Source of the DNA: an uncultured Prevotellaceae bacterium
GTDB taxonomy: Bacteria > Bacteroidota > Bacteroidia > Bacteroidales > Bacteroidaceae
DNA length: 64,000 bases
NCBI GenBank assembly: GCA_947167515.1
Contig: CAMVIM010000004.1
Span: forward strand, 62,001 to 126,000
Direction: 5' to 3'
Below the pieces are notes generated by a model. The model saw nothing but the letters and a program-made list of their open reading frames with translations. It did no database searches and was not told where the DNA came from. The position numbers and the translations under genes were made by a program. This document shows positions 1-64,000 of the stretch, one piece after another (within the stretch, counting starts at the first letter, position 1; every line of letters begins with the position of its first letter).

Positions 1-511
1 GCTCCCGAAGAAATGTCGTGCGCCACAGATACCCCCATGCACAAGGTTGAAGGTTACGTCCCTGCATGAAAGCACGGGCACTCATCACCTTTTCATAGTC
101 AGGCACATACCGCCTATATGGATTTCGCTTTCCTGAGAAGTCCGTCTGATAGAGGTTGACCCCATAAATGTCGGCTTGATACTTCTCCATCATCTCCACA
201 GGCACCTTGGCGGCAAACAAACGGTCATCTGCATCGACAAAACACAAATACTCGCCCTGCGCCCTTTTCATGCCCACATTGCGAGCCGCTCCCAACCCTC
301 GGTTCTCTTGAATCGTCACCTGCAAATGGGCATGTCCCTGCTGATAATTCGCCAACAAGTTCGCTGTCCCGTCGGTGGAACCATCGTTCACCACGATGAC
401 CTCAAAGGCTCTGCCATGCGTGTCGAGGCGGTAGATGCTGTCGAGACATTCCTTCAGGTAAGGCTCGGCATTGTAGGCAGGAATGATGAAAGAAATGAAG
501 ATGTTGTTCAA
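1..511 (-). CDS. Family 2 glycosyltransferase, 3' part cut by window edge
   Basis: The visible N-terminal ~170 residues form a GT-A fold: an IPAYNAEPYL start, VVNDGSTDGT for nucleotide-sugar binding, ENRGLGAARN, and a DADD metal-binding motif. Such enzymes add one sugar to a growing cell-surface glycan. No ATG lies between the upstream in-frame stop and the first beta strand, so TTG at 511 is the best start. That TTG falls inside a repeat-like AT-rich stretch (511-560). The gene follows a second GT2 gene on the same strand with a 54-bp gap, so the two are probably one operon. The C-terminus is outside the window and the acceptor cannot be told. Confidence 0.85.
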   Translation of the reverse strand, partial: MNNIFISFIIPAYNAEPYLKECLDSIYRLDTHGRAFEVIVVNDGSTDGTANLLANYQQGHAHLQVTIQENRGLGAARNVGMKRAQGEYLCFVDADDRLFAAKVPVEMMEKYQADIYGVNLYQTDFSGKRNPYRRYVPDYEKVMSARAFMQGRNLQPCAWGYLWRTTFLRE

Positions 512-565
512 AAGAATGAGAGAATTAAAAAGTTAAAGAATGAGAGAACTAAAAGCCTCAGGGGG

Positions 566-1489
566 TTAGGAGGTAATTCTTTTTCGGCGATAAGCCCTTT
601 TTCGGAGTGCCCATTGAATGAGCCACAGCGGATAGAGCCACACGTTCAGCACCACAGAGAGGGCACTCTCGCCTGATCGACGCAATTCTTGCCAACAAGT
701 TCGAGCATCTTGCCACTCGCCTTTCATGAAACTGAACACCAATGGGCGGTAAACCCGCTTGTAGCGATAGGGAAGACCTTGCTCGGCAAAGAAGCGGTTC
801 GCTTCTGCCATCACCCTCGTATAGTCTTTTTTCCGTTCTGAGGATATCCGCTTGCCCACACTCCTCTGGCGGTCACACACACAATAGCACACCCGTTCGT
901 CCACCATCACCTTCGTGGCATGATGCCCCACGCAGTAGGAGAACCGCACGTCGTTCAGGATGAGGGATTCATCGAAGGCAAGACCATTCCTCTCTATCAA
1001 GTCCCTTCTCACCAACTTGCACCACGGTTCGCTATGCTGATAGCGCAACAGCTGTTCACGAACCTTCCCTTCTTGTGCCATCATCCAATTCAGACGGTCA
1101 GCTCTCCAGGAGGGCATCCCCGTATCGTCATCCACCGACTTGGCACCAAAGAAGACGAGGTCAGCCGTTTTCCAGTGTTCCTGTTGGTCGAGCAACCCAT
1201 CCAGCGCATCGGTCAGGAAGCAGTCATCAGCATCGGCGAAGAACACCCACTCCCCCTTTGCCCTCTTCAATCCCTCATTGCGGGCAAATCCTCCACCCCG
1301 ATTGCAGGGCAGCATCACGAACTCCACCGCAGGAAACGCTCCTTTGAGGTCATCCAACTGAGTCGCACATTCCGTTCCGCTCGCATCATCAACGACCACT
1401 ACCTGCAGGTCATTGCGTACAGGCAGCGACCGCAGTAACCGCTCTAACAGTTGCGGCTGGTTTTGATGGGGGATGATGAGGGTGAACAT
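566..1489 (-). CDS. Family 2 glycosyltransferase
   Basis: A 307-residue protein starting MFTLIIPHQN, with VVDDASGTE, NRGGGFARNEG and FADADD in the order expected of a GT2 A-type fold. The C-terminal ~80 residues are basic and end in a hydrophobic/aromatic stretch (VLNVWLYPLWLIQWALRKR), which suggests peripheral membrane attachment. It lies between murF-alr and another GT2 on the same strand, so a role in capsule, LPS or exopolysaccharide assembly is inferred. Donor and acceptor are unknown. Confidence 0.87.
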   Translation of the reverse strand: MFTLIIPHQNQPQLLERLLRSLPVRNDLQVVVVDDASGTECATQLDDLKGAFPAVEFVMLPCNRGGGFARNEGLKRAKGEWVFFADADDCFLTDALDGLLDQQEHWKTADLVFFGAKSVDDDTGMPSWRADRLNWMMAQEGKVREQLLRYQHSEPWCKLVRRDLIERNGLAFDESLILNDVRFSYCVGHHATKVMVDERVCYCVCDRQRSVGKRISSERKKDYTRVMAEANRFFAEQGLPYRYKRVYRPLVFSFMKGEWQDARTCWQELRRSGESALSVVLNVWLYPLWLIQWALRKRAYRRKRITS

Positions 1490-1534
1490 TTTGGGGGGAG
1501 TTGGAGGGGGCTTTATTCTTGTTAGGAAGAGGAT

Positions 1535-4105
1535 TTATTCTTGTATATAAATGCGTTGAACTCTGTTGCTGATGCCTGTCAGCACCTCGTATGGAATGGT
1601 GCCAAGGGCATCGCTGAGCACAGTGACAGGCAGATGGTCGCCAAATATTTCCACTTGGTCACCCTCCTTGCAGTCGATGTCGGTCACGTCAATCATGCAG
1701 ACATCCATGCAGATGTTGCCCACATAGTCGGCTTTCTGCCCATTCACCAGACAATAGCAACCCCGATTGCCGAGATGACGGTTGAGACCATCGGCATAGC
1801 CAATTGGAATGGCTGCAATGCGGCTGTCACGTTCCAAGACGGTGCGACGCGAATAACCGATGCTGTCCCCCTTCGGCACATCACGAATCTGTAGGATGGT
1901 GGTCTTCAGTGTCGCTACATTATTCAATATATGGTTGTTGCGTGCATTGATGCCATAAAGTCCCAAACCCAGACGCACCATGTCCAAATGATATTCGGGG
2001 AAATGCTCTATGCCAGCAGAATTGCAGATGTGACGGATAATCTTATGGGAATAAGCAGCCTGCAACTGACGGCTGGCACGGTCGAAGAGGTCGAACTGAC
2101 GATGAGAGAAGGCATCGAACTCATCGCCATCGCTGCCCACGAAATGGCTGAACACCGAACAAGGCACCAAAGCCGACTGCCTGTTCAACCGCTCAATCAG
2201 ACGCGGCATGTCCTTTTCAGGATTGAAACCCAACCGATGCATGCCCGTGTCGAGTTTGATATGGATGGGGAAGTTGGTGATGCCCTCCTTCTCCGCAGCA
2301 TAGATGAGTTGCTCCAGCAGGTCGAAACTGAACACCTCAGGTTCGAGGCTATAGTCGAACAGCATCTTGAACGAGGTGGTTTCCGGGTTCATAATCATGA
2401 TGTTGGCAGTGATTCCCGCCTCGCGAAGGTCTGCCCCCTCGTCAGCCACAGCCACAGCCAGATAATCCACCCCATTGTCCTGCAACGTCTTGCTCGTCTC
2501 CAACGAACCCACGCCATACCCACTTGCCTTCACCATGCACACCATCTTCGTCTCAGGTTTCATAAAACGGCGATAATAGCGCACATTGTTGACAAGGGCA
2601 TTGAGATTCACCTCCAAGATGGTTTGGTGCACCTTCAGCGTCAGGAGGTCGCTCACCTTATCGAAACGGAACTGACGGGCACCCTTGATGAGCACAAACT
2701 CATTGCGCAGCTGTTCAAACACCTCACTGCGGATGAGCGCATCAGTGGTGCGGAACATATAGTGCTCCATTGGGAAATACCCCTCACAAGCCATCAGTTC
2801 CTCGCCCACCCCAATCACTTTCTCTATACCGCGAGAGGCAGCCATCTGTGCCACACGCGAATAAAGGCTTCGGGGTGATTCTCCACTCTGAAGAATATCG
2901 CTGAGAATCAAGGTGCGATGCTGTTTCTTCGTTTCCGGACGGCGGCTCATGAAATCGAGGGCAATGTCCAACGACTGCACATCAGAGTTATAGGAGTCGT
3001 TGATGAGCGTACATCCATTCTTTCCGTCCTTCACTTCCAGACGCATCGCCACAGGTTCCAAACGGCTCATACGCTCGCATAAGACAGAGAGCCTCTCTGC
3101 CCTACGGGCATCTTCCCCGTGAAAGGGGATACCATCCGGATGGTTCATCCCCCCTTGGGGGGACAAGAGGGGGGCTTTCTCCACCGCCAACACAGTAGAG
3201 AAGCAAGTGATGGAGTTTTCGATGGAGGCATCATCAATGAAAGGAATGGTGTATTGCCCCACTTGTCCTTGATATTCAAAATGGATGGTTGCATGATGAT
3301 TGTCTTTTTCCACCTGACGCACCTGCAACTTCACACGTTTCACCTCCTCAGGCAAGGTTTCAGCACACTGCTGGATGGAGGCATCCTCCGAGTTGAGAAC
3401 CAATGTCTTGCATCCCTTGAAAAGCTGCATCTTCTCAGCACACTTGATGCCATAACTCATAAAATTCTCCTGATGCGCTGCACCCAAGTTGGTCATGACA
3501 CCAATGGTGGGTTTCACGATGCGTTCCAATTTCGCCATCTCTCCGGGTTGCGAAATACCTGCCTCGATAATGGCGAGGTCATGATGAGGATTGATGAGCC
3601 ACACGCTCAAAGGCACACCCACCTGACTGTTATAGCTGCGAGGTGAGCGGCACACGTTGAAATCGGGCGAAAGCAGCTGATACAGCCACTCCTTCACCGT
3701 TGTCTTACCATTCGAACCCGTGATGCCGATCACTGGAATGTTCAACTTGCTGCGATGATAAGCCGCCAAGTTCTGCAAAGCCTGCAAAGGAGACTTCACC
3801 ACAAGGAAATTGCAAAGTCCCTTCCCTTCCTCCCCCCAAGGGGAAGTGTTGCCATCCGGATGGTTCATCCCCCCTTGGGGGGACAAGAGGGGGGCCTCCT
3901 CCACCACAAAGTTGCGCACACCTCGACGGTACAACTCATCTATATACTTATGTCCATCGTTCTTCTCTGTCCGCAAAGCAAAGAAGAGCGTCTCCTCTGG
4001 AAAGCAAAGGCTTCGGCTGTCAATCAACAGCCAATTGATTTTTGCCTCTACTGTTCCTTTTCTCTCTGCGCCAATCACTTGCGCAATTTCATCAATCGTG
4101 TACAT
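1535..4105 (-). CDS. murF-alr: Bifunctional UDP-MurNAc-tripeptide:D-Ala-D-Ala ligase / alanine racemase
   Basis: Residues ~1-480 are a Mur ligase: ATP loop GITGSNGKTT at ~127-136, then NDSYNSDVQSLD. Residues ~490-856 are a PLP alanine racemase: MVKASGYGVGS with the Schiff-base Lys, and SIGYSRRTV with the catalytic Tyr. The fused enzyme makes D-Ala and loads D-Ala-D-Ala onto the muropeptide; this fusion is known in Bacteroidales. The MurF half carries two in-frame copies of a palindromic repeat, encoding [15 protein letters not shown] at ~71-85 and ~311-325, in loops where relatives have shorter linkers. The GSCFA gene ends 26 bp upstream, so they are probably cotranscribed. Confidence 0.95.
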   Translation of the reverse strand: MYTIDEIAQVIGAERKGTVEAKINWLLIDSRSLCFPEETLFFALRTEKNDGHKYIDELYRRGVRNFVVEEAPLLSPQGGMNHPDGNTSPWGEEGKGLCNFLVVKSPLQALQNLAAYHRSKLNIPVIGITGSNGKTTVKEWLYQLLSPDFNVCRSPRSYNSQVGVPLSVWLINPHHDLAIIEAGISQPGEMAKLERIVKPTIGVMTNLGAAHQENFMSYGIKCAEKMQLFKGCKTLVLNSEDASIQQCAETLPEEVKRVKLQVRQVEKDNHHATIHFEYQGQVGQYTIPFIDDASIENSITCFSTVLAVEKAPLLSPQGGMNHPDGIPFHGEDARRAERLSVLCERMSRLEPVAMRLEVKDGKNGCTLINDSYNSDVQSLDIALDFMSRRPETKKQHRTLILSDILQSGESPRSLYSRVAQMAASRGIEKVIGVGEELMACEGYFPMEHYMFRTTDALIRSEVFEQLRNEFVLIKGARQFRFDKVSDLLTLKVHQTILEVNLNALVNNVRYYRRFMKPETKMVCMVKASGYGVGSLETSKTLQDNGVDYLAVAVADEGADLREAGITANIMIMNPETTSFKMLFDYSLEPEVFSFDLLEQLIYAAEKEGITNFPIHIKLDTGMHRLGFNPEKDMPRLIERLNRQSALVPCSVFSHFVGSDGDEFDAFSHRQFDLFDRASRQLQAAYSHKIIRHICNSAGIEHFPEYHLDMVRLGLGLYGINARNNHILNNVATLKTTILQIRDVPKGDSIGYSRRTVLERDSRIAAIPIGYADGLNRHLGNRGCYCLVNGQKADYVGNICMDVCMIDVTDIDCKEGDQVEIFGDHLPVTVLSDALGTIPYEVLTGISNRVQRIYIQE
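3132..3175. repeat. In-frame palindromic repeat, family A copy 1
   Basis: This 44-bp block is identical to 3852-3895 and near-identical to the reverse complement of part of 62262-62330. It contains two perfect palindromes, CCATCCGGATGG and CCCCCCTTGGGGGG, and ends in AGAGGGGGGC. It lies in frame in the MurF domain. Downstream in the coding sense, an extra stretch (HGEDARRAERLS) is probably also foreign to the family. Confidence 0.93.
3832..3895. repeat. In-frame palindromic repeat, family A copy 2
   Basis: This copy is longer than copy 1. It has a third C/G palindrome-like arm (CCCCCAAGGGG at 3834-3844) before the 44-bp core at 3852-3895. It encodes residues ~71-97 of MurF-Alr, between the NFVVEE strand and the NFLVVKSPLQAL strand, a surface loop of MurF domain 1. 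The reading frame is kept across it. Confidence 0.92.
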
Positions 4106-4131
4106 CTTTTTGAAAACTTAAATCTTCACTC

Positions 4132-5019
4132 TCAATTATCAATTATATTCCGATGTTGGCTCTTTCGCCACTCTTTCGTTGCTTTCGCCACAGCATCTTT
4201 GGTTTTATTATCTAAGTAAGTGTCTTGGAATCGCTGCCAAATATACTCCACTGCCTTCTCGGAGGGATGAATCATATCATCGGCATAGAAGCGGTAGTCA
4301 CGCAATTCATCTATCATTATTTCGTAGGAGGGGAAATAGCCGCATTTACTATTGGGCAACTGACCATTGACTATTTCATCCACAGCTTGGAGCAGAATCC
4401 CCTTTGAAATCTGGTTCACATGATAGCCGTCGCGCTTATGGCGGATAGGGCTGACCGTAAAGATGACCTTCAAATTCGGGTTCACACTTTCCAGCAATTG
4501 CAGGAGCATCTGCCATTGGTCAACGATGTCGTAGGCGTTCAGGCGTTCGCGCACAAAAAGGTTGTCCGGCTGTTTATGGCAGTTGGCAACCAGCATGCCC
4601 GTCTCCTTCAACCGATAAATGATGGCTGTTCCCAACGTGACAATCAGCACATCGGCACCACGCAAGAAATTCGCCACCTCATGTGTGGTACGGTTGATTC
4701 GTGCCACCAGTTCCGCAAGGTCTGCGGAAGAGAAGTTACTATGATGCATCCACGAGTGCCACACACCGTCCATCTCTCCCCGAATCAGTTCTGCCGACTC
4801 TGCTGCATATTCCCTCTCGCTGATACTTCTCAACAAGCTGGCGGCAATGCTGGCAGGGTTGTAGAGGGTGCCAAAGGGATTGACCCTTGCGTCGAAACCT
4901 CCACGCGCCATCCTCTGCCCCACCTCGTCGGCGAAGCACGACCCTATCAGCAGCACTTTCGCGCCTGCCTCCATCTTCCATTCCGACTGGGGAATGTCTA
5001 TGCGTGTCATCAGTTCCAT
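4132..5019 (-). CDS. GSCFA domain protein
   Basis: A 295-residue protein with the family signature GSCFADEVGQRM near residue 27, VNPFGTLYNPAS, TLGTAIIY and a terminal DDMIHPSEKAVEYIW. GSCFA proteins resemble SGNH/GDSL hydrolases (Gly/Ser block, late D-x-x-H), and the substrate is unknown. The ATG at 5019 overlaps the upstream gene's TGA by one base, so translation is probably coupled; a TTG lies one codon earlier. The last codons (NIIDN) come from a TCAATTATCAATTAT repeat that recurs near 41710. The position before murF-alr suggests an envelope role. Confidence 0.88.
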   Translation of the reverse strand: MELMTRIDIPQSEWKMEAGAKVLLIGSCFADEVGQRMARGGFDARVNPFGTLYNPASIAASLLRSISEREYAAESAELIRGEMDGVWHSWMHHSNFSSADLAELVARINRTTHEVANFLRGADVLIVTLGTAIIYRLKETGMLVANCHKQPDNLFVRERLNAYDIVDQWQMLLQLLESVNPNLKVIFTVSPIRHKRDGYHVNQISKGILLQAVDEIVNGQLPNSKCGYFPSYEIMIDELRDYRFYADDMIHPSEKAVEYIWQRFQDTYLDNKTKDAVAKATKEWRKSQHRNIIDN

Positions 5020-5564
5020 CAATGCCGTGCGCGTTTCTTCACATACATGTCCGTCACGAAGTCGATGCCGAGGATGCCATTCAGGTAGTAGGCCACGCAG
5101 GTGTCGCCCTTTTCCATCGGCTCGAAGTAAGAGAGGGTGCTTTCGGAGTCAACAATGCCCACTTCCTCATTGTCGAGGAACTCGAAGACGAGTTTGCTGT
5201 CGTTATCGCTCATGAGGATGACGGCCGTTCGTTCGACAGGTTCGTCGTTCTTCGCATACCGGTAGCTGATGCTCTCGAAGGCGGCATTGAAGCAGACGGC
5301 TGAAAGGAAGATCAGCAGCACAAAAGCAAGGGCGATGAGCACATACATGCGGATGCTTTTCCAGAAGATGCAGATGACGCCTGGACAGCAGAGCGCACCC
5401 GTGACGACTGCCGCCACATCGGGAATGGTGTCGCCCACCGAATTGAGGACGATGATGCCATCGGGAACCGACCCTGAAAACACCAGCATTCCCACGCTCA
5501 CGCCCACCATGATGAGTAGTGCCACGCAGAAAGGTTGTATCTTTTCAATAAAAGTATCTGACAT
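5019..5564 (-). CDS. Small membrane protein of unknown function
   Basis: A 181-residue protein with three hydrophobic segments at about 12-30, 45-65 and 72-95. A soluble C-terminal half follows, rich in acidic residues (MSDNDSKLVFEFLDNEE). I do not recognise the family. It is first in a likely operon with GSCFA and murF-alr, overlapping GSCFA by one base. The 112 bp upstream (5565-5676) show no other gene. Confidence 0.75.
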   Translation of the reverse strand: MSDTFIEKIQPFCVALLIMVGVSVGMLVFSGSVPDGIIVLNSVGDTIPDVAAVVTGALCCPGVICIFWKSIRMYVLIALAFVLLIFLSAVCFNAAFESISYRYAKNDEPVERTAVILMSDNDSKLVFEFLDNEEVGIVDSESTLSYFEPMEKGDTCVAYYLNGILGIDFVTDMYVKKRARH

Positions 5565-5676
5565 AGTTATCTAAGAAATATCGGACAGAGTTATTTGCCC
5601 TTTTTCAATTTCATAAATTGTGGCTGTTCTGCAGAAGGAGGAGGAGGGGAAACGTCTGTTTTGACGCGTTCCCTTT

Positions 5677-7647
5677 TTATCTGAATCCGCTGCCGCCGCC
5701 ACCAGAGTGTCCGCCGCCGCCAGAGTAGCTGCTGCGTCCGCTGCCGCCGCTGCTGCTGGAGTAGCTGCGCGATGAACTGCTGCTACTGCTGTAGCTATAC
5801 GAGCGTCGTGATTCGCGTTCAGCTTTCGTCTCGTACATACGTGCCGTGTAGAGCGAACTGGCGAGTGCTGTCGTGATGGGTCGGAAGTCTTCCATCACCT
5901 GATGTGGCGGAATGAGCTGGTCGAGTTTCAAGGTGTCAGGTGCCACTACCTTCATGTCCTTGCACACCTGGTCAGCAATGCCATAGAATGAGGCAAAGAC
6001 GAGGTATTCCTTCCAGAGCCTCACCTCTTCCAGATGCCGTTCACCCACCAGCGAGAAGTCCTTCAGATAGTGGACAAAGCCCATCACCTCCTGTGCCTCT
6101 TCGGTCAGGATGCTTCTGCCGTCCTTGCGGTTGCCGGCAATCATGTAGAGTGCATCTGCCATCGGTCGCAGTTTCTCCTGATTCTGATTCACATACACTC
6201 GCAGCTCGTCGGGTTGCAACAGATGGTCTTCGTTAGCTGCCTTATAGAGAAGGTCTTGCAGCATGTACTGAATGCCCTCATCGTGCATCAATCCCTTGTA
6301 TTGGGTGTCCACCAGGCGGCGACGTGCGCTACTGAGGGAATAATCGCTATAGGTGCTCTTCGTGACCACATCGGAGGCAGGATGCTTCGCTGGCATCACA
6401 GGCTCCTTGATGCGGAAAAGCTGACGATTGCGGCCGTTCTTGTCGATGTCGTAGTCGAGGGTGATGCCGCCCATGTAGAACATACGAAGGATGAACGCCT
6501 CGTAGAGGTGCTGCACACTGAATTCCACACCCTTGATGGGGCTGCCTATTTCCTTCAGCGTGTAGAGGACATGAGCCAGTATGGCACTCGAGCCGAGCAA
6601 GTTACCCTCCATAGGCAACTCGCGCCAGTAGGGAAGTTCGTTCCACTTCTTGCCCCCCAGCAGCTGGGTCAGGTACTCGGCTTGTAGCTTCTGGAACTTC
6701 TTATGGTCGCGGTATGACCGGATTCTGCCCACCGATGCCCACAAAATAAGCCCTATTACGATGAGGTAGCCGACCACAAGTGCCCAATCGGGGCCTCCAT
6801 CATCTTCCACCACCTTTTTCCTTCTGCCCTCGTGTCCAGTTCCGCCCTGGCCACCCATGAGGGAGCTGAGCGCCGTTGCGCCCCCCAGCGAATCGCCCAT
6901 CGCCAACTCGATGTCGTAATCGCTGTTTTCCAATGCAGGACGTTTCACCAGTTCCTTGAAGGTGCCTTCCTTCTTCACCGTGGGTTGCAGGATGCCCTTC
7001 TGCAGTTCCAGCATGATGATGATCCCATCGCCCTGACGGATGGAGAGCGAGTCGGCCCGGGCAAAGACGGTGCCACCTTTTGTGATTCCCTTCCATCCCT
7101 GAAAGCCAAATGTCCACACACGCGCCTGCTGCTTGGTAAGCGTATCGTCCCTCATGGTGATGAACACGGATGCTTGCTCGGCAGGCGAGTTAGCTGCCTC
7201 GTAGAAAGAATGGCAGAAGCCGTCATAATCTTCGTAGGACTTCACCAGATTGGTGAGCGTGTAGGAGATGAGGTAGGTGCGTTCGCCCGACTCGCCGATG
7301 CCCCAGCACAGTTCCACACCGTGGTTGGTGTGGTGATAGCCGCACCTGCCCGCTTTCTCCTCGCGCGAACGGTTCACATCCCATTGCTCCTCCAGCTCGA
7401 ACACACGGTCGGATTCATCCCTCACCTCCAGATTCGTCACGCCGATGTCGCCCATGTTGTTGAAGGTGATGAAACCCTCGGTGCCCTGGTCGCTCATCAG
7501 TGCCCTGCGACGCTCGGTCACGTCGGCACTTCCATCCTGATTCAGACGCACAATCAAGTCCACCTCCTTCAGCCTATGCTGGGCAAGGGACGGAAGGCTG
7601 AACAGAAGCGCCCACAGAAGTGCTGAAATTCTCACATGCTTCATCAT
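5677..7647 (-). CDS. DUF2207-type membrane protein with Gly/Ser-rich tail
   Basis: Starting at the ATG at 7647 gives 656 residues opening with a signal peptide (MMKHVRISALLWALLFSLPSLAQ); a longer reading frame would run through the end of lemA. The N-terminal ~270 residues are an extracytoplasmic beta-rich DUF2207-like domain. A transmembrane helix (~286-305) follows, then a cytoplasmic region, then a tail of Ser runs and GGGG blocks, as seen in YgcG/TPM-type proteins. It follows lemA by 26 bp, and LemA/DUF2207 pairs are common, so they probably act together at the membrane. Biochemical function is unknown. Confidence 0.88.
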   Translation of the reverse strand: MMKHVRISALLWALLFSLPSLAQHRLKEVDLIVRLNQDGSADVTERRRALMSDQGTEGFITFNNMGDIGVTNLEVRDESDRVFELEEQWDVNRSREEKAGRCGYHHTNHGVELCWGIGESGERTYLISYTLTNLVKSYEDYDGFCHSFYEAANSPAEQASVFITMRDDTLTKQQARVWTFGFQGWKGITKGGTVFARADSLSIRQGDGIIIMLELQKGILQPTVKKEGTFKELVKRPALENSDYDIELAMGDSLGGATALSSLMGGQGGTGHEGRRKKVVEDDGGPDWALVVGYLIVIGLILWASVGRIRSYRDHKKFQKLQAEYLTQLLGGKKWNELPYWRELPMEGNLLGSSAILAHVLYTLKEIGSPIKGVEFSVQHLYEAFILRMFYMGGITLDYDIDKNGRNRQLFRIKEPVMPAKHPASDVVTKSTYSDYSLSSARRRLVDTQYKGLMHDEGIQYMLQDLLYKAANEDHLLQPDELRVYVNQNQEKLRPMADALYMIAGNRKDGRSILTEEAQEVMGFVHYLKDFSLVGERHLEEVRLWKEYLVFASFYGIADQVCKDMKVVAPDTLKLDQLIPPHQVMEDFRPITTALASSLYTARMYETKAERESRRSYSYSSSSSSSRSYSSSSGGSGRSSYSGGGGHSGGGGSGFR

Positions 7648-7673
7648 GCCCCTATCTACTTTATCACTCCAGT

Positions 7674-8243
7674 TCATTCCTGAAACAATGTTGGCATAGT
7701 CTTCTTTTCCTTGCTGTCGGTGGTCAGGTAATCCCTCACCACAAAGTGCTGCTGGCCAGCCACCATGCTCGACGGCCATTGGCGCACATAGCGGTTGAAG
7801 CGGGTGGCGGTGTCGTTGTAAATCATGCGGGCCATGCGCACATTCTCCTCATACTCCTTGATGCTGTCCATCGTTTTCTTGTACAAGCCCGATGCCTGAA
7901 GTTCGGGATAGGACTCCTGCACCGCCATCAAGCGGCTCATCACCTCAGCGAAGGCATCCTGTTGTGCATCCACATCCGCCGCCGTGCGTATCTCCACACC
8001 TCGACGTGCAGCGATGGTGGCAGCCAGCGTCTCCGCCTCATGGCGAGCATAGGAAGCGGTGGCATTCGCCAGTGCCAGCAAGGCATCCCAGCGCGAATTG
8101 AGCTGCACCTCAATCTGACTGAGGGCATTCTTGCACTTTTCGTCCAGATTCACCAGCTCGTTCTGCGTCTTGACGAACCACATAATGATGGGGGCGGCCA
8201 CAAGCGCCAGCACACCCAGCGTGATTAAAATTTCAACTATCAT
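7674..8243 (-). CDS. lemA: LemA family protein
   Basis: A 189-residue protein with one N-terminal transmembrane helix (~5-25), the LemA-typical NELVNLDEKCKNALSQIEVQL, a long helical region, YPEL, and the late motif YNDTATRFNRYVRQWPS. LemA proteins are membrane-anchored helical bundles of unknown biochemical role. It heads a two-gene unit with the DUF2207 protein and has its own -7 box at 8313-8320. Confidence 0.93.
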   Translation of the reverse strand: MIVEILITLGVLALVAAPIIMWFVKTQNELVNLDEKCKNALSQIEVQLNSRWDALLALANATASYARHEAETLAATIAARRGVEIRTAADVDAQQDAFAEVMSRLMAVQESYPELQASGLYKKTMDSIKEYEENVRMARMIYNDTATRFNRYVRQWPSSMVAGQQHFVVRDYLTTDSKEKKTMPTLFQE

Positions 8244-8312
8244 GATTTTTCAGTTTTTTCTGTCATTACTTCCATTTCGGCTGCCTTTTAGCACCCTTTT
8301 TCTTTACACTTA

Positions 8313-8320
8313 CAAAGGTA
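8313..8320 (-). promoter_or_regulatory. Promoter -7 box for lemA operon
   Basis: On the minus strand this reads TACCTTTG, a perfect TAnnTTTG Bacteroidetes -7 element, 69 bp upstream of the lemA ATG. A well-spaced TTTG -33 element is not evident. Confidence 0.6.
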
Positions 8321-8446
8321 CGACTATTTTTTCAAACCACCATAAAATCGGGCAAAAAAATGCACTTAAGGCAAAATAATTTCTCGTCAGCAAGCACAAC
8401 CCCTCCACAACCACGACACCGAGGCTTTTGCGACAACGGCACAGGG

Positions 8447-8538
8447 GTAATTACGGTAACGGCGAAAAGGTAATTACGGCAACGGAGCAGGGGCAATTAC
8501 GGCAACGGAGCAGGGACATTTACGGCAACGGAACAAAG
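8447..8538. repeat. Tandem array, 23-bp period, 4 units
   Basis: Units start at 8447, 8470, 8493 and 8516, each a variant of GTAATTACGGCAACGGAGC plus AGGG, with a degraded half unit before them. The array lies in the lemA-gpmI intergenic region. It is one of several 23-bp arrays in the window with unrelated unit sequences. Confidence 0.9.
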
Positions 8539-8570
8539 AAACAACGGCAAATGGAGTAAGACAACTTGCT

Positions 8571-8706
8571 GTTGCAGTGTTGCAGTGTTGCAGTTCCCAA
8601 ATAGATTCTGCAATAGTCAAAATTTAACTCTATATTTATATAAATATAGAAGTATTTTTAGGGAATGGGAAATGCCTTTCGAGAACTGCAACACTGCAAC
8701 AGTGCA
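8571..8706. repeat. Inverted repeat with ~83-bp AT-rich loop
   Basis: The 26-bp arm at 8571-8596 (GTTGCAGTGTTGCAGTGTTG...) is repeated inverted at 8681-8706 with one mismatch. The loop is AT-rich (TTTATATAAATATA). Neither strand shows convincing coding. It may be a hairpin element between lemA and gpmI. Confidence 0.75.
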
Positions 8707-8831
8707 ACAAGTAATTGGCTTCATGACACATACAGGCAGGGTGCAGGTGAAATATGAAAATGGCGTGTGGTTCACAACTATATATTGTGTTAAATCTTTC
8801 CAAAAAGTGTCTTACCGTCATTTTTTTTTCG

Positions 8832-8839
8832 TACCTTTG
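8832..8839 (+). promoter_or_regulatory. Promoter -7 box for gpmI
   Basis: TACCTTTG fits the TAnnTTTG consensus and lies 145 bp before the gpmI ATG, implying a ~135-nt leader. The leader contains a small hairpin (GGCCTTTTGGCC at 8870-8881). Confidence 0.65.
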
Positions 8840-8983
8840 CACACAGAAATGGGACTCAAGCTGATGGAGGCCTTTTGGCCAACGGCAGATAGAGCCTTTC
8901 AACCCAACAACGGATTTCCGCTTTTCAAGTTCAAAACAACGGATTCAGCATTTTAACTCAACAACAATAAAAGTACAGTACAC

Positions 8984-10519
8984 ATGGCAAAAAGAGCATT
9001 ACTGATGATTCTCGACGGATGGGGAATCGGCGACAAGAGCAAAGGTGACGTGATTTACCAGACACCCACCCCCTACATGGATTACCTGAACGAAAACTAC
9101 CCCCACTCGCAACTGCTGGCAAGCGGTGAGAACGTGGGTCTGCCCGACGGACAGATGGGCAACTCGGAGGTGGGACACCTCAACATCGGTGCTGGACGCA
9201 TCGTCTATCAGGACTTGGTGAAAATCAATCGCGCCTGTGCCGACAACAGCATCCTGGAAAACCCCGAAATCAAGTCGGCATACAGCTACGCCAAGGAGAA
9301 CGGCAAGAGCGTTCACCTCATGGGCTTGACCTCGACAGGCGGCGTTCACTCCTCGTTCGACCACATCCTGAAACTCATCGACATCGCCAAGGTGTATGGC
9401 ATCGAGAACTGTTTCGTACACTGCTTCATGGACGGCCGCGACACTGACCCCAAATCGGGCAAGGGCTTCATCGCCGACCTGCAGAAGCACATCGACGAGG
9501 TGGGCGTGGGTGCCATCGCCAGCATCATCGGACGCTTCTACGCAATGGACCGCGACAAGCGATGGGACCGCATCAAGGTGGCTTACGACCAGCTCGTGCA
9601 GGGCAAGGGACGTGAGGTGGCAGACATGGTGGAGGCCGTGCAGGGATGCTACGACCGCCACACCGAGGAGAACAAGGACACCGACGAGTTCATGGAGCCG
9701 CTGGTGAACTGCAACGTGGACGGACGCATCAAGGAAGGCGACGTGGTCATCTTCTTCAACTACCGCAACGACCGCGCCAAGGAACTCACCATCGTGCTCA
9801 CCCAGAAGGACATGGAGGAACAAGGCATGAAGACCATCCCCAACCTGCAATACTACTGCATGACCCCCTACGACGCTTCCTTCACGGGCGTTCACATCCT
9901 CTTCCCCAAGGAGAACGTGGAGAACACCCTCGGCGAATACATCAGCAGCAAGGGACTCAAGCAGCTGCACACCGCCGAGACGGAGAAATATGCTCACGTG
10001 ACCTTCTTCTTCAACGGCGGCCGCGAGGAACCCTATGAGAACGAGGACAGAATTCTGGTGAATTCGCCCAAGGTGGCCACCTATGACCTGAAACCCGAAA
10101 TGTCCGCCTTTGAGGTGAAGGACAAGCTGGTGGAAGCCATCAACGGAGAGAAATACGATTGGATTGTGGTGAACTTCGCCAACGGCGACATGGTAGGCCA
10201 CACGGGTGTATATGCCGCCATCGAGCAGGCTGTGAAGGCCGTTGACCAGTGTGTGAACGAAGTGGTGGAGGCCGCCAAGGCCAAGGGCTACGAAACCCTC
10301 ATCATCGCCGACCACGGAAACGCCGACAACGCGCTCAATCCCGACGGAACGCCCAACACAGCACACTCGCTCAACCCCGTGCCCTTCATCTATGTGACCG
10401 AAAACAAGCAGGCGAAAGTAAAGGACGGTGTGCTCGCTGATGTGGCTCCCTCCATCCTCCACATCATGGGCTTGGAACAACCGAAAGAGATGACGGGCAA
10501 ATGCCTCATTGAAGACTAA
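8984..10519 (+). CDS. gpmI: 2,3-bisphosphoglycerate-independent phosphoglycerate mutase
   Basis: A 511-residue two-domain enzyme interconverting 3- and 2-phosphoglycerate in glycolysis and gluconeogenesis. It has metal-binding D11 in ILDGWGIG, the phosphorylated serine S61 in [15 protein letters not shown], and [12 protein letters not shown] late ADHGNADN metal site is present. The length matches the family (~510). It is followed after 36 bp by an outer-membrane protein gene on the same strand. Confidence 0.97.
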
Positions 10520-10555
10520 ACCCCAGGCCTACATCTCATTCTCATCCCCTTTCCA

Positions 10556-13129
10556 ATGAAAAAAATTCTATTATTCCTCTCCCTCTGCCTCGCGCACCTG
10601 ATGTCCTTTGCCCAGTTCTACGGCACTGTGATTGACGCCGCCAACGGGGAACCCATCCCCTACGCAGCCGTGAAGATTGTAGGCACGTCGGAAGGAAAAT
10701 CAACCGACTTGGACGGCAACTTCGTCTTGCCCATCATGCCCGACCACAACAAGCTGGAAATCACCTATCTAGGATACAAGCCCGTGACGGTGACGGTGAA
10801 CAAGGCACAAAAGGAGATTCACAGCACCATCAAACTCTACTCAGATGACATCCTGCTGAACGAGGTGGTGGTGAAGAAGCAGAAATACAAGTACAGCCGC
10901 AAGAACAATCCCGCCGTCGATTTGATGCGCAAGGTGATTGCCAACAAGCATCTGAGCGACATCAAAGAAAAGGACTTCTACCACTTCGAGAAGTATGAGA
11001 AGCAGACATTCTCCTACAACGACGTGGAGAAGAGCACCATCGCCGAAGTGTGCCCCGAAACAGGTAAGCTCATCATCCCCATCATGGTGAACGAAACCTC
11101 GTCGGAGGAAAACTACCGCAAGAACCCGAAGGCGGTGAAGACCACCATCAACGCCAAGCGGAGCGACGGTTTCCAGTCGATGCTCTCGTCAGGCGACATG
11201 CTGACCACCTACGTGAAGGACATCTTCACCGACGTGGACATCTACAAGGACAACGTGCGACTGCTCCAGCACCCCTTCATCAGCCCCATCTCCACCTCGG
11301 AGGCAATCGGATTCTACCACTATTTCATCCAAGACACCATCATGGTGGATGACGAACGCTGCATCGACGTGGTCTTCCTGCCCAACAACACGCAGGACTT
11401 CGGATTCTCAGGACACCTCTTCATCACCGACGACAATCTGAACCAAGTGAAGAAGGCGGTGCTGAACATCCCCAACAATTCAGGCGTGAACTTTGTGGAC
11501 AACCTGCTGGTCATTCAGGAGTTCATGACTCTCCCCACAGGAGAGCGAGTGCTGAAGGTGGACAACATGGTGGTGGAACTAAAAGGCCTCTACGGAGCCA
11601 TTAAGTTCCAGAGCCAACGCTATTCGCAGTACAGCAACTACCGCTTCGACCCCATCGAGGACAAGAAAGCCTTCAAGTCGCCTCAGATTGACCGAGTGAT
11701 GGCAGATGCGGAGTTCAAGGACTCCACCTACTGGGCAAGCATCCGACCCATTCCGCTCACCCACACGGAAAGCAACCTCGGCAACTCGGTGGACAAAATC
11801 AACGAAGACCTCGGCGGCTTCTGGAAGTTCCTCCTCACAGCCGTGGTGGAAAACTCCATCGAATTGACCAAAAAGCCGAACAAGATTGACCTCATCCCGC
11901 TCAACGCCATCGTGTCACACAACGACATTGACGGCATGCGCTATCAAGCCAGCCTTCAAACCACAGGCAACCTCTCGCCCCACCTGTTCGTGAGGGGATA
12001 TGGTGCCTATGGTGCCAAGGACAAGAAATGGAAGTACAAGGGCGAAGTGGAGTATTCCTTCAACAAAAAGAAATACATGGCGCACGAGTTCCCACGGCGA
12101 AGCATCACAGCTACATACATGTATGACGACATGTCGCCTGTGGACAAGTTCTCGGGCACCACGAAGGACAACGTCTATAGCTCGTTCAAGACCAGCAAAG
12201 TCGATCAGATGATGTATGTGAACGACATGAGGCTGAAGTTCAACTACGAGACCAACAACTACATCACCTGGACAGCCACCCTTGACCACTCGAAACTGAC
12301 TCCCACAGGAAAGCTCGTCTATGTGCGCAACACAGGCTACTACAACGACAATGCGGACATCATCATGCCACGCACAGCCGACATCGTACCGCACATCAAA
12401 ACCAGCGACGTGAAACTGGGCTTCCGCTATGCACCGCGCGAAACCTTCATCAACAGCAAGCAGCAACGCCTACGCATCAACAAGGATGCGCCCATCTTCA
12501 CACTGGAACACACCATCGGCATGGATGGATTCCTGGGAGGTCAGTACAACTACAACATCACCGAAGTGTCTCTCTTCAAGAAGTTCTGGCTGCCAGGAGC
12601 CTGCGGAAGTATCGAGGCATACCTGAAGGGCGGACACCAATGGAACAAGGTGCCGTTCCCCATGCTCTTCACCCCACAGTCAAACCTCTCCTACTTTGTG
12701 CAGTTCGACAGCTGGTCGTTCAACATGCTCCGCAACATGGAGTTCCTCAACGACTCCTATGCCTCACTGCTCATCAACTGGAGCTTCGACGGAAAGATTC
12801 TCAACCGCATCCCGTTGTTGAAGAAGATGAAACTGCGTGAATACATCGGCTTCAAGATGCTCTACGGACACCTCTCCGACAAGAACAACCCCTTCGTCAA
12901 AACGGAGGACAGTGACCTCTTCGTCTTCCCCACACGCGACGGACGGCAAACCTCTTTCGTGATGGGCAACAAACCCTACATGGAGCTTTCGGTCGGCATC
13001 AGCAACATCTTCAAGGTGCTCACCGTGCAGTATGTACGCCGACTCTCCTACAACGACATGCCCGACATCTACGGAGGTGACAAACTGAAAAAGAACGGCG
13101 TACGATTTGCCGTCGAATTCAAGTTCTAA
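10556..13129 (+). CDS. DUF5686-like outer-membrane protein with carboxypeptidase-regulatory-like domain
   Basis: An 857-residue protein with a signal peptide (ends ~19, MSFAQ). A beta-sandwich domain follows (FYGTVIDAANGEPIPYAAVKIVGT...SYLGYK type, ~20-110), as on TonB-dependent receptors. The rest is a long beta-strand-rich region ending in aromatic FAVEFKF, typical of a barrel inserted by BamA. No plug domain is visible, so it is not a classic TonB receptor. Function is unknown. Confidence 0.88.
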   Translation: MKKILLFLSLCLAHLMSFAQFYGTVIDAANGEPIPYAAVKIVGTSEGKSTDLDGNFVLPIMPDHNKLEITYLGYKPVTVTVNKAQKEIHSTIKLYSDDILLNEVVVKKQKYKYSRKNNPAVDLMRKVIANKHLSDIKEKDFYHFEKYEKQTFSYNDVEKSTIAEVCPETGKLIIPIMVNETSSEENYRKNPKAVKTTINAKRSDGFQSMLSSGDMLTTYVKDIFTDVDIYKDNVRLLQHPFISPISTSEAIGFYHYFIQDTIMVDDERCIDVVFLPNNTQDFGFSGHLFITDDNLNQVKKAVLNIPNNSGVNFVDNLLVIQEFMTLPTGERVLKVDNMVVELKGLYGAIKFQSQRYSQYSNYRFDPIEDKKAFKSPQIDRVMADAEFKDSTYWASIRPIPLTHTESNLGNSVDKINEDLGGFWKFLLTAVVENSIELTKKPNKIDLIPLNAIVSHNDIDGMRYQASLQTTGNLSPHLFVRGYGAYGAKDKKWKYKGEVEYSFNKKKYMAHEFPRRSITATYMYDDMSPVDKFSGTTKDNVYSSFKTSKVDQMMYVNDMRLKFNYETNNYITWTATLDHSKLTPTGKLVYVRNTGYYNDNADIIMPRTADIVPHIKTSDVKLGFRYAPRETFINSKQQRLRINKDAPIFTLEHTIGMDGFLGGQYNYNITEVSLFKKFWLPGACGSIEAYLKGGHQWNKVPFPMLFTPQSNLSYFVQFDSWSFNMLRNMEFLNDSYASLLINWSFDGKILNRIPLLKKMKLREYIGFKMLYGHLSDKNNPFVKTEDSDLFVFPTRDGRQTSFVMGNKPYMELSVGISNIFKVLTVQYVRRLSYNDMPDIYGGDKLKKNGVRFAVEFKF

Positions 13130-13165
13130 AGGCGATTTCAGATTCAAAAAGCGATTTCAATTCCT

Positions 13166-13206
13166 AAAAAAGAGAGTGTTCTTCCTCAAAAGAGCACTCT
13201 CTTTTT
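13166..13206. terminator. Bidirectional intrinsic terminator
   Basis: The stem AAAAAAGAGAGTG / CACTCTCTTTTT with a 16-nt loop has A and T tracts on both sides. It serves the converging DUF5686-like gene and rnr. Confidence 0.85.
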
Positions 13207-13242
13207 ATATGACGCATCTTCCAATGCTTATTTCCTCAACGT

Positions 13243-15693
13243 CTACATCCTTCTTCCCCTCATCTTCTGTCGCCCTCCATTCTTACGCTCACGTTTAGGA
13301 GCCTTGCCTGTATGCTTGGCACCTCTTCTTTCTGCATGAGCTACAGGCTCGTAGAAAGCGCCTTTGGGAGCTTGATAGAGCGACGATTCATGGCTGACAA
13401 GGTCGTAATTCAGTTGTTTGCGGAAGAGGTCAGCTTGTGCCACCTTGATACGGATGGCATCGCCTAACGAGAAACGATGATGGGTTTGACGACCCACCAG
13501 ACAGAAGTTCTTGTCGTCGAAATCGAAAGCCTCATCGCCTAAGAAGTGTACGGCTATGAATCCCTCGCAATGGTTCTCGTCAATCTCGGCATAGACACCA
13601 AACTCACTCACTCCGCTGATGTGAGCGTCAAACTCCTGCCCCAACTTATCAGCCATAAACTCCACCTGCTTATACTTGATGCTGGCACGTTCGGCACTCG
13701 CTGCCAACTGCTCCATCTGCGAAGAATGTTCGCACAAACCCTCGTATTTCTTCTGGCTGGCACTCGCACCTCCCTGCTCATAACGAGTGAGCAGACGGTG
13801 CACCATCAGATCGGGATAGCGGCGAATGGGCGAGGTGAAATGGGTGTAGTAGTCGAATGCCAAACCATAGTGACCTATATTATAAGTGGAATAGACGGCT
13901 TTCTGCATGGCACGCAACGAAGCCATCTCCACAAGGTTCTGCACACGATTGCCCCGCACATCTTCGAGCAACTGGTTCAAGCTCTTGGCAACATCCATCT
14001 TCTTGCCTTGTGTCTGCAAACGGAAACCGAAGCGTGATGCCATCGCTGCCAGATTGTCGAGCTTGTTAATGTCGGGCATATCGTGGATGCGGTATGGCAA
14101 CGTCTTGGGATTCTTCTCTTTTCCGATACTTTCCGCCACCGTCCTGTTGGCAAGAAGCATGAACTCCTCCACCAACTTGTTGGCATCTTTCGCATGCTTG
14201 AAATACACACGGATGGGCTTGCCCTTTTCATCTATCTCAAAGCGCGGCTCCTCACGGTCGAAATTGATGGCACCAGCCTTGAAACGGGCATCCCGCAGAT
14301 GGTGTGCCATACGGTTCAGCATGATGAGCTCGTCGGCATACTGCCCCTTCCGATGATCAGCAGGAACGGGTGTGAGAGGCAAGCTCATGGGGTCAATCGG
14401 CTCCAGCTTGTCGCGGAAAGCGTTAAGCTCCGTGTCGGGCAGCACCTCTTGTGCAGGAATGGGTTGTGTGGGTTGTGATAAGCCCTGACGAATCAGTTCA
14501 TTATCACGTGCTTCACCATTCTGCTCCAGCAGATACTGCACCTCCTCGTAGGTGTAACGGCGACAGCTCTTGATGACGGTGTGCTTGATGCGGTGACTGA
14601 GCACTTCGGCTTCCTCGTTCATCTCGAAAACGACGGAAAAAGTCAATTTCTCCTCATCGGGGCGAAGCGAACAAAGCTGGTTGCAGAGGTGTTCGGGCAG
14701 CATCGGTATGGTTCTATCTACCAGATAGATGGAGGTGGCACGTTGCTGCGCCTCCTGGTCGATGATGGAACCTTCCAACACATAGTGGCTTACATCGGCA
14801 ATATGCACACCCACTTCCCAAAGGCCATCCTTGAGCTTCTTGATGGAGATGGCATCGTCGAAGTCTTTTGCATCGCGTGGGTCGATGGTGATGGTGAAGG
14901 TGTGGCGAAAATCTTCCCGTTGCGCCAGTTCCGACTCGGTGATGCCTGCATCGATTCGGTTCGCCGCTTCTTCCACCTTCGCCGGATATTGATAAGGCAA
15001 GCCAAATTCGGCAAGGATGGCATGCATCTCGGCATTATTATCGCCTTCCTTGCCTAACACATCAACCACCTCGCCGATGGGATTGCGAGCATCCTTCGGC
15101 CAATCGGTCACTTTCACCACCACTTTCTGCCCGTTTTGGGCACCTTTCAATTTTCCGACAGGGATGATGATGTCGTTTTGCAAGATGTTCGACGGCATCA
15201 GCAAAAACGCCACGCTGTGCTGCACATCGAGGGTGCCCACGAAAGGCTTTTCTCTCCGTTTCACAATCTCTATCACCTCGCCATGCAACTTGTGCTGCCC
15301 ATATTTCTTGGCATGGATGCCCACTTTCACACGGTCGCCAGGCAGCGCATGATGGGTGTCTTCATCGTAGATGGAAATGCCCAGCCCATCGTCGGTATCC
15401 ACATAGTTGCGTCCTCCCGAAGTGCGGTTGAACACACCTTCCACCACATGAGCCGACCCACGAAAGATGAGGTTGCCGTCATGATTCTTCACGATGTCGC
15501 CTGCTTCAAGCATTTCGTTCAATATATCGACACAAAGCATTCGCAGCGGATGTTTCGTAAGTCCCATCTCGCTAAACACATTCTTCAGAGCCAGTGCCCT
15601 ACCCCTGTTCTTGTTCAGGTAGTCGGTCAAGGCATCTCGCATCTCTCGCTTGTTAATGCTGGATTTTACCAGCCGCGATTCTTTCTTTCCCAT
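13243..15693 (-). CDS. rnr: Ribonuclease R (RNB family 3'-5' exoribonuclease)
   Basis: An 816-residue protein with an N-terminal winged-helix/cold-shock region and an RNB domain carrying the catalytic acidic cluster DPRDAKDFDDAIS (~272-284). The RNB signature HFTSPIRRYPDLMVHR is present, then a C-terminal S1 domain (EFGVYAEIDENHCEGFI) and a basic tail (APKRERKNGGRQKMRGRRM). It degrades structured RNA in the cytoplasm. A -7 box lies upstream and a shared terminator downstream, so it appears monocistronic. Confidence 0.96.
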   Translation of the reverse strand: MGKKESRLVKSSINKREMRDALTDYLNKNRGRALALKNVFSEMGLTKHPLRMLCVDILNEMLEAGDIVKNHDGNLIFRGSAHVVEGVFNRTSGGRNYVDTDDGLGISIYDEDTHHALPGDRVKVGIHAKKYGQHKLHGEVIEIVKRREKPFVGTLDVQHSVAFLLMPSNILQNDIIIPVGKLKGAQNGQKVVVKVTDWPKDARNPIGEVVDVLGKEGDNNAEMHAILAEFGLPYQYPAKVEEAANRIDAGITESELAQREDFRHTFTITIDPRDAKDFDDAISIKKLKDGLWEVGVHIADVSHYVLEGSIIDQEAQQRATSIYLVDRTIPMLPEHLCNQLCSLRPDEEKLTFSVVFEMNEEAEVLSHRIKHTVIKSCRRYTYEEVQYLLEQNGEARDNELIRQGLSQPTQPIPAQEVLPDTELNAFRDKLEPIDPMSLPLTPVPADHRKGQYADELIMLNRMAHHLRDARFKAGAINFDREEPRFEIDEKGKPIRVYFKHAKDANKLVEEFMLLANRTVAESIGKEKNPKTLPYRIHDMPDINKLDNLAAMASRFGFRLQTQGKKMDVAKSLNQLLEDVRGNRVQNLVEMASLRAMQKAVYSTYNIGHYGLAFDYYTHFTSPIRRYPDLMVHRLLTRYEQGGASASQKKYEGLCEHSSQMEQLAASAERASIKYKQVEFMADKLGQEFDAHISGVSEFGVYAEIDENHCEGFIAVHFLGDEAFDFDDKNFCLVGRQTHHRFSLGDAIRIKVAQADLFRKQLNYDLVSHESSLYQAPKGAFYEPVAHAERRGAKHTGKAPKRERKNGGRQKMRGRRM

Positions 15694-15716
15694 GGTACAT
15701 GTTTTTGATTTGGGGG

Positions 15717-15776
15717 CAAAGATAATATTTTTAAGTGGAAAGTGAACCCACTTTTCACATTATTTCCCTACCTTTG
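15717..15776. promoter_or_regulatory. Divergent promoters for rnr and the epimerase operon
   Basis: Minus-strand TATCTTTG at 15717-15724 faces rnr; plus-strand TACCTTTG at 15769-15776 faces the epimerase gene. Both match TAnnTTTG. The epimerase leader would be only about a dozen nucleotides, which supports its start at 15795. Confidence 0.75.
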
Positions 15777-15794
15777 CCGCAAAATTCATTCTGC

Positions 15795-16835
15795 ATGACA
15801 ATTTTAATCACTGGAGCAAGCGGATTCATCGGCAGTTTTCTGTGCGAAGAAGGGCTGAAACGAGGCATGAATACTTGGGCAGGTATGCGTGAACATTCAA
15901 GCCGGCGATGGTTGCAGCACGAGAAACTGAACTTCGCCTTTCTCGACATGACCGATGCTGACAAGCTCCGCCAGCAACTCGCTTCCTACAAGGAGAAAAT
16001 CGGCCGATGGGACATCATCGTCCATGCTGCTGGAGCCACGAAATGCTTGCGGCGCGAGGATTTTGACCTGCACAATTTCCAGTGTACACGTAACTTGGTC
16101 AACACCCTCGACGAACTCGGCATGCTGCCCGAACAGTTCCTCTATGTGAGCAGCCTCAGCGTGTTAGGGCCCATCCGCGAGGAAACGAATGCCGACGGCT
16201 CCTACAACGACATGACCGCCGACGACCTCCCGCAACCCAACACTGCATACGGCGAAAGCAAGGTGAAGAGCGAGCAGTTCCTGACAGAAAAGCGCATCAA
16301 GAGCGGAGGCAGATTCCACTACACTATTTTCCGCCCCACAGGGGTGTATGGCCCTCGCGAAAAGGACTACTTCATGATGGCGAAGAGCATCAAGCAGCAC
16401 ATCGACTTTGCGGTGGGTTACAAGCGGCAGGTGCTCACCTTCGTCTATGTGCGCGACCTCGTCGGGGCCATCTTTGCCGCCATCGGAAAGAATGAGGTGG
16501 CCAACGGAAAGGCCTACTTGGTGAGCGATGGTTGCAACTACTCCAGCCGCGCTTTCAGCGACCTCATCCAGAAGGAATTAGGTGTGAAGGGGGTGCTGCA
16601 CATCAAGGCACCGCTGTGGCTGCTCAAGGCTATCTGCACGGTGTCGGAAGCCTTCTCGAAACTCACCCACAAGGCCAGCACCCTCAACGGTGACAAGTAC
16701 CGCATCATGTGCCAACGCAACTGGCAATGCGACATCACCCCCCTCCGCAAAGACCTTGGCTTTGTGCCCGAGTGGCAGTTGGAGCGAGGCGTGAAGGAAT
16801 GTATAAATTGGTATAAAGAAAACAAATGGATATAA
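15795..16835 (+). CDS. NAD(P)-dependent epimerase/dehydratase (extended SDR)
   Basis: A 346-residue Rossmann protein with ITGASGFIGS at the N-terminus, VHAAGATK, SSLSVLGP, the catalytic YxxxK as AYGESKVK, and FRPTGVYGPRE. The start is the ATG at 15795 just after the -7 box. The PAP2 gene starts inside its last codons (10-bp overlap), so the two are translationally coupled. Substrate is unknown: a nucleotide sugar, or a sterol/lipid-like substrate given the PAP2 partner. Confidence 0.9.
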   Translation: MTILITGASGFIGSFLCEEGLKRGMNTWAGMREHSSRRWLQHEKLNFAFLDMTDADKLRQQLASYKEKIGRWDIIVHAAGATKCLRREDFDLHNFQCTRNLVNTLDELGMLPEQFLYVSSLSVLGPIREETNADGSYNDMTADDLPQPNTAYGESKVKSEQFLTEKRIKSGGRFHYTIFRPTGVYGPREKDYFMMAKSIKQHIDFAVGYKRQVLTFVYVRDLVGAIFAAIGKNEVANGKAYLVSDGCNYSSRAFSDLIQKELGVKGVLHIKAPLWLLKAICTVSEAFSKLTHKASTLNGDKYRIMCQRNWQCDITPLRKDLGFVPEWQLERGVKECINWYKENKWI

Positions 16836-17797
16836 AAAGTTTCTTCAAGAAAGACTACGAAAAAGGTCTTTGGAGCATGGAGAGCATCACGCTGATTTAC
16901 ATGCTCTTCACCACCATCCTCATCGGCTACTACTGGAACGGATTGGCTGACCCCATGAGCATGCTCGTCACCCGACTCATCATGCTGGTGGCAATGGCTG
17001 CCGTCTATGGACTTTATCGCCTCTATCCCTGCCGCGCTCTCCGCATCCTCAGGGTCTTTCCTCCCCTTCTGGGACTTATCTTCTGGTATCCCGAAACCTA
17101 CGACTTCTGCTCCCAGTTGCCCTATCTCGACCACCTCTTTGCAGGCATCGACCAGACACTCTTCGGTTGCCAACCTGCCTTGGTGTTCAACACGGTGGTC
17201 ACCAGCACTTTCTGGAGTGAAGCCTTCAACATGGGCTATTATGCCTACTACTACATGATGGGCGCGACCCTCATCTTCTACCTGCTCTGTCGCTATCCCG
17301 ATGCCGACCGTGCTGGTTTTGTCTTCCTCAGCTCCTTTTTCCTCTTCTACCTCATCTACGAGTTCCTCCCTGTGGCTGGCCCTCAATACTACTTCAAGGC
17401 AGTGGGCACCGAAGCCGCTGAAACGGGTGTCTTTCCAGCTGTTGGCTACTACTTCCAAACCCACACCGAGATGCTGATGCCCGAAATCAAAGGCATCTTC
17501 AGCCAACTCGTCTTGGGGGCACAGGAAGTGGGAGAACGCCCCACCGCCGCCTTCCCCAGCAGTCATGTGGGCATGAGCACCGTGACGATGCTCCTGGCTT
17601 GGCAAGCCAAAAACAAGTGGCTCTTCTGGCTCATGATGCCACTCTATCTGCTGCTCTGCTGCGCCACCGTCTATATTCAGGCACACTACCTCATCGACTC
17701 CATCTGCGGATTCATCACAGCAGTGCTGTTCTTCGTCCTGACCAACTGGATGTATCAACGCCTGCACCCTAACCGCACAGCAAATAGTAAATCCTAA
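16826..17797 (+). CDS. PAP2-family membrane phosphatase/phosphotransferase
   Basis: A 323-residue polytopic membrane protein with about six helices. The C-terminal half carries lipid-phosphatase motifs: PSSHVGMST (motif 2) and AHYLIDSICG (motif 3, catalytic His). Motif 1 is weak, and this arrangement resembles the inositol-phosphoceramide-synthase-like PAP2 branch. It overlaps the epimerase gene by 10 bp, suggesting both act on one lipid or glycolipid. Substrate is not determinable here. Confidence 0.87.
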   Translation: MDIKSFFKKDYEKGLWSMESITLIYMLFTTILIGYYWNGLADPMSMLVTRLIMLVAMAAVYGLYRLYPCRALRILRVFPPLLGLIFWYPETYDFCSQLPYLDHLFAGIDQTLFGCQPALVFNTVVTSTFWSEAFNMGYYAYYYMMGATLIFYLLCRYPDADRAGFVFLSSFFLFYLIYEFLPVAGPQYYFKAVGTEAAETGVFPAVGYYFQTHTEMLMPEIKGIFSQLVLGAQEVGERPTAAFPSSHVGMSTVTMLLAWQAKNKWLFWLMMPLYLLLCCATVYIQAHYLIDSICGFITAVLFFVLTNWMYQRLHPNRTANSKS

Positions 17798-17822
17798 AAT
17801 AGTAAAAATAGAAAATGGTATC

Positions 17823-18596
17823 ATGACCGTCATCTATCCATCCCCCATTTTCGGTCCTGTGCGAAGCCGCCGACTCGGCACTTCGTTAGGAATCAACCTC
17901 TTACCAGCCGACGGGAAATGCTGTTCCTTCGACTGCATCTACTGCGAATGTGGCTTCAACGGCGACTTTGTGCCCCACGAGAAGATGCCTCAGAAAGACG
18001 AGGTGATTCGTGCGCTCCAATATCATCTGCGCAAGATGAAGGAGGAAGGCCCCACACCCGATGTGCTGACCTTTGCCGGCAATGGAGAACCCACGCTCCA
18101 CCCCGATTTTCCCGACATCATCGAGGCCACCCTCACCCTGCGCGACAAGTACTTTCCAAAGGCGAAGGTGAGTGTGCTGACCAATGCCACCCAAATCCAC
18201 AAGCAACCCGTGTTCGATGCCCTCTGCAAGGTGGACAACAACATCTGCAAGCTCGACACCATCTCGCCCGACTACATCGAACGGGTGAACCAACCCAACG
18301 CTTCCTACGACGTGGAAAAAATCATTGCCCGTCTGAAAGAATTTGGCTCACGATGCGTGATTCAAACCCTCTTCATGCAAGGCGAGCACAGAGGGCAGTC
18401 GGTCGATAACACAGGCGAGACTTTTGTGCAACCCTGGCTGAAGGCGGTGGCTGAAATACAGCCGCGCGAAGTGATGATCTACACCATCGACCGCGAAACC
18501 CCTGCCCACGGCCTGAAGAAAGCACCTCGCGAAGTGCTCGATGCCATCGGCGAACAAGTGCAGCAACTCGGCATCCAGTGCCAAGTGGCTTACTAA
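17823..18596 (+). CDS. Radical SAM protein (COG0731-like)
   Basis: A 257-residue protein with a C-x3-C-x2-C cluster (CSFDCIYC, from ~34), the SAM-binding FAGNGEPTLHPDF, and a GxGEP-type motif. The N-terminal GPVRSRRLGTSLGINLLP is typical of the small family related to wyosine synthases. Its target is unknown. It starts 25 bp after the PAP2 gene on the same strand. Confidence 0.9.
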   Translation: MTVIYPSPIFGPVRSRRLGTSLGINLLPADGKCCSFDCIYCECGFNGDFVPHEKMPQKDEVIRALQYHLRKMKEEGPTPDVLTFAGNGEPTLHPDFPDIIEATLTLRDKYFPKAKVSVLTNATQIHKQPVFDALCKVDNNICKLDTISPDYIERVNQPNASYDVEKIIARLKEFGSRCVIQTLFMQGEHRGQSVDNTGETFVQPWLKAVAEIQPREVMIYTIDRETPAHGLKKAPREVLDAIGEQVQQLGIQCQVAY

Positions 18597-18621
18597 CCCG
18601 TATCCACTTCTCTACACCACC

Positions 18622-18737
18622 CAGTGTAACAAATGCTACACACCCAGTGTAGCAGTTGCTACAGCGGCAGTGTAGTAAATGCTACAACGGCAGTGTAGCA
18701 ATCGCTACAGTGGGCAGTGTACAAAAGAGGTACTTCC
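18622..18737. repeat. Tandem array, 23-bp period, ~5 units with internal dyads
   Basis: CAGTGTA recurs at 18622, 18645, 18668, 18691 and 18715. Most units contain an inner dyad of the type TGTAGCAnnTGCTACA, so each could form a hairpin or bind a dimeric protein. It lies right after the radical SAM gene stop. Confidence 0.92.
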
Positions 18738-18749
18738 ATCGGCACCTCA

Positions 18750-18841
18750 GCAAGAACGCCATCTTGAAATCTGAGAACACTCCATCGGAAAACTTGAGAA
18801 CACTCCATCGGAAAACTTGAGAACATTCACCACCTAAACCT
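18750..18841. repeat. Tandem array, 23-bp period, 3-4 units
   Basis: GAGAACACTCCATCGGAAAA-type units start at 18773, 18796 and 18819, with a degenerate one at 18750. The sequence is unrelated to the neighbouring array at 18622-18737 but the period is identical. The sirtuin gene starts 25 bp downstream. Confidence 0.9.
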
Positions 18842-18866
18842 ATCAACACTCATCATCATCCAAGAC

Positions 18867-19562
18867 ATGAAAAACTTAGTTTTCCTCACCGGTGCAGGCA
18901 TGTCGGCAGAAAGCGGCATCAGCACCTTCCGCGACAGCGGCGGCCTCTGGGAGCAGTATCCTGTGGAGGCAGTGGCGAGCATTCAAGGCTACGAACGTGA
19001 CCCCGAACTCGTGCAGAAGTTCTACAACGAGCGCCGTCAGCAACTGAGCAGCGTTGTCCCCAACGAGGGGCACAAACTGGTGGCAAGCCTGGAGGACAAG
19101 TTCCACGTGACGGTCATCACACAGAACGTGGACGACCTGCACGAACGCGCAGGTTCTCAGCACATCATCCACCTGCACGGCGAACTGATGAAAGCCACTT
19201 CCAGCCGCAACCCCAACGACCCGAACTGCATCGTCACCCTGCCAGCCGACAACCCCGTCATCCACATGGGCGACAAGGCGAAGGACGGAAGCCAGCTCCG
19301 CCCCTTCATCGTGTGGTTTGGCGAGAGTGTGCCCATGATTGAACCTGCCATCGAAGAGGTGGAAAAAGCGGACATCCTCGTGGTCATCGGCACCTCGCTC
19401 AACGTCTATCCTGCGGCTGGGTTGCTGAACTATGCCAACGCCAACTGCAAGATTTACCTCATCGACCCCAAGCCGGTGCCTTACGACCCAAGCCTTGGCA
19501 TTCACCACATCATGAAAGGGGCCAGCGAAGGCATGAAGGAGCTGGTAAAACTCTTAATATAG
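18867..19562 (+). CDS. cobB: Sir2-family NAD-dependent protein deacylase
   Basis: A 231-residue sirtuin with GAGMSAESGISTFR, TQNVDDLHERAG, and catalytic His in HLHGELMK. Y53 and R56 in KFYNERRQQL match the Tyr/Arg pair that binds acidic acyl groups in SIRT5 and E. coli CobB, so desuccinylase/demalonylase activity is likely as well as deacetylation. The zinc-binding Cys pairs are missing; the segment after the catalytic His reads TSSRNPNDPNC, with a single Cys. Confidence 0.93.
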   Translation: MKNLVFLTGAGMSAESGISTFRDSGGLWEQYPVEAVASIQGYERDPELVQKFYNERRQQLSSVVPNEGHKLVASLEDKFHVTVITQNVDDLHERAGSQHIIHLHGELMKATSSRNPNDPNCIVTLPADNPVIHMGDKAKDGSQLRPFIVWFGESVPMIEPAIEEVEKADILVVIGTSLNVYPAAGLLNYANANCKIYLIDPKPVPYDPSLGIHHIMKGASEGMKELVKLLI

Positions 19563-19615
19563 CATAAAATCCGTTAAAATTGGGCTTAACGTTTCGTAGA
19601 TGCAAAAATTGTTCG

Positions 19616-19623
19616 TAATTTTG
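19616..19623 (+). promoter_or_regulatory. Promoter -7 box for the 19.6-kb lipoprotein gene
   Basis: TAATTTTG, 32 bp before the ATG at 19655, fits TAnnTTTG. It probably drives the lipoprotein and PorG-like genes and perhaps uppS and bamA. Confidence 0.6.
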
Positions 19624-19654
19624 CATCGTTTTGTATATTGGCTTATTACGAACA

Positions 19655-21013
19655 ATGAAGAAAACAAGCATAAAAAACCTGCTCGCAGCAGTGGCAGCAT
19701 TGATGACAACGCTGATGGCTCTGCCCTCCTGCTTGGGCAATAACAACGAAGCATCCTCAACGTCCGACTGCGCCATCGTGGCCTTTTCCGTCAGTAACAT
19801 CACTAGCTATGTGACTGAAAAAAAGTATGACAGTCACGGCAACGCCACCGACACGATTGTGGCTCGCGTGATGACGGGAAGCGACATCCACTTCAACATC
19901 GACCAAGTGAAAAACCACATCCATGTGGTTGACTCTCTTCCCAACTGGTTGAACATCACAGCCATTGTTCCTTCCTACACCAGCTATGGCAACGTGTATG
20001 TGGAGGATGAATCAGGAGAAGTCATCCTCAGCAGGCTCTTCTCCGGTGTTGACTCCATCGACTTCAGCAAGACGGTTCACCTGCGCTGCGTTTCGACCGA
20101 TGGTCTGTCGGAAAGACACTACACGGTCGATATCTTCAAGCACAAGGAGCACACGGACACCCTCGAATGGAAAGAAACCACAAGCAACCTCGCCATCAAC
20201 GGTGAAAGCAAATCATTCTTTACTGATGACAAGGTGTTTGTCTTCGCCCAAAATGCTGAAGGTGAAGACATTGTGACAGTGGCAGAAGGCAACGACTGCG
20301 CCACTTGGAGCGCCCCCGTCACCATCCCAGTGAAGAGCGGCTCCATCGTTCTCTTCAAAGATCAATTCTATGGGCTTACCCCCGACGGCGAAATTTACTC
20401 CGCCACCCCCGAAGAGCAGGCTTCCTCATGGGACAAGGACAGCGACGAGAAGGTGGAAAGCCTGCTCGCTGCCGACGACTTCTACCTCTATGCCTACGAC
20501 GGTCATGCCATCATCGGCACAACCGACCTCGTGCAGTGGGAACAGCAGGGCATGACCGACCTCAAACTCCTGCCCGAAACGTGCATCGCCTCGACCTCCT
20601 ACAGCTCAAAGACAAATGAAGACATCCAGACAGCCGTGATGGTCGGCATCTCAAGCCAAAACAGCGAGCACGGAGTGAGTTGGTACAAAGTGTCCTCGCT
20701 CGAAGAGGCCACCAACCAGGATTGGGCTTACATACAAGTGACAAACGACAACCCCTTCGGAATGCCGCACTTCGACCACCTCAGCATCACCTACTACGAC
20801 GGCTCCATCTTTGCCATCGGCGCAGAGGAAGGCGTATATAAGTACCTGTACCGCTCCGACGACAACGGCATCAGCTGGCATCCGCTGACAGCCAAGTACC
20901 CTTTACCCGAAGGACTTGACGCCGAAAACGGAGCCGCAAGCATCGTGGCAACGGAGAAGGACATCTGGATTATTCAGGAAAACGGCAAGGTATGGAAAGG
21001 CTCTATACAGTAA
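19655..21013 (+). CDS. Secreted lipoprotein (DUF6242-like), beta-propeller type
   Basis: A 452-residue protein starting at the ATG at 19655, with a lipoprotein signal (MALPSC, lipidated Cys ~23). An N-terminal Ig-like part and a C-terminal half with YRSDDNGISWHPL-like blades of an exo-alpha-sialidase/BNR type follow. The DUF6242 assignment is from memory and tentative. It overlaps the next gene by 22 bp. Confidence 0.8.
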   Translation: MKKTSIKNLLAAVAALMTTLMALPSCLGNNNEASSTSDCAIVAFSVSNITSYVTEKKYDSHGNATDTIVARVMTGSDIHFNIDQVKNHIHVVDSLPNWLNITAIVPSYTSYGNVYVEDESGEVILSRLFSGVDSIDFSKTVHLRCVSTDGLSERHYTVDIFKHKEHTDTLEWKETTSNLAINGESKSFFTDDKVFVFAQNAEGEDIVTVAEGNDCATWSAPVTIPVKSGSIVLFKDQFYGLTPDGEIYSATPEEQASSWDKDSDEKVESLLAADDFYLYAYDGHAIIGTTDLVQWEQQGMTDLKLLPETCIASTSYSSKTNEDIQTAVMVGISSQNSEHGVSWYKVSSLEEATNQDWAYIQVTNDNPFGMPHFDHLSITYYDGSIFAIGAEEGVYKYLYRSDDNGISWHPLTAKYPLPEGLDAENGAASIVATEKDIWIIQENGKVWKGSIQ

Positions 21014-21672
21014 TCTTCTCCATCCTGCTGCCCCTGTTTGGCATCGGATGCCTGCGCACCCACGCACAAGAGCTGGAATATGCTTTGGAGCTGGGTGCGA
21101 TGGGCGGTCTTGGCTTCTACATGGGCGATGCCAACCTGAACGGCTTCTACAAGCATACCACAATGGGAGGCGGATTGATGGGAAGATATAACCTCAACCC
21201 TCGCATGGCACTGAAGTTCGATGTGGCATACGGCAACATCAAGGGAGATGCCTCGAAGGAAAAGAACAAGTTCCCCGACACCGAGGGAAGGGAATGGAAG
21301 TTCAGCAAATCGCTGATCGACATTGGTTGCCAATACGAGATGAACTTCTGGGGCTACGGAACAGGAACGGGTTTCAAGGGAAGCAAGCGACTGGCACCAT
21401 ACATTCAGGCAGGACTCGGATTCACCGTCTGCAATAAGACGCTGACCATGAACATCCCCGTGGGCTTTGGCGTGAAATACAAGGTAGCTCCACGCGTGAA
21501 TGTAGGACTGGATTGGACCATGCGATTCTCCATGAGCGACAAGCTCGACGGCATCGAAGACCCCTACCGCATTAAAAGCGGATTCCTCAAGAACAAGGAC
21601 AGCTACTCGTGGACAATGGTCTATCTCTCTTACGACCTCTGTCCCAAATACCGCAAGTGCAACAACGACTAA
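20992..21672 (+). CDS. PorG-like outer-membrane beta-barrel protein (DUF6089-like)
   Basis: A 226-residue protein with a signal peptide (to ~26, THAQ). Alternating strands typical of an 8-stranded barrel follow ([17 protein letters not shown] near the start, [28 protein letters not shown]). Relatives include PorG of the type IX secretion machinery. Overlaps the lipoprotein gene's end, so it is translated from the same message. Confidence 0.83.
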
Positions 21673-21685
21673 CAACGATAAGACA

Positions 21686-22426
21686 ATGTATAAGGAACAA
21701 GTAGATATGACACGCATACCACGCCACATCGCCATCATCATGGACGGCAATGGACGTTGGGCTCAGGAACGAGGCAAAGAACGCACATACGGCCACCAGG
21801 AAGGAGTGGGTCGGGTGAAGGAGGTGATGACTGCGGCCGTGAATCTCGGCGTGGAATATCTGACCCTCTATACTTTCTCCACCGAGAACTGGAACCGCCC
21901 CGAAGCGGAGGTGGCTGCACTGATGGCGCTGCTGCTCAAGCATTTGGAGGAGGAACTCTTCATCAAGAAGAACGCACGTTTCCGCGTGATTGGCGACATG
22001 GAACGCCTGCCCCAAGCGGTGCAGGACGTGTGTCACTACATGGAAGAGCGGACGAAGAACAACACCAGCACTTGCATGGTGCTGGCTCTGAGCTACTCGT
22101 CTAAATGGGAAATCACCAATGCCGTGAAGCGTATCGCCCAAAAGGTGAAGGAGGGCGAGATGAATCCAGATGACATCACGGAAAAGACCATCGACGAGCA
22201 TCTTTCCACAAACTTCATGCCCGACCCCGAACTGATGATTCGCACGGGCGGTGAAGAGCGTTTGAGCAACTACCTGTTGTGGCAATGCGCTTACTCCGAA
22301 TTTTACTTCACCTCCACCTACTGGCCCGACTTCGGCGAAGAGGAACTCTGCAAAGCCATCGTGAACTATCAAGGACGTCAACGCCGATTTGGCAAGACGG
22401 GGGAACAAGTGACGGAACAGCAATAA
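21686..22426 (+). CDS. uppS: Isoprenyl transferase (undecaprenyl diphosphate synthase)
   Basis: A 246-residue cis-prenyltransferase with catalytic Asp20 in [10 protein letters not shown], then [13 protein letters not shown] and [18 protein letters not shown]. It makes the C55 lipid carrier for peptidoglycan and surface glycans. It lies 13 bp after the PorG-like gene and 41 bp before bamA, as in other Bacteroidales. Confidence 0.96.
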
Positions 22427-22467
22427 CACCCCCAAACTAAAAAGATAAAGACATATATTTATATATA

Positions 22468-25095
22468 ATGAGGATTCTAAAATTCATCATACTCACTTCC
22501 GCCCTTCTGCTGACTTCGCTATCATCGATGAAAGCGCAGGTGCAGACAAAGCCTACCGTTGTGTATGGCAAAAGCCAGAAGTACGAGATTGGCGGAATCA
22601 ATGTTGAAGGCGTGAAGAACTACGAGGACTATGTCCTCATCGGCCTCTCGGGACTCACTGTGGGCGAACGGATATCGCTTCCTGGCGACGAAATCACAGA
22701 GGCCATCAAACGCTATTGGAAGCACGGGCTTTTCTCAAACGTGAGCATAGAGGCCGACAGCATCGTGGACGAGAAGGTGTATCTGACCATCCACCTCGCC
22801 ATGCGTCCCCGTGTGTCACAACTGAACATCAACGGCGTGAAGAAGTCGGAACACGACGACCTGCAAGAGAAAATCGGCTTGGTGAAAGGCAATCAGCTGA
22901 CACCCAACATGGTCGATAAGGCGAAAATCGTCATCAAGAAGTATTTCGACGAGAAAGGTTTCAAGAACGCAGAGGTGGAAATCGTCCAGCGTGATGACCC
23001 TGCACAAAACGACCAACTGATTGTCGATGTAAACATTGACAAGAAGGAAAAGGTGAAAGTCAACAAAATCTTCATTACAGGCAACAAGAACATCTCTACC
23101 AAGAAGTTCCACGGTAACTTCTTCTCAGGAGGTCTGCTGAAAAAGACAAACGAGAAGGGCTTCAAGAGCCTCTTCAAGGCCAAGAAGTTTATCGAAGAAA
23201 AATACGAAGAAGACAAGGAGCGGGTGATTGAAAAGTACAACGAACTCGGCTACCGCGATGCTTACATCTATGCCGACAGTGTGGTGGACATCGGCAACAA
23301 CCTCGTCAACGTCTATCTCCACATCGACGAAGGTATCAAGTACTATGTGCGCGACATCCGCTGGGTGGGTAACACCATCTACAACACCGAAGTGCTGGAC
23401 AGAACCTTGCAGATGAAACGAGGAGATGTCTATAACAAAACCCACATCGAAAAGCGGCTCCACTCAGATGATATGGCTGTGAGCAACCTCTACTTCAACG
23501 AGGGTTACGTGTTCAATCAGGTGAACGAAGTGGAAGCCGATGTGGACGGTGACTCCATCGACCTCGAAATCCGCATTTATGAAGGTATTCAGGCTGCCAT
23601 CAACAAGATTAAGATTTACGGCAACACCCGTGTGTATGAAGAGGTGATTCGCCGCGAACTTCTGCTCAAGCCTGGCGACTTGTTCAACATGGATGCCTAT
23701 AAGATGACTTATCAGGAGATTGCTCAAATGGGACACTTCGACCCTGAGCAAATCGACTTCAAGCCCGTGCCCGACCGAGTGAACGGCACCGTGGACCTGA
23801 ATCTCGGCCTCGTGCCGAAAGCCAGCGACCAAATTGAGTTTTCGCTGGGTTGGGGACAGACAGGTATCATCGGAAAGGTCGGTCTAAAGTTCACGAACTT
23901 CTCCATACGCAACCTCTTCGGCAAGAACCGCAACCATCGCGGCATCATTCCGCAAGGCGATGCACAGGAACTGGAACTGAGCGCGTCCACCAACGGTACC
24001 TACTACCAGTCATACAGCATCTCATTCGTCGATCCCTGGTTTGGTCGCAAACGTCCCAACCAGTTCTCCGTCAGCGCCTTCTTCTCGCGCCAAACCGACG
24101 TGAGCAGCCACTACTACAACAGCAGCTACTACAACAACTACTACTCCATGCTCTATGGTGTGGGCAACTACAACAGCAGTTACTACAACAACTACTCCAG
24201 CTACTACGACCCTGATAAGTACATTGAATTGGTGGGTGTGAGCATCGGCTTCGGAAAACGTCTGACATGGCCCGACAATAACTTCCGCTTCACGGCATCA
24301 TTGGGTTATACTCGTTACATGATGAAGGACTGGGAATACTTCATCATCCAGACAGGTAACTGTAACAACATCAACGTGACGCTCAACCTGTCACGCACCT
24401 CCATCAGTAACCCGATGTTCCCACGCAGCGGTTCACAAATCAACGCATCCGTAGCGTTCACGCCACCCTACTCGCTCTTCGACGGTGTCGATTATGCTTC
24501 AATGGCAACCGACTACCAGAATGCCAACTACCAGCGAGATATGAGTCGCAAGTACAGGTGGATTGAATATCACAAATGGAAGTTCAACTCTCGTTTCTAC
24601 ACGCCTCTCACCAATGGCAGCAAGTGCTTTGTGCTGATGACCCGCTTCGACTTCGGTCTGCTGGGCAGCTATAGCAAGTACAAGAAGTCGCCGTTCGAGA
24701 CCTTCTACGTAGGTGGTGACGGCATGTCGGGCTACTCTTCCACCTACTACTCCGAGACCATCGGTCTGCGCGGTTACGACAACGGTGCCCTCACACAGGG
24801 CTACAACTACGGCTACGCCTACGACCGCATGACCCTCGAACTCCGCTACCCACTCATGCTCAACGGCTCAACGAACATCTACGCCCTCGCCTTTGCCGAA
24901 GCAGGTAATGCTTGGACAGAAATCCGCAAGTTCAATCCCTTCGACATGAAGCGTTCGGCAGGTGTCGGTGTACGCCTCTTCCTCCCAATGGTCGGCCTGA
25001 TGGGTATTGACTGGGCCTATGGTTTCGACAACATCAACGGCTCGAAGAACTACAGCGGAAGCCAATTCCACTTTATCCTCGGACAAGAGTTCTAA
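22468..25095 (+). CDS. bamA: Outer-membrane assembly factor BamA
   Basis: An 875-residue Omp85 protein with a signal peptide (to ~23), POTRA repeats through ~residue 430, then a barrel ending in FHFILGQEF, with a C-terminal Phe. It inserts beta-barrels into the outer membrane. Residues ~546-582 hold an unusual Tyr/Asn/Ser-rich loop (SHYYNSSYYNNYYSM), probably extracellular. The skp genes follow, as expected for a shared pathway. Confidence 0.95.
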   Translation: MRILKFIILTSALLLTSLSSMKAQVQTKPTVVYGKSQKYEIGGINVEGVKNYEDYVLIGLSGLTVGERISLPGDEITEAIKRYWKHGLFSNVSIEADSIVDEKVYLTIHLAMRPRVSQLNINGVKKSEHDDLQEKIGLVKGNQLTPNMVDKAKIVIKKYFDEKGFKNAEVEIVQRDDPAQNDQLIVDVNIDKKEKVKVNKIFITGNKNISTKKFHGNFFSGGLLKKTNEKGFKSLFKAKKFIEEKYEEDKERVIEKYNELGYRDAYIYADSVVDIGNNLVNVYLHIDEGIKYYVRDIRWVGNTIYNTEVLDRTLQMKRGDVYNKTHIEKRLHSDDMAVSNLYFNEGYVFNQVNEVEADVDGDSIDLEIRIYEGIQAAINKIKIYGNTRVYEEVIRRELLLKPGDLFNMDAYKMTYQEIAQMGHFDPEQIDFKPVPDRVNGTVDLNLGLVPKASDQIEFSLGWGQTGIIGKVGLKFTNFSIRNLFGKNRNHRGIIPQGDAQELELSASTNGTYYQSYSISFVDPWFGRKRPNQFSVSAFFSRQTDVSSHYYNSSYYNNYYSMLYGVGNYNSSYYNNYSSYYDPDKYIELVGVSIGFGKRLTWPDNNFRFTASLGYTRYMMKDWEYFIIQTGNCNNINVTLNLSRTSISNPMFPRSGSQINASVAFTPPYSLFDGVDYASMATDYQNANYQRDMSRKYRWIEYHKWKFNSRFYTPLTNGSKCFVLMTRFDFGLLGSYSKYKKSPFETFYVGGDGMSGYSSTYYSETIGLRGYDNGALTQGYNYGYAYDRMTLELRYPLMLNGSTNIYALAFAEAGNAWTEIRKFNPFDMKRSAGVGVRLFLPMVGLMGIDWAYGFDNINGSKNYSGSQFHFILGQEF

Positions 25096-25125
25096 CCAGC
25101 CCACGAGCTGGGCGAATCTGACTCC
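25096..25125. repeat. Repeat family H, copy 1
   Basis: CCAGCCCACGAGCTGGGCGA with an inner GCCCA/TGGGC dyad, directly after the bamA stop. Related copies are at 25740-25777 (after skp) and inside argS at 58936-58959. It is followed by AACCCCATC-type short repeats to ~25205. Confidence 0.8.
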
Positions 25126-25223
25126 ATCGAGCTAACGGTTCCCCCATAACCCCATCCAACCCATTAACCCCATCACTCCCCATAAACCCCATCCAACCCA
25201 TAAAACATTACAACCTCAACAAT

Positions 25224-25736
25224 ATGAAGAAACTCATTTTGACTTTAACCGTGCTTGTGGTTTCCATCGCCGCCAATGCACAGAAGTTCGCCCTTGTCGA
25301 TATGGAGTACATCCTCAAGAATGTACCCGCCTACGAACGTGCCAACGAGCAGCTCAACCAAGTGTCCAAGAAGTGGGAAGGCGAGGTGGAAGCATTGCTC
25401 AACGAGGCTGAAACACTCTACAAGAAGTATCAGTCGGAGTCGGTCTTCCTCTCCGATGCCCAGAAAACCAAGGCTGAAGAAGCCATCATGGCCAAGGAGA
25501 AAGAAGCCAGCGACCTGAAGAAGAAATACTTCGGCAGCGAAGGGGAACTCTACAAGAAGCGTCAGAGCCTGCTCGCCCCCATCCAGGACGAAATCTACAA
25601 CGCCGTCAAGGACATCTGCGACCAAAAGGGCTACCAGCTGGTACTTGACCGCGCCTCTGGCGGCAGCATCATCTACGCCTCCCCCAAAATCGACATCAGC
25701 GAAGAGGTGCTCACCAAACTGGGCTACGCCTACTAA
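25224..25736 (+). CDS. OmpH/Skp periplasmic chaperone 1
   Basis: A 170-residue protein with a signal peptide (MKKLILTLTVLVVSIAANAQ), the family start KFALVDMEYILKNVPAYE, a long charged coiled coil (~40-125), and a C-terminal VLDRASGGSIIYASPKID. Skp-like trimers carry unfolded outer-membrane proteins to BamA. It is the first of three consecutive paralogues. Confidence 0.92.
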   Translation: MKKLILTLTVLVVSIAANAQKFALVDMEYILKNVPAYERANEQLNQVSKKWEGEVEALLNEAETLYKKYQSESVFLSDAQKTKAEEAIMAKEKEASDLKKKYFGSEGELYKKRQSLLAPIQDEIYNAVKDICDQKGYQLVLDRASGGSIIYASPKIDISEEVLTKLGYAY

Positions 25737-25739
25737 CCA

Positions 25740-25777
25740 CCAGCCCACCACCCCATGCGCTGGGCGATTTGACTTCC
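25740..25777. repeat. Repeat family H, copy 2
   Basis: CCAGCCCACC...GCGCTGGGCGATTTGACTTCC, a longer version of 25096-25125 placed directly after the stop of the first skp gene. The shared tail AGCTAA(A/C)GGTT also follows both copies. Confidence 0.78.
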
Positions 25778-25888
25778 CCAAGCTAAAGGTTCTCCCTCCA
25801 GCTGGTTCCCCACCCCTCCCATCACTCCCATTAACCCCATCCAACCCCTAAAAAACAAAAACTTAAAACTCAAATAAACTCAAAAAAA

Positions 25889-26380
25889 ATGAAAAAGATT
25901 ATTTTCGCGATTCTCTTGGCTTTGCCAATGACTATGTTCGCACAAAAGATTGGACACGTAAACATCGACGCAATTGCTCAGGGAATGCCTGAATTTGCAT
26001 CACTTCAGACTGAACTCCAGAACTTGCAAAAACAGTTCCAAGAGGAGATGCAGCGCAAGCAGACCGAGTTCCAGACCAAAGCTGAGACTTACGACAAGGA
26101 GAAGGACGGACTTTCAGATGCTCTCCGCACTTACCGTGAGAAAGAACTGCAGACAGCCTACGAAGAACTCCAGAAGTTCGGTCAGACCAGCGAGCAGGAA
26201 CTGCAGCGTCTGTCAAGCACCAAGCAGAACGAAATCATGGACAAGATTCTTAAGGCCATTGAAGAAGTGGGTGCAGCTGGCTCTTACACCTACATCCTGC
26301 CTGTGAGCGGCATTGCCTACACGGGAGCCGGTGCCAACGACATCACCGACCAAGTGAAGGCCAAGGTGGGCTCAAAGTAA
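25889..26380 (+). CDS. OmpH/Skp periplasmic chaperone 2
   Basis: A 163-residue protein with a signal peptide (to ~18, MFAQ), KIGHVNIDAIAQGMPEF, a coiled coil at ~35-115, and YILPVSGIAYTGAGANDIT at the end. Closest in layout to canonical Skp. It lies 18 bp before the third copy. Confidence 0.92.
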   Translation: MKKIIFAILLALPMTMFAQKIGHVNIDAIAQGMPEFASLQTELQNLQKQFQEEMQRKQTEFQTKAETYDKEKDGLSDALRTYREKELQTAYEELQKFGQTSEQELQRLSSTKQNEIMDKILKAIEEVGAAGSYTYILPVSGIAYTGAGANDITDQVKAKVGSK

Positions 26381-26398
26381 AGAAAAACATCTGAAGGC

Positions 26399-26965
26399 AT
26401 GAAGAAAACCCTTTCTATACTGATAGCACTGTATGCTTGTGCAGGCACCCTGTCGGCACAAGATACAGTGCTTTCTGTTTCTTCCCCAGCCCCCCAGCAG
26501 GTCGTCATCCAGCCTCAACACTTTGGCTACCTCTCCTACAACGACGTGCTTCGCGCCATGCCCGAATATGCCCAGGCCATGAAGAGCCTGGAGGAACTGA
26601 AGAAGACCTACGACCAGGAGATGACACGTGCCGAGCAGGACTTCTCCAAGAAGTTTGCCGAATACATCGACGGCCAGAAGTCCTTCCCCGAAAATATCAT
26701 GCTCAAGCGTCAGAAGGAACTGCAGCAACTGATGGAACAAAGCATGCGGTTCAAGAAAGAGGCACAGGAACTGCTCACCAAGGCCGAGGCCGACCTGATG
26801 GAGCCTGTCAACGCCCGGCTGAAAGAGGCCATCGTCGCTGTGGGCAAGAAACGCAACTATGCCTATGTGCTCAACACTGATGCCAACGCCTATCCCTACA
26901 TCAGCGGTGAAGGCGAGGCAGAGAATTGCACAGACGCAGTACTCATCCAACTGGGCATCAAGTAA
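26399..26965 (+). CDS. OmpH/Skp periplasmic chaperone 3
   Basis: A 188-residue divergent paralogue: signal peptide (to ~21, LSAQ), a spacer, then FGYLSYNDVLRAMPEYAQAM, a coiled coil and AYVLNTDANAYPYISGEG. Its TAA overlaps the murI ATG (TAATG), so murI is coupled to it. The extra spacer before the conserved start is not in the other two copies. Confidence 0.9.
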   Translation: MKKTLSILIALYACAGTLSAQDTVLSVSSPAPQQVVIQPQHFGYLSYNDVLRAMPEYAQAMKSLEELKKTYDQEMTRAEQDFSKKFAEYIDGQKSFPENIMLKRQKELQQLMEQSMRFKKEAQELLTKAEADLMEPVNARLKEAIVAVGKKRNYAYVLNTDANAYPYISGEGEAENCTDAVLIQLGIK

Positions 26966-27810
26966 TGGGACACATCGGCATCTTCGACTCAGGCTATGGC
27001 GGCTTGACCATTCTTGAAGGCATACGTCACCGCATGCCCGACTACGACTACATCTACCTCGGCGACAACGCGCGTGCCCCCTACGGTACGCGCTCCTTTG
27101 ACGTGGTGTATGAGTTCACCCTCCAAGCCGTCAAGAAACTCTTCGAGATGGGCTGCCCGCTCGTCATCCTCGGTTGCAACACCGCCTCTGCCAAAGCCCT
27201 GCGCTCCATTCAGCAGAACTACCTGCCCCAACACGCCCCCGACCACCGTGTGCTCGGTGTCATCCGTCCCACCGCCGAAGTCGTCGGCACACTCTCCCAC
27301 ACCCACCACATCGGTGTGCTCGCCACCGAAGGCACCATCAAATCCCAATCCTACAACCTGGAGATAGAGAAACTCCATCCCGACTGCACCATCGTCGGAC
27401 AAGCCTGCCCCATGTGGGTGCCGCTCGTCGAAAACAACGAGTTCGACAAACCCGGTGCCGACTACTTCGTCCGCGACTCCCTCCAGAAACTCCTCTCTCA
27501 AGACCCCCTCATCGACACCATCATCCTCGGCTGTACCCACTATCCCCTCCTTCTCCCCAAAATCGAGCAGCAACTCGCGCAATTGTCAACTGTCAATTGT
27601 CAACTATCGACTATAAAACTCGTCCCCCAAGGCCAATACATCGCTGCAAGCCTTGACGACTATTTGTACCGCCATCCTGAGATGGCACAGCGGCTCACCC
27701 GTGCCGGCACCTGCCAGTACTTCACCACCGAATCCCCCACCAAGTTCCGCGAAAGCGCCAACCTCTTCCTCCACGAAGAAGTGAACGTACAACACATCAC
27801 TTTGAACTAA
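26965..27810 (+). CDS. murI: Glutamate racemase
   Basis: A 281-residue enzyme making D-Glu for peptidoglycan. It starts MGHIGIFDSGYGGLTIL (Asp8); catalytic cysteines lie in GCNTASAK and GCTHYPLL. The start at 26965 is set by overlap with the skp stop. An in-frame repeat (27582-27613) adds about ten residues (LSTVNCQLST) in the C-terminal domain. Its 3' end overlaps the converging mcrC by 14 bp, with no terminator between. Confidence 0.95.
   Translation: MGHIGIFDSGYGGLTILEGIRHRMPDYDYIYLGDNARAPYGTRSFDVVYEFTLQAVKKLFEMGCPLVILGCNTASAKALRSIQQNYLPQHAPDHRVLGVIRPTAEVVGTLSHTHHIGVLATEGTIKSQSYNLEIEKLHPDCTIVGQACPMWVPLVENNEFDKPGADYFVRDSLQKLLSQDPLIDTIILGCTHYPLLLPKIEQQLAQLSTVNCQLSTIKLVPQGQYIAASLDDYLYRHPEMAQRLTRAGTCQYFTTESPTKFRESANLFLHEEVNVQHITLN
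27582..27613. repeat. Repeat family D inside murI
   Basis: ATTGTCAACTGTCAATTGTC and the following CAACTATCGACTA form a short self-repeating TGTCAA/TTGACA-type motif. It encodes residues ~206-216 of MurI, between the LLLPKIEQQL helix and the KLVPQGQYIA strand. Such TGTCAATTGTCAA strings occur between genes in Bacteroidales genomes; here the unit is in frame. Confidence 0.7.
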
Positions 27811-29101
27811 CCCTTTCCATACTGTCCAACGTAGGTAGAGGAACTGCAATCTTATGAAAGTTCCAAAGGCGGCGGTCTTCATCCTTGAGAAAGTCCTCCA
27901 GTTGCTTTCCTCTGAATGGATTCTCTGCGTCACCTTCTATCGGATAGATAATCACGCAAGGGATATCGGTTTTTGACTTATGTGGGAAAATCCTTTTATC
28001 ACGGCTATATCCACTCAACTGCCGAACAATATAGGTGTCAAAATTGTCATGCTCGAAGCGTGGTATGTACTTCGTATCCAATACCACTTGCGGTGAGTGG
28101 CATACAAAATCAGGATAGCCTGTATGACCATGCACTTGATAAAGTATCTTGCTTCCGTATGCTTCACGAAGCAATCCTAATACATAGTGTTCGTATAGCA
28201 TAGCCATATCAATCCAAAAGACAGGACAATAGTTTTCCTCGGCAGTTGTAATATTAGTGATGTTGTAATCGTAGCGATGGAGTATCATTTGGGCGAGTTT
28301 GATGGCATCGTCATATTCTCTGAATATTTTGTGATGTTTGATTGCCTTGACCTCCCAAACTTCAATCTGGTCGCCAACATTAGCAAATGCAGACAAACAC
28401 TCATGAACAGTGTGTTGCAATGGAAGCAGGCTTTCTGATATGCCAGCAACTTGCAATATCTGCTGTGAGAACAATAGGGCTTTCTTGATGAGCCTATTCT
28501 CTACGGTATCTTCCGAATACTCTTGGTATCGGCAGAAAACCTTGTCAAATCTTTTCTTCTGTATATTGATACGCTCGTTATGGAATATGGCAATACGCCC
28601 TTTCACTTTTTTGAGATTATCTTCTCGCTGTACATAGTCTTTCTTCAAACCTCGCTTGGCAATTTCCCTGACAATGGATAGGAAATGGGCAACAATAAGT
28701 GGACTCAGCACACTCCTAAGCTCCGGTGCTTTGATTCGTGGCTGTTCCATATCAACCTCATATATTTTTGAGAATTCCCTTGCTTCTACTCCGCTGTTGA
28801 AGCACACACTGAATATCTTCAGAAAATCAATATGCTCACAACCTTGTTTAGTGGTAACGACAAGAGGCATCGTTCTTGCCTCGTCAAACCATTGCGCACC
28901 TATGACGTATGAAGCATAATAGCCAGACTCTGTAACCGCTGGTTGATCAGACTCAACATCATCGTTTCCTCTGGAATTGCGCCATTGCCACTGAAAGAAC
29001 CACCTATCCAGTCCTTTGCTTTGACCTGGAAGGCGCATTCCTTCGCCCCAATAATCTTGGAAGGCAAAGGAATCGTATGGTATCTTTTCATGTTCGCACA
29101 T
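27797..29101 (-). CDS. mcrC: McrC-like nuclease subunit of type IV restriction system
   Basis: A 434-residue protein with an N-terminal McrC-type region and a C-terminal PD-(D/E)xK nuclease core: GYPDFVCHSPQVVLDTKY (Asp ~334, DTK ~346-348), followed by a Gln/Tyr block QLSGYSRDK. McrC cuts DNA when the McrB GTPase translocates on modified DNA. The ATG overlaps the mcrB stop (TAATG), so the subunits are coupled. AT-rich compared with the core genes around it. Confidence 0.9.
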   Translation of the reverse strand: MCEHEKIPYDSFAFQDYWGEGMRLPGQSKGLDRWFFQWQWRNSRGNDDVESDQPAVTESGYYASYVIGAQWFDEARTMPLVVTTKQGCEHIDFLKIFSVCFNSGVEAREFSKIYEVDMEQPRIKAPELRSVLSPLIVAHFLSIVREIAKRGLKKDYVQREDNLKKVKGRIAIFHNERINIQKKRFDKVFCRYQEYSEDTVENRLIKKALLFSQQILQVAGISESLLPLQHTVHECLSAFANVGDQIEVWEVKAIKHHKIFREYDDAIKLAQMILHRYDYNITNITTAEENYCPVFWIDMAMLYEHYVLGLLREAYGSKILYQVHGHTGYPDFVCHSPQVVLDTKYIPRFEHDNFDTYIVRQLSGYSRDKRIFPHKSKTDIPCVIIYPIEGDAENPFRGKQLEDFLKDEDRRLWNFHKIAVPLPTLDSMERVSSK

Positions 29102-30681
29102 TATTCTGCTGTGCTATATTCTATTGATGGGTTATAGCACTCTGCATTGAACCACTTCTCAAAGTATTTGGCATCATCTGATGACCCTCTAAGAATGCCA
29201 TCCTTTATATACTCTTTGATAAGTGGCACTACTTCATAGCGCATCTTCATCTTGAGAGTCGCTATGTCCTTTGCCATAAAATAGCTATGACCAACTTTAA
29301 GGTCTTCCAACTCAAAATCAGCTGCCTTATGCTCGGCAATGAAAGAACGTGTGTCGTTTTTGCTGATGCCGTTTATTTGCGCAAACAATGCAAGAGCAGC
29401 ATCCCTAACGTGGGTAGCTACCGACTCCGCATTGCACCAATTCGCAATGACATCAGCTTGAGACTCCAAAGTCACAAAAGCAAACCGACGGCGTACTGCA
29501 TAGTCAATCGTTCCAGTTGAGCGGTCTGTGGTATTCATCGTTCCAATAATGTAAAGATTGGAGGGAACAGAGAAATCTTCTTTTGAATAAGGCAACTTCA
29601 AGCTGATGTGGTGTGTGCCACCGCCACTTCGTTTGTCGGCTTCAAGTAATGTGATGAGTTCTCCGAATATCTTGGAAACATTACCGCGGTTTATTTCATC
29701 GATGATAAGCACGTATGGTTTATCTGATACCACCTTGTCCTGTGCCTTTTCACAGATGGTCTTGAAGATGCCGCTCTCAACCTTGTATTCAACAGCATTG
29801 CCCTTTACCTCAGGCTTCAACCCCTCCACAAAGTCCTCATAGTCCATGGACTGATGGAAGGTGCAGAATGCAATTTGTCCTTCTTTCTGCAATCGGTCAT
29901 ACTCATCCATCACCTTCTTGTGATTGTCAAAATCTGTAAAGGCTGGATGGCACAAGCCTACTGCAATGGAGGCCGTTTTGTATGTCTTACCTGTGCCAGG
30001 AGCACCTTGAAGGATAATCTGTTTCTTTTGTTTGAGTATTTCTATTTCTTCCATCGTTACTGCATCTTTACTTGTTTGAGGTTCTTTATGTTCAATGTTT
30101 CCCCTTCCTTCAAGGACTGCCAATATCTTTTGAGCCCAGTCTTTCTTTGTCACATTCTGCAATCGGGGTGAAACGGATAGTGAGTCGCGAGAAAGGCTTA
30201 ATAGCTGAGTGATATCCCAATCGATTCGATTCCATTTCACTTTAACACAATGATTATTGACCGGGTGGTCAGGATTGAAGAAATAGCCACCTATGATTTC
30301 ACCAACGGCAACAATCTTATTGCAATCTTTGTTCCTACAGACAACAACGTCTCCGACATGCATATTGTGCTTCATATCATAAAGCATCTTGACGGAATGG
30401 AACGGGTCTTTTGTCTTGTATTCCTGTACATTATCTTTCAGGGCTTGCTTGATGGCATTTTCGTTACGAAGTTCGTCACTATTCAGACTTCCGATTTCTC
30501 CCCATTCATAGATGGAGAGGTAGTTGCCGAGGACCATTTCGTCAAAGAGTCGCTCGTCATCACCTGCCCAAAACTGCCATATTTGTTTCTTCTTAGACAG
30601 TCCTTCATGGATGGTACCTCCATCCTGTCCGTATTGCTTCACATACTCTCCTAAATGGGTTGTGAGTTCATTTGTTGTCAT
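29101..30681 (-). CDS. mcrB: McrB-like AAA+ GTPase of type IV restriction system
   Basis: A 526-residue protein. Residues ~1-190 form a small reader domain of EVE/PUA-like or related type (HVGDVVVCRNKDCNKIVAVGEI), likely to sense modified cytosine. Residues ~205-526 are the McrB motor: GAPGTGKTYKTA (Walker A), LIDEINRGNVSKIFGEL (Walker B), and the McrB sensor GTMNTTDRS. It works with McrC downstream against phage DNA carrying modified bases. Its own -7 box is at 30701-30708. Confidence 0.92.
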   Translation of the reverse strand: MTTNELTTHLGEYVKQYGQDGGTIHEGLSKKKQIWQFWAGDDERLFDEMVLGNYLSIYEWGEIGSLNSDELRNENAIKQALKDNVQEYKTKDPFHSVKMLYDMKHNMHVGDVVVCRNKDCNKIVAVGEIIGGYFFNPDHPVNNHCVKVKWNRIDWDITQLLSLSRDSLSVSPRLQNVTKKDWAQKILAVLEGRGNIEHKEPQTSKDAVTMEEIEILKQKKQIILQGAPGTGKTYKTASIAVGLCHPAFTDFDNHKKVMDEYDRLQKEGQIAFCTFHQSMDYEDFVEGLKPEVKGNAVEYKVESGIFKTICEKAQDKVVSDKPYVLIIDEINRGNVSKIFGELITLLEADKRSGGGTHHISLKLPYSKEDFSVPSNLYIIGTMNTTDRSTGTIDYAVRRRFAFVTLESQADVIANWCNAESVATHVRDAALALFAQINGISKNDTRSFIAEHKAADFELEDLKVGHSYFMAKDIATLKMKMRYEVVPLIKEYIKDGILRGSSDDAKYFEKWFNAECYNPSIEYSTAE

Positions 30682-30700
30682 ATATTTCTTGTTTTGCCCA

Positions 30701-30708
30701 CAAAATTA
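30701..30708 (-). promoter_or_regulatory. Promoter -7 box for mcrBC
   Basis: Minus strand TAATTTTG, 20 bp before the mcrB ATG, matches TAnnTTTG. The leader would be only about 13 nt. Confidence 0.55.
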
Positions 30709-30847
30709 CAAAAAAACATCTATAAGATTGCTATTCAAGAGAGAAGTATGTGTTATAGGGGCTATTTTCTCTTCATAAATGTGTGCTTCCGTAGTCGTTT
30801 TTGCAAAACAGAAAGATTCTCACTATTTCAAAGAAGTCGAACAAAAG

Positions 30848-30880
30848 TCTCCCCTGCCACGTGGGTGTTGGCAGGGGAGA
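30848..30880 (-). terminator. Terminator of the toxin-antitoxin pair
   Basis: The stem TCTCCCCTGCCA / TGGCAGGGGAGA closes a 9-nt loop, followed on the minus strand by CTTTTGTT. It lies 27 bp after the toxin stop codon. Confidence 0.65.
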
Positions 30881-30906
30881 TAATTCACTTCCATAAGTCT
30901 TCAAAC

Positions 30907-31245
30907 TTAATGATTCAAAGAAATCAACCATTTGATATAATCATCTGTAACACTGGATATCTCATTTTTGTCATAGATGGTAAGCAATGTTATTTCTATA
31001 TCGCCTGCTGTGGATTTGTAGATATTGAGCGTGATGATGCGAGCACCGCCAGACTTTCCCTTACCCTTAGAGACAATAGCCATACGAACTTTACGGACAC
31101 CATGTCCCAACTCCTTACCCTGGAACGGGTCATCCATCAGTTCTTTCTTGAATGTGATAAAATCATTGACAAGAGATCTATATTTCTTTGCCAATCTTTT
31201 GAATTGCCGCCGAAACTCATCAGAGAGAAAGATTTCCACATTCAT
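30907..31245 (-). CDS. RelE/HigB-type toxin
   Basis: A 112-residue protein with a RelE-fold layout: FLSDEFRRQFKRLAKKYRSL, LGHGVRKVRMAI, GKSGGARIITL, TIYDKNE. This subgroup resembles COG4737-type translational repressors that cleave mRNA at the ribosome. Its ATG overlaps the antitoxin TGA (ATGA), so the pair is coupled with the antitoxin first. It lies next to mcrBC in an AT-rich segment. Confidence 0.85.
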   Translation of the reverse strand: MNVEIFLSDEFRRQFKRLAKKYRSLVNDFITFKKELMDDPFQGKELGHGVRKVRMAIVSKGKGKSGGARIITLNIYKSTAGDIEITLLTIYDKNEISSVTDDYIKWLISLNH

Positions 31246-31505
31246 TGTACACTCTCTGATTGCAGTTCAGCAATAAATTCATCTGCGGACTGGAGTTTAC
31301 GTCCTTCACGCTGGGCACTATGCACCTCATCGAAAGCACGTGTCAACGAATCTTTCACGAGTTTCTGCTGGGCAAGTGCTTGATGGTTGTCTGTGGCTTT
31401 CGATTTCAGCACCACAGTGGTTGCCACACCACGCATCAATTCTATGGCTTTGCGAATGGCTTGTGTGGTAACGTCTTCGTTTAATGTGACTAAAATCTGC
31501 GTCAT
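31242..31505 (-). CDS. Antitoxin partner of the RelE-type toxin
   Basis: Starting at the ATG at 31505 (MTQILVTLNE) gives 87 residues. The N-terminal strand-helix (TLNEDVTTQAIRKAIELMRGV) could be a short DNA-binding or dimer element. The C-terminal part (FDEVHSAQREGRKLQSADEFIAEL) is the expected toxin-wrapping tail. A -7 box lies 22 bp upstream. Autoregulation is inferred from the family. Confidence 0.8.
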   Translation of the reverse strand: MTQILVTLNEDVTTQAIRKAIELMRGVATTVVLKSKATDNHQALAQQKLVKDSLTRAFDEVHSAQREGRKLQSADEFIAELQSESVQ

Positions 31506-31526
31506 AATACTATCTACATTTTGATG

Positions 31527-31534
31527 CAAAGATA
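31527..31534 (-). promoter_or_regulatory. Promoter -7 box for the toxin-antitoxin pair
   Basis: Minus strand TATCTTTG, 22 bp before the antitoxin ATG, supports that start over a longer frame. Confidence 0.6.
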
Positions 31535-31606
31535 GAAAGAACATTTGAATTAACAAAAATGAATGAAGACTAACATGAAAATTTTCACTATAAAAAAGAT
31601 GAAATA

Positions 31607-31717
31607 ATGAAAAAGAGCCTATTATTAATCCTTTTTGCCAGCCTGTTTGTGCATTCGCAGGCGCAAGTGGCGTTTCAAGATGCATCCTCATTTATTATCC
31701 TGGTGGACTTTTCGTAG
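31607..31717 (+). pseudogene. Orphan signal-peptide fragment, 36 codons
   Basis: The frame encodes a well-formed signal peptide, MKKSLLLILFASLFVHSQAQ, then 16 residues before a TAG that falls within the 31711 inverted repeat. Secreted proteins of this size are not expected. It looks like the 5' remnant of a longer exported-protein gene cut by repeat insertion. A genuine small secreted peptide is the alternative. Confidence 0.5.
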
Positions 31718-31807
31718 CCTCAAAATCGGTGTGACTCAGACCCCATATAGGGGTGTGACTCAGACCGCCACCATAGGTGTGAGTCACACCGATTTTGAGG
31801 CTACGAA
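31711..31807. repeat. 27-bp perfect inverted repeat with 24-bp-spaced units
   Basis: The arm at 31711-31737 (TTCGTAGCCTCAAAATCGGT plus GTGACTC) is inverted exactly at 31781-31807. Inside, GGTGTGACTCAGACC-type units start at 31728, 31752 and 31776, exactly 24 bp apart. The same unit family, also at 24-bp spacing, is at 49274-49336. Confidence 0.92.
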
Positions 31808-31814
31808 AGGGCAC

Positions 31815-31851
31815 AAAAAAGGGAACCACAACCAGCATCGGTGTGGTTCCC
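31815..31851 (-). terminator. Intrinsic terminator of tRNA-Pro
   Basis: On the minus strand, GGGAACCACACCGATGCTGG and its complement fold into a hairpin followed directly by TTTTTT. It ends transcription a few nucleotides after the tRNA. Confidence 0.85.
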
Positions 31852-31859
31852 CCTTCGAG

Positions 31860-31932
31860 TCGGGATGACGTGACTCGAACACGCGACCCCTACGTCCCGA
31901 ACGTAGTGCGCTACCAACTGCGCTACATCCCG
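31860..31932 (-). tRNA. tRNA-Pro (anticodon CGG)
   Basis: The cloverleaf has acceptor CGGGATG/CATCCCG, D-arm GCGC AGTTGGTA GCGC, anticodon stem CTACG/CGTAG with loop TTCGGGA (anticodon CGG, reads CCG), and T-loop TTCGAGT. CCA is not encoded; discriminator base is A. A -7 box lies upstream at 31980-31987 and a terminator downstream. tRNA genes are common insertion sites, and AT-rich accessory genes lie just beyond its 3' end. Confidence 0.97.
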
Positions 31933-31979
31933 AATCCCTCGGAGCACAAGGCTCTCGGCGAATCGGCTGCAAAGGTAAG

Positions 31980-31987
31980 AAAAAATA
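31980..31987 (-). promoter_or_regulatory. Promoter -7 box for tRNA-Pro
   Basis: Minus strand TACCTTTG, 48 bp upstream of the mature tRNA 5' end. Confidence 0.65.
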
Positions 31988-32143
31988 ATTGATAATTGAT
32001 GATTGCTCATTGATAATTTTTTCCGTGGAGTGTTTTTTTGAAAGATTGCAAACCAAATGTTACAACTCTTTTCCCTTTTCTGACATTTTATCGACATTTT
32101 GAGCACAAACAATTAAAAAAATATAATTTCATGGCAGTCACAT

Positions 32144-32174
32144 TTTGCCCATCCCAAAGAAATACGTACCTTTG
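32144..32174 (+). promoter_or_regulatory. Promoter for pckA (TTTG -33, TACCTTTG -7)
   Basis: TTTG at 32144-32147 and TACCTTTG at 32167-32174 are separated by 19 bp, the canonical Bacteroidetes spacing. Transcription from ~32181 gives a ~120-nt leader. Confidence 0.8.
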
Positions 32175-32178
32175 CAAA

Positions 32179-32245
32179 GGAGAATGGTGCCCAAACGGCA
32201 CGTTGTTCTCTTTTTAAGGATTGTTCCTCCTGCTGGGGGGACAAT
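32179..32245 (+). promoter_or_regulatory. Structured pckA leader with terminator-like hairpin
   Basis: A hairpin GAGAAtgGTGCC / GGCACgttgTTCTC followed by TTTTT (32180-32214) looks like an intrinsic terminator placed before pckA. A second hairpin, ATTGT...CC.CC / GG.GG..ACAAT (32219-32245), follows at once. The pair could be an attenuator or simply a stabilising leader. Confidence 0.55.
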
Positions 32246-32299
32246 AAAGTATGTAGAAAGATTTAATTATTCACTTATTTTATAAACACAAAAAGTACT

Positions 32300-33910
32300 A
32301 TGGCATTAGATTTGACAAAGTATGGCATCACTGGCTCAACAGTGATTGCGCACAACCCCTCTTACGAGGAGCTTTACAAGGCTGAAGTGAACCCCGCTCT
32401 CGAAGGCTACGAGAAGGGCAAGGAAACTGAACTCGGTGCAGTGAACGTGATGACAGGTGTCTTCACAGGCCGTTCTCCTAAGGATAAGTACATCGTTGAC
32501 AACGACGAGAGCCACAACAACGTGTGGTGGACTTCTGAGGAGTACAAGAACGACAACCACCCCATGAGCGAAGAGGTTTGGGCAAAGGTGAAGGAAATCG
32601 CCATCAAGGAGCTTTGCAACAAGCAGCTCTACGTAGTTGACGCTTTCTGTGGTGCCAACGAGGCAACCCGTCTGGCTGTGCGCTTCATCGTGGAAGTAGC
32701 TTGGCAGGCACACTTCATCAAGAACATGTTCATCCAGCCTTCTGAGGCAGAACTCGCCAACTTCGAGCCTAACTTCGTCATCTACAACGCTTCTAAGGCT
32801 AAGGTTGAGAACTACAAGGAACTGGGCCTGAACTCTGACACTTGCGTGGCTTTCAACACCAAGAGCCGCGAGCAGGTCATCATCAACACTTGGTACGGTG
32901 GCGAGATGAAGAAGGGTATGTTCTCTATGCAGAACTACTACCTCCCCCTGAAGGGCATCGCTTCTATGCACTGCTCGGCCAACACCGACATGGAAGGCAA
33001 AAACACTGCCATCTTCTTCGGTCTCTCTGGCACAGGCAAGACTACCCTCTCTACCGACCCGAAGCGTCTCCTCATCGGCGACGACGAGCACGGATGGGAC
33101 GACGAGGGCGTGTTCAACCTCGAAGGTGGTTGCTACGCTAAGGTCATCAACCTCTCTAAGGAGAACGAGCCTGACATCTACGGAGCCATCAAGCGCGACG
33201 CTCTCCTCGAGAACGTGACTGTGGCTGAGGACGGCAAGATTGACTTCGCCGACAAGAGCGTGACTGAGAACACTCGCGTTTCTTACCCCATCGAGCACAT
33301 CAAGAACATCGTGAAGAAGGTGAACGGCAAGAGCGCAGGTCCTGCTGCCAAGAACGTCATCTTCCTCTCTGCCGACGCATTCGGCGTGCTGCCTCCAGTG
33401 TCTATCCTCACTCCAGAGCAGACTCAGTACTACTTCCTCTCTGGCTTCACTGCAAAACTCGCAGGTACAGAGCGCGGTATCACTGAGCCAACTCCAACTT
33501 TCTCTGCTTGCTTCGGTCAGGCATTCCTCGAGCTGCACCCAACCAAGTATGCCGAGGAACTCGTGAAGAAGATGCAGAAGAGCGGTGCCAAGGCTTACCT
33601 CGTCAACACGGGTTGGAACGGCACAGGCAAGCGTATCTCTATCCCAGATACTCGTGGTATCATCGACGCTATCCTCGATGGTTCTATCCTCAAGGCTGAG
33701 ACTAAGAAGATCCCATTCTTCGACTTCGAGGTTCCAACAGCTCTGCCAAACGTGAACCCAGCTATCCTCGACCCACGCGACACTTATGCTGACGCTTCTG
33801 TATGGGAAGAGAAGGCTAAGGATCTCGCTGGTCGCTTCATCAAGAACTTCAACAAGTACACCACCAACGAAGCTGGCAAGGCACTTGTTGCTGCTGGTCC
33901 AAAGCTCTAA
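32300..33910 (+). CDS. pckA: Phosphoenolpyruvate carboxykinase (ATP)
   Basis: A 536-residue enzyme that interconverts oxaloacetate and PEP; in Bacteroidales it also fixes CO2 on the route to succinate. It has [13 protein letters not shown], the P-loop [11 protein letters not shown] at ~239-249, and the metal-binding [15 protein letters not shown]. The lysine- and arginine-rich active site [13 protein letters not shown] is present. Codon use is strongly biased (CTC, AAG, GAG), as in a highly expressed gene. Monocistronic, with its own promoter and terminator. Confidence 0.98.
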
Positions 33911-33937
33911 AAGGAACAAATATCCATCACAAAGAGG

Positions 33938-33972
33938 AGTGGCATCCGACAAATTCGGATGCCACTTTTTTT
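33938..33972 (+). terminator. Intrinsic terminator of pckA
   Basis: The stem AGTGGCATCCGA / TCGGATGCCACT has a 5-nt loop and is followed by TTTTTTT. Confidence 0.9.
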
Positions 33973-34000
33973 ATCTTTTCTGTATTTTTTTTATCTTTTT

Positions 34001-34032
34001 TTTGCCTGAATAGTGAAAATATTCTACCTTTG
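34001..34032 (+). promoter_or_regulatory. Promoter of the peptidase-dynamin operon
   Basis: TTTG at 34001-34004 and TACCTTTG at 34025-34032 are 20 bp apart. No other promoter match is obvious between the four genes that follow. Confidence 0.75.
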
Positions 34033-34102
34033 TGGTCAAAACCTTTACCCTAAACAACCCAACAACCTATCTACTAACCCTCAAACCCACTAAATAACGA
34101 AC

Positions 34103-35110
34103 ATGGATACACCAGCCTATAGACTATGGAAAGCCTATCAAGATGGACAACTTGAAGTCAATTCAAACGAAACCTTTCTGGGAGTGAAAGCAGCTGAAAC
34201 CATTCATGGACAAGCAGAACTCGACATCCCCTTCGACCCCGAGGTCTATCAATTCTATCCCGACACCTGCGCCATCCAGTCGCAGCATCTCGTCTTGCAG
34301 CACTATGGCATCGATGTGACTCAAAATGAAATGATTGAGGTGGCCAAGGCCAATGGCTGGTATATCACAGGGCATGGCACCCCCATGGAGTATGTGGGCC
34401 GACTACTGGAACACTATGGAGTCGATGTGGAAGTGACCGAAGGCAACAACATCTTCAATCTGGCCAACGAACTGGCACAAGGACATCAGGTCATCGTGGG
34501 CGTGGATTCAGGCGAATTAGTGCATCCCGAAGAAGAACTTGGGGAAGATGCCACTTATGGCGAAGAAGCCGACCATGCCTTAGTGGTGGTAGGTATCGAC
34601 ACCAGCAATCCCAATGATGTGAAAGTCATCGTGACCGACCCTGGTACCGGCAATCGCCAGTGGGCTTATAGTCAGCAGGAGTTCATGGACGCATGGAAGG
34701 ACTCCAACTGCTTCATGGTATCGACCGAGCAATCGCCCGAACAGTTCCAGGGGCTGGACTATCAGCCAATGGAGAGTTTCGGCGGCATCCCCACCTCCAC
34801 GCTGGAGCAGATGGCAGGGATAGACCTCTCCGAGTCCTATGACTTCATCGATGTCATTCTCGACTCCATCCGCACCAATCCCGAAGGCTGGGCCAACGTG
34901 GTGGAGGACTATCCCAACATCTTCCACTACGACGAAGAGGGCAACTTACACATGACCGATCCATCCACCGGGCAGGAACTCGTCTTTACCGAAGATGTGA
35001 CCGATGACTATGCCGACAGCCAGACCGCTTTCGGTCGTACTGACACCTATGACACTTTCGGCAGCGATGCCGACGATGCCATTTCCGACTTTTCCGACGG
35101 ACTCGCGTAG
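34103..35110 (+). CDS. Papain/C39-like cysteine peptidase, first gene of dynamin operon
   Basis: A 335-residue protein without signal peptide or membrane helix. Q50 and C56 (QFYPDTCAIQSQ), H158 (EEADHALVVVGID) and D179 (IVTDPGTGN) form a papain-type Gln-Cys-His-Asp set with C39-like spacing. The N-terminal 40 residues resemble a substrate or targeting segment. The C-terminal ~120 residues are very acidic and rich in D, T, S and Y, probably disordered. It starts an operon with three dynamin-like GTPases (30-bp gap), so its target may be one of them or a membrane protein. Isopeptidase or transglutaminase-like chemistry is also possible. Confidence 0.75.
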   Translation: MDTPAYRLWKAYQDGQLEVNSNETFLGVKAAETIHGQAELDIPFDPEVYQFYPDTCAIQSQHLVLQHYGIDVTQNEMIEVAKANGWYITGHGTPMEYVGRLLEHYGVDVEVTEGNNIFNLANELAQGHQVIVGVDSGELVHPEEELGEDATYGEEADHALVVVGIDTSNPNDVKVIVTDPGTGNRQWAYSQQEFMDAWKDSNCFMVSTEQSPEQFQGLDYQPMESFGGIPTSTLEQMAGIDLSESYDFIDVILDSIRTNPEGWANVVEDYPNIFHYDEEGNLHMTDPSTGQELVFTEDVTDDYADSQTAFGRTDTYDTFGSDADDAISDFSDGLA

Positions 35111-35140
35111 AATTTTCCCCCTCGTTCAGCACAAAACACC

Positions 35141-37054
35141 ATGGAAGTAAAACAGCAACTGGAATTTTTCAGCCAACTGACCGATGCCTACAACCTTGAC
35201 CGCATGAGGCAATCGGTCGACAACCTACAACAGAAGATGAAGAACAAGACCCTTCATCTGGCTGTGGTGGGCGAATTTTCCAGTGGCAAGAGCACTTTCA
35301 TCAATGCTCTGATAGGACGGCGCATCCTGAAAGAGGCAGTCATGCCCACCACCGCCTGCGCCACCTACATCAGCCAAGGGACGGGGGCTCTCTGCATCTC
35401 GGTTGAATTTGCCGACAAGAAGTTCCATGTGAAGGAAGGGAGCTTCACTCCGCTCCTGTCCTACTTGCAGCAACGCTATGGCCTTCAGCCCATGGGCACA
35501 CAGGAATTGATAGATACACTCACCTCCGACCAGACGGTGGCACGCGATGTAAAGGTGATGCACCTCGCCATTCCCCACATCTCCCTGCCTGAGCATGTGG
35601 TCATTATCGACACCCCAGGCTTCAACCCTGGCGATGTGTCGGTGCAGAACCACTTTGAGGTGACCAAACGTGTAGTGACCACCGAAGCTGATGCAGCATT
35701 GGTGCTGATGCCGTCAGACCAACCCTTCTCCAACTCGTTGCGAGTCTTCATGCACGACTATCTGAACAAGTACCTGCATCGTTGCGTGTTTGTGCTCACC
35801 ATGGGCGACCATAAGACCCCCGATGACCGCCAACTGCTGCTGAACTATGTAAAAGGAAGGCTGCACAAGGACTTCAAAATGGAAACCGCAAAGGTTTTTT
35901 GCGAAAGTGCCATCACCACCCTCCCCGTGGTCAGAATACCCGATTGCATGAAGGCGGAGTGGACATACTGGCAAGAGGAATTCGTAGCATTCAAGACTAA
36001 GACGTGGAACTTGCTCCTGCGAAATAAAGAGGTCATCCTCTCCGAACATCTGCACAATCTGACCCTCGACCTTGTCCACCAACTTCAAGGTGCTTTGTCC
36101 GACAAGCAAGCCTCCTACGAGCTACAAAAGACCCAACTGGAGAATAGCCGCATCGAACACATCGAGTCGCTCACCTCGCAACTCTCCACTTTGGCCAAAC
36201 AACAGATTGACAAGGTGATGAAGAAACTGACCGACACTGAGGTGGAGGAAATGACGCAGGCGAGGGATGCCTGCAAGGCATTAGCGGTCAGCAAACTGAA
36301 TAGAAGAAACGCCTTCCAGTTCCACACCGTAGTGGAACCCGTCGTGGCAGACTCAGCACGGGCTGGGGTGAAAAGCGCACTGGTCACCATCAACGAGATG
36401 ATTTCCAAGCAGGTGAAATCGGCGGTCAGCCAGCAACTCGCAGAGATGCGGAATGAGTTCAACCGACATTATTCCATCTTCTCCTCCCTGCGACGCAAGG
36501 CCAAAGAGTTCAATCTCCCCATCGAAGAGATAGAACTGCCTGACATGGCCTTCAGTTCCACCAACAAACTGGTCTCCACCACCAATTCTGACGGAGGAGG
36601 CAAAATTCTGGGCGGCATGGCTGGAGGAGCAGCGGCAGGAGCAGCGGTTGGTTCCGTCATTCCCGTGATTGGCACGGGGGTGGGAGCCATCATTGGAGGT
36701 ATTGCAGGAGCCATCTTCGGAGGAAAGAAAAGCGAAAAACTGGAAGACGACGCTTTCCCCACCGTGACCAGCACCATGCTGAGCGAGATAGACGCTCACT
36801 TCCTGGCTGCGCGCACAGAAATAGAGAAGAAAATAAACGAACGACGACAGAACATCCACCAAGCCATTGAGCAGTATGCCCACAACCACGTGACAGAATA
36901 CGGGGAGGCCGTGGAGAACCTTATTCGCCAGCAAGAAAAAAACATCTTGCAGATACAGCAGCAAATCGACAGCCTCAAGCAGCAAGTCCGCCTGCTGGAA
37001 GATATCAAGGATGAAACTACCTACACCCTTATCAGACTAAAAGAGAAACAATAA
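35141..37054 (+). CDS. Dynamin-like GTPase A
   Basis: A 637-residue bacterial dynamin family protein. G1 is GEFSSGKST (44-52), G2 Thr in PTTA (70-72), G3 DTPG (157-160), and G4 is the atypical TMGD (220-223). Helical stalk segments follow (~290-480), then a Gly/Ala-rich hydrophobic hairpin with GG and GxG pairs (~485-528) that could insert in membrane, then a C-terminal coiled coil. Bacterial dynamins fuse or tubulate membranes, and some protect against phage lysis. Twenty bp separate it from GTPase B. Confidence 0.88.
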   Translation: MEVKQQLEFFSQLTDAYNLDRMRQSVDNLQQKMKNKTLHLAVVGEFSSGKSTFINALIGRRILKEAVMPTTACATYISQGTGALCISVEFADKKFHVKEGSFTPLLSYLQQRYGLQPMGTQELIDTLTSDQTVARDVKVMHLAIPHISLPEHVVIIDTPGFNPGDVSVQNHFEVTKRVVTTEADAALVLMPSDQPFSNSLRVFMHDYLNKYLHRCVFVLTMGDHKTPDDRQLLLNYVKGRLHKDFKMETAKVFCESAITTLPVVRIPDCMKAEWTYWQEEFVAFKTKTWNLLLRNKEVILSEHLHNLTLDLVHQLQGALSDKQASYELQKTQLENSRIEHIESLTSQLSTLAKQQIDKVMKKLTDTEVEEMTQARDACKALAVSKLNRRNAFQFHTVVEPVVADSARAGVKSALVTINEMISKQVKSAVSQQLAEMRNEFNRHYSIFSSLRRKAKEFNLPIEEIELPDMAFSSTNKLVSTTNSDGGGKILGGMAGGAAAGAAVGSVIPVIGTGVGAIIGGIAGAIFGGKKSEKLEDDAFPTVTSTMLSEIDAHFLAARTEIEKKINERRQNIHQAIEQYAHNHVTEYGEAVENLIRQQEKNILQIQQQIDSLKQQVRLLEDIKDETTYTLIRLKEKQ

Positions 37055-37074
37055 CCATCAAATACATATAGACT

Positions 37075-38703
37075 ATGGAAATAGGAACAATCAAAAAACT
37101 CTCTGCACAGTTGGGATGCTCCAACGTGTACGAAAAACTGAACTCACGCATGAAGATGCTTGAGGGTTCCTCCACACGCATCTCCATCACGGGTGGACAT
37201 AGCGGAGGTAAAAGCAGCCTTATCAATGCCCTGCTCGGCACCCACGAAGAAGTGTCGCTCCTGCCCACCTACAAGACCACACGCTTCGTGAGGAAAGGGC
37301 TGAGCTTTACGGACGATGCCGGCATCACCAATACCACGGGTGCCATCCATGTCACGGAGGTGGATTCGGCGTGGATGCAGGCGCAGAAATTGGAGGTGTG
37401 GGAACTAAGCGACCTGGATGTAGAAGGCGAGATGACGCTCATCCAGCTGGGCGAACACTATGCCCACACCGATGTGTGCGTGATGCTCCTCAATGCCATG
37501 ATGCCTTTGAGCCGCACCGAGATGACCAAGATTGAAGCCTTGGAGAAGTTAAGCATTCCCACCCTACTCGTATTCTCGATGGCCGATCGCATGCAAGAGG
37601 GCGATTACCAAGAAGTAGCAAAGTATGTCAAACAGAAGACTTCCTCTTTCCATACGGTGAAAGTGCTGGCTCCAGAAAAGCCCATGCCCGTAGAACAACA
37701 GGCCGAGGAAGTGCGGCACATCATTGACGAACTCCTCGACGAAGCGGGAAGCCAACTCACCTTGCGCACCTCGCTCAAGCGTCTCTTTCTGATGGACGCA
37801 CTCTCCGTGCTGTTCGAAGCCTGCAACCAGAAGTTGGGTGATACGGCGGCACAAGAAGATGCGGAGAAGATGACTGCCGAGAAACTGTCCAAACTGTCTG
37901 ACATGACCACTGTCTGGCTCCGTCTGCAAGCCGCACTCAACCAGCGCAAGAACGAGACAGCCGAGAAAATCAGGACCCAACTTGAAAAGAAGAAGGCAGA
38001 GACCATCCGCCAACTCAAACACAACGTGGAGATGTGCCAAGACGTCAAGCTTTACTGGGAAAAGGAACTCCCCTACCGTCTGGAGGACGTGGTGCGCATG
38101 TACTCCCAGACAGCCTCTCAGCAAATCAATGCCGATGTGCTCAACACCATCAACTGGCTCAACAGCGAAATCAGAAAGTCGTTCAACAAGAGCCTGAACT
38201 CGCTCCAGCCCATCAGTTGCGAGATTGAGCCAGAGGCTGTGCCTACCACGACTGACGTAGAGATAGCCGACACCAAGAAGATGCGTCTCGTGGCACGTAT
38301 CGGCACCGCCGTCACCGTCATCGCTGCAGGCACCATGTGCGCCACAATGGGTGTGGGCGGCATCGTCATGGCCACAGGCATGATGGCCGGCATCGGTGCC
38401 GAGTTCCTGATGAACCGCAAGCAGAACGAGTCAAAGGAGCGAGTGCAGGAACTCATTCCACAGATGGTGACTCAAGCACAGCAGAAACTCGTCATCACCG
38501 TGTCCGACCACCTGAACAACGCCTACAACGACCTCATCAAGAACCTGCAGTCCTATCAAGACCAATGGATTGAAGAAGCCAAACAGTCCATTGAGAAAGA
38601 AAAGCAGATTGCCCTCTACAACCATCAGGTGGAGCAGAAGAAATGGGATGAATGCATGCAGGAAATCAACAACCTAAGCGCAGAACTCATGAACAATGAA
38701 TAA
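37075..38703 (+). CDS. Dynamin-like GTPase B, divergent
   Basis: A 542-residue protein with a P-loop GGHSGGKSS (40-48), then LPTYKTTR as a possible G2. G3 is not a clear DxxG (DLDVEG), and G4 may be SMAD in VFSMADRM. Coiled-coil segments flank two hydrophobic helices at ~403-447 (GTAVTVIAAGTMCATMGVGG). The weaker motifs suggest a non-catalytic or regulatory partner of A and C, as in paired bacterial dynamins. No close family could be recalled. Confidence 0.8.
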   Translation: MEIGTIKKLSAQLGCSNVYEKLNSRMKMLEGSSTRISITGGHSGGKSSLINALLGTHEEVSLLPTYKTTRFVRKGLSFTDDAGITNTTGAIHVTEVDSAWMQAQKLEVWELSDLDVEGEMTLIQLGEHYAHTDVCVMLLNAMMPLSRTEMTKIEALEKLSIPTLLVFSMADRMQEGDYQEVAKYVKQKTSSFHTVKVLAPEKPMPVEQQAEEVRHIIDELLDEAGSQLTLRTSLKRLFLMDALSVLFEACNQKLGDTAAQEDAEKMTAEKLSKLSDMTTVWLRLQAALNQRKNETAEKIRTQLEKKKAETIRQLKHNVEMCQDVKLYWEKELPYRLEDVVRMYSQTASQQINADVLNTINWLNSEIRKSFNKSLNSLQPISCEIEPEAVPTTTDVEIADTKKMRLVARIGTAVTVIAAGTMCATMGVGGIVMATGMMAGIGAEFLMNRKQNESKERVQELIPQMVTQAQQKLVITVSDHLNNAYNDLIKNLQSYQDQWIEEAKQSIEKEKQIALYNHQVEQKKWDECMQEINNLSAELMNNE

Positions 38704-38753
38704 TAGATTTTATCTGAACTTTATAATCACTTTATAACTAATACCCCAAAACT

Positions 38754-40766
38754 ATGTTTACACCAGAAAAATTCAAAGAGACCTCTGCCCATCTTTCCAA
38801 CATGGTGGGCAAACAGTACAATGTAACCTCAGCATCAGGCTACGACGACGTAAAGTTGGGTGAGAAGCCCTCCGCCATGCTGACCGACGTAAAGAGGCGG
38901 CTGGAAGAAGGCAGCCTGCGCGTACTCGTCATGGGAAAATTCTCCAGCGGTAAATCCACCTTCCTCAATGCCATGATGGGCAAGATGCTGCTGCCAGCCA
39001 AACCCAAACCCACCACGGCCATCATTGGCGAGATACAGTATGCCGACGAGGCGGGTGCCACCCTCTATCCCAAGAAAAAGACGGGCAAAAAACCTTTTGA
39101 CATCAAGATTGAGGATCTTGAAAAGTACATCGTTATCGACCATGAGGCAGCCAATCAAGGCGGAGAACCCAAGGAAACTCCCTATGAAAAGATTGTCATC
39201 CGATACCCTCTCCACATCTGCAAGATGGGCATTGACTTTGTCGATTCTCCCGGACTCGACGACCCCACCTGCCACGATGCCATTACCCTTAATTACCTGC
39301 CCACAGCCGATGCCATCGTCTATTGCATGAACTCGCAAATGGCCTTCAGTGCCAGAGACAAGGCAGAAATAGAACACCTGCGCTCCCTGGGTTACAAGTC
39401 CATCATCTTCGTGTTCACCTATTTCGACCTGCTCGAAATGAACGACCAGATGTCAGGCAAGCACGATGCCGAAGACGCCCGTCGCCACTACACCAACGTA
39501 CTGGCACCCTACACCGACCTCGGCAGCGAGGGTATCTTCTTCGTCGGCTCCTTGCCAGCTCTGATGGGTAAAATCAAGAAAGACAACTCCATGCTCGAAT
39601 CGAGCCACCTCCCTGCCATGGAGAAGAAATTGGAACAAATCCTCTTCAACGAGCGCGGACGCCTCAAACTCATCAAGGCTCTTTATTCAGTGAAGAAGGT
39701 GAACCGCGAGACAGGCCGCTTCCTCTCCGACCGCCTGGAAATCCTGCGCCAAGACCAATCTACCCTGGCAGGCAAACTGAACGTGGCACAGCAGAACCTC
39801 AACAAGGCCAAAGAGAAAGCCACCCTTATCTCTGCCAACTTCGCAGAAGGAGCCAACACGCTGGTCAGCGGTATCAACGACCGCGCACGAGCCTACTTCA
39901 ACACCGAAGTCATCCCCCACATCAGCGAGTGGGTCAACGAGTTCAAACCTGCCGAGGATGAGGGAATTTCCATGTGGCATCCGAAGAAAACCGGTAAAAT
40001 ATTCTCCGAGGCATGCCTCAAGTTCTTCCAAACCAAACTCGAAACCTCCATCAGTGCTTGGTGTACCGAAGAACTGGTGCCACAGTATATCGAGCCGAAA
40101 CTCAAGGAACTTGCCGAACAACAAAACACCAGCCTCGCCGCGCTGGAAAATGACCTGAAGAACGTGCGTGGCAACCTCTCCATGTCCATCCTCACCGACG
40201 AACCCGAAGAAATCAGCGGCACCAACCGCATCCTCTCCGCTATCGCCGGAGTACTGCTGCTCAATCCCGCTGCAGCCATCAACGGAGGTGCCATGGGCTG
40301 GGATGGACTGCTGCCCACACTCGTCACCACTATCATCACCAACATCATCCTCTACATCGTGGCCTACTTCACCGGCCCCATCGGCTGGACAGCCATCATC
40401 CTTGCCAACATCGCCGTCTTTTTTGTCGGCAATGTCATCGGTATAAGCAGCATCGAGGATAAAGCCAAGAAGAAGATTGCTGAGACGATCAAGCAGGAAA
40501 TCACCAAGCACCAAGAAGAGTTCGTGGGCAACATCACCTCGTCCATCGGTGAAATCGTCAACAAACTCAAAGTGGCTGTCGATGCCGAAATCAACAAGCC
40601 CGTCAACCAGTACCAGCAACTCCTCGACGAGGCTCAAAAAGACATCAACGCCGAGGGCAAGACCATTGAGCAGCAAATCTGTATGAAGAGTGCCATGCTG
40701 AAAGACAATGGCAGCATTGCCGACGAACTGGAAGACTTCGGCCACGACATCAACATCAATCTATAG
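38754..40766 (+). CDS. Dynamin-like GTPase C
   Basis: A 670-residue protein with G1 GKFSSGKST (61-69), G2 in KPTTA (86-89), G3 DSPG (164-167) and G4 TYFD (222-225). Long helices follow, then a hydrophobic region at ~492-562 with two or three membrane passes (ILYIVAYFTGPIGWTAIILA), then a coiled coil to the end. It is the last gene of the operon; a strong hairpin follows at 40792-40833. Three different dynamin-like proteins in one operon is unusual. Confidence 0.88.
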   Translation: MFTPEKFKETSAHLSNMVGKQYNVTSASGYDDVKLGEKPSAMLTDVKRRLEEGSLRVLVMGKFSSGKSTFLNAMMGKMLLPAKPKPTTAIIGEIQYADEAGATLYPKKKTGKKPFDIKIEDLEKYIVIDHEAANQGGEPKETPYEKIVIRYPLHICKMGIDFVDSPGLDDPTCHDAITLNYLPTADAIVYCMNSQMAFSARDKAEIEHLRSLGYKSIIFVFTYFDLLEMNDQMSGKHDAEDARRHYTNVLAPYTDLGSEGIFFVGSLPALMGKIKKDNSMLESSHLPAMEKKLEQILFNERGRLKLIKALYSVKKVNRETGRFLSDRLEILRQDQSTLAGKLNVAQQNLNKAKEKATLISANFAEGANTLVSGINDRARAYFNTEVIPHISEWVNEFKPAEDEGISMWHPKKTGKIFSEACLKFFQTKLETSISAWCTEELVPQYIEPKLKELAEQQNTSLAALENDLKNVRGNLSMSILTDEPEEISGTNRILSAIAGVLLLNPAAAINGGAMGWDGLLPTLVTTIITNIILYIVAYFTGPIGWTAIILANIAVFFVGNVIGISSIEDKAKKKIAETIKQEITKHQEEFVGNITSSIGEIVNKLKVAVDAEINKPVNQYQQLLDEAQKDINAEGKTIEQQICMKSAMLKDNGSIADELEDFGHDININL

Positions 40767-40791
40767 GACAACGCCTGTTTCAACAAACAGA

Positions 40792-40833
40792 GATTGCGGC
40801 AAGCTACAGAACCTTCGGCAGCTTGCCGCAATT
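40792..40833 (+). terminator. Terminator of the dynamin operon
   Basis: The stem GATTGCGGCAAGCT / AGCTTGCCGCAAT encloses a 14-nt loop, followed by TTCTT. It lies 25 bp after the GTPase C stop. Its GCGGCAAG/CTTGCCGC core resembles hairpins in the MITE-like elements at 49741 and 57921. Confidence 0.7.
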
Positions 40834-40891
40834 TCTTACACCGAATTCACTTTAATTCACTTTCGTTCACATCTATTTCACGTAAAAGTCG

Positions 40892-40899
40892 TACCTTTG
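40892..40899 (+). promoter_or_regulatory. Promoter -7 box for rnhA
   Basis: TACCTTTG, 20 bp before the ATG at 40920; it excludes a longer reading frame starting at 40794. Confidence 0.65.
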
Positions 40900-40919
40900 C
40901 CACCAAGAATCAAAAACGC

Positions 40920-41618
40920 ATGGCAAAACAAAAGTTTTATGTAGTGTGGAATGGTGCCGAAGATGGGGTCTACACCTCATGGGAGGCATGCAAAGAGGCT
41001 GTAGAAGGCTTCCCAGGGGCAAAGTACAAGGCCTTCAAAACGGAAACCGAAGCTGAAGAGGCGTTCGAGATGGGGTATGAGGCGTGGAAAGAGCATGAGA
41101 AGGAATTAGGAATGAGGAATGAGGAATTAGGAATTGGTACTAATTCAGCAACAGAACGCACCATTCCCAAATCCTCGGAATCCATTTCTCATTCCTCATT
41201 CCTAATTCCTAATTCTTCCGAAGCCATTGCCGTCGATGCCGCATGTTCGGGCAATCCCGGCAAGATGGAGTACCGAGGAGTGTATCTGCGTACCGGCAAG
41301 GAGATATTCCATTATGGACCTGTGTGGGGCACCAACAACATCGGGGAGTTCCTCGCCATCGTGCACGGCTTGGCGTTGCTGAAACAGAAAGGGTTGCACA
41401 CCATGCCCATCTACAGCGACAGCGTGAACGCCCAACTGTGGGTGAAGCGGAAAAAGTGCAAGACCACCTTGGAACGGAACGAAAAGACAGAAGAACTGTA
41501 CCGGGTCATCGAACGGGCAGAGAAGTGGCTGCGCGAAAACACCTACCAAAACCCCATCATCAAGTGGCCCACAGAGGAATGGGGCGAGATACCTGCAGAT
41601 TTTGGACGAAAACACTAA
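40920..41618 (+). CDS. rnhA: Ribonuclease HI with N-terminal viroplasmin-like domain
   Basis: A 232-residue protein. Residues 1-50 (KFYVVWNGAEDGVYTSWEAC) are the small hybrid-binding viroplasmin domain. Residues ~102-232 are the RNase H fold with acidic residues in AIAVDAACSG, NIGEFLAI, YSDSVNA and IPADF. It removes RNA from RNA-DNA hybrids. The linker (61-100) is wholly derived from an inverted repeat of GGAATTAGGAATGAGG type. The frame is kept through both arms. Confidence 0.93.
   Translation: MAKQKFYVVWNGAEDGVYTSWEACKEAVEGFPGAKYKAFKTETEAEEAFEMGYEAWKEHEKELGMRNEELGIGTNSATERTIPKSSESISHSSFLIPNSSEAIAVDAACSGNPGKMEYRGVYLRTGKEIFHYGPVWGTNNIGEFLAIVHGLALLKQKGLHTMPIYSDSVNAQLWVKRKKCKTTLERNEKTEELYRVIERAEKWLRENTYQNPIIKWPTEEWGEIPADFGRKH
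41100..41216. repeat. Repeat family C inverted pair inside rnhA
   Basis: The arm AAGGAATTAGGAATGAGGAA and on to 41135 is inverted at 41181-41216, with a 45-bp loop. It encodes KELGMRNEELGIG on one side and SHSSFLIPNSSE on the other. Related single strands occur at 41624-41650 and 45041-45110. Confidence 0.9.
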
Positions 41619-41658
41619 AAAAATTCCAACTCCTAATTCCTAACTCCTAACTTTTCAC

Positions 41659-41666
41659 TATCTTTG
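41659..41666 (+). promoter_or_regulatory. Promoter -7 box for the saccharopine-type dehydrogenase gene
   Basis: TATCTTTG, 68 bp before the ATG at 41735. The leader includes a TCAATTATTAATTATCAATTAT repeat at 41706-41728. Confidence 0.6.
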
Positions 41667-41734
41667 TACCCAAATCAAAAAGTATCCATTACAAACTCTC
41701 TATTCTCAATTATTAATTATCAATTATCTGTTAA

Positions 41735-42976
41735 ATGGGAAGAGTTCTTATCATCGGTGCAGGAGGCGTGGCCTCAGTGGCTGCACATAAAGTCGCCCAA
41801 AACAGCGACGTGTTTACTGACATCATGATTGCCAGCCGCACAGAGTCGAAGTGCAAGGCTTTGGCTAAAGCAATAGAGGATAAGGGGCTGGTGCCCAAAG
41901 GTAGCATCAAGACGGCTCATGTAGATGCTGACAACGTGCCAGAACTGGTGGCACTCTTTGGCGAGTTCAAGCCCGACCTCGTGATGAACCTCGCACTGCC
42001 CTATCAGGATTTGACCATCATGGAGGCTTGCTTGCAAAGCGGCGTGAGCTATCTCGACACGGCCAACTACGAGCCAAAGGACGAGGCGCACTTCGAGTAC
42101 TCTTGGCAATGGGCGTTCAAGGAGCGGTTCGAGCAGGCGGGTTTGACTGCCATCCTCGGTTGCGGTTTCGACCCAGGCGTGACCTCCATCTATACGGCCT
42201 ACGCTGCCAAGCATCACTTCGACGAGATTCAGTATCTTGACATCGTCGATTGCAACGCAGGCGACCACCACAAGGCGTTTGCCACTAACTTCAATCCCGA
42301 AATCAACATCCGTGAAATCACCCAGAAGGGACTCTACTGGGAAGATGGCAAGTGGGTGGAAACAGAGCCGCTGGAGATTCACAAGCCGCTGAACTATCCT
42401 GAGATTGGTCCCAAGGAGTCTTATCTCCTCCACCATGAGGAGATAGAGTCATTGGTGAAGAACTACCCCACCATCAAGCGTGCCCGTTTCTGGATGACTT
42501 TTGGCGAACAGTATCTGAAGCATCTTGACGTGATTCAGAACATTGGCATGAGCCGCATCGATGAGATAGAATACACGGCAGAGGCTGCTGATGGCAGTGG
42601 TCCTGTGAAAGTGAAGATTGTGCCCCTGCAATTCTTAAAAGCTGTATTGCCCAACCCACAAGACCTTGGCGAGAACTACGAAGGGCAGACGAGCATTGGT
42701 TGCCGCATCCGGGGCATTAAAGACGGCAAGGAGCGCACCTACTACGTCTATAACAACTGTTCTCACCGTGCTGCTTACGAAGAGACTGGCATGCAGGGCG
42801 TAAGTTACACCACAGGCGTTCCCGCCATGATTGGTGCCATGATGTTCATGAAGGGCATCTGGAAGCGTCCTGGCGTGTGGAACGTTGAGGAGTTCGACCC
42901 CGACCCGTTCATGGAGCAACTGAACAAGCAGGGACTCCCCTGGCACGAGATTTTTGACGGAGATTTGGAATTGTAA
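41735..42976 (+). CDS. Saccharopine dehydrogenase family, likely carboxynorspermidine synthase
   Basis: A 413-residue protein with an N-terminal Rossmann motif ([14 protein letters not shown]), [26 protein letters not shown], and [13 protein letters not shown]. These are the marks of the carboxynorspermidine dehydrogenase group that builds spermidine from aspartate semialdehyde and a diamine. It lies 14 bp before recA, so both probably share a transcript. Confidence 0.9.
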
Positions 42977-42990
42977 GAAAACTAAAATTT

Positions 42991-44073
42991 ATGGCAAAAG
43001 AAAAGAAAGAAGAGGCGAACTTGACGCCTCAGCAGCAGAAGATGAAAGCACTTCAGGCTGCCATGGAAAAGATAGAAAAGAGTTTTGGCAAGGGCGCCAT
43101 CATGAAGATGGGCGACGAGAACATTGAGCATATCGATGTCATTCCTTCCGGTTCGATTGGACTGAACGCTGCACTCGGCGTGGGCGGCTATCCCAAGGGA
43201 CGCATCATCGAGATTTTCGGTCCCGAATCATCAGGTAAGACCACACTCGCCATTCATGCCATTGCCGAGTGTCAGAAGACAGGCGGTGTGGCAGCATTCA
43301 TCGATGCTGAGCACGCTTTCGACCGTTTCTATGCAGAGAAATTAGGTGTGGATATTGACAACCTCCTCATCAGCCAGCCCGACAACGGCGAACAGGCACT
43401 GGAGATTGCTGACCAGCTCATCCGTTCCAGTGCTGTCGATATCATCGTGATAGACTCAGTGGCAGCCTTGACTCCCAAGGCTGAGATTGAGGGCGACATG
43501 GGTGACAATAAGGTAGGCTTGCATGCCCGACTGATGAGCCAAGCCCTGCGCAAGCTGACCGGCACCATCAACAAGACCAACACCACCTGCATCTTCATCA
43601 ACCAGTTGCGCGAGAAGATTGGTGTGATGTTTGGCAGCCCCGAAACAACCACAGGTGGCAATGCCTTGAAGTTCTATGCCAGTGTTCGCATCGATGTGCG
43701 CAAAGGTGCTGCCATCAAGAATGGTGACGAGATTTTGGGCAACCTGACCAAGGTGAAGATTGTGAAGAACAAAGTGGCTCCCCCCTTCCGTCGCTGCGAG
43801 TTCGACATCATGTATGGCGAAGGCATCAGCAAGAGCGGCGAAATTGTTGATCTCGGTGTAGATGCCGGCATTCTCAAGAAGAGCGGCAGCTGGTACAGCT
43901 ACGGTGAAACCCGCTTGGCACAAGGTCGCGATGCCACCAAGCAGCTCATGATTGACAACCCCGAACTGGCCGAGGAGATTGAAAAGAAAATCATGGCAAA
44001 AATCTCTGGCAGTGATTTCATTCCCTCCTCATCAGATGATGATGAAAACAAAGAAAAAGAGGGAGCAGAATAA
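42991..44073 (+). CDS. recA: Recombinase A
   Basis: A 360-residue protein with Walker [37 protein letters not shown], and the acidic C-terminus ([15 protein letters not shown]). It catalyses homologous strand exchange and triggers SOS. No SOS box was recognised upstream. Ends in a bidirectional terminator. Confidence 0.98.
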
Positions 44074-44105
44074 GCTGAAAAATCACAAATTCACAAATGA
44101 AGAAG

Positions 44106-44139
44106 AAAAAAGTGAAAGGAGGTTCCTTTCACTTTTTTT
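44106..44139. terminator. Bidirectional terminator between recA and the kinase-like gene
   Basis: AAAAAAGTGAAAGG / CCTTTCACTTTTTT forms a stem with a very short loop and T tracts in both directions. It overlaps the stop codon region of the converging kinase-like gene. Confidence 0.88.
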
Positions 44140-45037
44140 CTGGGAAACGGTCATACAGGTGTTCCCACGTTTCCAAGTCTTTCAGTATTTCATTCACGTT
44201 GTTGTAGCGAGCCTCCTTCTTCGCTTTCATACACTTCGCAGCAATCAGTTTCAGGTGGTTGCTGGCACGAGTGGGGTCTTTCTTCCGCACTTCAATAATC
44301 ATACGGATGATTTTGCCGATTTCCCAGATGTCGGTGCGCTGGTCATACTCTTCGCCATGCATCAGTTCTGGCGGAATATTGGTATCGACAATTTCGCCCA
44401 AGGGAAGTTTGTCGTAGGTGGCAGCAGCCAATCCGTTGTTGAGCAGCACGATATCATGGTCGAGGTCAGCCTTCACCAAGATGCAGGCAGGTGTGATGTC
44501 GAGATGGCACATGCCCTTACTGTGCAGAAATCCAACGCCCTTAATCAGTTGCTTCAGCATCTTCAGCGTGGTCTTGCGCTTGAAGTAATATTCTGGCTCC
44601 TGCTTCACGAAGAGGTCGAGCGGAAGTCCAGGAATGAATTCGCTAATCAAGGAATCATCCTCTTCGATGTAGTCGATGAGTTTCACCAGATAGGGACACT
44701 CCGCCATCTTTAATTGCTGGAAGAGTTCCCACTCACGCTTCAGCATTTTCTTGCAGTTAGGATGTGCCACCACGAAGTCCTTGACCATTCGTCTGAGCAC
44801 CAGCGATTTCTCGTTCTCCGAATCATCTTCGAGCGAGAGTCTGAAGCACTCGTTCACATGGCTGGAATTGAGCATCTTGCCCCTTGCCTTGTAGTGTTCA
44901 TCACCAATGCAGAAGTCGGCATGCTGCAAGTTCCCAAGATAGAGAGAATTTTCTCCTGTAAACAGGTGGAAGAACGATGCCAACGCATCTTTCACAGCCA
45001 CGAAGGCGCCTTCCTTACGGATAATCTTTGCTTTCAT
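44129..45037 (-). CDS. Protein kinase-like fold with degraded catalytic residues
   Basis: A 302-residue protein. The kinase layout is visible from ~95: an alphaC-like Glu (KREWELFQQL), a hinge (LISEFIPGLPLDLF), HLD (178-180) for HRD, PELMHGEEYDQRTDIWEIG for the APE-DxWxxG part. The metal-binding Asn expected five residues after the HLD Asp is Cys185, and DFG is replaced by NNG (200-202). It is therefore probably a pseudokinase or an atypical kinase. The N-terminal ~90 residues are unassigned. It has no obvious operon partner; mutS lies upstream on the same strand. Confidence 0.8.
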   Translation of the reverse strand: MKAKIIRKEGAFVAVKDALASFFHLFTGENSLYLGNLQHADFCIGDEHYKARGKMLNSSHVNECFRLSLEDDSENEKSLVLRRMVKDFVVAHPNCKKMLKREWELFQQLKMAECPYLVKLIDYIEEDDSLISEFIPGLPLDLFVKQEPEYYFKRKTTLKMLKQLIKGVGFLHSKGMCHLDITPACILVKADLDHDIVLLNNGLAAATYDKLPLGEIVDTNIPPELMHGEEYDQRTDIWEIGKIIRMIIEVRKKDPTRASNHLKLIAAKCMKAKKEARYNNVNEILKDLETWEHLYDRFPEKK

Positions 45038-45040
45038 GAG

Positions 45041-45110
45041 GTTAGGATAATTAGGAGTTGAGAGTTAGGGGTTAGGAATTAGAAGTTAGGAATTGAGAGG
45101 TTAGGGTTAT
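45041..45110. repeat. Repeat family C between mutS and the kinase-like gene
   Basis: A run of TTAGGAGTTGAGAGTTAGGG-type imperfect 10-14-bp units fills the gap between the mutS stop and the start of the kinase-like gene. The same unit type makes the rnhA linker at 41100-41216. Confidence 0.8.
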
Positions 45111-45112
45111 AG

Positions 45113-47740
45113 TTATTTGCCCCTTACGATTCGTTTGATGTCGTTCAGTTTGTTCAGGGCTTCGAGAGGGGTGAGGCTGTTGATGTCGAGATTCATGATT
45201 TCGTCACGTATCTGGCACAACACGGGGTCATCAAGTTGGAAGAAGCTCAGCTGCACACCGCTCTTGCTCACCGACTGGATGCTCTCCGTTTTCGGACGGC
45301 TGATGCCATCGCCCGAATTGTTCGCCTCCAGCTCCTTCAGCACCTGCTCGGCCCTTGCCACCACACTCGGCGCCATGCCGGCAATCTTCGCCACATGGAT
45401 GCCGAAAGAGTGCTCGCTGCCACCTGGCACCAGTTTTCGCATGAAGATGACCCTTCCGTTCACCTCCTTCACGCTCACGTTGAAGTTCTTCACCCTCGGC
45501 AACATCTTCTCCATCTCGTTCAGTTCGTGATAGTGGGTGGCAAAGAGTGTCCTCGCATGCGCCTTGCCATTCTCGTGGATATGCTCCACAATCGCCCAAG
45601 CAATCGAGATGCCGTCGTAGGTGGAAGTGCCACGTCCCAACTCATCGAAGAGCACCAGCGACCGCTCGCTCAGGTTGTTCAGAATGCTGGCTGCCTCGTT
45701 CATCTCCACCATGAAGGTCGATTCGCCCACTGAGATGTTGTCCGATGCCCCCACACGCGTGAAAATCTTGTCAGCCAGACCAATCCGCGCGCTGTCGGCA
45801 GGCACGAAACTGCCTATCTGTGCCAGGATGGTGATGAGTGCCGTCTGCCTCAGCAGCGCCGACTTACCCGCCATGTTCGGTCCCGTCAGGATGATGACCT
45901 GCTGCTTGTTCGAATCGAGATAGAGGTCATTCGCCACATACTCCTCCCCTACTGGCATCTGCCGTTCAATCACGGGGTGCCTGCCCTGCTTGATGTCGAT
46001 AATCAGGCTCTCGTCCACCACAGGACGGTTGTAGCGATACTCCTTCGCCGCCATCGCAAACGACAACAGACAGTCCATCTGACCGATGAGCGCGGCGTTC
46101 TGCTGAATCTGCGGAATATAGTTCGCCGCATCCACCACCAGTTCGTTGAACAACCTCATTTCCAGCGACAGAATCTTCTCCTCCGCACCCAGAATCTTCT
46201 CCTCATACTCCTTCAGTTCCTGCGTGATGTATCGTTCCGCCTGCGTCAGCGTCTGCTTTCTGATCCAATCCTGCGGCACCATGTCCTTGTAGGTGTTCCT
46301 CACCTCCATGTAGTAGCCAAACACGTTGTTGAAGCCAATCTTCAGGCTCTGAATGCCCGTCGCCTCCGCCTCCCGCTGCTGAATCTGCAAGAGGTAGTCC
46401 TTACCCGAATAGGCAATCCTTCTGAGTTCATCCAGCTCTTCGTTCACCCCATCGGCTATCACGCCCCCCTTGTTCAGCAGGATGGGCGGCGAAGGATTCA
46501 GCTCCTTCTCGATGCGCTCACGCAAGGGCAGACAGGCATCCAGCCGCTCGCCAAACCCGTGCAGGCTCTCGCTGTCCGACTGCAGGCACATGTTCCTGAT
46601 AGGCTCTATTGCCTTCAGCGCCAACATCAGCTGCACCATCTCGCGCGGATTCACACGTCCCACCGCCACCTTGCTCGCTATGCGCTCCAAGTCGCCAATC
46701 TGGTGCAGCAGTTCCTCGATGCTGTCCCGCAAGTCAGGCTCACGGAAGAAATACTCCACCACGTTCTGACGCTCCACGATGGGCTTCACCTCCTTCAGCG
46801 GAAACACCACCCATCGCCTCAACATGCGCGCTCCCATCGGACTCACCGTCTTGTCGATGACCGACAGCAGGCTGTTACCCCCCTCGTTCATCGAGCCGAG
46901 CAGTTCGAGGCTCCTCACCGTAAACTTGTCCATCCGCACATAGCGGTTCTCCTCTATCTGACGGATGCTGCGAATGTGGCCGATGTGTGTGTGCTGTGTC
47001 TGCTCCAGATAGAACAGCACCGCACCAGCCGCCACCACCCCATTCTTCAGGTGTTCCACACCATAACCCTTCAGGTTCTTTGTGCCGAAGTGGGCCAAGA
47101 GTTTCTTGCGGGCCGCCTCGTCGGTGTAAATCCAGTCGTCCAGTTCGAAGGTGAAAAACTTGCTGCCGAAATTGCCTTCAAACATAGGCCGCTTGCCGCG
47201 CTCGAAAAGCACCTCCTTCGGCGCGAAATTCGTCAGGAGCTTATCCACATAGTCCGTCGTACCCTCCGCACACAGGAACTCGCCCGTCGAGATGTCGAGC
47301 AGCGCCACGCCACAAGCCGTCTTGCCGAAATGCACCGATGCCAGGAAGTTGTTCTCCTTCACACTCAACACATTGTCCGTCAACGCCACACCCGGCGTGA
47401 CCAGTTCCGTGATGCCCCGCTTCACCAGCTTCTTCGTCAGTTTCGGGTCTTCCAGCTGGTCGCAAATCGCCACACGCTTGCCCGCCCTGATGAGTTTGGG
47501 CAGATAGGTATCCAGCGCATGATAGGGAAACCCAGCCATAGCCGTGCCGCTGGCCGACGTGCCAGCCACACTGCTCCGCTTCGTCAGCGTGATGCCCAAA
47601 ATCTCGGCAGCCACCGTAGCATCCTCGTTATAAGTCTCATAGAAGTCGCCACAACGAAACAGCAGCAGCGCATCAGGATGTTTCGCCTTCAGGTCGTAAA
47701 ACTGCCGCATCATGGGTGTCAACTCTTCTTTCTTCGCCAT
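45113..47740 (-). CDS. mutS: DNA mismatch repair protein MutS
   Basis: An 875-residue protein starting at the ATG at 47740 ([14 protein letters not shown]). It has the mismatch-reading [11 protein letters not shown] near the N-terminus. The ATPase P-loop [16 protein letters not shown] lies at ~615-630, followed by [10 protein letters not shown] and THYHEL. It recognises mispairs and starts repair with MutL. An upstream longer frame would run through its promoter and is rejected. Confidence 0.97.
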
Positions 47741-47760
47741 AGATTGATGTGTTTGGGCTA

Positions 47761-47768
47761 CAAAGTTA
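47761..47768 (-). promoter_or_regulatory. Promoter -7 box for mutS
   Basis: Minus strand TAACTTTG, 21 bp before the mutS ATG. The second copy of the 73-bp tandem repeat has the altered TAACTTTC at the matching place, so only one copy keeps the full box. Confidence 0.6.
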
Positions 47769-47907
47769 CGATTAAGTGAGAGAAAAAACAAAATAATTTG
47801 TATTTTTCCGAGCGTGAGTAACTTGCGCGGAGCGAAAGTTACGATTAAGTGAGAGAAAAAACAAAATAATTTGTGTTTTTCCGAGCGTGAGTAACTTGCG
47901 CGGAGTA
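47762..47907. repeat. 73-bp tandem duplication upstream of mutS
   Basis: Copies at 47762-47834 and 47835-47907 differ at only a few positions. Each spans AAAGTTACGATTAAGTGAGA through GTGAGTAACTTGCGCGGAG. It covers the mutS promoter box and its upstream region, so it could affect mutS expression. Confidence 0.92.
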
Positions 47908-48007
47908 AAAGATAGTGAAAAAACTTAAAAAATATTGTTACAAAACGTGAAAAAGAACCCTATATGCCTTTTTCTTACTAATTTTGCAGCCAATAAAGAA
48001 GAAAGCA

Positions 48008-48658
48008 GTGAAAAGAAACACGTTGGTTATAGGATTGTTAGCAGTGGTTTGTGCCATGCTTCCACTCTGCAGTCAGGCACAGGAGGTGAAGGCCGATGCC
48101 GAGACCGACCGTGCCATGACAGGAGAACCCATCTTCACCCACCAACTCTACTACACCGGCATGGTGGACTACGAGGGCGAGATGATACCCAGTTTCCAGT
48201 ACAGCGACTTCTACGTGTTCAAGAAACTCACCTTCAAGAGTCCCGCACAAGCCCGAAAATACTACAAGATAGCCAACAACATCAAGAAAGTCTATCCCCT
48301 CGCATGCGAGATTCAGGCCACAGTCAACCAGACCATCGCCCACATGGACTCGCTGCCCACCAAGAAAGAGAAAGATGCCTACATGAAGCAGCAGGAGAAG
48401 GAACTGAAGGCGAAGTACTACCCCCGACTCAAGAAACTCACCTTCGCACAAGGCAAACTCCTCATCAAACTCATCGACCGCCAGTGCGACATGACGGGCT
48501 ACGAACTCATCAAGAAATACATGGGCGGCTTCAAGGCAGGCTTCTACAACGCCTTCGCCTCCCTCTTCGGCGCCAGTCTGAAAAAGCAATACGACCCCGA
48601 AGTGGACGACCGACTCACCGAACGCGCCATCCTGCTGATTGAGAGCGGACAAATGTAA
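48008..48658 (+). CDS. DUF4294-like secreted protein
   Basis: Starting at GTG 48008 gives 216 residues with a signal peptide (VKRNTLVIGLLAVVCAMLPL, cleavage after CSQAQ). A TTG 24 bp earlier lies inside the probable -7 box (TAATTTTG, 47979-47986) and is disfavoured. Helical, charged body with YYTGMVDYEGEMIPSF and RQCDMTGYELIK, resembling the DUF4294 family of Bacteroidetes periplasmic proteins. Function is unknown. Confidence 0.85.
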   Translation: MKRNTLVIGLLAVVCAMLPLCSQAQEVKADAETDRAMTGEPIFTHQLYYTGMVDYEGEMIPSFQYSDFYVFKKLTFKSPAQARKYYKIANNIKKVYPLACEIQATVNQTIAHMDSLPTKKEKDAYMKQQEKELKAKYYPRLKKLTFAQGKLLIKLIDRQCDMTGYELIKKYMGGFKAGFYNAFASLFGASLKKQYDPEVDDRLTERAILLIESGQM

Positions 48659-48698
48659 CCTCATTGACCATTTGACCATTTACAATGTACAATTTGCC

Positions 48699-49280
48699 AT
48701 GCGGAACAGGAAACTGACAATAACCGAAATGGGGCGCATGAACGCAGAAGAGTTTCGTGCGTCAGAAAAGATGCCCCTCATCGTGGTGCTTGACGACGTG
48801 CGCAGCATGTACAACGTGGGCAGCGTCTTCCGCACCGCCGATGCCTTCCGCGTCAAAGCCATCCACCTGTGCGGCATCACCGCCCAACCACCACACCCCG
48901 AAATACACAAGACAGCCCTCGGAGCCGAAGACACCGTGGCCTGGCGACACTTCCCCACCGCCCTGGATGCAGTGGAGGAACTGAAAAGCCAAGGCTACAC
49001 CATCTTTTCCATCGAACAATGCCAAGGCTCCACCCCCCTGCAGACCCTCCAGACCCTCCCCTCACCCTCCAACTCCAAATACGCCATCGTGCTCGGCAAC
49101 GAAGTGAAAGGAGTCCACCAAGAAGTGGTCGATGCTTCCCACGGCTGCATCGAGATTCCCCAGTTTGGCACCAAACACTCCCTCAATGTCAGCACCACCG
49201 CCGGCATCGTTATCTGGGAATTTGCCAAACACCTCCTCATCCCATCACCTCCCCCTTCCACACCCCCAAAACAGGTGTGA
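48699..49280 (+). CDS. TrmH/SpoU-type RNA methyltransferase
   Basis: A 193-residue SPOUT enzyme with VVLDDVRSMYNVGSVFRTAD, LCGITAQPPHPEIHKTALGA, VLGNEVKGV and the knot motif FGTKHSLNVSTTAGI. It probably methylates a ribose 2'-OH in tRNA or rRNA. The start lies within a repeat also found at 60664-60683. Residues ~114-125 (LQTLQTLPSPSN) are encoded by a family B repeat, and the stop codon lies in a GGTGTGACTCACACC unit. Three repeat families thus touch this gene. Confidence 0.92.
   Translation: MRNRKLTITEMGRMNAEEFRASEKMPLIVVLDDVRSMYNVGSVFRTADAFRVKAIHLCGITAQPPHPEIHKTALGAEDTVAWRHFPTALDAVEELKSQGYTIFSIEQCQGSTPLQTLQTLPSPSNSKYAIVLGNEVKGVHQEVVDASHGCIEIPQFGTKHSLNVSTTAGIVIWEFAKHLLIPSPPPSTPPKQV
49040..49071. 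repeat. Repeat family B fragment inside the TrmH-type gene
   Basis: CTGCAGACCCTCC and AGACCCTCCCCTCACCCTCC match the arm of the palindromic element at 61879-62003. It is in frame and encodes a Leu/Gln/Pro-rich loop before the VLGNEVKG strand. Confidence 0.82.
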
Positions 49281-49336
49281 CTCACACCCCTACCACAGGT
49301 CTGACTCACACCCCTCCCATAGGTGTGACTCACACC
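49274..49336. repeat. Tandem array of GGTGTGACTCACACC, 24-bp period
   Basis: Near-palindromic 15-bp units at 49274, 49298 and 49322. The first overlaps the stop codon of the methyltransferase. The same units with the same spacing are at 31728-31790. Confidence 0.92.
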
Positions 49337-49351
49337 TATTTTCATGCACTG

Positions 49352-49388
49352 AAAAGGCCCCACGAGGCAACACCTCGCAGGGCCTTTT
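49352..49388 (+). terminator. Intrinsic terminator of the TrmH-type gene
   Basis: AAAAGGCCCCACGAGG / CCTCGCAGGGCCTTTT with a short loop, followed by CCCTTTC. Strong GC stem with A/T flanks; may work in both directions. Confidence 0.85.
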
Positions 49389-49527
49389 CCCTTTCTTCAG
49401 AATCCACCTCACACATCCCCCACACATCGCCACCAGTGTTCAGCGGTTCACCCACACCTCCCCACCAGCGTTCGGCGGTTTACCCGCCGAAGCACCCCCA
49501 CCATCACCCCCACCATTCACACCTCTC

Positions 49528-49725
49528 TCACCACAAGTCCTCAGCCTCACCAGCCTCCAAGTCCTCAATCACACGCTGCTGCGCGCTCGGGTCCTTCGTC
49601 CCTTCGCCATCCACACCGCCATAGCCCAAACCTTCACCCCTCACACCGGGGCTGACACACACGGGCAGCACACTGTTCATCTCAAAGCGCTCCATCACAG
49701 GAGCCAAATATCTTTTCTTTTCCAT
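49528..49725 (-). CDS. Small protein with MKKxYxxPxME-type start
   Basis: A 65-residue frame, MEKKRYLAPVMERFEMNSVL then a Gly-rich part. The start resembles small Bacteroidetes peptides beginning KK-Y-xP-x-M/V, usually annotated as hypothetical. The tail after residue ~25 lies over repeat-rich DNA and may not be conserved. It ends just outside the left MITE-like element. The long stretch 49389-49527 shows no other gene. Confidence 0.45.
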   Translation of the reverse strand: MEKKRYLAPVMERFEMNSVLPVCVSPGVRGEGLGYGGVDGEGTKDPSAQQRVIEDLEAGEAEDLW

Positions 49726-49740
49726 TGTCTTGCTGTTTTT

Positions 49741-50110
49741 TTAAGTAACTACACAAAATTATCTTATACAATGATGTCTCTCCTTTTCGCCGCAAGCGGC
49801 TTGTTTTTTCTTGAAACTAATTAGAATAATTGGAATAATTCAGTTCACTAATTTCTATAATTATAATTTGTGGATAAAATTATTCTAATTATGCTAATTT
49901 GTTTCTTATAATCCATCGCCGAGGGCGATTCTCTTTTAGGTGTTGCCGCAAGCGGCTTGTTTTTTCTTGGACGATAATTTCCAATAATTGACGCTCATTT
50001 TATCCGATAATTATTATTGGAACCAATTATTGGGAATTATCGGAAATTATTGTCCAAGAAAACAATGCGGCTTGCCGCATGATATCAACTATTTTTGTTC
50101 ACCTACTTAA
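49741..50110 (+). mobile_element. MITE-like element, copy 1
   Basis: A 370-bp element almost identical to the reverse complement of 57921-58288. Its ends are an imperfect terminal inverted repeat: TTAAGTAACTACACAAAA at the left and, reversed, TTAAGTAGGTGAACAAAA at the right. Inside are GCCGCAAGCGGC twice, GCGGCTTGCCGC once and long AT-rich dyads. No coding capacity. It is read as a non-autonomous transposable element; the TTAA ends could reflect the target. Confidence 0.85.
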
Positions 50111-50134
50111 ACAAAAAATTGATGTTTTACGTCA

Positions 50135-51373
50135 TCACTTCACCATCACCTTCTTCCCGTCCACGACATACACGCCCTTGGGCAACGTCTTCACGCCTTC
50201 CACCTTCACGCCCTGCAAGGTATATACGCCGTCCCGTGCCGTGTGGTCGGCGATTCCGTCGCCGACACCCTTCACGCCCGTCGTCTCTCCCTCGCTGAAC
50301 ACAAACCGCACGTTGGCATAATTCTCGTCCACCTCCGTCAGCACATCGTAGAAGTCGAAGTAGGCCCGGAAGCCCTTCATCGTCGTCGCGCCCGTCGAGT
50401 ACCAGAACTCGTTGCCGCTCAGGAACAGCGTCTTCACCGGCACCTCCGTCCCGGCCACATACGTGCCCACCAACTCGCTCCAAGCCCTTCGTGTCCGCTT
50501 CACCGCCGCCACCACGGGCTCCTCCTCGGGGTCTATATCCACGCCATCCACCGTGAACTCACTGATGGCACTGCTCACCCTGATGAGGCAGGGATGGTTC
50601 GCCTCTATCGCGCTGAGAGAACCGAAGTTCACCGTGATGCCCACCACGTTCTCGTCCTCATCTTCTGTCACCTCATAGCCCGTGAAGTCCCTTAACTGCA
50701 CATCCTCGCCAAACGCGGCCTTCACCTGCTCACCCGTCATGCTGAACGGCAGGCACAGTGTGCTCCACTCGTTCGCCTTGATGGTGCGCTTCACACGCAC
50801 ATCCACGCCTGTAGCGGCACTGGGTGCTGTGGTCGAGGTCTCGTCGAGCACGGTGCGTGTGTCGGCCGGCGCGCCGACGGTGACAGTGAAAGCGATGTCG
50901 GTTGGCGTGTGCTTCGTCTCGTTCGGCTCCGTCAGGTTGATGGCAGAGAGTTTGCAGGCGAGTTCCGCGCCTTCCTCCAGCGCGGCATCGGCCTTGAGGG
51001 TGATTTGGATGATTGCTCCGCCCGTACTGGGTATCGGCTGCGTCTCCGTGTAGTAGCCCAGCACACGGAAGGTGTTCACCTCTGGGTCTGGCTGCGACAT
51101 GCTCAGCGTGAAATCCTCGTCCAGGCGTTCACCCTTTGTGTATGCCAACTTGCCCTTGTCGTTCGTGGCGACCGTGATGCCGCCGGCCAACTCCACGTTG
51201 AACTGGAAGGCGGCAAACTCCGTCGTGGGGTTCTCCAGAGCAACCTCCAGCGTGGCCTCCCCTCCCTTGGGGATGGTGATGTTCTGCACCGTGAGGCCTT
51301 CTGCCGCAGCACTGCCGCACCATGCGGTCAGCACTGCCAATAAAAAGATAATCTTCTTCATTTTTCTATTCAT
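50135..51373 (-). CDS. Secreted cohesin-like protein with C-terminal sorting-type domain
   Basis: A 412-residue protein with a signal peptide (ends ~25, SAAAEG); ATGs at 51373 and 51361 both fit. Residues ~26-165 form a cohesin-like sandwich (VTVQNITIPKGGEATLEVAL-type). A middle domain with KANEWSTLCLPFSM follows, then a C-terminal GVYTLQGVKV...LPKGVYVVDGKKVMVK, typical of Prevotella surface proteins and similar to type IX sorting tails. It follows the LRR protein by 54 bp and shares its cohesin-like module. GC-rich. Confidence 0.85.
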   Translation of the reverse strand: MNRKMKKIIFLLAVLTAWCGSAAAEGLTVQNITIPKGGEATLEVALENPTTEFAAFQFNVELAGGITVATNDKGKLAYTKGERLDEDFTLSMSQPDPEVNTFRVLGYYTETQPIPSTGGAIIQITLKADAALEEGAELACKLSAINLTEPNETKHTPTDIAFTVTVGAPADTRTVLDETSTTAPSAATGVDVRVKRTIKANEWSTLCLPFSMTGEQVKAAFGEDVQLRDFTGYEVTEDEDENVVGITVNFGSLSAIEANHPCLIRVSSAISEFTVDGVDIDPEEEPVVAAVKRTRRAWSELVGTYVAGTEVPVKTLFLSGNEFWYSTGATTMKGFRAYFDFYDVLTEVDENYANVRFVFSEGETTGVKGVGDGIADHTARDGVYTLQGVKVEGVKTLPKGVYVVDGKKVMVK

Positions 51374-51427
51374 TGATATATTGTTGATTCAAACCTTTCT
51401 TCTCTCTTTCATCTTGGTTGTGACGAC

Positions 51428-54256
51428 TCATTGAGGGTCAAGCATCTGCATTGCCCCACGCACATTGGCGGCGTTCACCCCTCCGTCGTGCAGGATGATG
51501 TTGGCCGTCACCACGATGTCCGTCACGTCCACGCTGCCGTCGCCGTTCACGTCGGCTGCCACCGCATCGAACGACTCGCTCGCACGGCCCAGGATGCTGT
51601 TGGCGATGCCCACGATGTCGGTCACGTCAATCGTGCCGTCACCGTTCGCGTCACCGGGGATGCTGTTGCGCACGGTCAGCACACAGGTCACATCGGCTGG
51701 CGTGATTTTCTTCTCTGCCGTGGTCGTCAGGTTGATGTTCGAGATGCGCACCTCATACTCGCCGGCCTCCATGTCCTCCGCTGTCTCTATGGTCACGTTG
51801 ATGACCGCACCCTCGTTGCCCGTGATGCTCTCCACCTCGGTGGAGTACAGCAGCACCTTATACACATTCGCCTCTCCCGGCTTGCTCGCGCTCAGCGTGT
51901 GGTCGGCGCACCGCTCTGTCTTTGCCACGATGTACTTCCCCTTGCTGTTCGTCGCGATGCTCACCCCGGCGGGCAGCGTGAGGTCGAACTGAAGGGCGGT
52001 GATGTCCTCCGTGTTGTTCATGCTCACGGGCAATACATTATTCTTACCTCTTAATACTTCTGCTGGTTTTATGTAAACAACATCAGATAGTCCAGAAATA
52101 TCTGTAGGAATGACTTTCTCAATTATCTCTTTACAGTCTTTCCATACGGCTGCAATCTCGTATGCTGATTTACTTCCTACCGGAACATAAAGAGTTAGAT
52201 TGTTGGCATAACTGACATAAGAATATGAGAATGCATAAGTTGATACATCAGGTGGAGTTACGCTTTCAACTATTACTGATGCAAGCGAGCAGTCTTGGAA
52301 AGCATAATTTTCTATGTAAGTTACGCTTTGAGGAATAGAAACTGTAGTCAAGCCCGTGCAACCAGCAAAGGTATTATAATCTATGTTTTTTAGACTATTA
52401 GGGATTGCAACTGAGGTTAACCCCGCACAACCCTGAAAGCAACTCTGCCCAAGGCTACTTACTCCGTATGGAAGGGAAACTGATGTAAGCCCAGTGCAAC
52501 CATAAAAGGCCGATGAGCCGATAGTTTTTACACTTGCAGGGATGTTGATGGAAGTGAGTCCTGTACAGTTTCTAAAGGCAGAAGAGCCGATGCTTGTTAC
52601 ACCTGCTGGGATGTTGATGGAAGTGAGTCCTGTACAGCCAGAGAAAACAGAATTTTCGATGCTTGTCACACTTGACGGAATATCTACAGAAGCAAGTTTA
52701 GAACAGCCCGAAAACGCATTAGAGCCGATAGAGGTCACACCATTAGGGAGGACCAAAGAAGTTATGTTTTTACAACCTTCGAAAGCATTAGAACCAATGC
52801 TCACCATATTTGAAGGTAATTCAATGGAGGTTAAACCTGTACAATTCTGAAATGCATAGTTACCTATGCTCCTCACACTCTGGGGTATGCTAACAGAAAC
52901 CATATCATCACAGCAATACAGAGCATAATCAGCAATCTTTGTCGTCCCATCTCTAATTACAAGTCTTCCACCTTCTGGCATTGCTCCCATGTATCTGTAA
53001 GCCACTTTTCCTATATACATCATGCCATCACCTTGATTCTCAAACCAAGGTGTTCCGTAAAAAGCAGATGAGGCTATGGATGGCTGATCGTTCTGAATAG
53101 AAACAGACTCCAAAGCTGAGCAATATGCAAATGCCTCATTCCCTATGGATTCTATACCTTTGGGGATGATAACAGCGGTCAATCCTTTGCAGGAATAGAA
53201 GGCGTTGTTTCCGATACTTTTCACCTGATTTCCAAACGTTACATTATCAATTGAAGAAATTTGTCGGAACCACCATGCACCAACATTGGGACATAAAACA
53301 GTCACATCTTTCAGACTGCTACACCCATTAAAGACAGAAGTACTAGTTCCTTCCCCTATTTCCCTGATGCTTTCTGGCAATGTGATGGATTGCAATGATG
53401 TACAGTTAGTAAAAGCACCGGAACCGATGGAAAAAACACTATTAGGGATGTCGATAGACCGCAGTCCACTACAACCTGAAAAGGCGGCGGACGCAATAGA
53501 AGTGGTTCCTTCTTTCAATGTGACATCTGTATCGGAAGGCATAGTCCCACTATATTTGAATGCGACTTTCCCCACATAAGTTAAGCCTGCTGGTAGGTTG
53601 CTTAACCACGCCGTTCCATAGAAAGCGTTATTACCAACACTTTCTATTGTTGAAGGGAAAGAGACATTTCTCAAATTGCTACAGTTAGAGAATGCTGAAG
53701 AACCGATGGTCGTAACTCCATTTGGGATACTTATAGAACTCAGGGACTGACAATTGGCAAAGGTGTTATTTTCTATAGATTGTACGCCATTAGGGATGGT
53801 GATTGAATTGAGAGCAATACAACCACTAAAGGCGCTTGCTCCGATGCTCTTTATGCTTTGGGGTAAATTGACTATGTATAGTTGGCTGCAATCTCCAAAA
53901 GCATAACGTCCTATAGATGTAATCGTGTTGGGGAGATTGACAGATGTAACACTATGTTCAGCAAAAGCACCATTTCCTACCGCCGTCACTTTATAGGTTA
54001 CGGAGTTATAGGTCACAGCAGCAGGAATGGTGACACTTCCCGAATAGCTACTGTAATACCCTCCATACCGTCCACTTTCATACTCTTCGTATGATACCGC
54101 AACCTCATTGGTTGTGTTGGGGATAAACTTATAGTGAATGTTGTTGACCGTAAAGTCGCAGTAGTCATCTGCTAAAGCAGAGAGACTACAGCATCCGAGA
54201 GCGACTCCCAATAGAAGCCTCCTCAAATTCATGGGACTAAAAGATAATTTTGTCAT
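51428..54256 (-). CDS. BspA-type leucine-rich-repeat surface protein with cohesin- and dockerin-like modules
   Basis: A 942-residue protein. A signal peptide (to ~29) is followed by ~23-residue LRR_5 repeats of the type SIGSNAFSGCSKLASVDIPS up to ~690. A cohesin-like domain (~725-860) and two dockerin/EF-hand-like Ca repeats come next (DANGDGTIDVTDIV and DVNGDGSVDVTDIV, ~870-930). BspA proteins bind host matrix proteins. The LRR part is AT-rich, but DNA from ~52050 downstream (C-terminal modules) is GC-rich, so the gene is mosaic. Confidence 0.92.
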   Translation of the reverse strand: MTKLSFSPMNLRRLLLGVALGCCSLSALADDYCDFTVNNIHYKFIPNTTNEVAVSYEEYESGRYGGYYSSYSGSVTIPAAVTYNSVTYKVTAVGNGAFAEHSVTSVNLPNTITSIGRYAFGDCSQLYIVNLPQSIKSIGASAFSGCIALNSITIPNGVQSIENNTFANCQSLSSISIPNGVTTIGSSAFSNCSNLRNVSFPSTIESVGNNAFYGTAWLSNLPAGLTYVGKVAFKYSGTMPSDTDVTLKEGTTSIASAAFSGCSGLRSIDIPNSVFSIGSGAFTNCTSLQSITLPESIREIGEGTSTSVFNGCSSLKDVTVLCPNVGAWWFRQISSIDNVTFGNQVKSIGNNAFYSCKGLTAVIIPKGIESIGNEAFAYCSALESVSIQNDQPSIASSAFYGTPWFENQGDGMMYIGKVAYRYMGAMPEGGRLVIRDGTTKIADYALYCCDDMVSVSIPQSVRSIGNYAFQNCTGLTSIELPSNMVSIGSNAFEGCKNITSLVLPNGVTSIGSNAFSGCSKLASVDIPSSVTSIENSVFSGCTGLTSINIPAGVTSIGSSAFRNCTGLTSINIPASVKTIGSSAFYGCTGLTSVSLPYGVSSLGQSCFQGCAGLTSVAIPNSLKNIDYNTFAGCTGLTTVSIPQSVTYIENYAFQDCSLASVIVESVTPPDVSTYAFSYSYVSYANNLTLYVPVGSKSAYEIAAVWKDCKEIIEKVIPTDISGLSDVVYIKPAEVLRGKNNVLPVSMNNTEDITALQFDLTLPAGVSIATNSKGKYIVAKTERCADHTLSASKPGEANVYKVLLYSTEVESITGNEGAVINVTIETAEDMEAGEYEVRISNINLTTTAEKKITPADVTCVLTVRNSIPGDANGDGTIDVTDIVGIANSILGRASESFDAVAADVNGDGSVDVTDIVVTANIILHDGGVNAANVRGAMQMLDPQ

Positions 54257-54268
54257 AATGATTATGTT

Positions 54269-56254
54269 TTATTTGACTTCGAAAGATTCGTCTATCACGT
54301 CACGAGTGTTCAGTGGAGAACAATCAAAGAAAAGACGTTCTCCAAAGTGATTTTCTTGCGCATCTATCGGGCGGTCTCCCTCACTGATGGTAAAGGCTCT
54401 CCCTTCTCCGAAAGCGGGTGATGCTACAGTAATGAAAGAACGAAAAGCCTCATTGTCATTTCGTAATGCCATGTACGCAGTCTCACCCTTGCGAACATAC
54501 ACATATTTGCCTGTGTTAAGTATGAGTCCATTACTTCTAATCCACGCATCTTCATCACCATAAGGCGTGGAATAATAAGGACATAGGGCTTGTTTTACTT
54601 CAACAGGCCCACTACCTATTCCAAAGACTGTTCCCCCTAACAAATATAGTTGTCCGTCTTCTGTATCAAAGCACTCATTTGGTTTCTTCTGATTGACTGA
54701 AGCCACAATTCCGTCTGAAATGATAATGCTTCCATTTGAATCTATTCCATCGTTGTTACGAGAAAGGCAGTAGATATGCGCCCCATTGATGTGGCAGCAT
54801 ACACCAGTATTGAAGCAATCATCGTATGTGTCTGCTATAATTGACGCATGATGAGCATTTAGGGTTTCCTTGCTTTCTATGCCTTCCCCTCCTTGTCCTT
54901 TGGTCAATATATTCAGATTGCCCGAGTACAATTCCACATCCTTATCGGCCTTGATGGCCTTGGGACACCCCTCACGAAAATCTTCTTCCACATTATCTAC
55001 AAGTGCTGTGCCTTGCGTTTCTACGTCAATAAAGAGCGAATCCTCTGGAATAAAGTCATCTTCTTTTCGCCCGATGAAAAGCGTGCCGGAACAGTCAATG
55101 CCTTTTCCTCCATTGCCTGTGGCCAAAAGATGGAATTGTCCACGTTCAATGTGGACGGCACCATTCGTTGTGATACATTTTGGCGTATAATAATCGCAAT
55201 CTTGTTCGGCTGTCAAGTAGTCTCCACCATGCCCATGATTCTCTATATTGAAAGTGCCACCCAAGATGCTCAAGTTGCCATCAACAGAAATGCAACGTCC
55301 GCCTTGCCCATAGTGAGTGAGAGACACGATGCCATCCTCTATCGTCATGTTGCCGCCACACTTCAACAAAGAGCAATAAGAGGTCTCACCGCTCTCGATA
55401 ACGACAGAACCGTGTGCCTCTCCTTCAATCGTTCCACCTTTCATGATGAAATCCTCTTTGCATTTGACTCCCTTCGAAGCGTCACTCTTTAGATAGACCG
55501 ACAGTAGGCCCCCTCTCATCTGCAACTTGTCACAATGCAGACCATCTTTTTGTGCTTCATGTATAATAATGTGGCCATCTGTCATAGTGACGTTCTTTCC
55601 AGAAGAGATTCCATGTCGATAATTGCCCACTACGGAAAGAGTTCCTCCTCCTTCGATTGTGAGCGAGCCTTTTGTGTAGAGGCAACCATTTGAAGTGTCC
55701 GTGCTATCTGGCTGATAGATAGATGCGTCAGCCAATCTACTGTTACTTTTGTCAGGTAAGACCAACTTCACCTTCTGTTTTTGTTTGACACAAATGGCAC
55801 TACTATGTCTTGATGCTAAGTTAAGATTGTCGAGAATGAGGGTACAGGTTGTGTCACAGTCTATCACAAGCCTGCCGTCATTGCTGTACCCTTTTATTAG
55901 ACACACAAAAGGCTCAGCACCTTGCCCCTTTACCGTCACGTCGGATTGTAGAACGTTCGTCTGTAGTTGCAAGAATTTTGGATTTTGTATATAGACTTGT
56001 TCATCCTCGTAATTGATGACAAGTGTATCAGGGATATGGCGGTCGAAAAATACTGAGTCTGCAAACAGCATCGTGTCAGCAACACAAATGTCAAAACGGC
56101 CAAAAGGCTGGACGTTAATGCTGTCTATCGAATGAATAGGAATAAGATTCAAGTGACGCTCAAAAGACGTGACAATGTAATTTTGGGCAGACATTACAGG
56201 AATGTCTGCATAAAGGAACATACTAATCACGATGAATTGCCACAACTTTGCCAT
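54269..56254 (-). CDS. Secreted carbohydrate-binding-domain protein (DUF4353-like)
   Basis: Starting at the ATG at 56254 gives 661 residues with a signal peptide (to ~23, VMSAQ). The body is a right-handed beta-helix-like series of short GxGGKGIDCSG, GGEGIESKETL and DGIDSNGSIIISDG turns, as in the Bacteroidetes carbohydrate-binding DUF4353 family. It lies 12 bp before the LRR gene, so the three surface proteins form one operon. AT-rich, like the LRR part. Ligand unknown. Confidence 0.85.
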   Translation of the reverse strand: MAKLWQFIVISMFLYADIPVMSAQNYIVTSFERHLNLIPIHSIDSINVQPFGRFDICVADTMLFADSVFFDRHIPDTLVINYEDEQVYIQNPKFLQLQTNVLQSDVTVKGQGAEPFVCLIKGYSNDGRLVIDCDTTCTLILDNLNLASRHSSAICVKQKQKVKLVLPDKSNSRLADASIYQPDSTDTSNGCLYTKGSLTIEGGGTLSVVGNYRHGISSGKNVTMTDGHIIIHEAQKDGLHCDKLQMRGGLLSVYLKSDASKGVKCKEDFIMKGGTIEGEAHGSVVIESGETSYCSLLKCGGNMTIEDGIVSLTHYGQGGRCISVDGNLSILGGTFNIENHGHGGDYLTAEQDCDYYTPKCITTNGAVHIERGQFHLLATGNGGKGIDCSGTLFIGRKEDDFIPEDSLFIDVETQGTALVDNVEEDFREGCPKAIKADKDVELYSGNLNILTKGQGGEGIESKETLNAHHASIIADTYDDCFNTGVCCHINGAHIYCLSRNNDGIDSNGSIIISDGIVASVNQKKPNECFDTEDGQLYLLGGTVFGIGSGPVEVKQALCPYYSTPYGDEDAWIRSNGLILNTGKYVYVRKGETAYMALRNDNEAFRSFITVASPAFGEGRAFTISEGDRPIDAQENHFGERLFFDCSPLNTRDVIDESFEVK

Positions 56255-56451
56255 CGTTCTTTTGACTTTCTCTGCCAGTCCCAAACAAAGGCATACATTA
56301 TTATATACACACAAGAAGCGTGGAACTGTATTTCCGCATCTCCAAGCTGAGGGTCGTAGGAAATACCCGAAATAGTTAAGATGTTTTTTTTAGCAGTTCC
56401 ACGCACAACGCGTGAAGCCGCTATGTCCAACTTCAACTATTTCGAGAATGC

Positions 56452-56589
56452 TCAGTGGCACACGAGCCTCTCAAAACTTTTTTGCAAAGATTGAAAATTT
56501 CCTACGTTTTCAGCTTGCAAGAAAGAGCATAACGCTTCTATTTTACCAATAAGCCACGATGCAGAAGCACCGCAGTGAACGGAGGTCAT
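56452..56589 (-). CDS. Possible leader peptide, copy A
   Basis: A 45-codon frame, MTSVHCGASASWLIGKIEAL and on, begins 15 nt after a TTACTTTG box in the repeated 91-bp block 56522-56612. The copy at 57430-57504 keeps the first codons and then diverges. It could be a small leader peptide for the surface-protein operon; coding is unproven. Confidence 0.35.
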   Translation of the reverse strand: MTSVHCGASASWLIGKIEALCSFLQAENVGNFQSLQKSFERLVCH

Positions 56590-56612
56590 GCCGCCATTCG
56601 GGGGCAAAGTAA
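56522..56612 (-). repeat. 91-bp promoter/leader repeat, copy A
   Basis: It matches 57437-57527 apart from a few bases near the middle. On the minus strand it begins TTACTTTGCC, one base off the TAnnTTTG -7 box. It lies ~270 bp before the surface-protein operon. Confidence 0.85.
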
Positions 56613-56728
56613 CGGAAAAAGAATGAAACTCACAAACTTTTAGACGGGAAAAAATCTGAAGAAGAGATTTTTTTAGCAAGGAAAAGCAAAAAAACACAAA
56701 AAGATTTGCTTGTAACAGAAAAACACGC

Positions 56729-56736
56729 TATCTTTG
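56729..56736 (+). promoter_or_regulatory. Promoter -7 box of the candidate small RNA
   Basis: TATCTTTG on the plus strand, facing away from the surface-protein operon and towards the stop end of the nuclease-like gene. No plus-strand reading frame follows. Confidence 0.6.
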
Positions 56737-56742
56737 CAATGT

Positions 56743-56846
56743 CAAGACAAAAAGTTTTGACTATCCGGTAAGTTTCCGCGAGGGAGCAAGACTTTATCGA
56801 CACTACTCCATTTCTTAAAGAGCCGCTAATTAGTGGCTCTTTTCAT
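56743..56846 (+). ncRNA. Candidate small RNA, ~100 nt
   Basis: A -7 box at 56729-56736, a 5' hairpin (GTCAAGACAAAAAGTTTTGAC at 56741-56761), a GC-rich middle and a strong terminator hairpin (AAAGAGCCGCTAATTAGTGG... at 56817-56843, then TTTT) make a complete small transcription unit without an open frame. It overlaps the 3' end of the convergent nuclease-like gene. Role unknown; could regulate or neutralise that gene. Confidence 0.55.
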
Positions 56847-57388
56847 TTTCCATAGCGCCTGATGAATGTACGGAAGAAGTTGGTGTCATCAAGGCTCTGA
56901 CGTGTAACAGAGATTTGTTTCTTGCCTTTGAAAACAAGGACTTCTCTGGCGTAAGGATTTAGTTCGAAATATTTTTTGATGCTACGAGCCAAGGTTCCCG
57001 GATTGTAGTCGGCATGCATATACAGCAGGACACGATTCGTCTGGCCAACAGACTCTGAAAGCCTGTTGTCAACGGACCCTTGTCCCTTTATCGTTTTTAG
57101 GTCGTACATCTTGTACACTCCTTTCCGCTCGAAGATGAAGTCTGCGGTACGAATGCCTTGAGGATTGGGCAGCAGAAATACTTTATAGCCATGTTCCACG
57201 GCTCTTCGAGCAGCAGATAGCAAGGCTGAATAATCTTCCCCTTCTTCACCTATGGCAGAATAGATGTTTGTCTCGCCACCAACTGGCTTGAAATCGCTAA
57301 GACCAGCCAAGAACTTTAATTGGCGTACAAAATCGGCTCCACTTAAATGGTGGAGTCGTGCAAGTTCCGAGGCTATGTCATATTTCAT
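56843..57388 (-). CDS. CdiA-CT/PD-(D/E)xK-like nuclease domain protein
   Basis: A 181-residue protein without signal peptide. An N-terminal helical part (ASELARLHHLSGADFVRQLKFL) resembles phage head/MuF or polymorphic-toxin linkers. Then come GGETNIYSA, Asp83 in TADFIFERKG and D96-L-K98 in MYDLKTIKG, a PD-(D/E)xK-like pair, and QTNRVLLYM, as in CdiA C-terminal tRNase-type toxins. No immunity gene is evident next to it, though a candidate small RNA converges on it. Repeated 91-bp promoter/leader upstream. Confidence 0.65.
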   Translation of the reverse strand: MKYDIASELARLHHLSGADFVRQLKFLAGLSDFKPVGGETNIYSAIGEEGEDYSALLSAARRAVEHGYKVFLLPNPQGIRTADFIFERKGVYKMYDLKTIKGQGSVDNRLSESVGQTNRVLLYMHADYNPGTLARSIKKYFELNPYAREVLVFKGKKQISVTRQSLDDTNFFRTFIRRYGK

Positions 57389-57429
57389 GCTACAAAAAAC
57401 GTTGAATCAGAAAAAGCAAGGCATCCACC

Positions 57430-57504
57430 TTACCCCAAAGAGCATAACGCTTCTATTTTACCAATAAGCCACGGCACCAAGGCACCGCAGTGAACGGAGG
57501 TCAT
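57430..57504 (-). CDS. Possible leader peptide, copy B
   Basis: A 24-codon frame, MTSVHCGALVPWLIGKIEAL and on, upstream of the nuclease-like gene. It matches copy A at 56452-56589 for 20 of its first codons, then stops. It may be a leader peptide or a chance frame in a conserved untranslated region. Confidence 0.33.
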   Translation of the reverse strand: MTSVHCGALVPWLIGKIEALCSLG

Positions 57505-57527
57505 GCCGCCATTCGGTGGCAAAGTAA
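57437..57527 (-). repeat. 91-bp promoter/leader repeat, copy B
   Basis: Same as copy A (56522-56612), ending on the minus strand in the AAAGAGCATAACG region ~50 bp before the nuclease-like gene start. Two copies in direct orientation flank the nuclease-like gene and the candidate small RNA, so the cassette could have been gained or lost by recombination between them. Confidence 0.85.
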
Positions 57528-57690
57528 ATAAAAATGCGGGAAACCACCAAACTTTTCCCAAACTTTTTGAAGATGAGTGTGAAAAAGGCAACAAAAGGAC
57601 ACCAAACAGTCCGAACATCCATGATACATATCTTTCCTCAGGCCCCTTCCGCATCCTCCCCATTCCCCTTCCATGTCTTCACGCTTCTGT

Positions 57691-57782
57691 CAGTCGTTAT
57701 CTCACGGTTCTGCCAGTCGTTATCTCACGGTTCTGCCAGTCGTTATCTCACGGTTCTGTCAGTCGTTATTACAAGGGAGATG
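57691..57782. repeat. Tandem array, 23-bp period, 4 units
   Basis: CAGTCGTTATCTCACGGTTC-type units start at 57691, 57714, 57737 and 57760; the first three are almost identical. The array is directly followed by another 23-bp array with a different unit. Confidence 0.94.
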
Positions 57783-57891
57783 ACGAGTGAGAGAGCGAGG
57801 TTGATACGAGTGCGAGGCTGGGGTTGATGCGAGTGAGAGGGGAAGGTTGATACGGGTGAGAGATGGAGGTGGATGCAGGTGTGTGTTCCGT
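57777..57891. repeat. Tandem array, 23-bp period, 5 units
   Basis: GTTGATACGAGTGAGAGG-type units start at 57777, 57800, 57823, 57846 and 57869, more diverged than the array before it. No gene is seen from 57528 to 57920. Confidence 0.88.
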
Positions 57892-57920
57892 GTAGAGGTG
57901 AAAGGGGTAACAATGAACAA

Positions 57921-58288
57921 TTAAGTAGGTGAACAAAAATAGTTTAGATGATGCGGCAAGCCGCATTTTTCTCGGACAATAATTACCAATAATTTCCAAT
58001 AATTGGTTCCAATAATAATTATTGGATAAAATTATCGTCAATTATTGGAAATTATCGTCCAAAGAAAAACAAGCCGCTTGCGGCAACACCTAAAAGAGAA
58101 TCGCCCTCGGCGATGGATTATAAGAAACAAATTAGCATAATTAGAATAATTTTATCCACAAATTATAATTATAGAAATTAGTGAACTGAATTATTCCAAT
58201 TATTCTAATTAGTTTCAAGAAAAAACAAGCCGCTTGCGGCGAAAAGAAGAGACATCATTGTATAAGATAATTTTGTGTGGTTACTTAA
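57921..58288 (-). mobile_element. MITE-like element, copy 2 (inverted)
   Basis: A 368-bp inverted copy of 49741-50110 with the same terminal repeats (TTAAGTAGGTGAACAAAA...TTACTTAA) and the same internal GCCGCTTGCGGC-type hairpins. Together the copies bracket the 50.1-57.9-kb accessory block and could support inversion or joint movement of it. Confidence 0.85.
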
Positions 58289-58360
58289 TAATGAACGAGG
58301 CCCCATCTTCCACACCTTCCGGGGTGGCTCTTCCAGACTCGCCGATGAGTCTCTTCCACA

Positions 58361-58429
58361 GAGTCATGAGGGGCAGTGGAAGAGAGTCACGTGACTCTGT
58401 GGAGTAGAGTCACAAGAGATAACGACGAA
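58361..58429. repeat. Tandem array, 23-bp period, 3 units
   Basis: GAGTCA starts recur at 58361, 58384 and 58407; the middle unit holds the palindrome AGAGTCACGTGACTCT. A related inverted TTCCACAGAGTC lies just upstream. The rest of 58430-58669 contains a copy of the AACTTTTTGAAGATGAGTGT string also at 57565. Confidence 0.8.
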
Positions 58430-58669
58430 GCCCCTATGAAAAGTAACCTTAAAACCGAACTGACGGTAAAGCAAGTGAATATCTGTGAAATCGCCAAACT
58501 TTTGCGGAACTTTTTGAAGATGAGTGTGAAAAAAAGCAACAAAAAAGGCACAAAGCCGTGGGTGACTTTGTGCCTGAAGATGAGCCTTACCGAGTCTGTC
58601 TGGATAGTCCTGACGGGACGACAAACGATGGGGGAGGCAGATGAGTGTCGTGAGGTTGCGGGAGCCGTG

Positions 58670-60475
58670 TTACATGCGTTCGGGCATCTCGATGCCCAAC
58701 AAGCCCATGCCGAGACTGATGACTTTGGCCACGGCCTTGGCGAGGGAGAGACGGAAATACTTTAGGTCTTCGTTGGGTTCGCCGAGGATGCTGTAGTCGT
58801 GGTAGAACTGGTTGAACGACTTGGTCAGTTCGTAGCAGTAGTTGCAGATGCCGGAGGGGCTGTAGTCGGTGCCTGCCTGACGCACAACGGTGGGGAACTG
58901 GCTGAGTTTCTGAATGAGTTCGGTCTCCTTAGTGGCCAGCCCACGCACTGGGCGATTTTCCACTTTCTCATCTGACACATCGATGCCCTGCTCTTTGGCG
59001 CGCCTCAGGATGGAGGCGATGCGGGCATAGGTGTACTGGATGAAGGGGCCTGTGTTGCCGTTGAAGTCGATGGACTCTTCGGGATTGAAGAGCATGTTCT
59101 TACGGGCATCGACCTTGAGGATGAAGTACTTGAGGGCACCAAGTCCTACCTTGCGGGCCACCTCGCGGGCTTCGTCCTCATTCATGTCGGTCTGCTTGGT
59201 GCGCTCCTTGCTGGCCTCGTAGGCATCGTCTATCATGGCAGCCATGAGGTCGTCGGCATCCACCACGGTGCCTTCGCGGCTCTTCATCTTGCCGTTGGGC
59301 AGTTCCACCATGCCATAGGAGAAATGGACAAGGTCTTTGCCCCATTTGAAACCGAGTTTGTCCAAGAGGATGGAAAGCACCTGGAAGTGGTAGTTCTGCT
59401 CGTTGCCCACCACATAAATCATCTTGTCGATGGGGAAATCCTGAAAACGGAGTTTGGCGGTGCCGATGTCTTGGGTCATATAGACGGAGGTACCATCGGA
59501 GCGGAGGAGGAGTTTTTCGTCCAGTCCCTCGGCTGTGAGGTCGGCCCACACGGAGCCGTCGTCGCGACGATAGAAGAAGCCTTTCTCCAAGCCTTCCATC
59601 ACCTTCTCCTTGCCTTCGAGGTAAGTGTCTGACTCATAATAGATTTTGTCGAAACTCACCCCCATCATCTTGTAGGTCTCGTCGAATCCGGCATAGACCC
59701 ACTCGTTCATCTTCTTCCAGAGCGCGCGCACCTCAGCATCGCCTTGTTCCCACTTGACGAGCATCTCGTGGGCTTCCTTGATGAGGGGTGCCTCCTGCTT
59801 GGCCGTCTCCTCGTCCATGCCTTGTGCCACCAGTTTCCTCACCTCCTCGCGGTAGTGCTTGTCGAAGGCCACGTAGTAGTCGCCAATGAGGTGGTCGCCC
59901 TTCTTGCCCGACGATTCGGGTGTCTCGCCATTGCCCCACTTGAGCCATGCAAGCATGCTCTTACAGATGTGGATGCCACGGTCGTTCACAATGTTGGTCT
60001 TCACCACCTTGTTGCCGTTGGCCTCGACGATGCGTGCCAGGGCCGAGCCGAGGAGGTTGTTCCTCACGTGGCCGAGGTGGAGGGGCTTGTTGGTGTTGGG
60101 CGATGAGTACTCAATCATCACCAGCGGACTCTCCTCGGTGACAGGCTGGAAGCCATACTTGGGGTCGGCGTTGATTTGTGCCAGCAGTTCCACCCACTGG
60201 GCATCGCTGATGACGAGGTTGAGGAACCCTTTGACCACGTTGAACCGGGCGACCACATCGCTTGCATGCTCCACGAGGTACTGCCCAATCTCGTTGCACA
60301 CCATCTCGGGACTCTTGCGAGCGGCTTTCACAAAGGGGAACACCACCACGGTGAGGTGGCCTTCAAATTCTTCGCGCGTCTTTTGCAACTGCACCTGCTC
60401 GGGCGTTGCCTCCATGCCGTAGAGTGCCTTCACAGCAGACTGCACACCGGCTATCAGTTTTTCTTCTATTGTCAT
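58670..60475 (-). CDS. argS: Arginyl-tRNA synthetase
   Basis: A 601-residue class I synthetase starting at the ATG at 60475 (MTIEEKLIAGVQSAVKALYG). It has the HIGH-type PLHLGHVRNNLLG, KMSK-type KMKSREG, and a C-terminal anticodon-binding domain ending GMGLLGIEMPERM. It charges tRNA-Arg. Residues ~506-513 (NRPVRGLA) are encoded by repeat family H. A -7 box lies 20 bp upstream. Confidence 0.97.
   Translation of the reverse strand: MTIEEKLIAGVQSAVKALYGMEATPEQVQLQKTREEFEGHLTVVVFPFVKAARKSPEMVCNEIGQYLVEHASDVVARFNVVKGFLNLVISDAQWVELLAQINADPKYGFQPVTEESPLVMIEYSSPNTNKPLHLGHVRNNLLGSALARIVEANGNKVVKTNIVNDRGIHICKSMLAWLKWGNGETPESSGKKGDHLIGDYYVAFDKHYREEVRKLVAQGMDEETAKQEAPLIKEAHEMLVKWEQGDAEVRALWKKMNEWVYAGFDETYKMMGVSFDKIYYESDTYLEGKEKVMEGLEKGFFYRRDDGSVWADLTAEGLDEKLLLRSDGTSVYMTQDIGTAKLRFQDFPIDKMIYVVGNEQNYHFQVLSILLDKLGFKWGKDLVHFSYGMVELPNGKMKSREGTVVDADDLMAAMIDDAYEASKERTKQTDMNEDEAREVARKVGLGALKYFILKVDARKNMLFNPEESIDFNGNTGPFIQYTYARIASILRRAKEQGIDVSDEKVENRPVRGLATKETELIQKLSQFPTVVRQAGTDYSPSGICNYCYELTKSFNQFYHDYSILGEPNEDLKYFRLSLAKAVAKVISLGMGLLGIEMPERM
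58936..58959. repeat. Repeat family H inside argS
   Basis: CCAGCCCACGCACTGGGCGA matches the intergenic copies at 25096 and 25740. It is in frame in the loop between SDEKVE and TKETELIQKLSQ in the C-terminal domain of ArgS. Confidence 0.8.
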
Positions 60476-60495
60476 AACGTTTTGATTTTTGGATG

Positions 60496-60503
60496 CAAAG
60501 GTA
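60496..60503 (-). promoter_or_regulatory. Promoter -7 box for argS
   Basis: Minus strand TACCTTTG, 20 bp before the argS ATG. Confidence 0.65.
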
Positions 60504-60535
60504 GGAATTTTCGCTGAATCGTGAAGAGTGAAGAG

Positions 60536-60571
60536 TGAAAAAGGACTGCTTTTCTCACGAAAAACAGTCCT
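60536..60571 (-). terminator. Terminator of the 60.7-kb secreted-protein gene
   Basis: AGGACTG / CAGTCCT stem with a ~16-nt loop, followed on the minus strand by TTTTTC. It separates that gene from argS. Confidence 0.75.
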
Positions 60572-60621
60572 AAACACCTAAAATTGAGTGTCAAATATAT
60601 AGTAGAAAGAGAGTCTTTTCA

Positions 60622-60708
60622 TGTACCATGTACCATTTGCATTGTGTCATTGAAACAACTCGCCGCATGGCAAATTGTACATGGTACATGGTAAATTGTA
60701 CATTTCAT
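60622..60708. repeat. ATGTACCATGTAC repeat (family F)
   Basis: An inverted set of CATGTACCATGTACCATTT and its complement (...CATGGTACATGGTAAATT). The core at 60664-60683 is the exact reverse complement of the sequence at the start codon of the TrmH-type gene (48684-48703). Confidence 0.82.
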
Positions 60709-61688
60709 TACCTGCGGCCGCCACGGCGAGCGCCGCCCACATTGCCTGCACCACGAGAACCTTCGCCGCCACCCATGCGGCTGGGGCTGCTCATGCGAGT
60801 GCCACCGTTCATGTTGCCGCTGCTCATGCGGGCACTGCTGCGTCCCATGTCGGTTCTGACGCTGCTGGTGCGCGAGGGAGTTGTCATGGAGGCATTGGTG
60901 AGAGAAGGCGTGGATGATGTGCGTGGGATGAACTGACGAGAAGAACTGTTGGCATTGCTGTTGGTGCGTGGAGCAGGTGTGCTGTTGCCACCGCCACGGT
61001 TCATGTCGGGGGCAGGTGTGTTGTTGCCGCCACGGTTCATGTCGCCATTTCCGTTGAAGTGCGAGCCACGGTCGTTGTAGTTGCCACCGCCCTGATGAGA
61101 GCGTGGAGCGGGTGCGCTGTGGCTGCCGCCACGATGCACTTGAGGGGCATGGTAGTCTCTGCGAGGCACCACCACGTGTGCCGGAGCACCGCGTCTGTAG
61201 CCTCGGGGTGCCATGGGGCGGAAGAAGTGTCCGCCAGCATAGCCACGGGCAATGGGGCGAGGAGCGTGGTAGTAGTAGCGGTTCATGCCATAGCGGTCAT
61301 AGTCGTAGATGGAGAAGTGCCAGCCACGGTTGACGAACACGATGGGACGGTGGAAGTAAGTATAGCCGATAAGGCGGTTCCAGACGGTGTAGCCCAACAG
61401 GTTGCGCAGGGCGGCATCGCGGGCGGCGCACACGGCCAGGTAGTCGTCGTAGTAGTAGCCCAGAGCCACATCGTCGAGGTAGTCGTTCACACCCCAGATG
61501 TAGTCGTAGTTGATGCGATAGATTTCATCAATCAGGAAGGGGTCGCTGATGCCCAGCGTATATGCCATGCGGTCGGTCAAGAACCGTGCATTGCTCTGCA
61601 TGGCAGCAATGCTCATGCGCTGTGCGTTCATCGTCAGTGCTCCTGCCAGGAGTACGATTGCGGTGAGGAGAGTTCTTAAAGCCTTCAT
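60708..61688 (-). CDS. Secreted Gly/Arg/Ser/Asn-rich protein of unknown function
   Basis: A 326-residue protein with a signal peptide (to ~22, TMNAQ). An ordered N-terminal part (~25-165) with many Tyr/Asp (YDYIWGVNDYLDDVALGYYYDD) follows. The rest is low-complexity, basic and rich in G, R, S, N, H and P, with short NRGGGN-like repeats. I do not recognise it. The basic tail could bind nucleic acid or surface polysaccharide. A -7 box lies at 61798-61805. Confidence 0.8.
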   Translation of the reverse strand: MKALRTLLTAIVLLAGALTMNAQRMSIAAMQSNARFLTDRMAYTLGISDPFLIDEIYRINYDYIWGVNDYLDDVALGYYYDDYLAVCAARDAALRNLLGYTVWNRLIGYTYFHRPIVFVNRGWHFSIYDYDRYGMNRYYYHAPRPIARGYAGGHFFRPMAPRGYRRGAPAHVVVPRRDYHAPQVHRGGSHSAPAPRSHQGGGNYNDRGSHFNGNGDMNRGGNNTPAPDMNRGGGNSTPAPRTNSNANSSSRQFIPRTSSTPSLTNASMTTPSRTSSVRTDMGRSSARMSSGNMNGGTRMSSPSRMGGGEGSRGAGNVGGARRGGRR

Positions 61689-61797
61689 AGTCGTATCTTT
61701 TTTAGTGGTTAATGATGGATGTTTTTTTGTTGTTAAAGATAGATGTTTCTGTCACCTCTTCCAGTACCAGAACTGGCTCTTCTTTTGGTTGACGATG

Positions 61798-61805
61798 CAA
61801 AGTTA
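61798..61805 (-). promoter_or_regulatory. Promoter -7 box for the 61-kb secreted protein gene
   Basis: Minus strand TAACTTTG, 110 bp before the ATG at 61688. Confidence 0.55.
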
Positions 61806-61814
61806 AGACAAAAG

Positions 61815-61858
61815 AAAACCCCTCGCAAATTACTTTTTCCTATTTGCGAGGGGTTTTT
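61815..61858. terminator. Bidirectional terminator after rnhB
   Basis: AAAACCCCTCGCAAAT / ATTTGCGAGGGGTTTT, an almost perfect 16-bp stem with an 11-nt loop and T tract on the plus side. It would end rnhB transcription on the minus strand. Confidence 0.85.
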
Positions 61859-61860
61859 CC

Positions 61861-62021
61861 CTAATTGGCAAAGGGAAGAGCCTGCAGACCCTCCCCTCAC
61901 CCTCCCTACAGGGAGGGGGTGGTTACCTTGTTCGTTTGTTTACTCATTGACAGAGATACCACTCCCTCCCTGTAGGGAGGGTGAGGGGAGGGTCTGAGGC
62001 TGGCTAATTGGCAAAGGGAAG
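61861..62021. repeat. Palindromic element (family B) flanked by 18-bp direct repeats
   Basis: CTAATTGGCAAAGGGAAG occurs at 61861-61878 and again at 62004-62021, where it is the 3' end of rnhB. Between them, arms CAGACCCTCCCCTCACCCTC...and its inverse (near 61882-61915 and 61963-61997) surround an AT-richer centre. This looks like an insertion that duplicated its target, including the end of rnhB. Confidence 0.85.
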
Positions 62022-62681
62022 TTCGAGTTGTGCCGACCCCAGCAGGTTGAAAGTCATGCGGTGATAGGGTGTGGTGCCGTGATTCAGGATGCCTTGGCGG
62101 TGTTCCTTGGTGGGATAGCCGGCATTGTGGTCCCATCCGTAGAAGGGGAACTCCTTGTGCAGTTCTTTCATGTAGTCGTCGCGATAGGTCTTGGCCAGGA
62201 TGGAGGCTGCAGCGATGGAGAGGTATTTGCCATCGCCCTTCACGATGGTGGCGTGAGGAATCAGCCCCCCTCTTATCCCCCCAAGGGGGGAAGAACCATC
62301 CGGACGGTTTCCCTCCCCCTTGGGGGCTGAGGAACCATACGGCATAAACCTGTTGCCATCGATGATGAGGTACTCTGGTCGCACCTTCAGCCCATCAATC
62401 GCACGGTGCATGGCCGTGATGCTGGCACGGAGGATGTTCATCTCGTCAATCTCTTGTGGCGTGACGATGCCCAACGCCCAGGCCACGGCATCACGTTCAA
62501 TCTCCTCTCTGAGCCTGTACCGCTGTCTGGCCGTGAGTTGCTTCGAGTCGTTCAGCAGGTCGTTGTGGTAGTCGGGCGGCAAGATGACCGCCGCTGCATA
62601 CACACTCCCTGCCAGACACCCTCGCCCAGCCTCATCGCATCCCGCCTCAATCAGGCCTTCTTTATAATAAGGTAATAGCAT
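62004..62681 (-). CDS. rnhB: Ribonuclease HII
   Basis: A 225-residue protein with [12 protein letters not shown] (catalytic Asp-Glu at 15-16), [15 protein letters not shown], and [17 protein letters not shown]. It removes ribonucleotides from DNA. Residues 117-141 ([19 protein letters not shown] and on) are a family A palindromic insertion between the IDGN strand and PHATIVKGD; without it the protein would have the usual ~200 residues. The stop is within an 18-bp repeat duplicated at 61861. Confidence 0.96.
62262..62330. repeat. In-frame palindromic repeat, family A copy 3
   Basis: The same element as 3132-3175 and 3832-3895, with all three C/G or CCGG palindromes. It lies in the opposite orientation relative to its host gene and in another reading phase (encodes [18 protein letters not shown] rather than [14 protein letters not shown]). 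The element is thus open in more than one frame. Confidence 0.92.
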
Positions 62682-62686
62682 ATATA

Positions 62687-62791
62687 AGGTAAAAGTGAAG
62701 AGTGAAAAATTTGCTACCGCACATGTAAGTCAACAAAATGACCATCTGCTGCGATAGCAAATTTTTCACTTATCATTTTTCACTTATCCTT
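62687..62791. repeat. GTGAAAAATTTGCTA inverted repeat
   Basis: AAGTGAAGAGTGAAAAATTT and GCTACCGCA at 62693-62722 are inverted at 62748-62788 with a short loop. It fills the space between the SDR gene stop and rnhB. A GTGAAGAGTGAA string also occurs at 60522-60538. Confidence 0.85.
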
Positions 62792-62792
62792 T

Positions 62793-63602
62793 TTATTTCG
62801 GCTGCTTGCCAATGTAGGCCAGGATGCCGCCATCCACATAGAGGATATGGCCGTTCACGGCATCGGAGGCGTGAGAGGCGAGGAAGACAGCAGGGCCGCC
62901 GAGTTCGGATGGGTCGAGCCAGCGTCCGGCAGGAGTCTTGGCGCAGATGAAAGAGTCGAACGGATGGCGAGAGCCGTCGGGCTGACGCTCGCGCAGCGGA
63001 GCCGTCTGAGGAGTGGCGATGTAGCCGGGGCCGATGCCGTTGCACTGGATGTTGTACTCGCCATACTCTGAGCAGATGTTGCGGGTAAGCATCTTCAGGC
63101 CACCCTTGGCTGCAGCGTAGGCAGACACAGTCTCACGACCCAGTTCACTCATCATGGAGCAGATGTTGATAATCTTGCCTTCCTTACGCTCCATCATCTC
63201 GGGCAGCACGGCACTGGCGCAGATGAAAGGAGCCACGAGGTCGATGTCGATGACCTGCTGGAACTCGGCACGAGCCATCTCGTGCATGGGGATGCGCTTG
63301 ATGATGCCGGCGTTGTTCACCAAGATGTCAATCTGGCCCACCTCCTTATGGATGGTCTCAACGAGAGCCTTCACACCCTTCTCGTCGGTCACGTCGCACA
63401 CGTAGCCCTTCACGTTGGTGATGCCAGCCTCCTTGTAGTTGTCGAGACCGCGCTGCAGGGCAGCCTCGTTGATGTCGTTGAACACGATGTTCTTCACACC
63501 AGCCTTCACAAAAGCCTTGGCAATGTTGAAGCCGATGCCGTAAGAAGCACCTGTAATCCAGGCGTTCTTACCTTCGAGAGAAAACATAGATAAATCAGCC
63601 AT
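62793..63602 (-). CDS. SDR dehydrogenase, gluconate 5-dehydrogenase/KduD-like
   Basis: A 269-residue classical SDR with the cofactor motif TGASYGIG (~17-24), NNAGI, Ser/Tyr/Lys in SMMSELG and SAYAAAKGG, and GPGYIATPQT. The N-terminus FSLEGKNAWITGASYGIGF matches enzymes acting on gluconate or 2-deoxy-3-keto-gluconate in Bacteroidales. No uronate genes are next to it in the window, so the substrate remains open. A -7 box is at 63706-63713. Confidence 0.9.
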   Translation of the reverse strand: MADLSMFSLEGKNAWITGASYGIGFNIAKAFVKAGVKNIVFNDINEAALQRGLDNYKEAGITNVKGYVCDVTDEKGVKALVETIHKEVGQIDILVNNAGIIKRIPMHEMARAEFQQVIDIDLVAPFICASAVLPEMMERKEGKIINICSMMSELGRETVSAYAAAKGGLKMLTRNICSEYGEYNIQCNGIGPGYIATPQTAPLRERQPDGSRHPFDSFICAKTPAGRWLDPSELGGPAVFLASHASDAVNGHILYVDGGILAYIGKQPK

Positions 63603-63705
63603 AATGATTTTAGTTGTTTAGTTGATTAGTATTTGGGTTGATCAGTTTTTTGAGGTTGTCAGATGAGCCTGTAGAAACGTTGGGTGTGTAGGCTCATTTG
63701 TCTTG

Positions 63706-63713
63706 CAAATTTA
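63706..63713 (-). promoter_or_regulatory. Promoter -7 box for the SDR gene
   Basis: Minus strand TAAATTTG, 104 bp before the ATG at 63602. Confidence 0.5.
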
Positions 63714-63829
63714 CATAAAAACCTTGAGTTGCAAGCCTCTTTGCTCAAAAAACTTCAGTTTTTGGTGTGAAATGACTGAAAAAATCCTGTCGAAGAGGGG
63801 AAAAAGGGAGAGAGACCCCTCTATGCGAG

Positions 63830-64000
63830 TCAGCACTTGCGCCGATACTCTGCCACTCGAATCTGATAGGTGGCCTGGGCAGTGACCAGTTGGCTCTGGG
63901 CCTGGGTGTAGAGCGTGACGGCATCGAGCAGGTCGGTCAGCGTGGTGGTGCCGGCACGGTAAAAGATGCGGTGCATGCGCAGGTTCTCCTGAGCCGATGC
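63830..64000 (-). CDS. TolC-family outer-membrane efflux protein, C-terminal end
   Basis: The last 56 codons are visible: AQENLRMHRIFYRAGTTTLT, DLLDAVTLYTQAQSQLV and TYQIRVAEYRRKC. This is the final helix pair of an outer-membrane efflux protein; the rest is beyond the right edge. It would form the outer duct of a tripartite pump. Confidence 0.85.
   Translation of the reverse strand, partial: ASAQENLRMHRIFYRAGTTTLTDLLDAVTLYTQAQSQLVTAQATYQIRVAEYRRKC

Follow-up and report, generated by a model that had tools for sequence, protein, structure and literature searches.

The murF-alr fusion gene of an uncultured Prevotellaceae bacterium carries two inserts of palindromic DNA, both read in frame, whose relatives are dispersed through the same genome and which are not recognised at the same sites in most members of the genus. 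We consider it probable that these inserts are non-autonomous mobile palindromic elements, which survive within genes as in-frame insertions. Judged by their sequence features, they are best classed as protein-coding palindromes of the Rickettsia type in Bacteroidota: a known kind of element in an apparently new host phylum, with modular arms and with the same protein loops refilled. The analysis covers a stretch of 64,000 nucleotides (the window; assembly GCA_947167515.1, contig CAMVIM010000004.1, positions 62,001–126,000), the genome from which it comes (G000; 3.68 Mb in 74 contigs), and other genomes of the genus, to which we refer by G-numbers.

The host ORF occupies positions 1535–4105 of the window on the minus strand. 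It encodes 856 amino acids, and Pfam models for Mur_ligase_M and both Ala_racemase domains are matched. As the preliminary description had claimed, a 44-bp block occurs twice without a difference (3132–3175 and 3852–3895), in frame, with 15 amino acids added to MurF-Alr by each copy; exact coordinates and the translated ORF bear this out. A repeat search returns the pair as a 59-nt family (93% identical, spacing 720), and recurrence of the block elsewhere in the genome rules out chance (best E 5.9e-15). The identity of the 44-bp block is thus confirmed, but the true inserts are longer. Element 1 (3815–3895, minus strand; ~81 nt, approximately residues 71–97) is an in-frame type A/A dimer that contributes ~27 amino acids and is absent from most congeners. 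Element 2 (3092–3175, minus strand; ~84 nt, approximately residues 311–338) is an in-frame chimera of a left A arm and a right B arm, and contributes ~28. The proposal that the block consists of consecutive perfect palindromes stands in part: CCATCCGGATGG, the core at 3852–3863 in element 1 and 3132–3143 in element 2, is a perfect palindrome, while CCCCCCTTGGGGGG is a stem-loop, and the C6/G6 units beside the core are stem-loops. Element 2 folds better than its shuffles (z=-4.46), and element 1 weakly so (z=-1.84). In sequence alignments to solved MurF proteins (1gg4, 2am1) both inserts fall in unaligned stretches: element 1 separates the first segment, itself only weakly aligned, from the aligned middle domain, and element 2 lies between that middle part and the aligned last segment. 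An Rfam search of window positions 1500–5000 gave nothing over the gathering score, the whalefall-1 matches being sub-threshold only.

Type A elements consist of two inverted hairpin arms joined at CCATCCGGATGG, and measure ~80 bp (76–92 bp in 12 copies from G000). Full elements in general have two inverted hairpin arms with similar termini (AGCCCCCTC or AGACCCTCYCC), with the core CCATCCGGATGG in types A and B; the sister families B and D have ends similar to those of type A. The end sequences read AGACCCTCYCC or AGCCCCCTCC, with termini AGCCCCC / AGACCCTC; terminal inverted repeats, as in MITEs, are present, and the hairpin foot does not carry GTAG or CGTC. In topB, a flippase-like gene and a MiaB-like gene, the two halves are split around a host or spacer segment. 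Nine full paralogs in G000 differ by 15% on average. The element is read in several frames (SPKGE, SPQGG, PPRGE, PLGG/PLGE and PPWGD), which indicates that DNA, and not one peptide, is what spreads. Tested type A copies from ORFs have 4–6 of their six frames open, the non-coding type A copy has 3, and three tested type D copies have 1–3. These counts fit the difference in location between types A and D, but the openness of type A is accounted for by base composition, because few copies beat their own shuffles for stop-free frames.

A census of type A was drawn from two BLAST searches of G000, with pieces within 200 bp merged and matches of E>1e-3 left out. At E<=1e-3 there are 24 sites, of which 23 lie in ORFs of 21 genes, each with a Pfam or NCBIfam family match over the cut-off. 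The hosts are murF-alr (two copies), rnhB, a PF01883 FeS-assembly gene (here sufT), GH95, pyrG, two near-identical primase-like genes, an ArgE/DapE-like deacylase, the flippase-like gene, recO, an S9 peptidase, trpA, leuS, mutY, GHL10, a protein that we label outer-membrane-type (two copies; CarbopepD_reg_2 is the sole family match, and the rest of the label is interpretation), topB, cobJ-cbiC, GH3, rsgA and apgM. The sole non-coding site is C39:27505–27681, while the bare core CCATCCGGATGG is found in intergenic repeats too. Allowing one mismatch, 63 occurrences of CCRTCCGGAYGG are counted, compared with 21 of the reversed control. The count that the preliminary description had called for thus reveals an element that is dispersed and almost exclusively inside ORFs; its DNA turns up in genes unrelated to each other, in either orientation and in several frames, in agreement with the claim that the murF-alr pair is no simple duplication of coding sequence.

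Types B and D were counted with a joined B+D query and inspection of context. All six type B sites (E<=1e-3) are within ORFs: aroE, the deacylase (as its second insert), a helicase-like gene, a RapZ-domain gene, the MiaB-like radical SAM gene (in two separate halves), and a PPTase-like ORF, in which the insert is close to the N-terminus and may lie ahead of the true start. The nine type D sites are divided between ORFs (four: an MFS-like gene whose Pfam score is below the cut-off, a cobQ-like gene, uvrA and a leucine-rich-repeat protein) and other locations (five); at one of these five, C3:143024, an ORF ends within the first codons of the element. In cobJ-cbiC, the RapZ-domain gene and the helicase-like gene, the elements stand between Pfam or NCBIfam domains. 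The window itself holds three further pieces. A third copy of the type A family (62263–62328, minus strand) is in frame in rnhB (ribonuclease HII, ORF 62007–62729); it is present in G014 and G017, and absent from G013, G003 and G024. Just downstream of rnhB is one of the five type D elements outside ORFs (61886–61995; 110 bp, termini AGACCCTCCCC/GGGGAGGGTCT), intergenic, spanned by no ORF, and with one of six frames open. Finally, a probable type D arm fragment lies in frame in a SpoU-type methylase ORF (49048–49070, plus strand; ORF 48639–49277), with an E-value of 0.0024 that is weaker than the threshold for counting.

Relatives carry empty as well as filled alleles. MurF-Alr is 99% identical in isolates RUG204 and RUI029, and the nearest named records are, by their titles, metagenome bins labelled Prevotellaceae or Bacteroidaceae, many from rumen. 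Across 25 genus genomes (G000 included), murF site 1 is occupied by type A in four (G000, G017, G014 and G003), by type D in two (G002 and G007), by an A-like dimer in one (G023) and by half an element in two (G005 and G013); none is recognised in the other 16, whose loops have 10–18 amino acids. At site 2, G000 and G017 have an A/B element, G014 and G005 a B element and G013 an A element, with none recognised in 20 of 25 (loops of 11–26 amino acids). Absence here means that no element was recognised in the loop. Across 80 named loci, element-free loops mostly have 9–18 amino acids at site 1 and 11–17 at site 2, with longer exceptions that were only partly examined; loci L126, L145, L159 and L160 (wrong frame) and the frame-broken L044 and L109 are left out of this loop evidence, and the DNA of the last two was read separately. 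Alignment of close relatives had been proposed as the check on insertion, with residues common to all relatives pointing to ancestral protein sequence. Instead, alleles without a recognised element exist, and an element of one type or another is recognised in nine of the 25 genomes at site 1 and in five at site 2.

The same holds beyond murF-alr. Ten host genes were compared with seven congeners, which yielded 61 of 70 possible congener alleles and, with the ten own alleles and a second sufT copy in G017, 72 in all. In 72 of 72 the length between anchors is divisible by three and free of stops; mutY of G013 and the second sufT copy of G017 are both in frame. Every one of the ten genes has at least one congener allele without a recognised element. 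The elements in rsgA, aroE and apgM occur in G000 only, among the genomes compared, and replace a native loop of few residues. Elements thus often stand where relatives have a native loop, and hence are not clean insertions into the sequence of relatives, which counts against the mobile-element reading. Empty alleles in close relatives, together with dispersal through the genome, support the suggestion that a dispersed palindromic element has been inserted in frame, here into unrelated and mostly conserved genes.

Individual sites differ in content from one species to the next. The pyrG site, directly after EIKRRMLR, contains type A in G000 and G017, B in G013, D in G003, nothing in G016, G005 and G024, and in G014 a short remnant, AGACCCTC, which is consistent with a deletion between CCCTC repeats of a G003-like allele. 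A loop of mutY contains A (G000), B (G013), D (G005) or none. At murF site 1, G003 has A, and its sister G002 (support 98/95 in the alr tree) has D adjoining the remnant of an A end. The D element has not broken murF-alr in G002: the frame is open through the element, and the break lies outside it. The cobJ-cbiC linker is type A in G000, G432, G017 and G003, type B in G013, and of other sequence in G016, G011, G005 and G014; the element did not make this fusion, given that congeners without it are fused too. At murF site 2, four genomes have a B right half, coupled to a left half of type A in G000 and G017 and of type B in G014 and G005, which speaks for arm exchange.

Type A matches (E<=1e-3) are present in 29 of 45 genus genomes, with none matched in 16; the best 20 candidates were scored per genome, and counts for rich genomes are lower bounds. 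Order-wide, at least 11 of 393 genomes, our own included, match at E<=1e-5, likewise a lower bound with the best two candidates scored per genome. Seven loci outside the genus were read: three (L218, L219 and L222) are deep within long ORFs, two (L224 and L221) are ambiguous in being close to the N-terminus of an ORF, and L220 and L223 are outside ORFs. The element-bearing genomes are, where named, metagenome bins. Four exact patterns gave no match in viral contigs, and the plasmids searched gave no element matches; spread by either route is unsupported.

Elements judged orthologous, at up to nine places, are more alike than expected. Fourfold-site differences between G000 and G017 number 7/100 inside elements and 63/200 in flanks (Fisher p=5.9e-7), and the contrast returns in five other species pairs (p 8.2e-7 to 4.4e-4), the sites and species pairs being non-independent. 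This test left out same-site elements of another subtype (trpA and sufT of G000; murF site 2 of G014, G005 and G013), which tilts it toward low divergence. G000 and G003 have the same 87 nt in the cobJ-cbiC element, while third positions of its flanks differ at 50/135. The opposite case is that of G000 and the near-identical RUG204, with differences at 7/168 positions in the murF elements and 7/184 flank third positions. Low element divergence is outside the prediction of a simple neutral-insert model alone. Ectopic gene conversion is rejected as its main cause, as paralogs differ by 15%, and stem-specific constraint is rejected because differences are no rarer in predicted stems (32/891) than outside them (15/440). 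Third positions near the elements offer a hint of another kind. For pairs of carriers, differences fall to 53/260 in the nearest five codons, against 253/734 at 21–60 codons, with no such dip for empty pairs (359/677 and 1563/3143) or mixed pairs (408/918 near, 1512/3566 far); the paralogue and flank-distance comparisons were made without the near-identical G000–G017 pair at murF site 1, rnhB of G014, and murF site 2. The dip among carriers may hint at short-tract transfer of filled alleles between species, with nucleotide-level constraint as the alternative explanation of the conservation. Because orthologous elements are almost unchanged where flanks have diverged, and because the dip is confined to carriers, we tentatively raise the possibility, which we think rather doubtful, of homing-like alleles: elements would spread between species into the same site of an essential gene, taking short co-converted flanks with them, and half-modules would be swapped at CCATCCGGATGG.

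Movement by a putative activity acting on the ends or hairpins, followed by selection for tolerated in-frame landings, fits the data best. In outline, this activity would recognise ends or hairpins and insert copies at new places, and most landings would be lost. Those retained would be in tolerant loops and inter-domain linkers, since the G+C-rich element has few stops and a net length that is a multiple of three. Arms could later be swapped at the common core, elements would decay to halves or to short in-frame remnants, and some alleles probably pass between species by recombination. Among 48 element instances, which include overlapping and orthologous ones, none showed a target-site duplication, and repeats directly adjoining the element are 0–2 nt. 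The longest flank repeat averages 4.92, against 4.47 (sd 0.14) for shuffled partners, and 4.64 without one 18-bp case. That 18-bp repeat surrounds the D element of the window, and in G014 a diverged version of it flanks another insert; the D element alone does not account for the repeat. An autonomous IS with B/D ends is unsupported in G000, where none of 19 exact AGACCCTCYCC sites is paired at IS spacing.

The movement could, in principle, be that of REP/REPIN elements driven by a RAYT (Y1) transposase, present or since lost, with intragenic copies an accident of tolerance. We regard this as unlikely. Two inverted hairpin units with a spacer resemble a REPIN, and Y1_Tnp exceeds the Pfam cut-off in 14 of 45 genus genomes, with type A matches in 13 of these 14 and in 16 of the 31 others (Fisher p=0.008); for stronger Y1 matches (>=44 bits) the figures are 8/8 and 21/37 (p=0.037). 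However, a Y1 transposase (PF01797) is absent from G000 (the control was positive in 5/14), as well as from the element-rich G014 and G013. Copy number does not track Y1 (means of 6.0 with and 5.2 without, from lower-bound counts), and none of the genomes richest by count (G017, G003, G000, G014, G432 and G011) reaches 44 bits for a Y1 match. Three RAYT loci were read: in one (L257, in G425) a right half resembling type A lies ~400 nt upstream of the RAYT ORF, but the other two have no such arms; a congener RAYT as a tightly linked partner is unsupported on this count, although the genus-level Y1 association weakens that verdict. Further, the element termini are not GTAG or CGTC, and type A is nearly all intragenic where REPs are mostly intergenic (PMC3733652). 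We think it slightly less likely again that the inserts are domesticated, their DNA or RNA hairpin or their peptide being selected in the host gene. Such function would suit the fourfold-site conservation of orthologous elements beyond their flanks, the unchanged cobJ-cbiC element and the folding of murF site 2. It sits poorly with the use of several reading frames, with the lack of the element in most congeners, with stem changes no rarer than others, with the weak folding of site 1, and with an orthologue test whose exclusions favour low divergence; moreover, the divergence of paralogous copies implies that no fixed element sequence is required. As for ancestral protein sequence or ordinary coding duplication, the loops of 10–18 amino acids that element-free congeners retain at murF site 1 would be in keeping with it, but we give it almost no credence against the same DNA in unrelated genes, in both orientations and several frames, and the empty and differently filled alleles of congeners. 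Non-autonomous mobile palindromic elements, retained where the frame allows, remain our preferred reading.

Several known systems resemble these elements in part. REPINs and REP-RAYT systems share the two inverted hairpin units with a spacer; some genomes of the genus have Y1 genes, and REPs, too, can lie within ORFs (PMC3733652). Unlike REP-RAYT, the elements here have no GTAG/CGTC tag, no Y1_Tnp in their own genome, and a mainly intragenic location. With MITEs (ERIC, Correia, RUP) they share small size and inverted termini, and in-frame fusion with genes is described for some copies of ERIC and Correia (PMC2229807); they differ in that neither a target-site duplication nor, in their own genome, an IS-like copy with B/D ends was found.

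The closest likeness is to the palindromic elements of Rickettsia (RPEs) and the protein-coding palindromes of Wolbachia (Ogata and co-workers). These and the present elements alike are short palindromic repeats with inverted ends, present in multiple copies and several families, and inserted in frame in unrelated conserved genes. Accounts of RPEs and of REPs within ORFs are given in PMC3733652, PMC2229807 and PMC10969869, and target duplication is listed as undetermined for RPEs in PMC2229807. The string "Bacteroid" is absent from the main text of PMC2229807 and PMC10969869, and PMC3733652 mentions Bacteroidetes once, among phyla with CGTC repeats. Among the matches listed in the open-access literature, there is no report of in-frame palindromic elements in Bacteroidota. 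Cyanobacterial small dispersed repeats are very short mobile repeats, ~21–27 bp, some of them in genes; they are not known to have the arm/core architecture found here. Rickettsia and Wolbachia are the hosts from which protein-coding palindromes are best known, and there genome reduction and an intracellular lifestyle could be held responsible. The present lineage, gut and rumen Bacteroidota with genomes of 2–4 Mb, shows the same phenomenon, and 45 genus genomes make gain, loss, arm exchange and possible transfer readable from sister species. This points to mobile hairpins as a source from which essential enzymes repeatedly gain loops and linkers; it supplies natural pairs of filled and empty alleles for testing the cost of an insert, and it cautions against taking every SPLPTSPKGE-like peptide in this group's proteins for a trait of a protein family, since such peptides can be inserted DNA. 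The likeness to Rickettsia elements that the preliminary description had seen in another phylum is upheld at the level of architecture and in-frame insertion. The host phylum is Bacteroidota rather than Alphaproteobacteria; type A measures 76–92 bp (12 copies), against 105–146 bp for RPEs, and is intragenic at 23 of 24 sites, against nearly half for RPEs. Arms are exchanged here at a shared core and the same loop is filled by different families, unlike in RPEs.

Copies of the bare core CCATCCGGATGG, the sequence at which the two inverted arms of a type A element meet, were found within intergenic repeats of the window's own genome (contig:position C40:2508, C28:2972, C72:147, C40:13067, C19:69761 and C9:93964; loci L022–L024, L026 and L028–L030). 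The core recurs there between quite different flanks, which suggests that it is common to additional element families. The trpA elements of two congeners also differ at this point: that of G014 (L217) carries a 39-nt segment inside the core, including an inverted half-core, while that of G017 (L225) has none. We read the 39-nt segment as a possible step in the remodelling of arm and core. In a further congener (G425, L257), a RAYT (Y1 transposase) ORF is preceded, at a distance of about 400 nt, by a type A-like right half (about 1000–1045).

The type D element in the window (61886–61995, just downstream of rnhB) is flanked by an 18-bp direct repeat (61859–62022), inside which the rnhB stop codon falls. 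A target duplication by the D element does not by itself account for the repeat, since G014 carries, at the same place, a different insert with a diverged duplication around it. The rnhB genes of the window's own genome (L003) and of G014 (L195) show 0 third-position differences over 72 codons; the pair's other genes are much diverged. On a reading drawn from these sequences, the rnhB region would have been transferred recently between the two species.

Two almost identical primase-like genes on different contigs (L007 and L008) carry the same element, and their duplication probably followed its insertion. The G017 bin holds two sufT-like genes (L241, L321), both at contig ends, one with an element and one with none; mixed strains, a duplication or a polymorphic insertion may account for this. 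In G007, CobJ and CbiC lie on separate contigs (L315, L317), and each of them runs out in an element-like stretch that carries a stop; this split may reflect a rearrangement at the palindrome or, alternatively, an assembly break.

Coding loops of the same genus also house a further family of in-frame, AACTGTCAACTGT-like repeats (L212 and L228, both trpA; L077, L078, L008; L115), with LSTVNSQLST as an example peptide. In G017 (L237) and G003 (L236), tandem GAATTAGGAATGAG-like repeats (ELGMRNEELGIG) occupy the same mutY loop in which other members of the genus have an A, B or D element.
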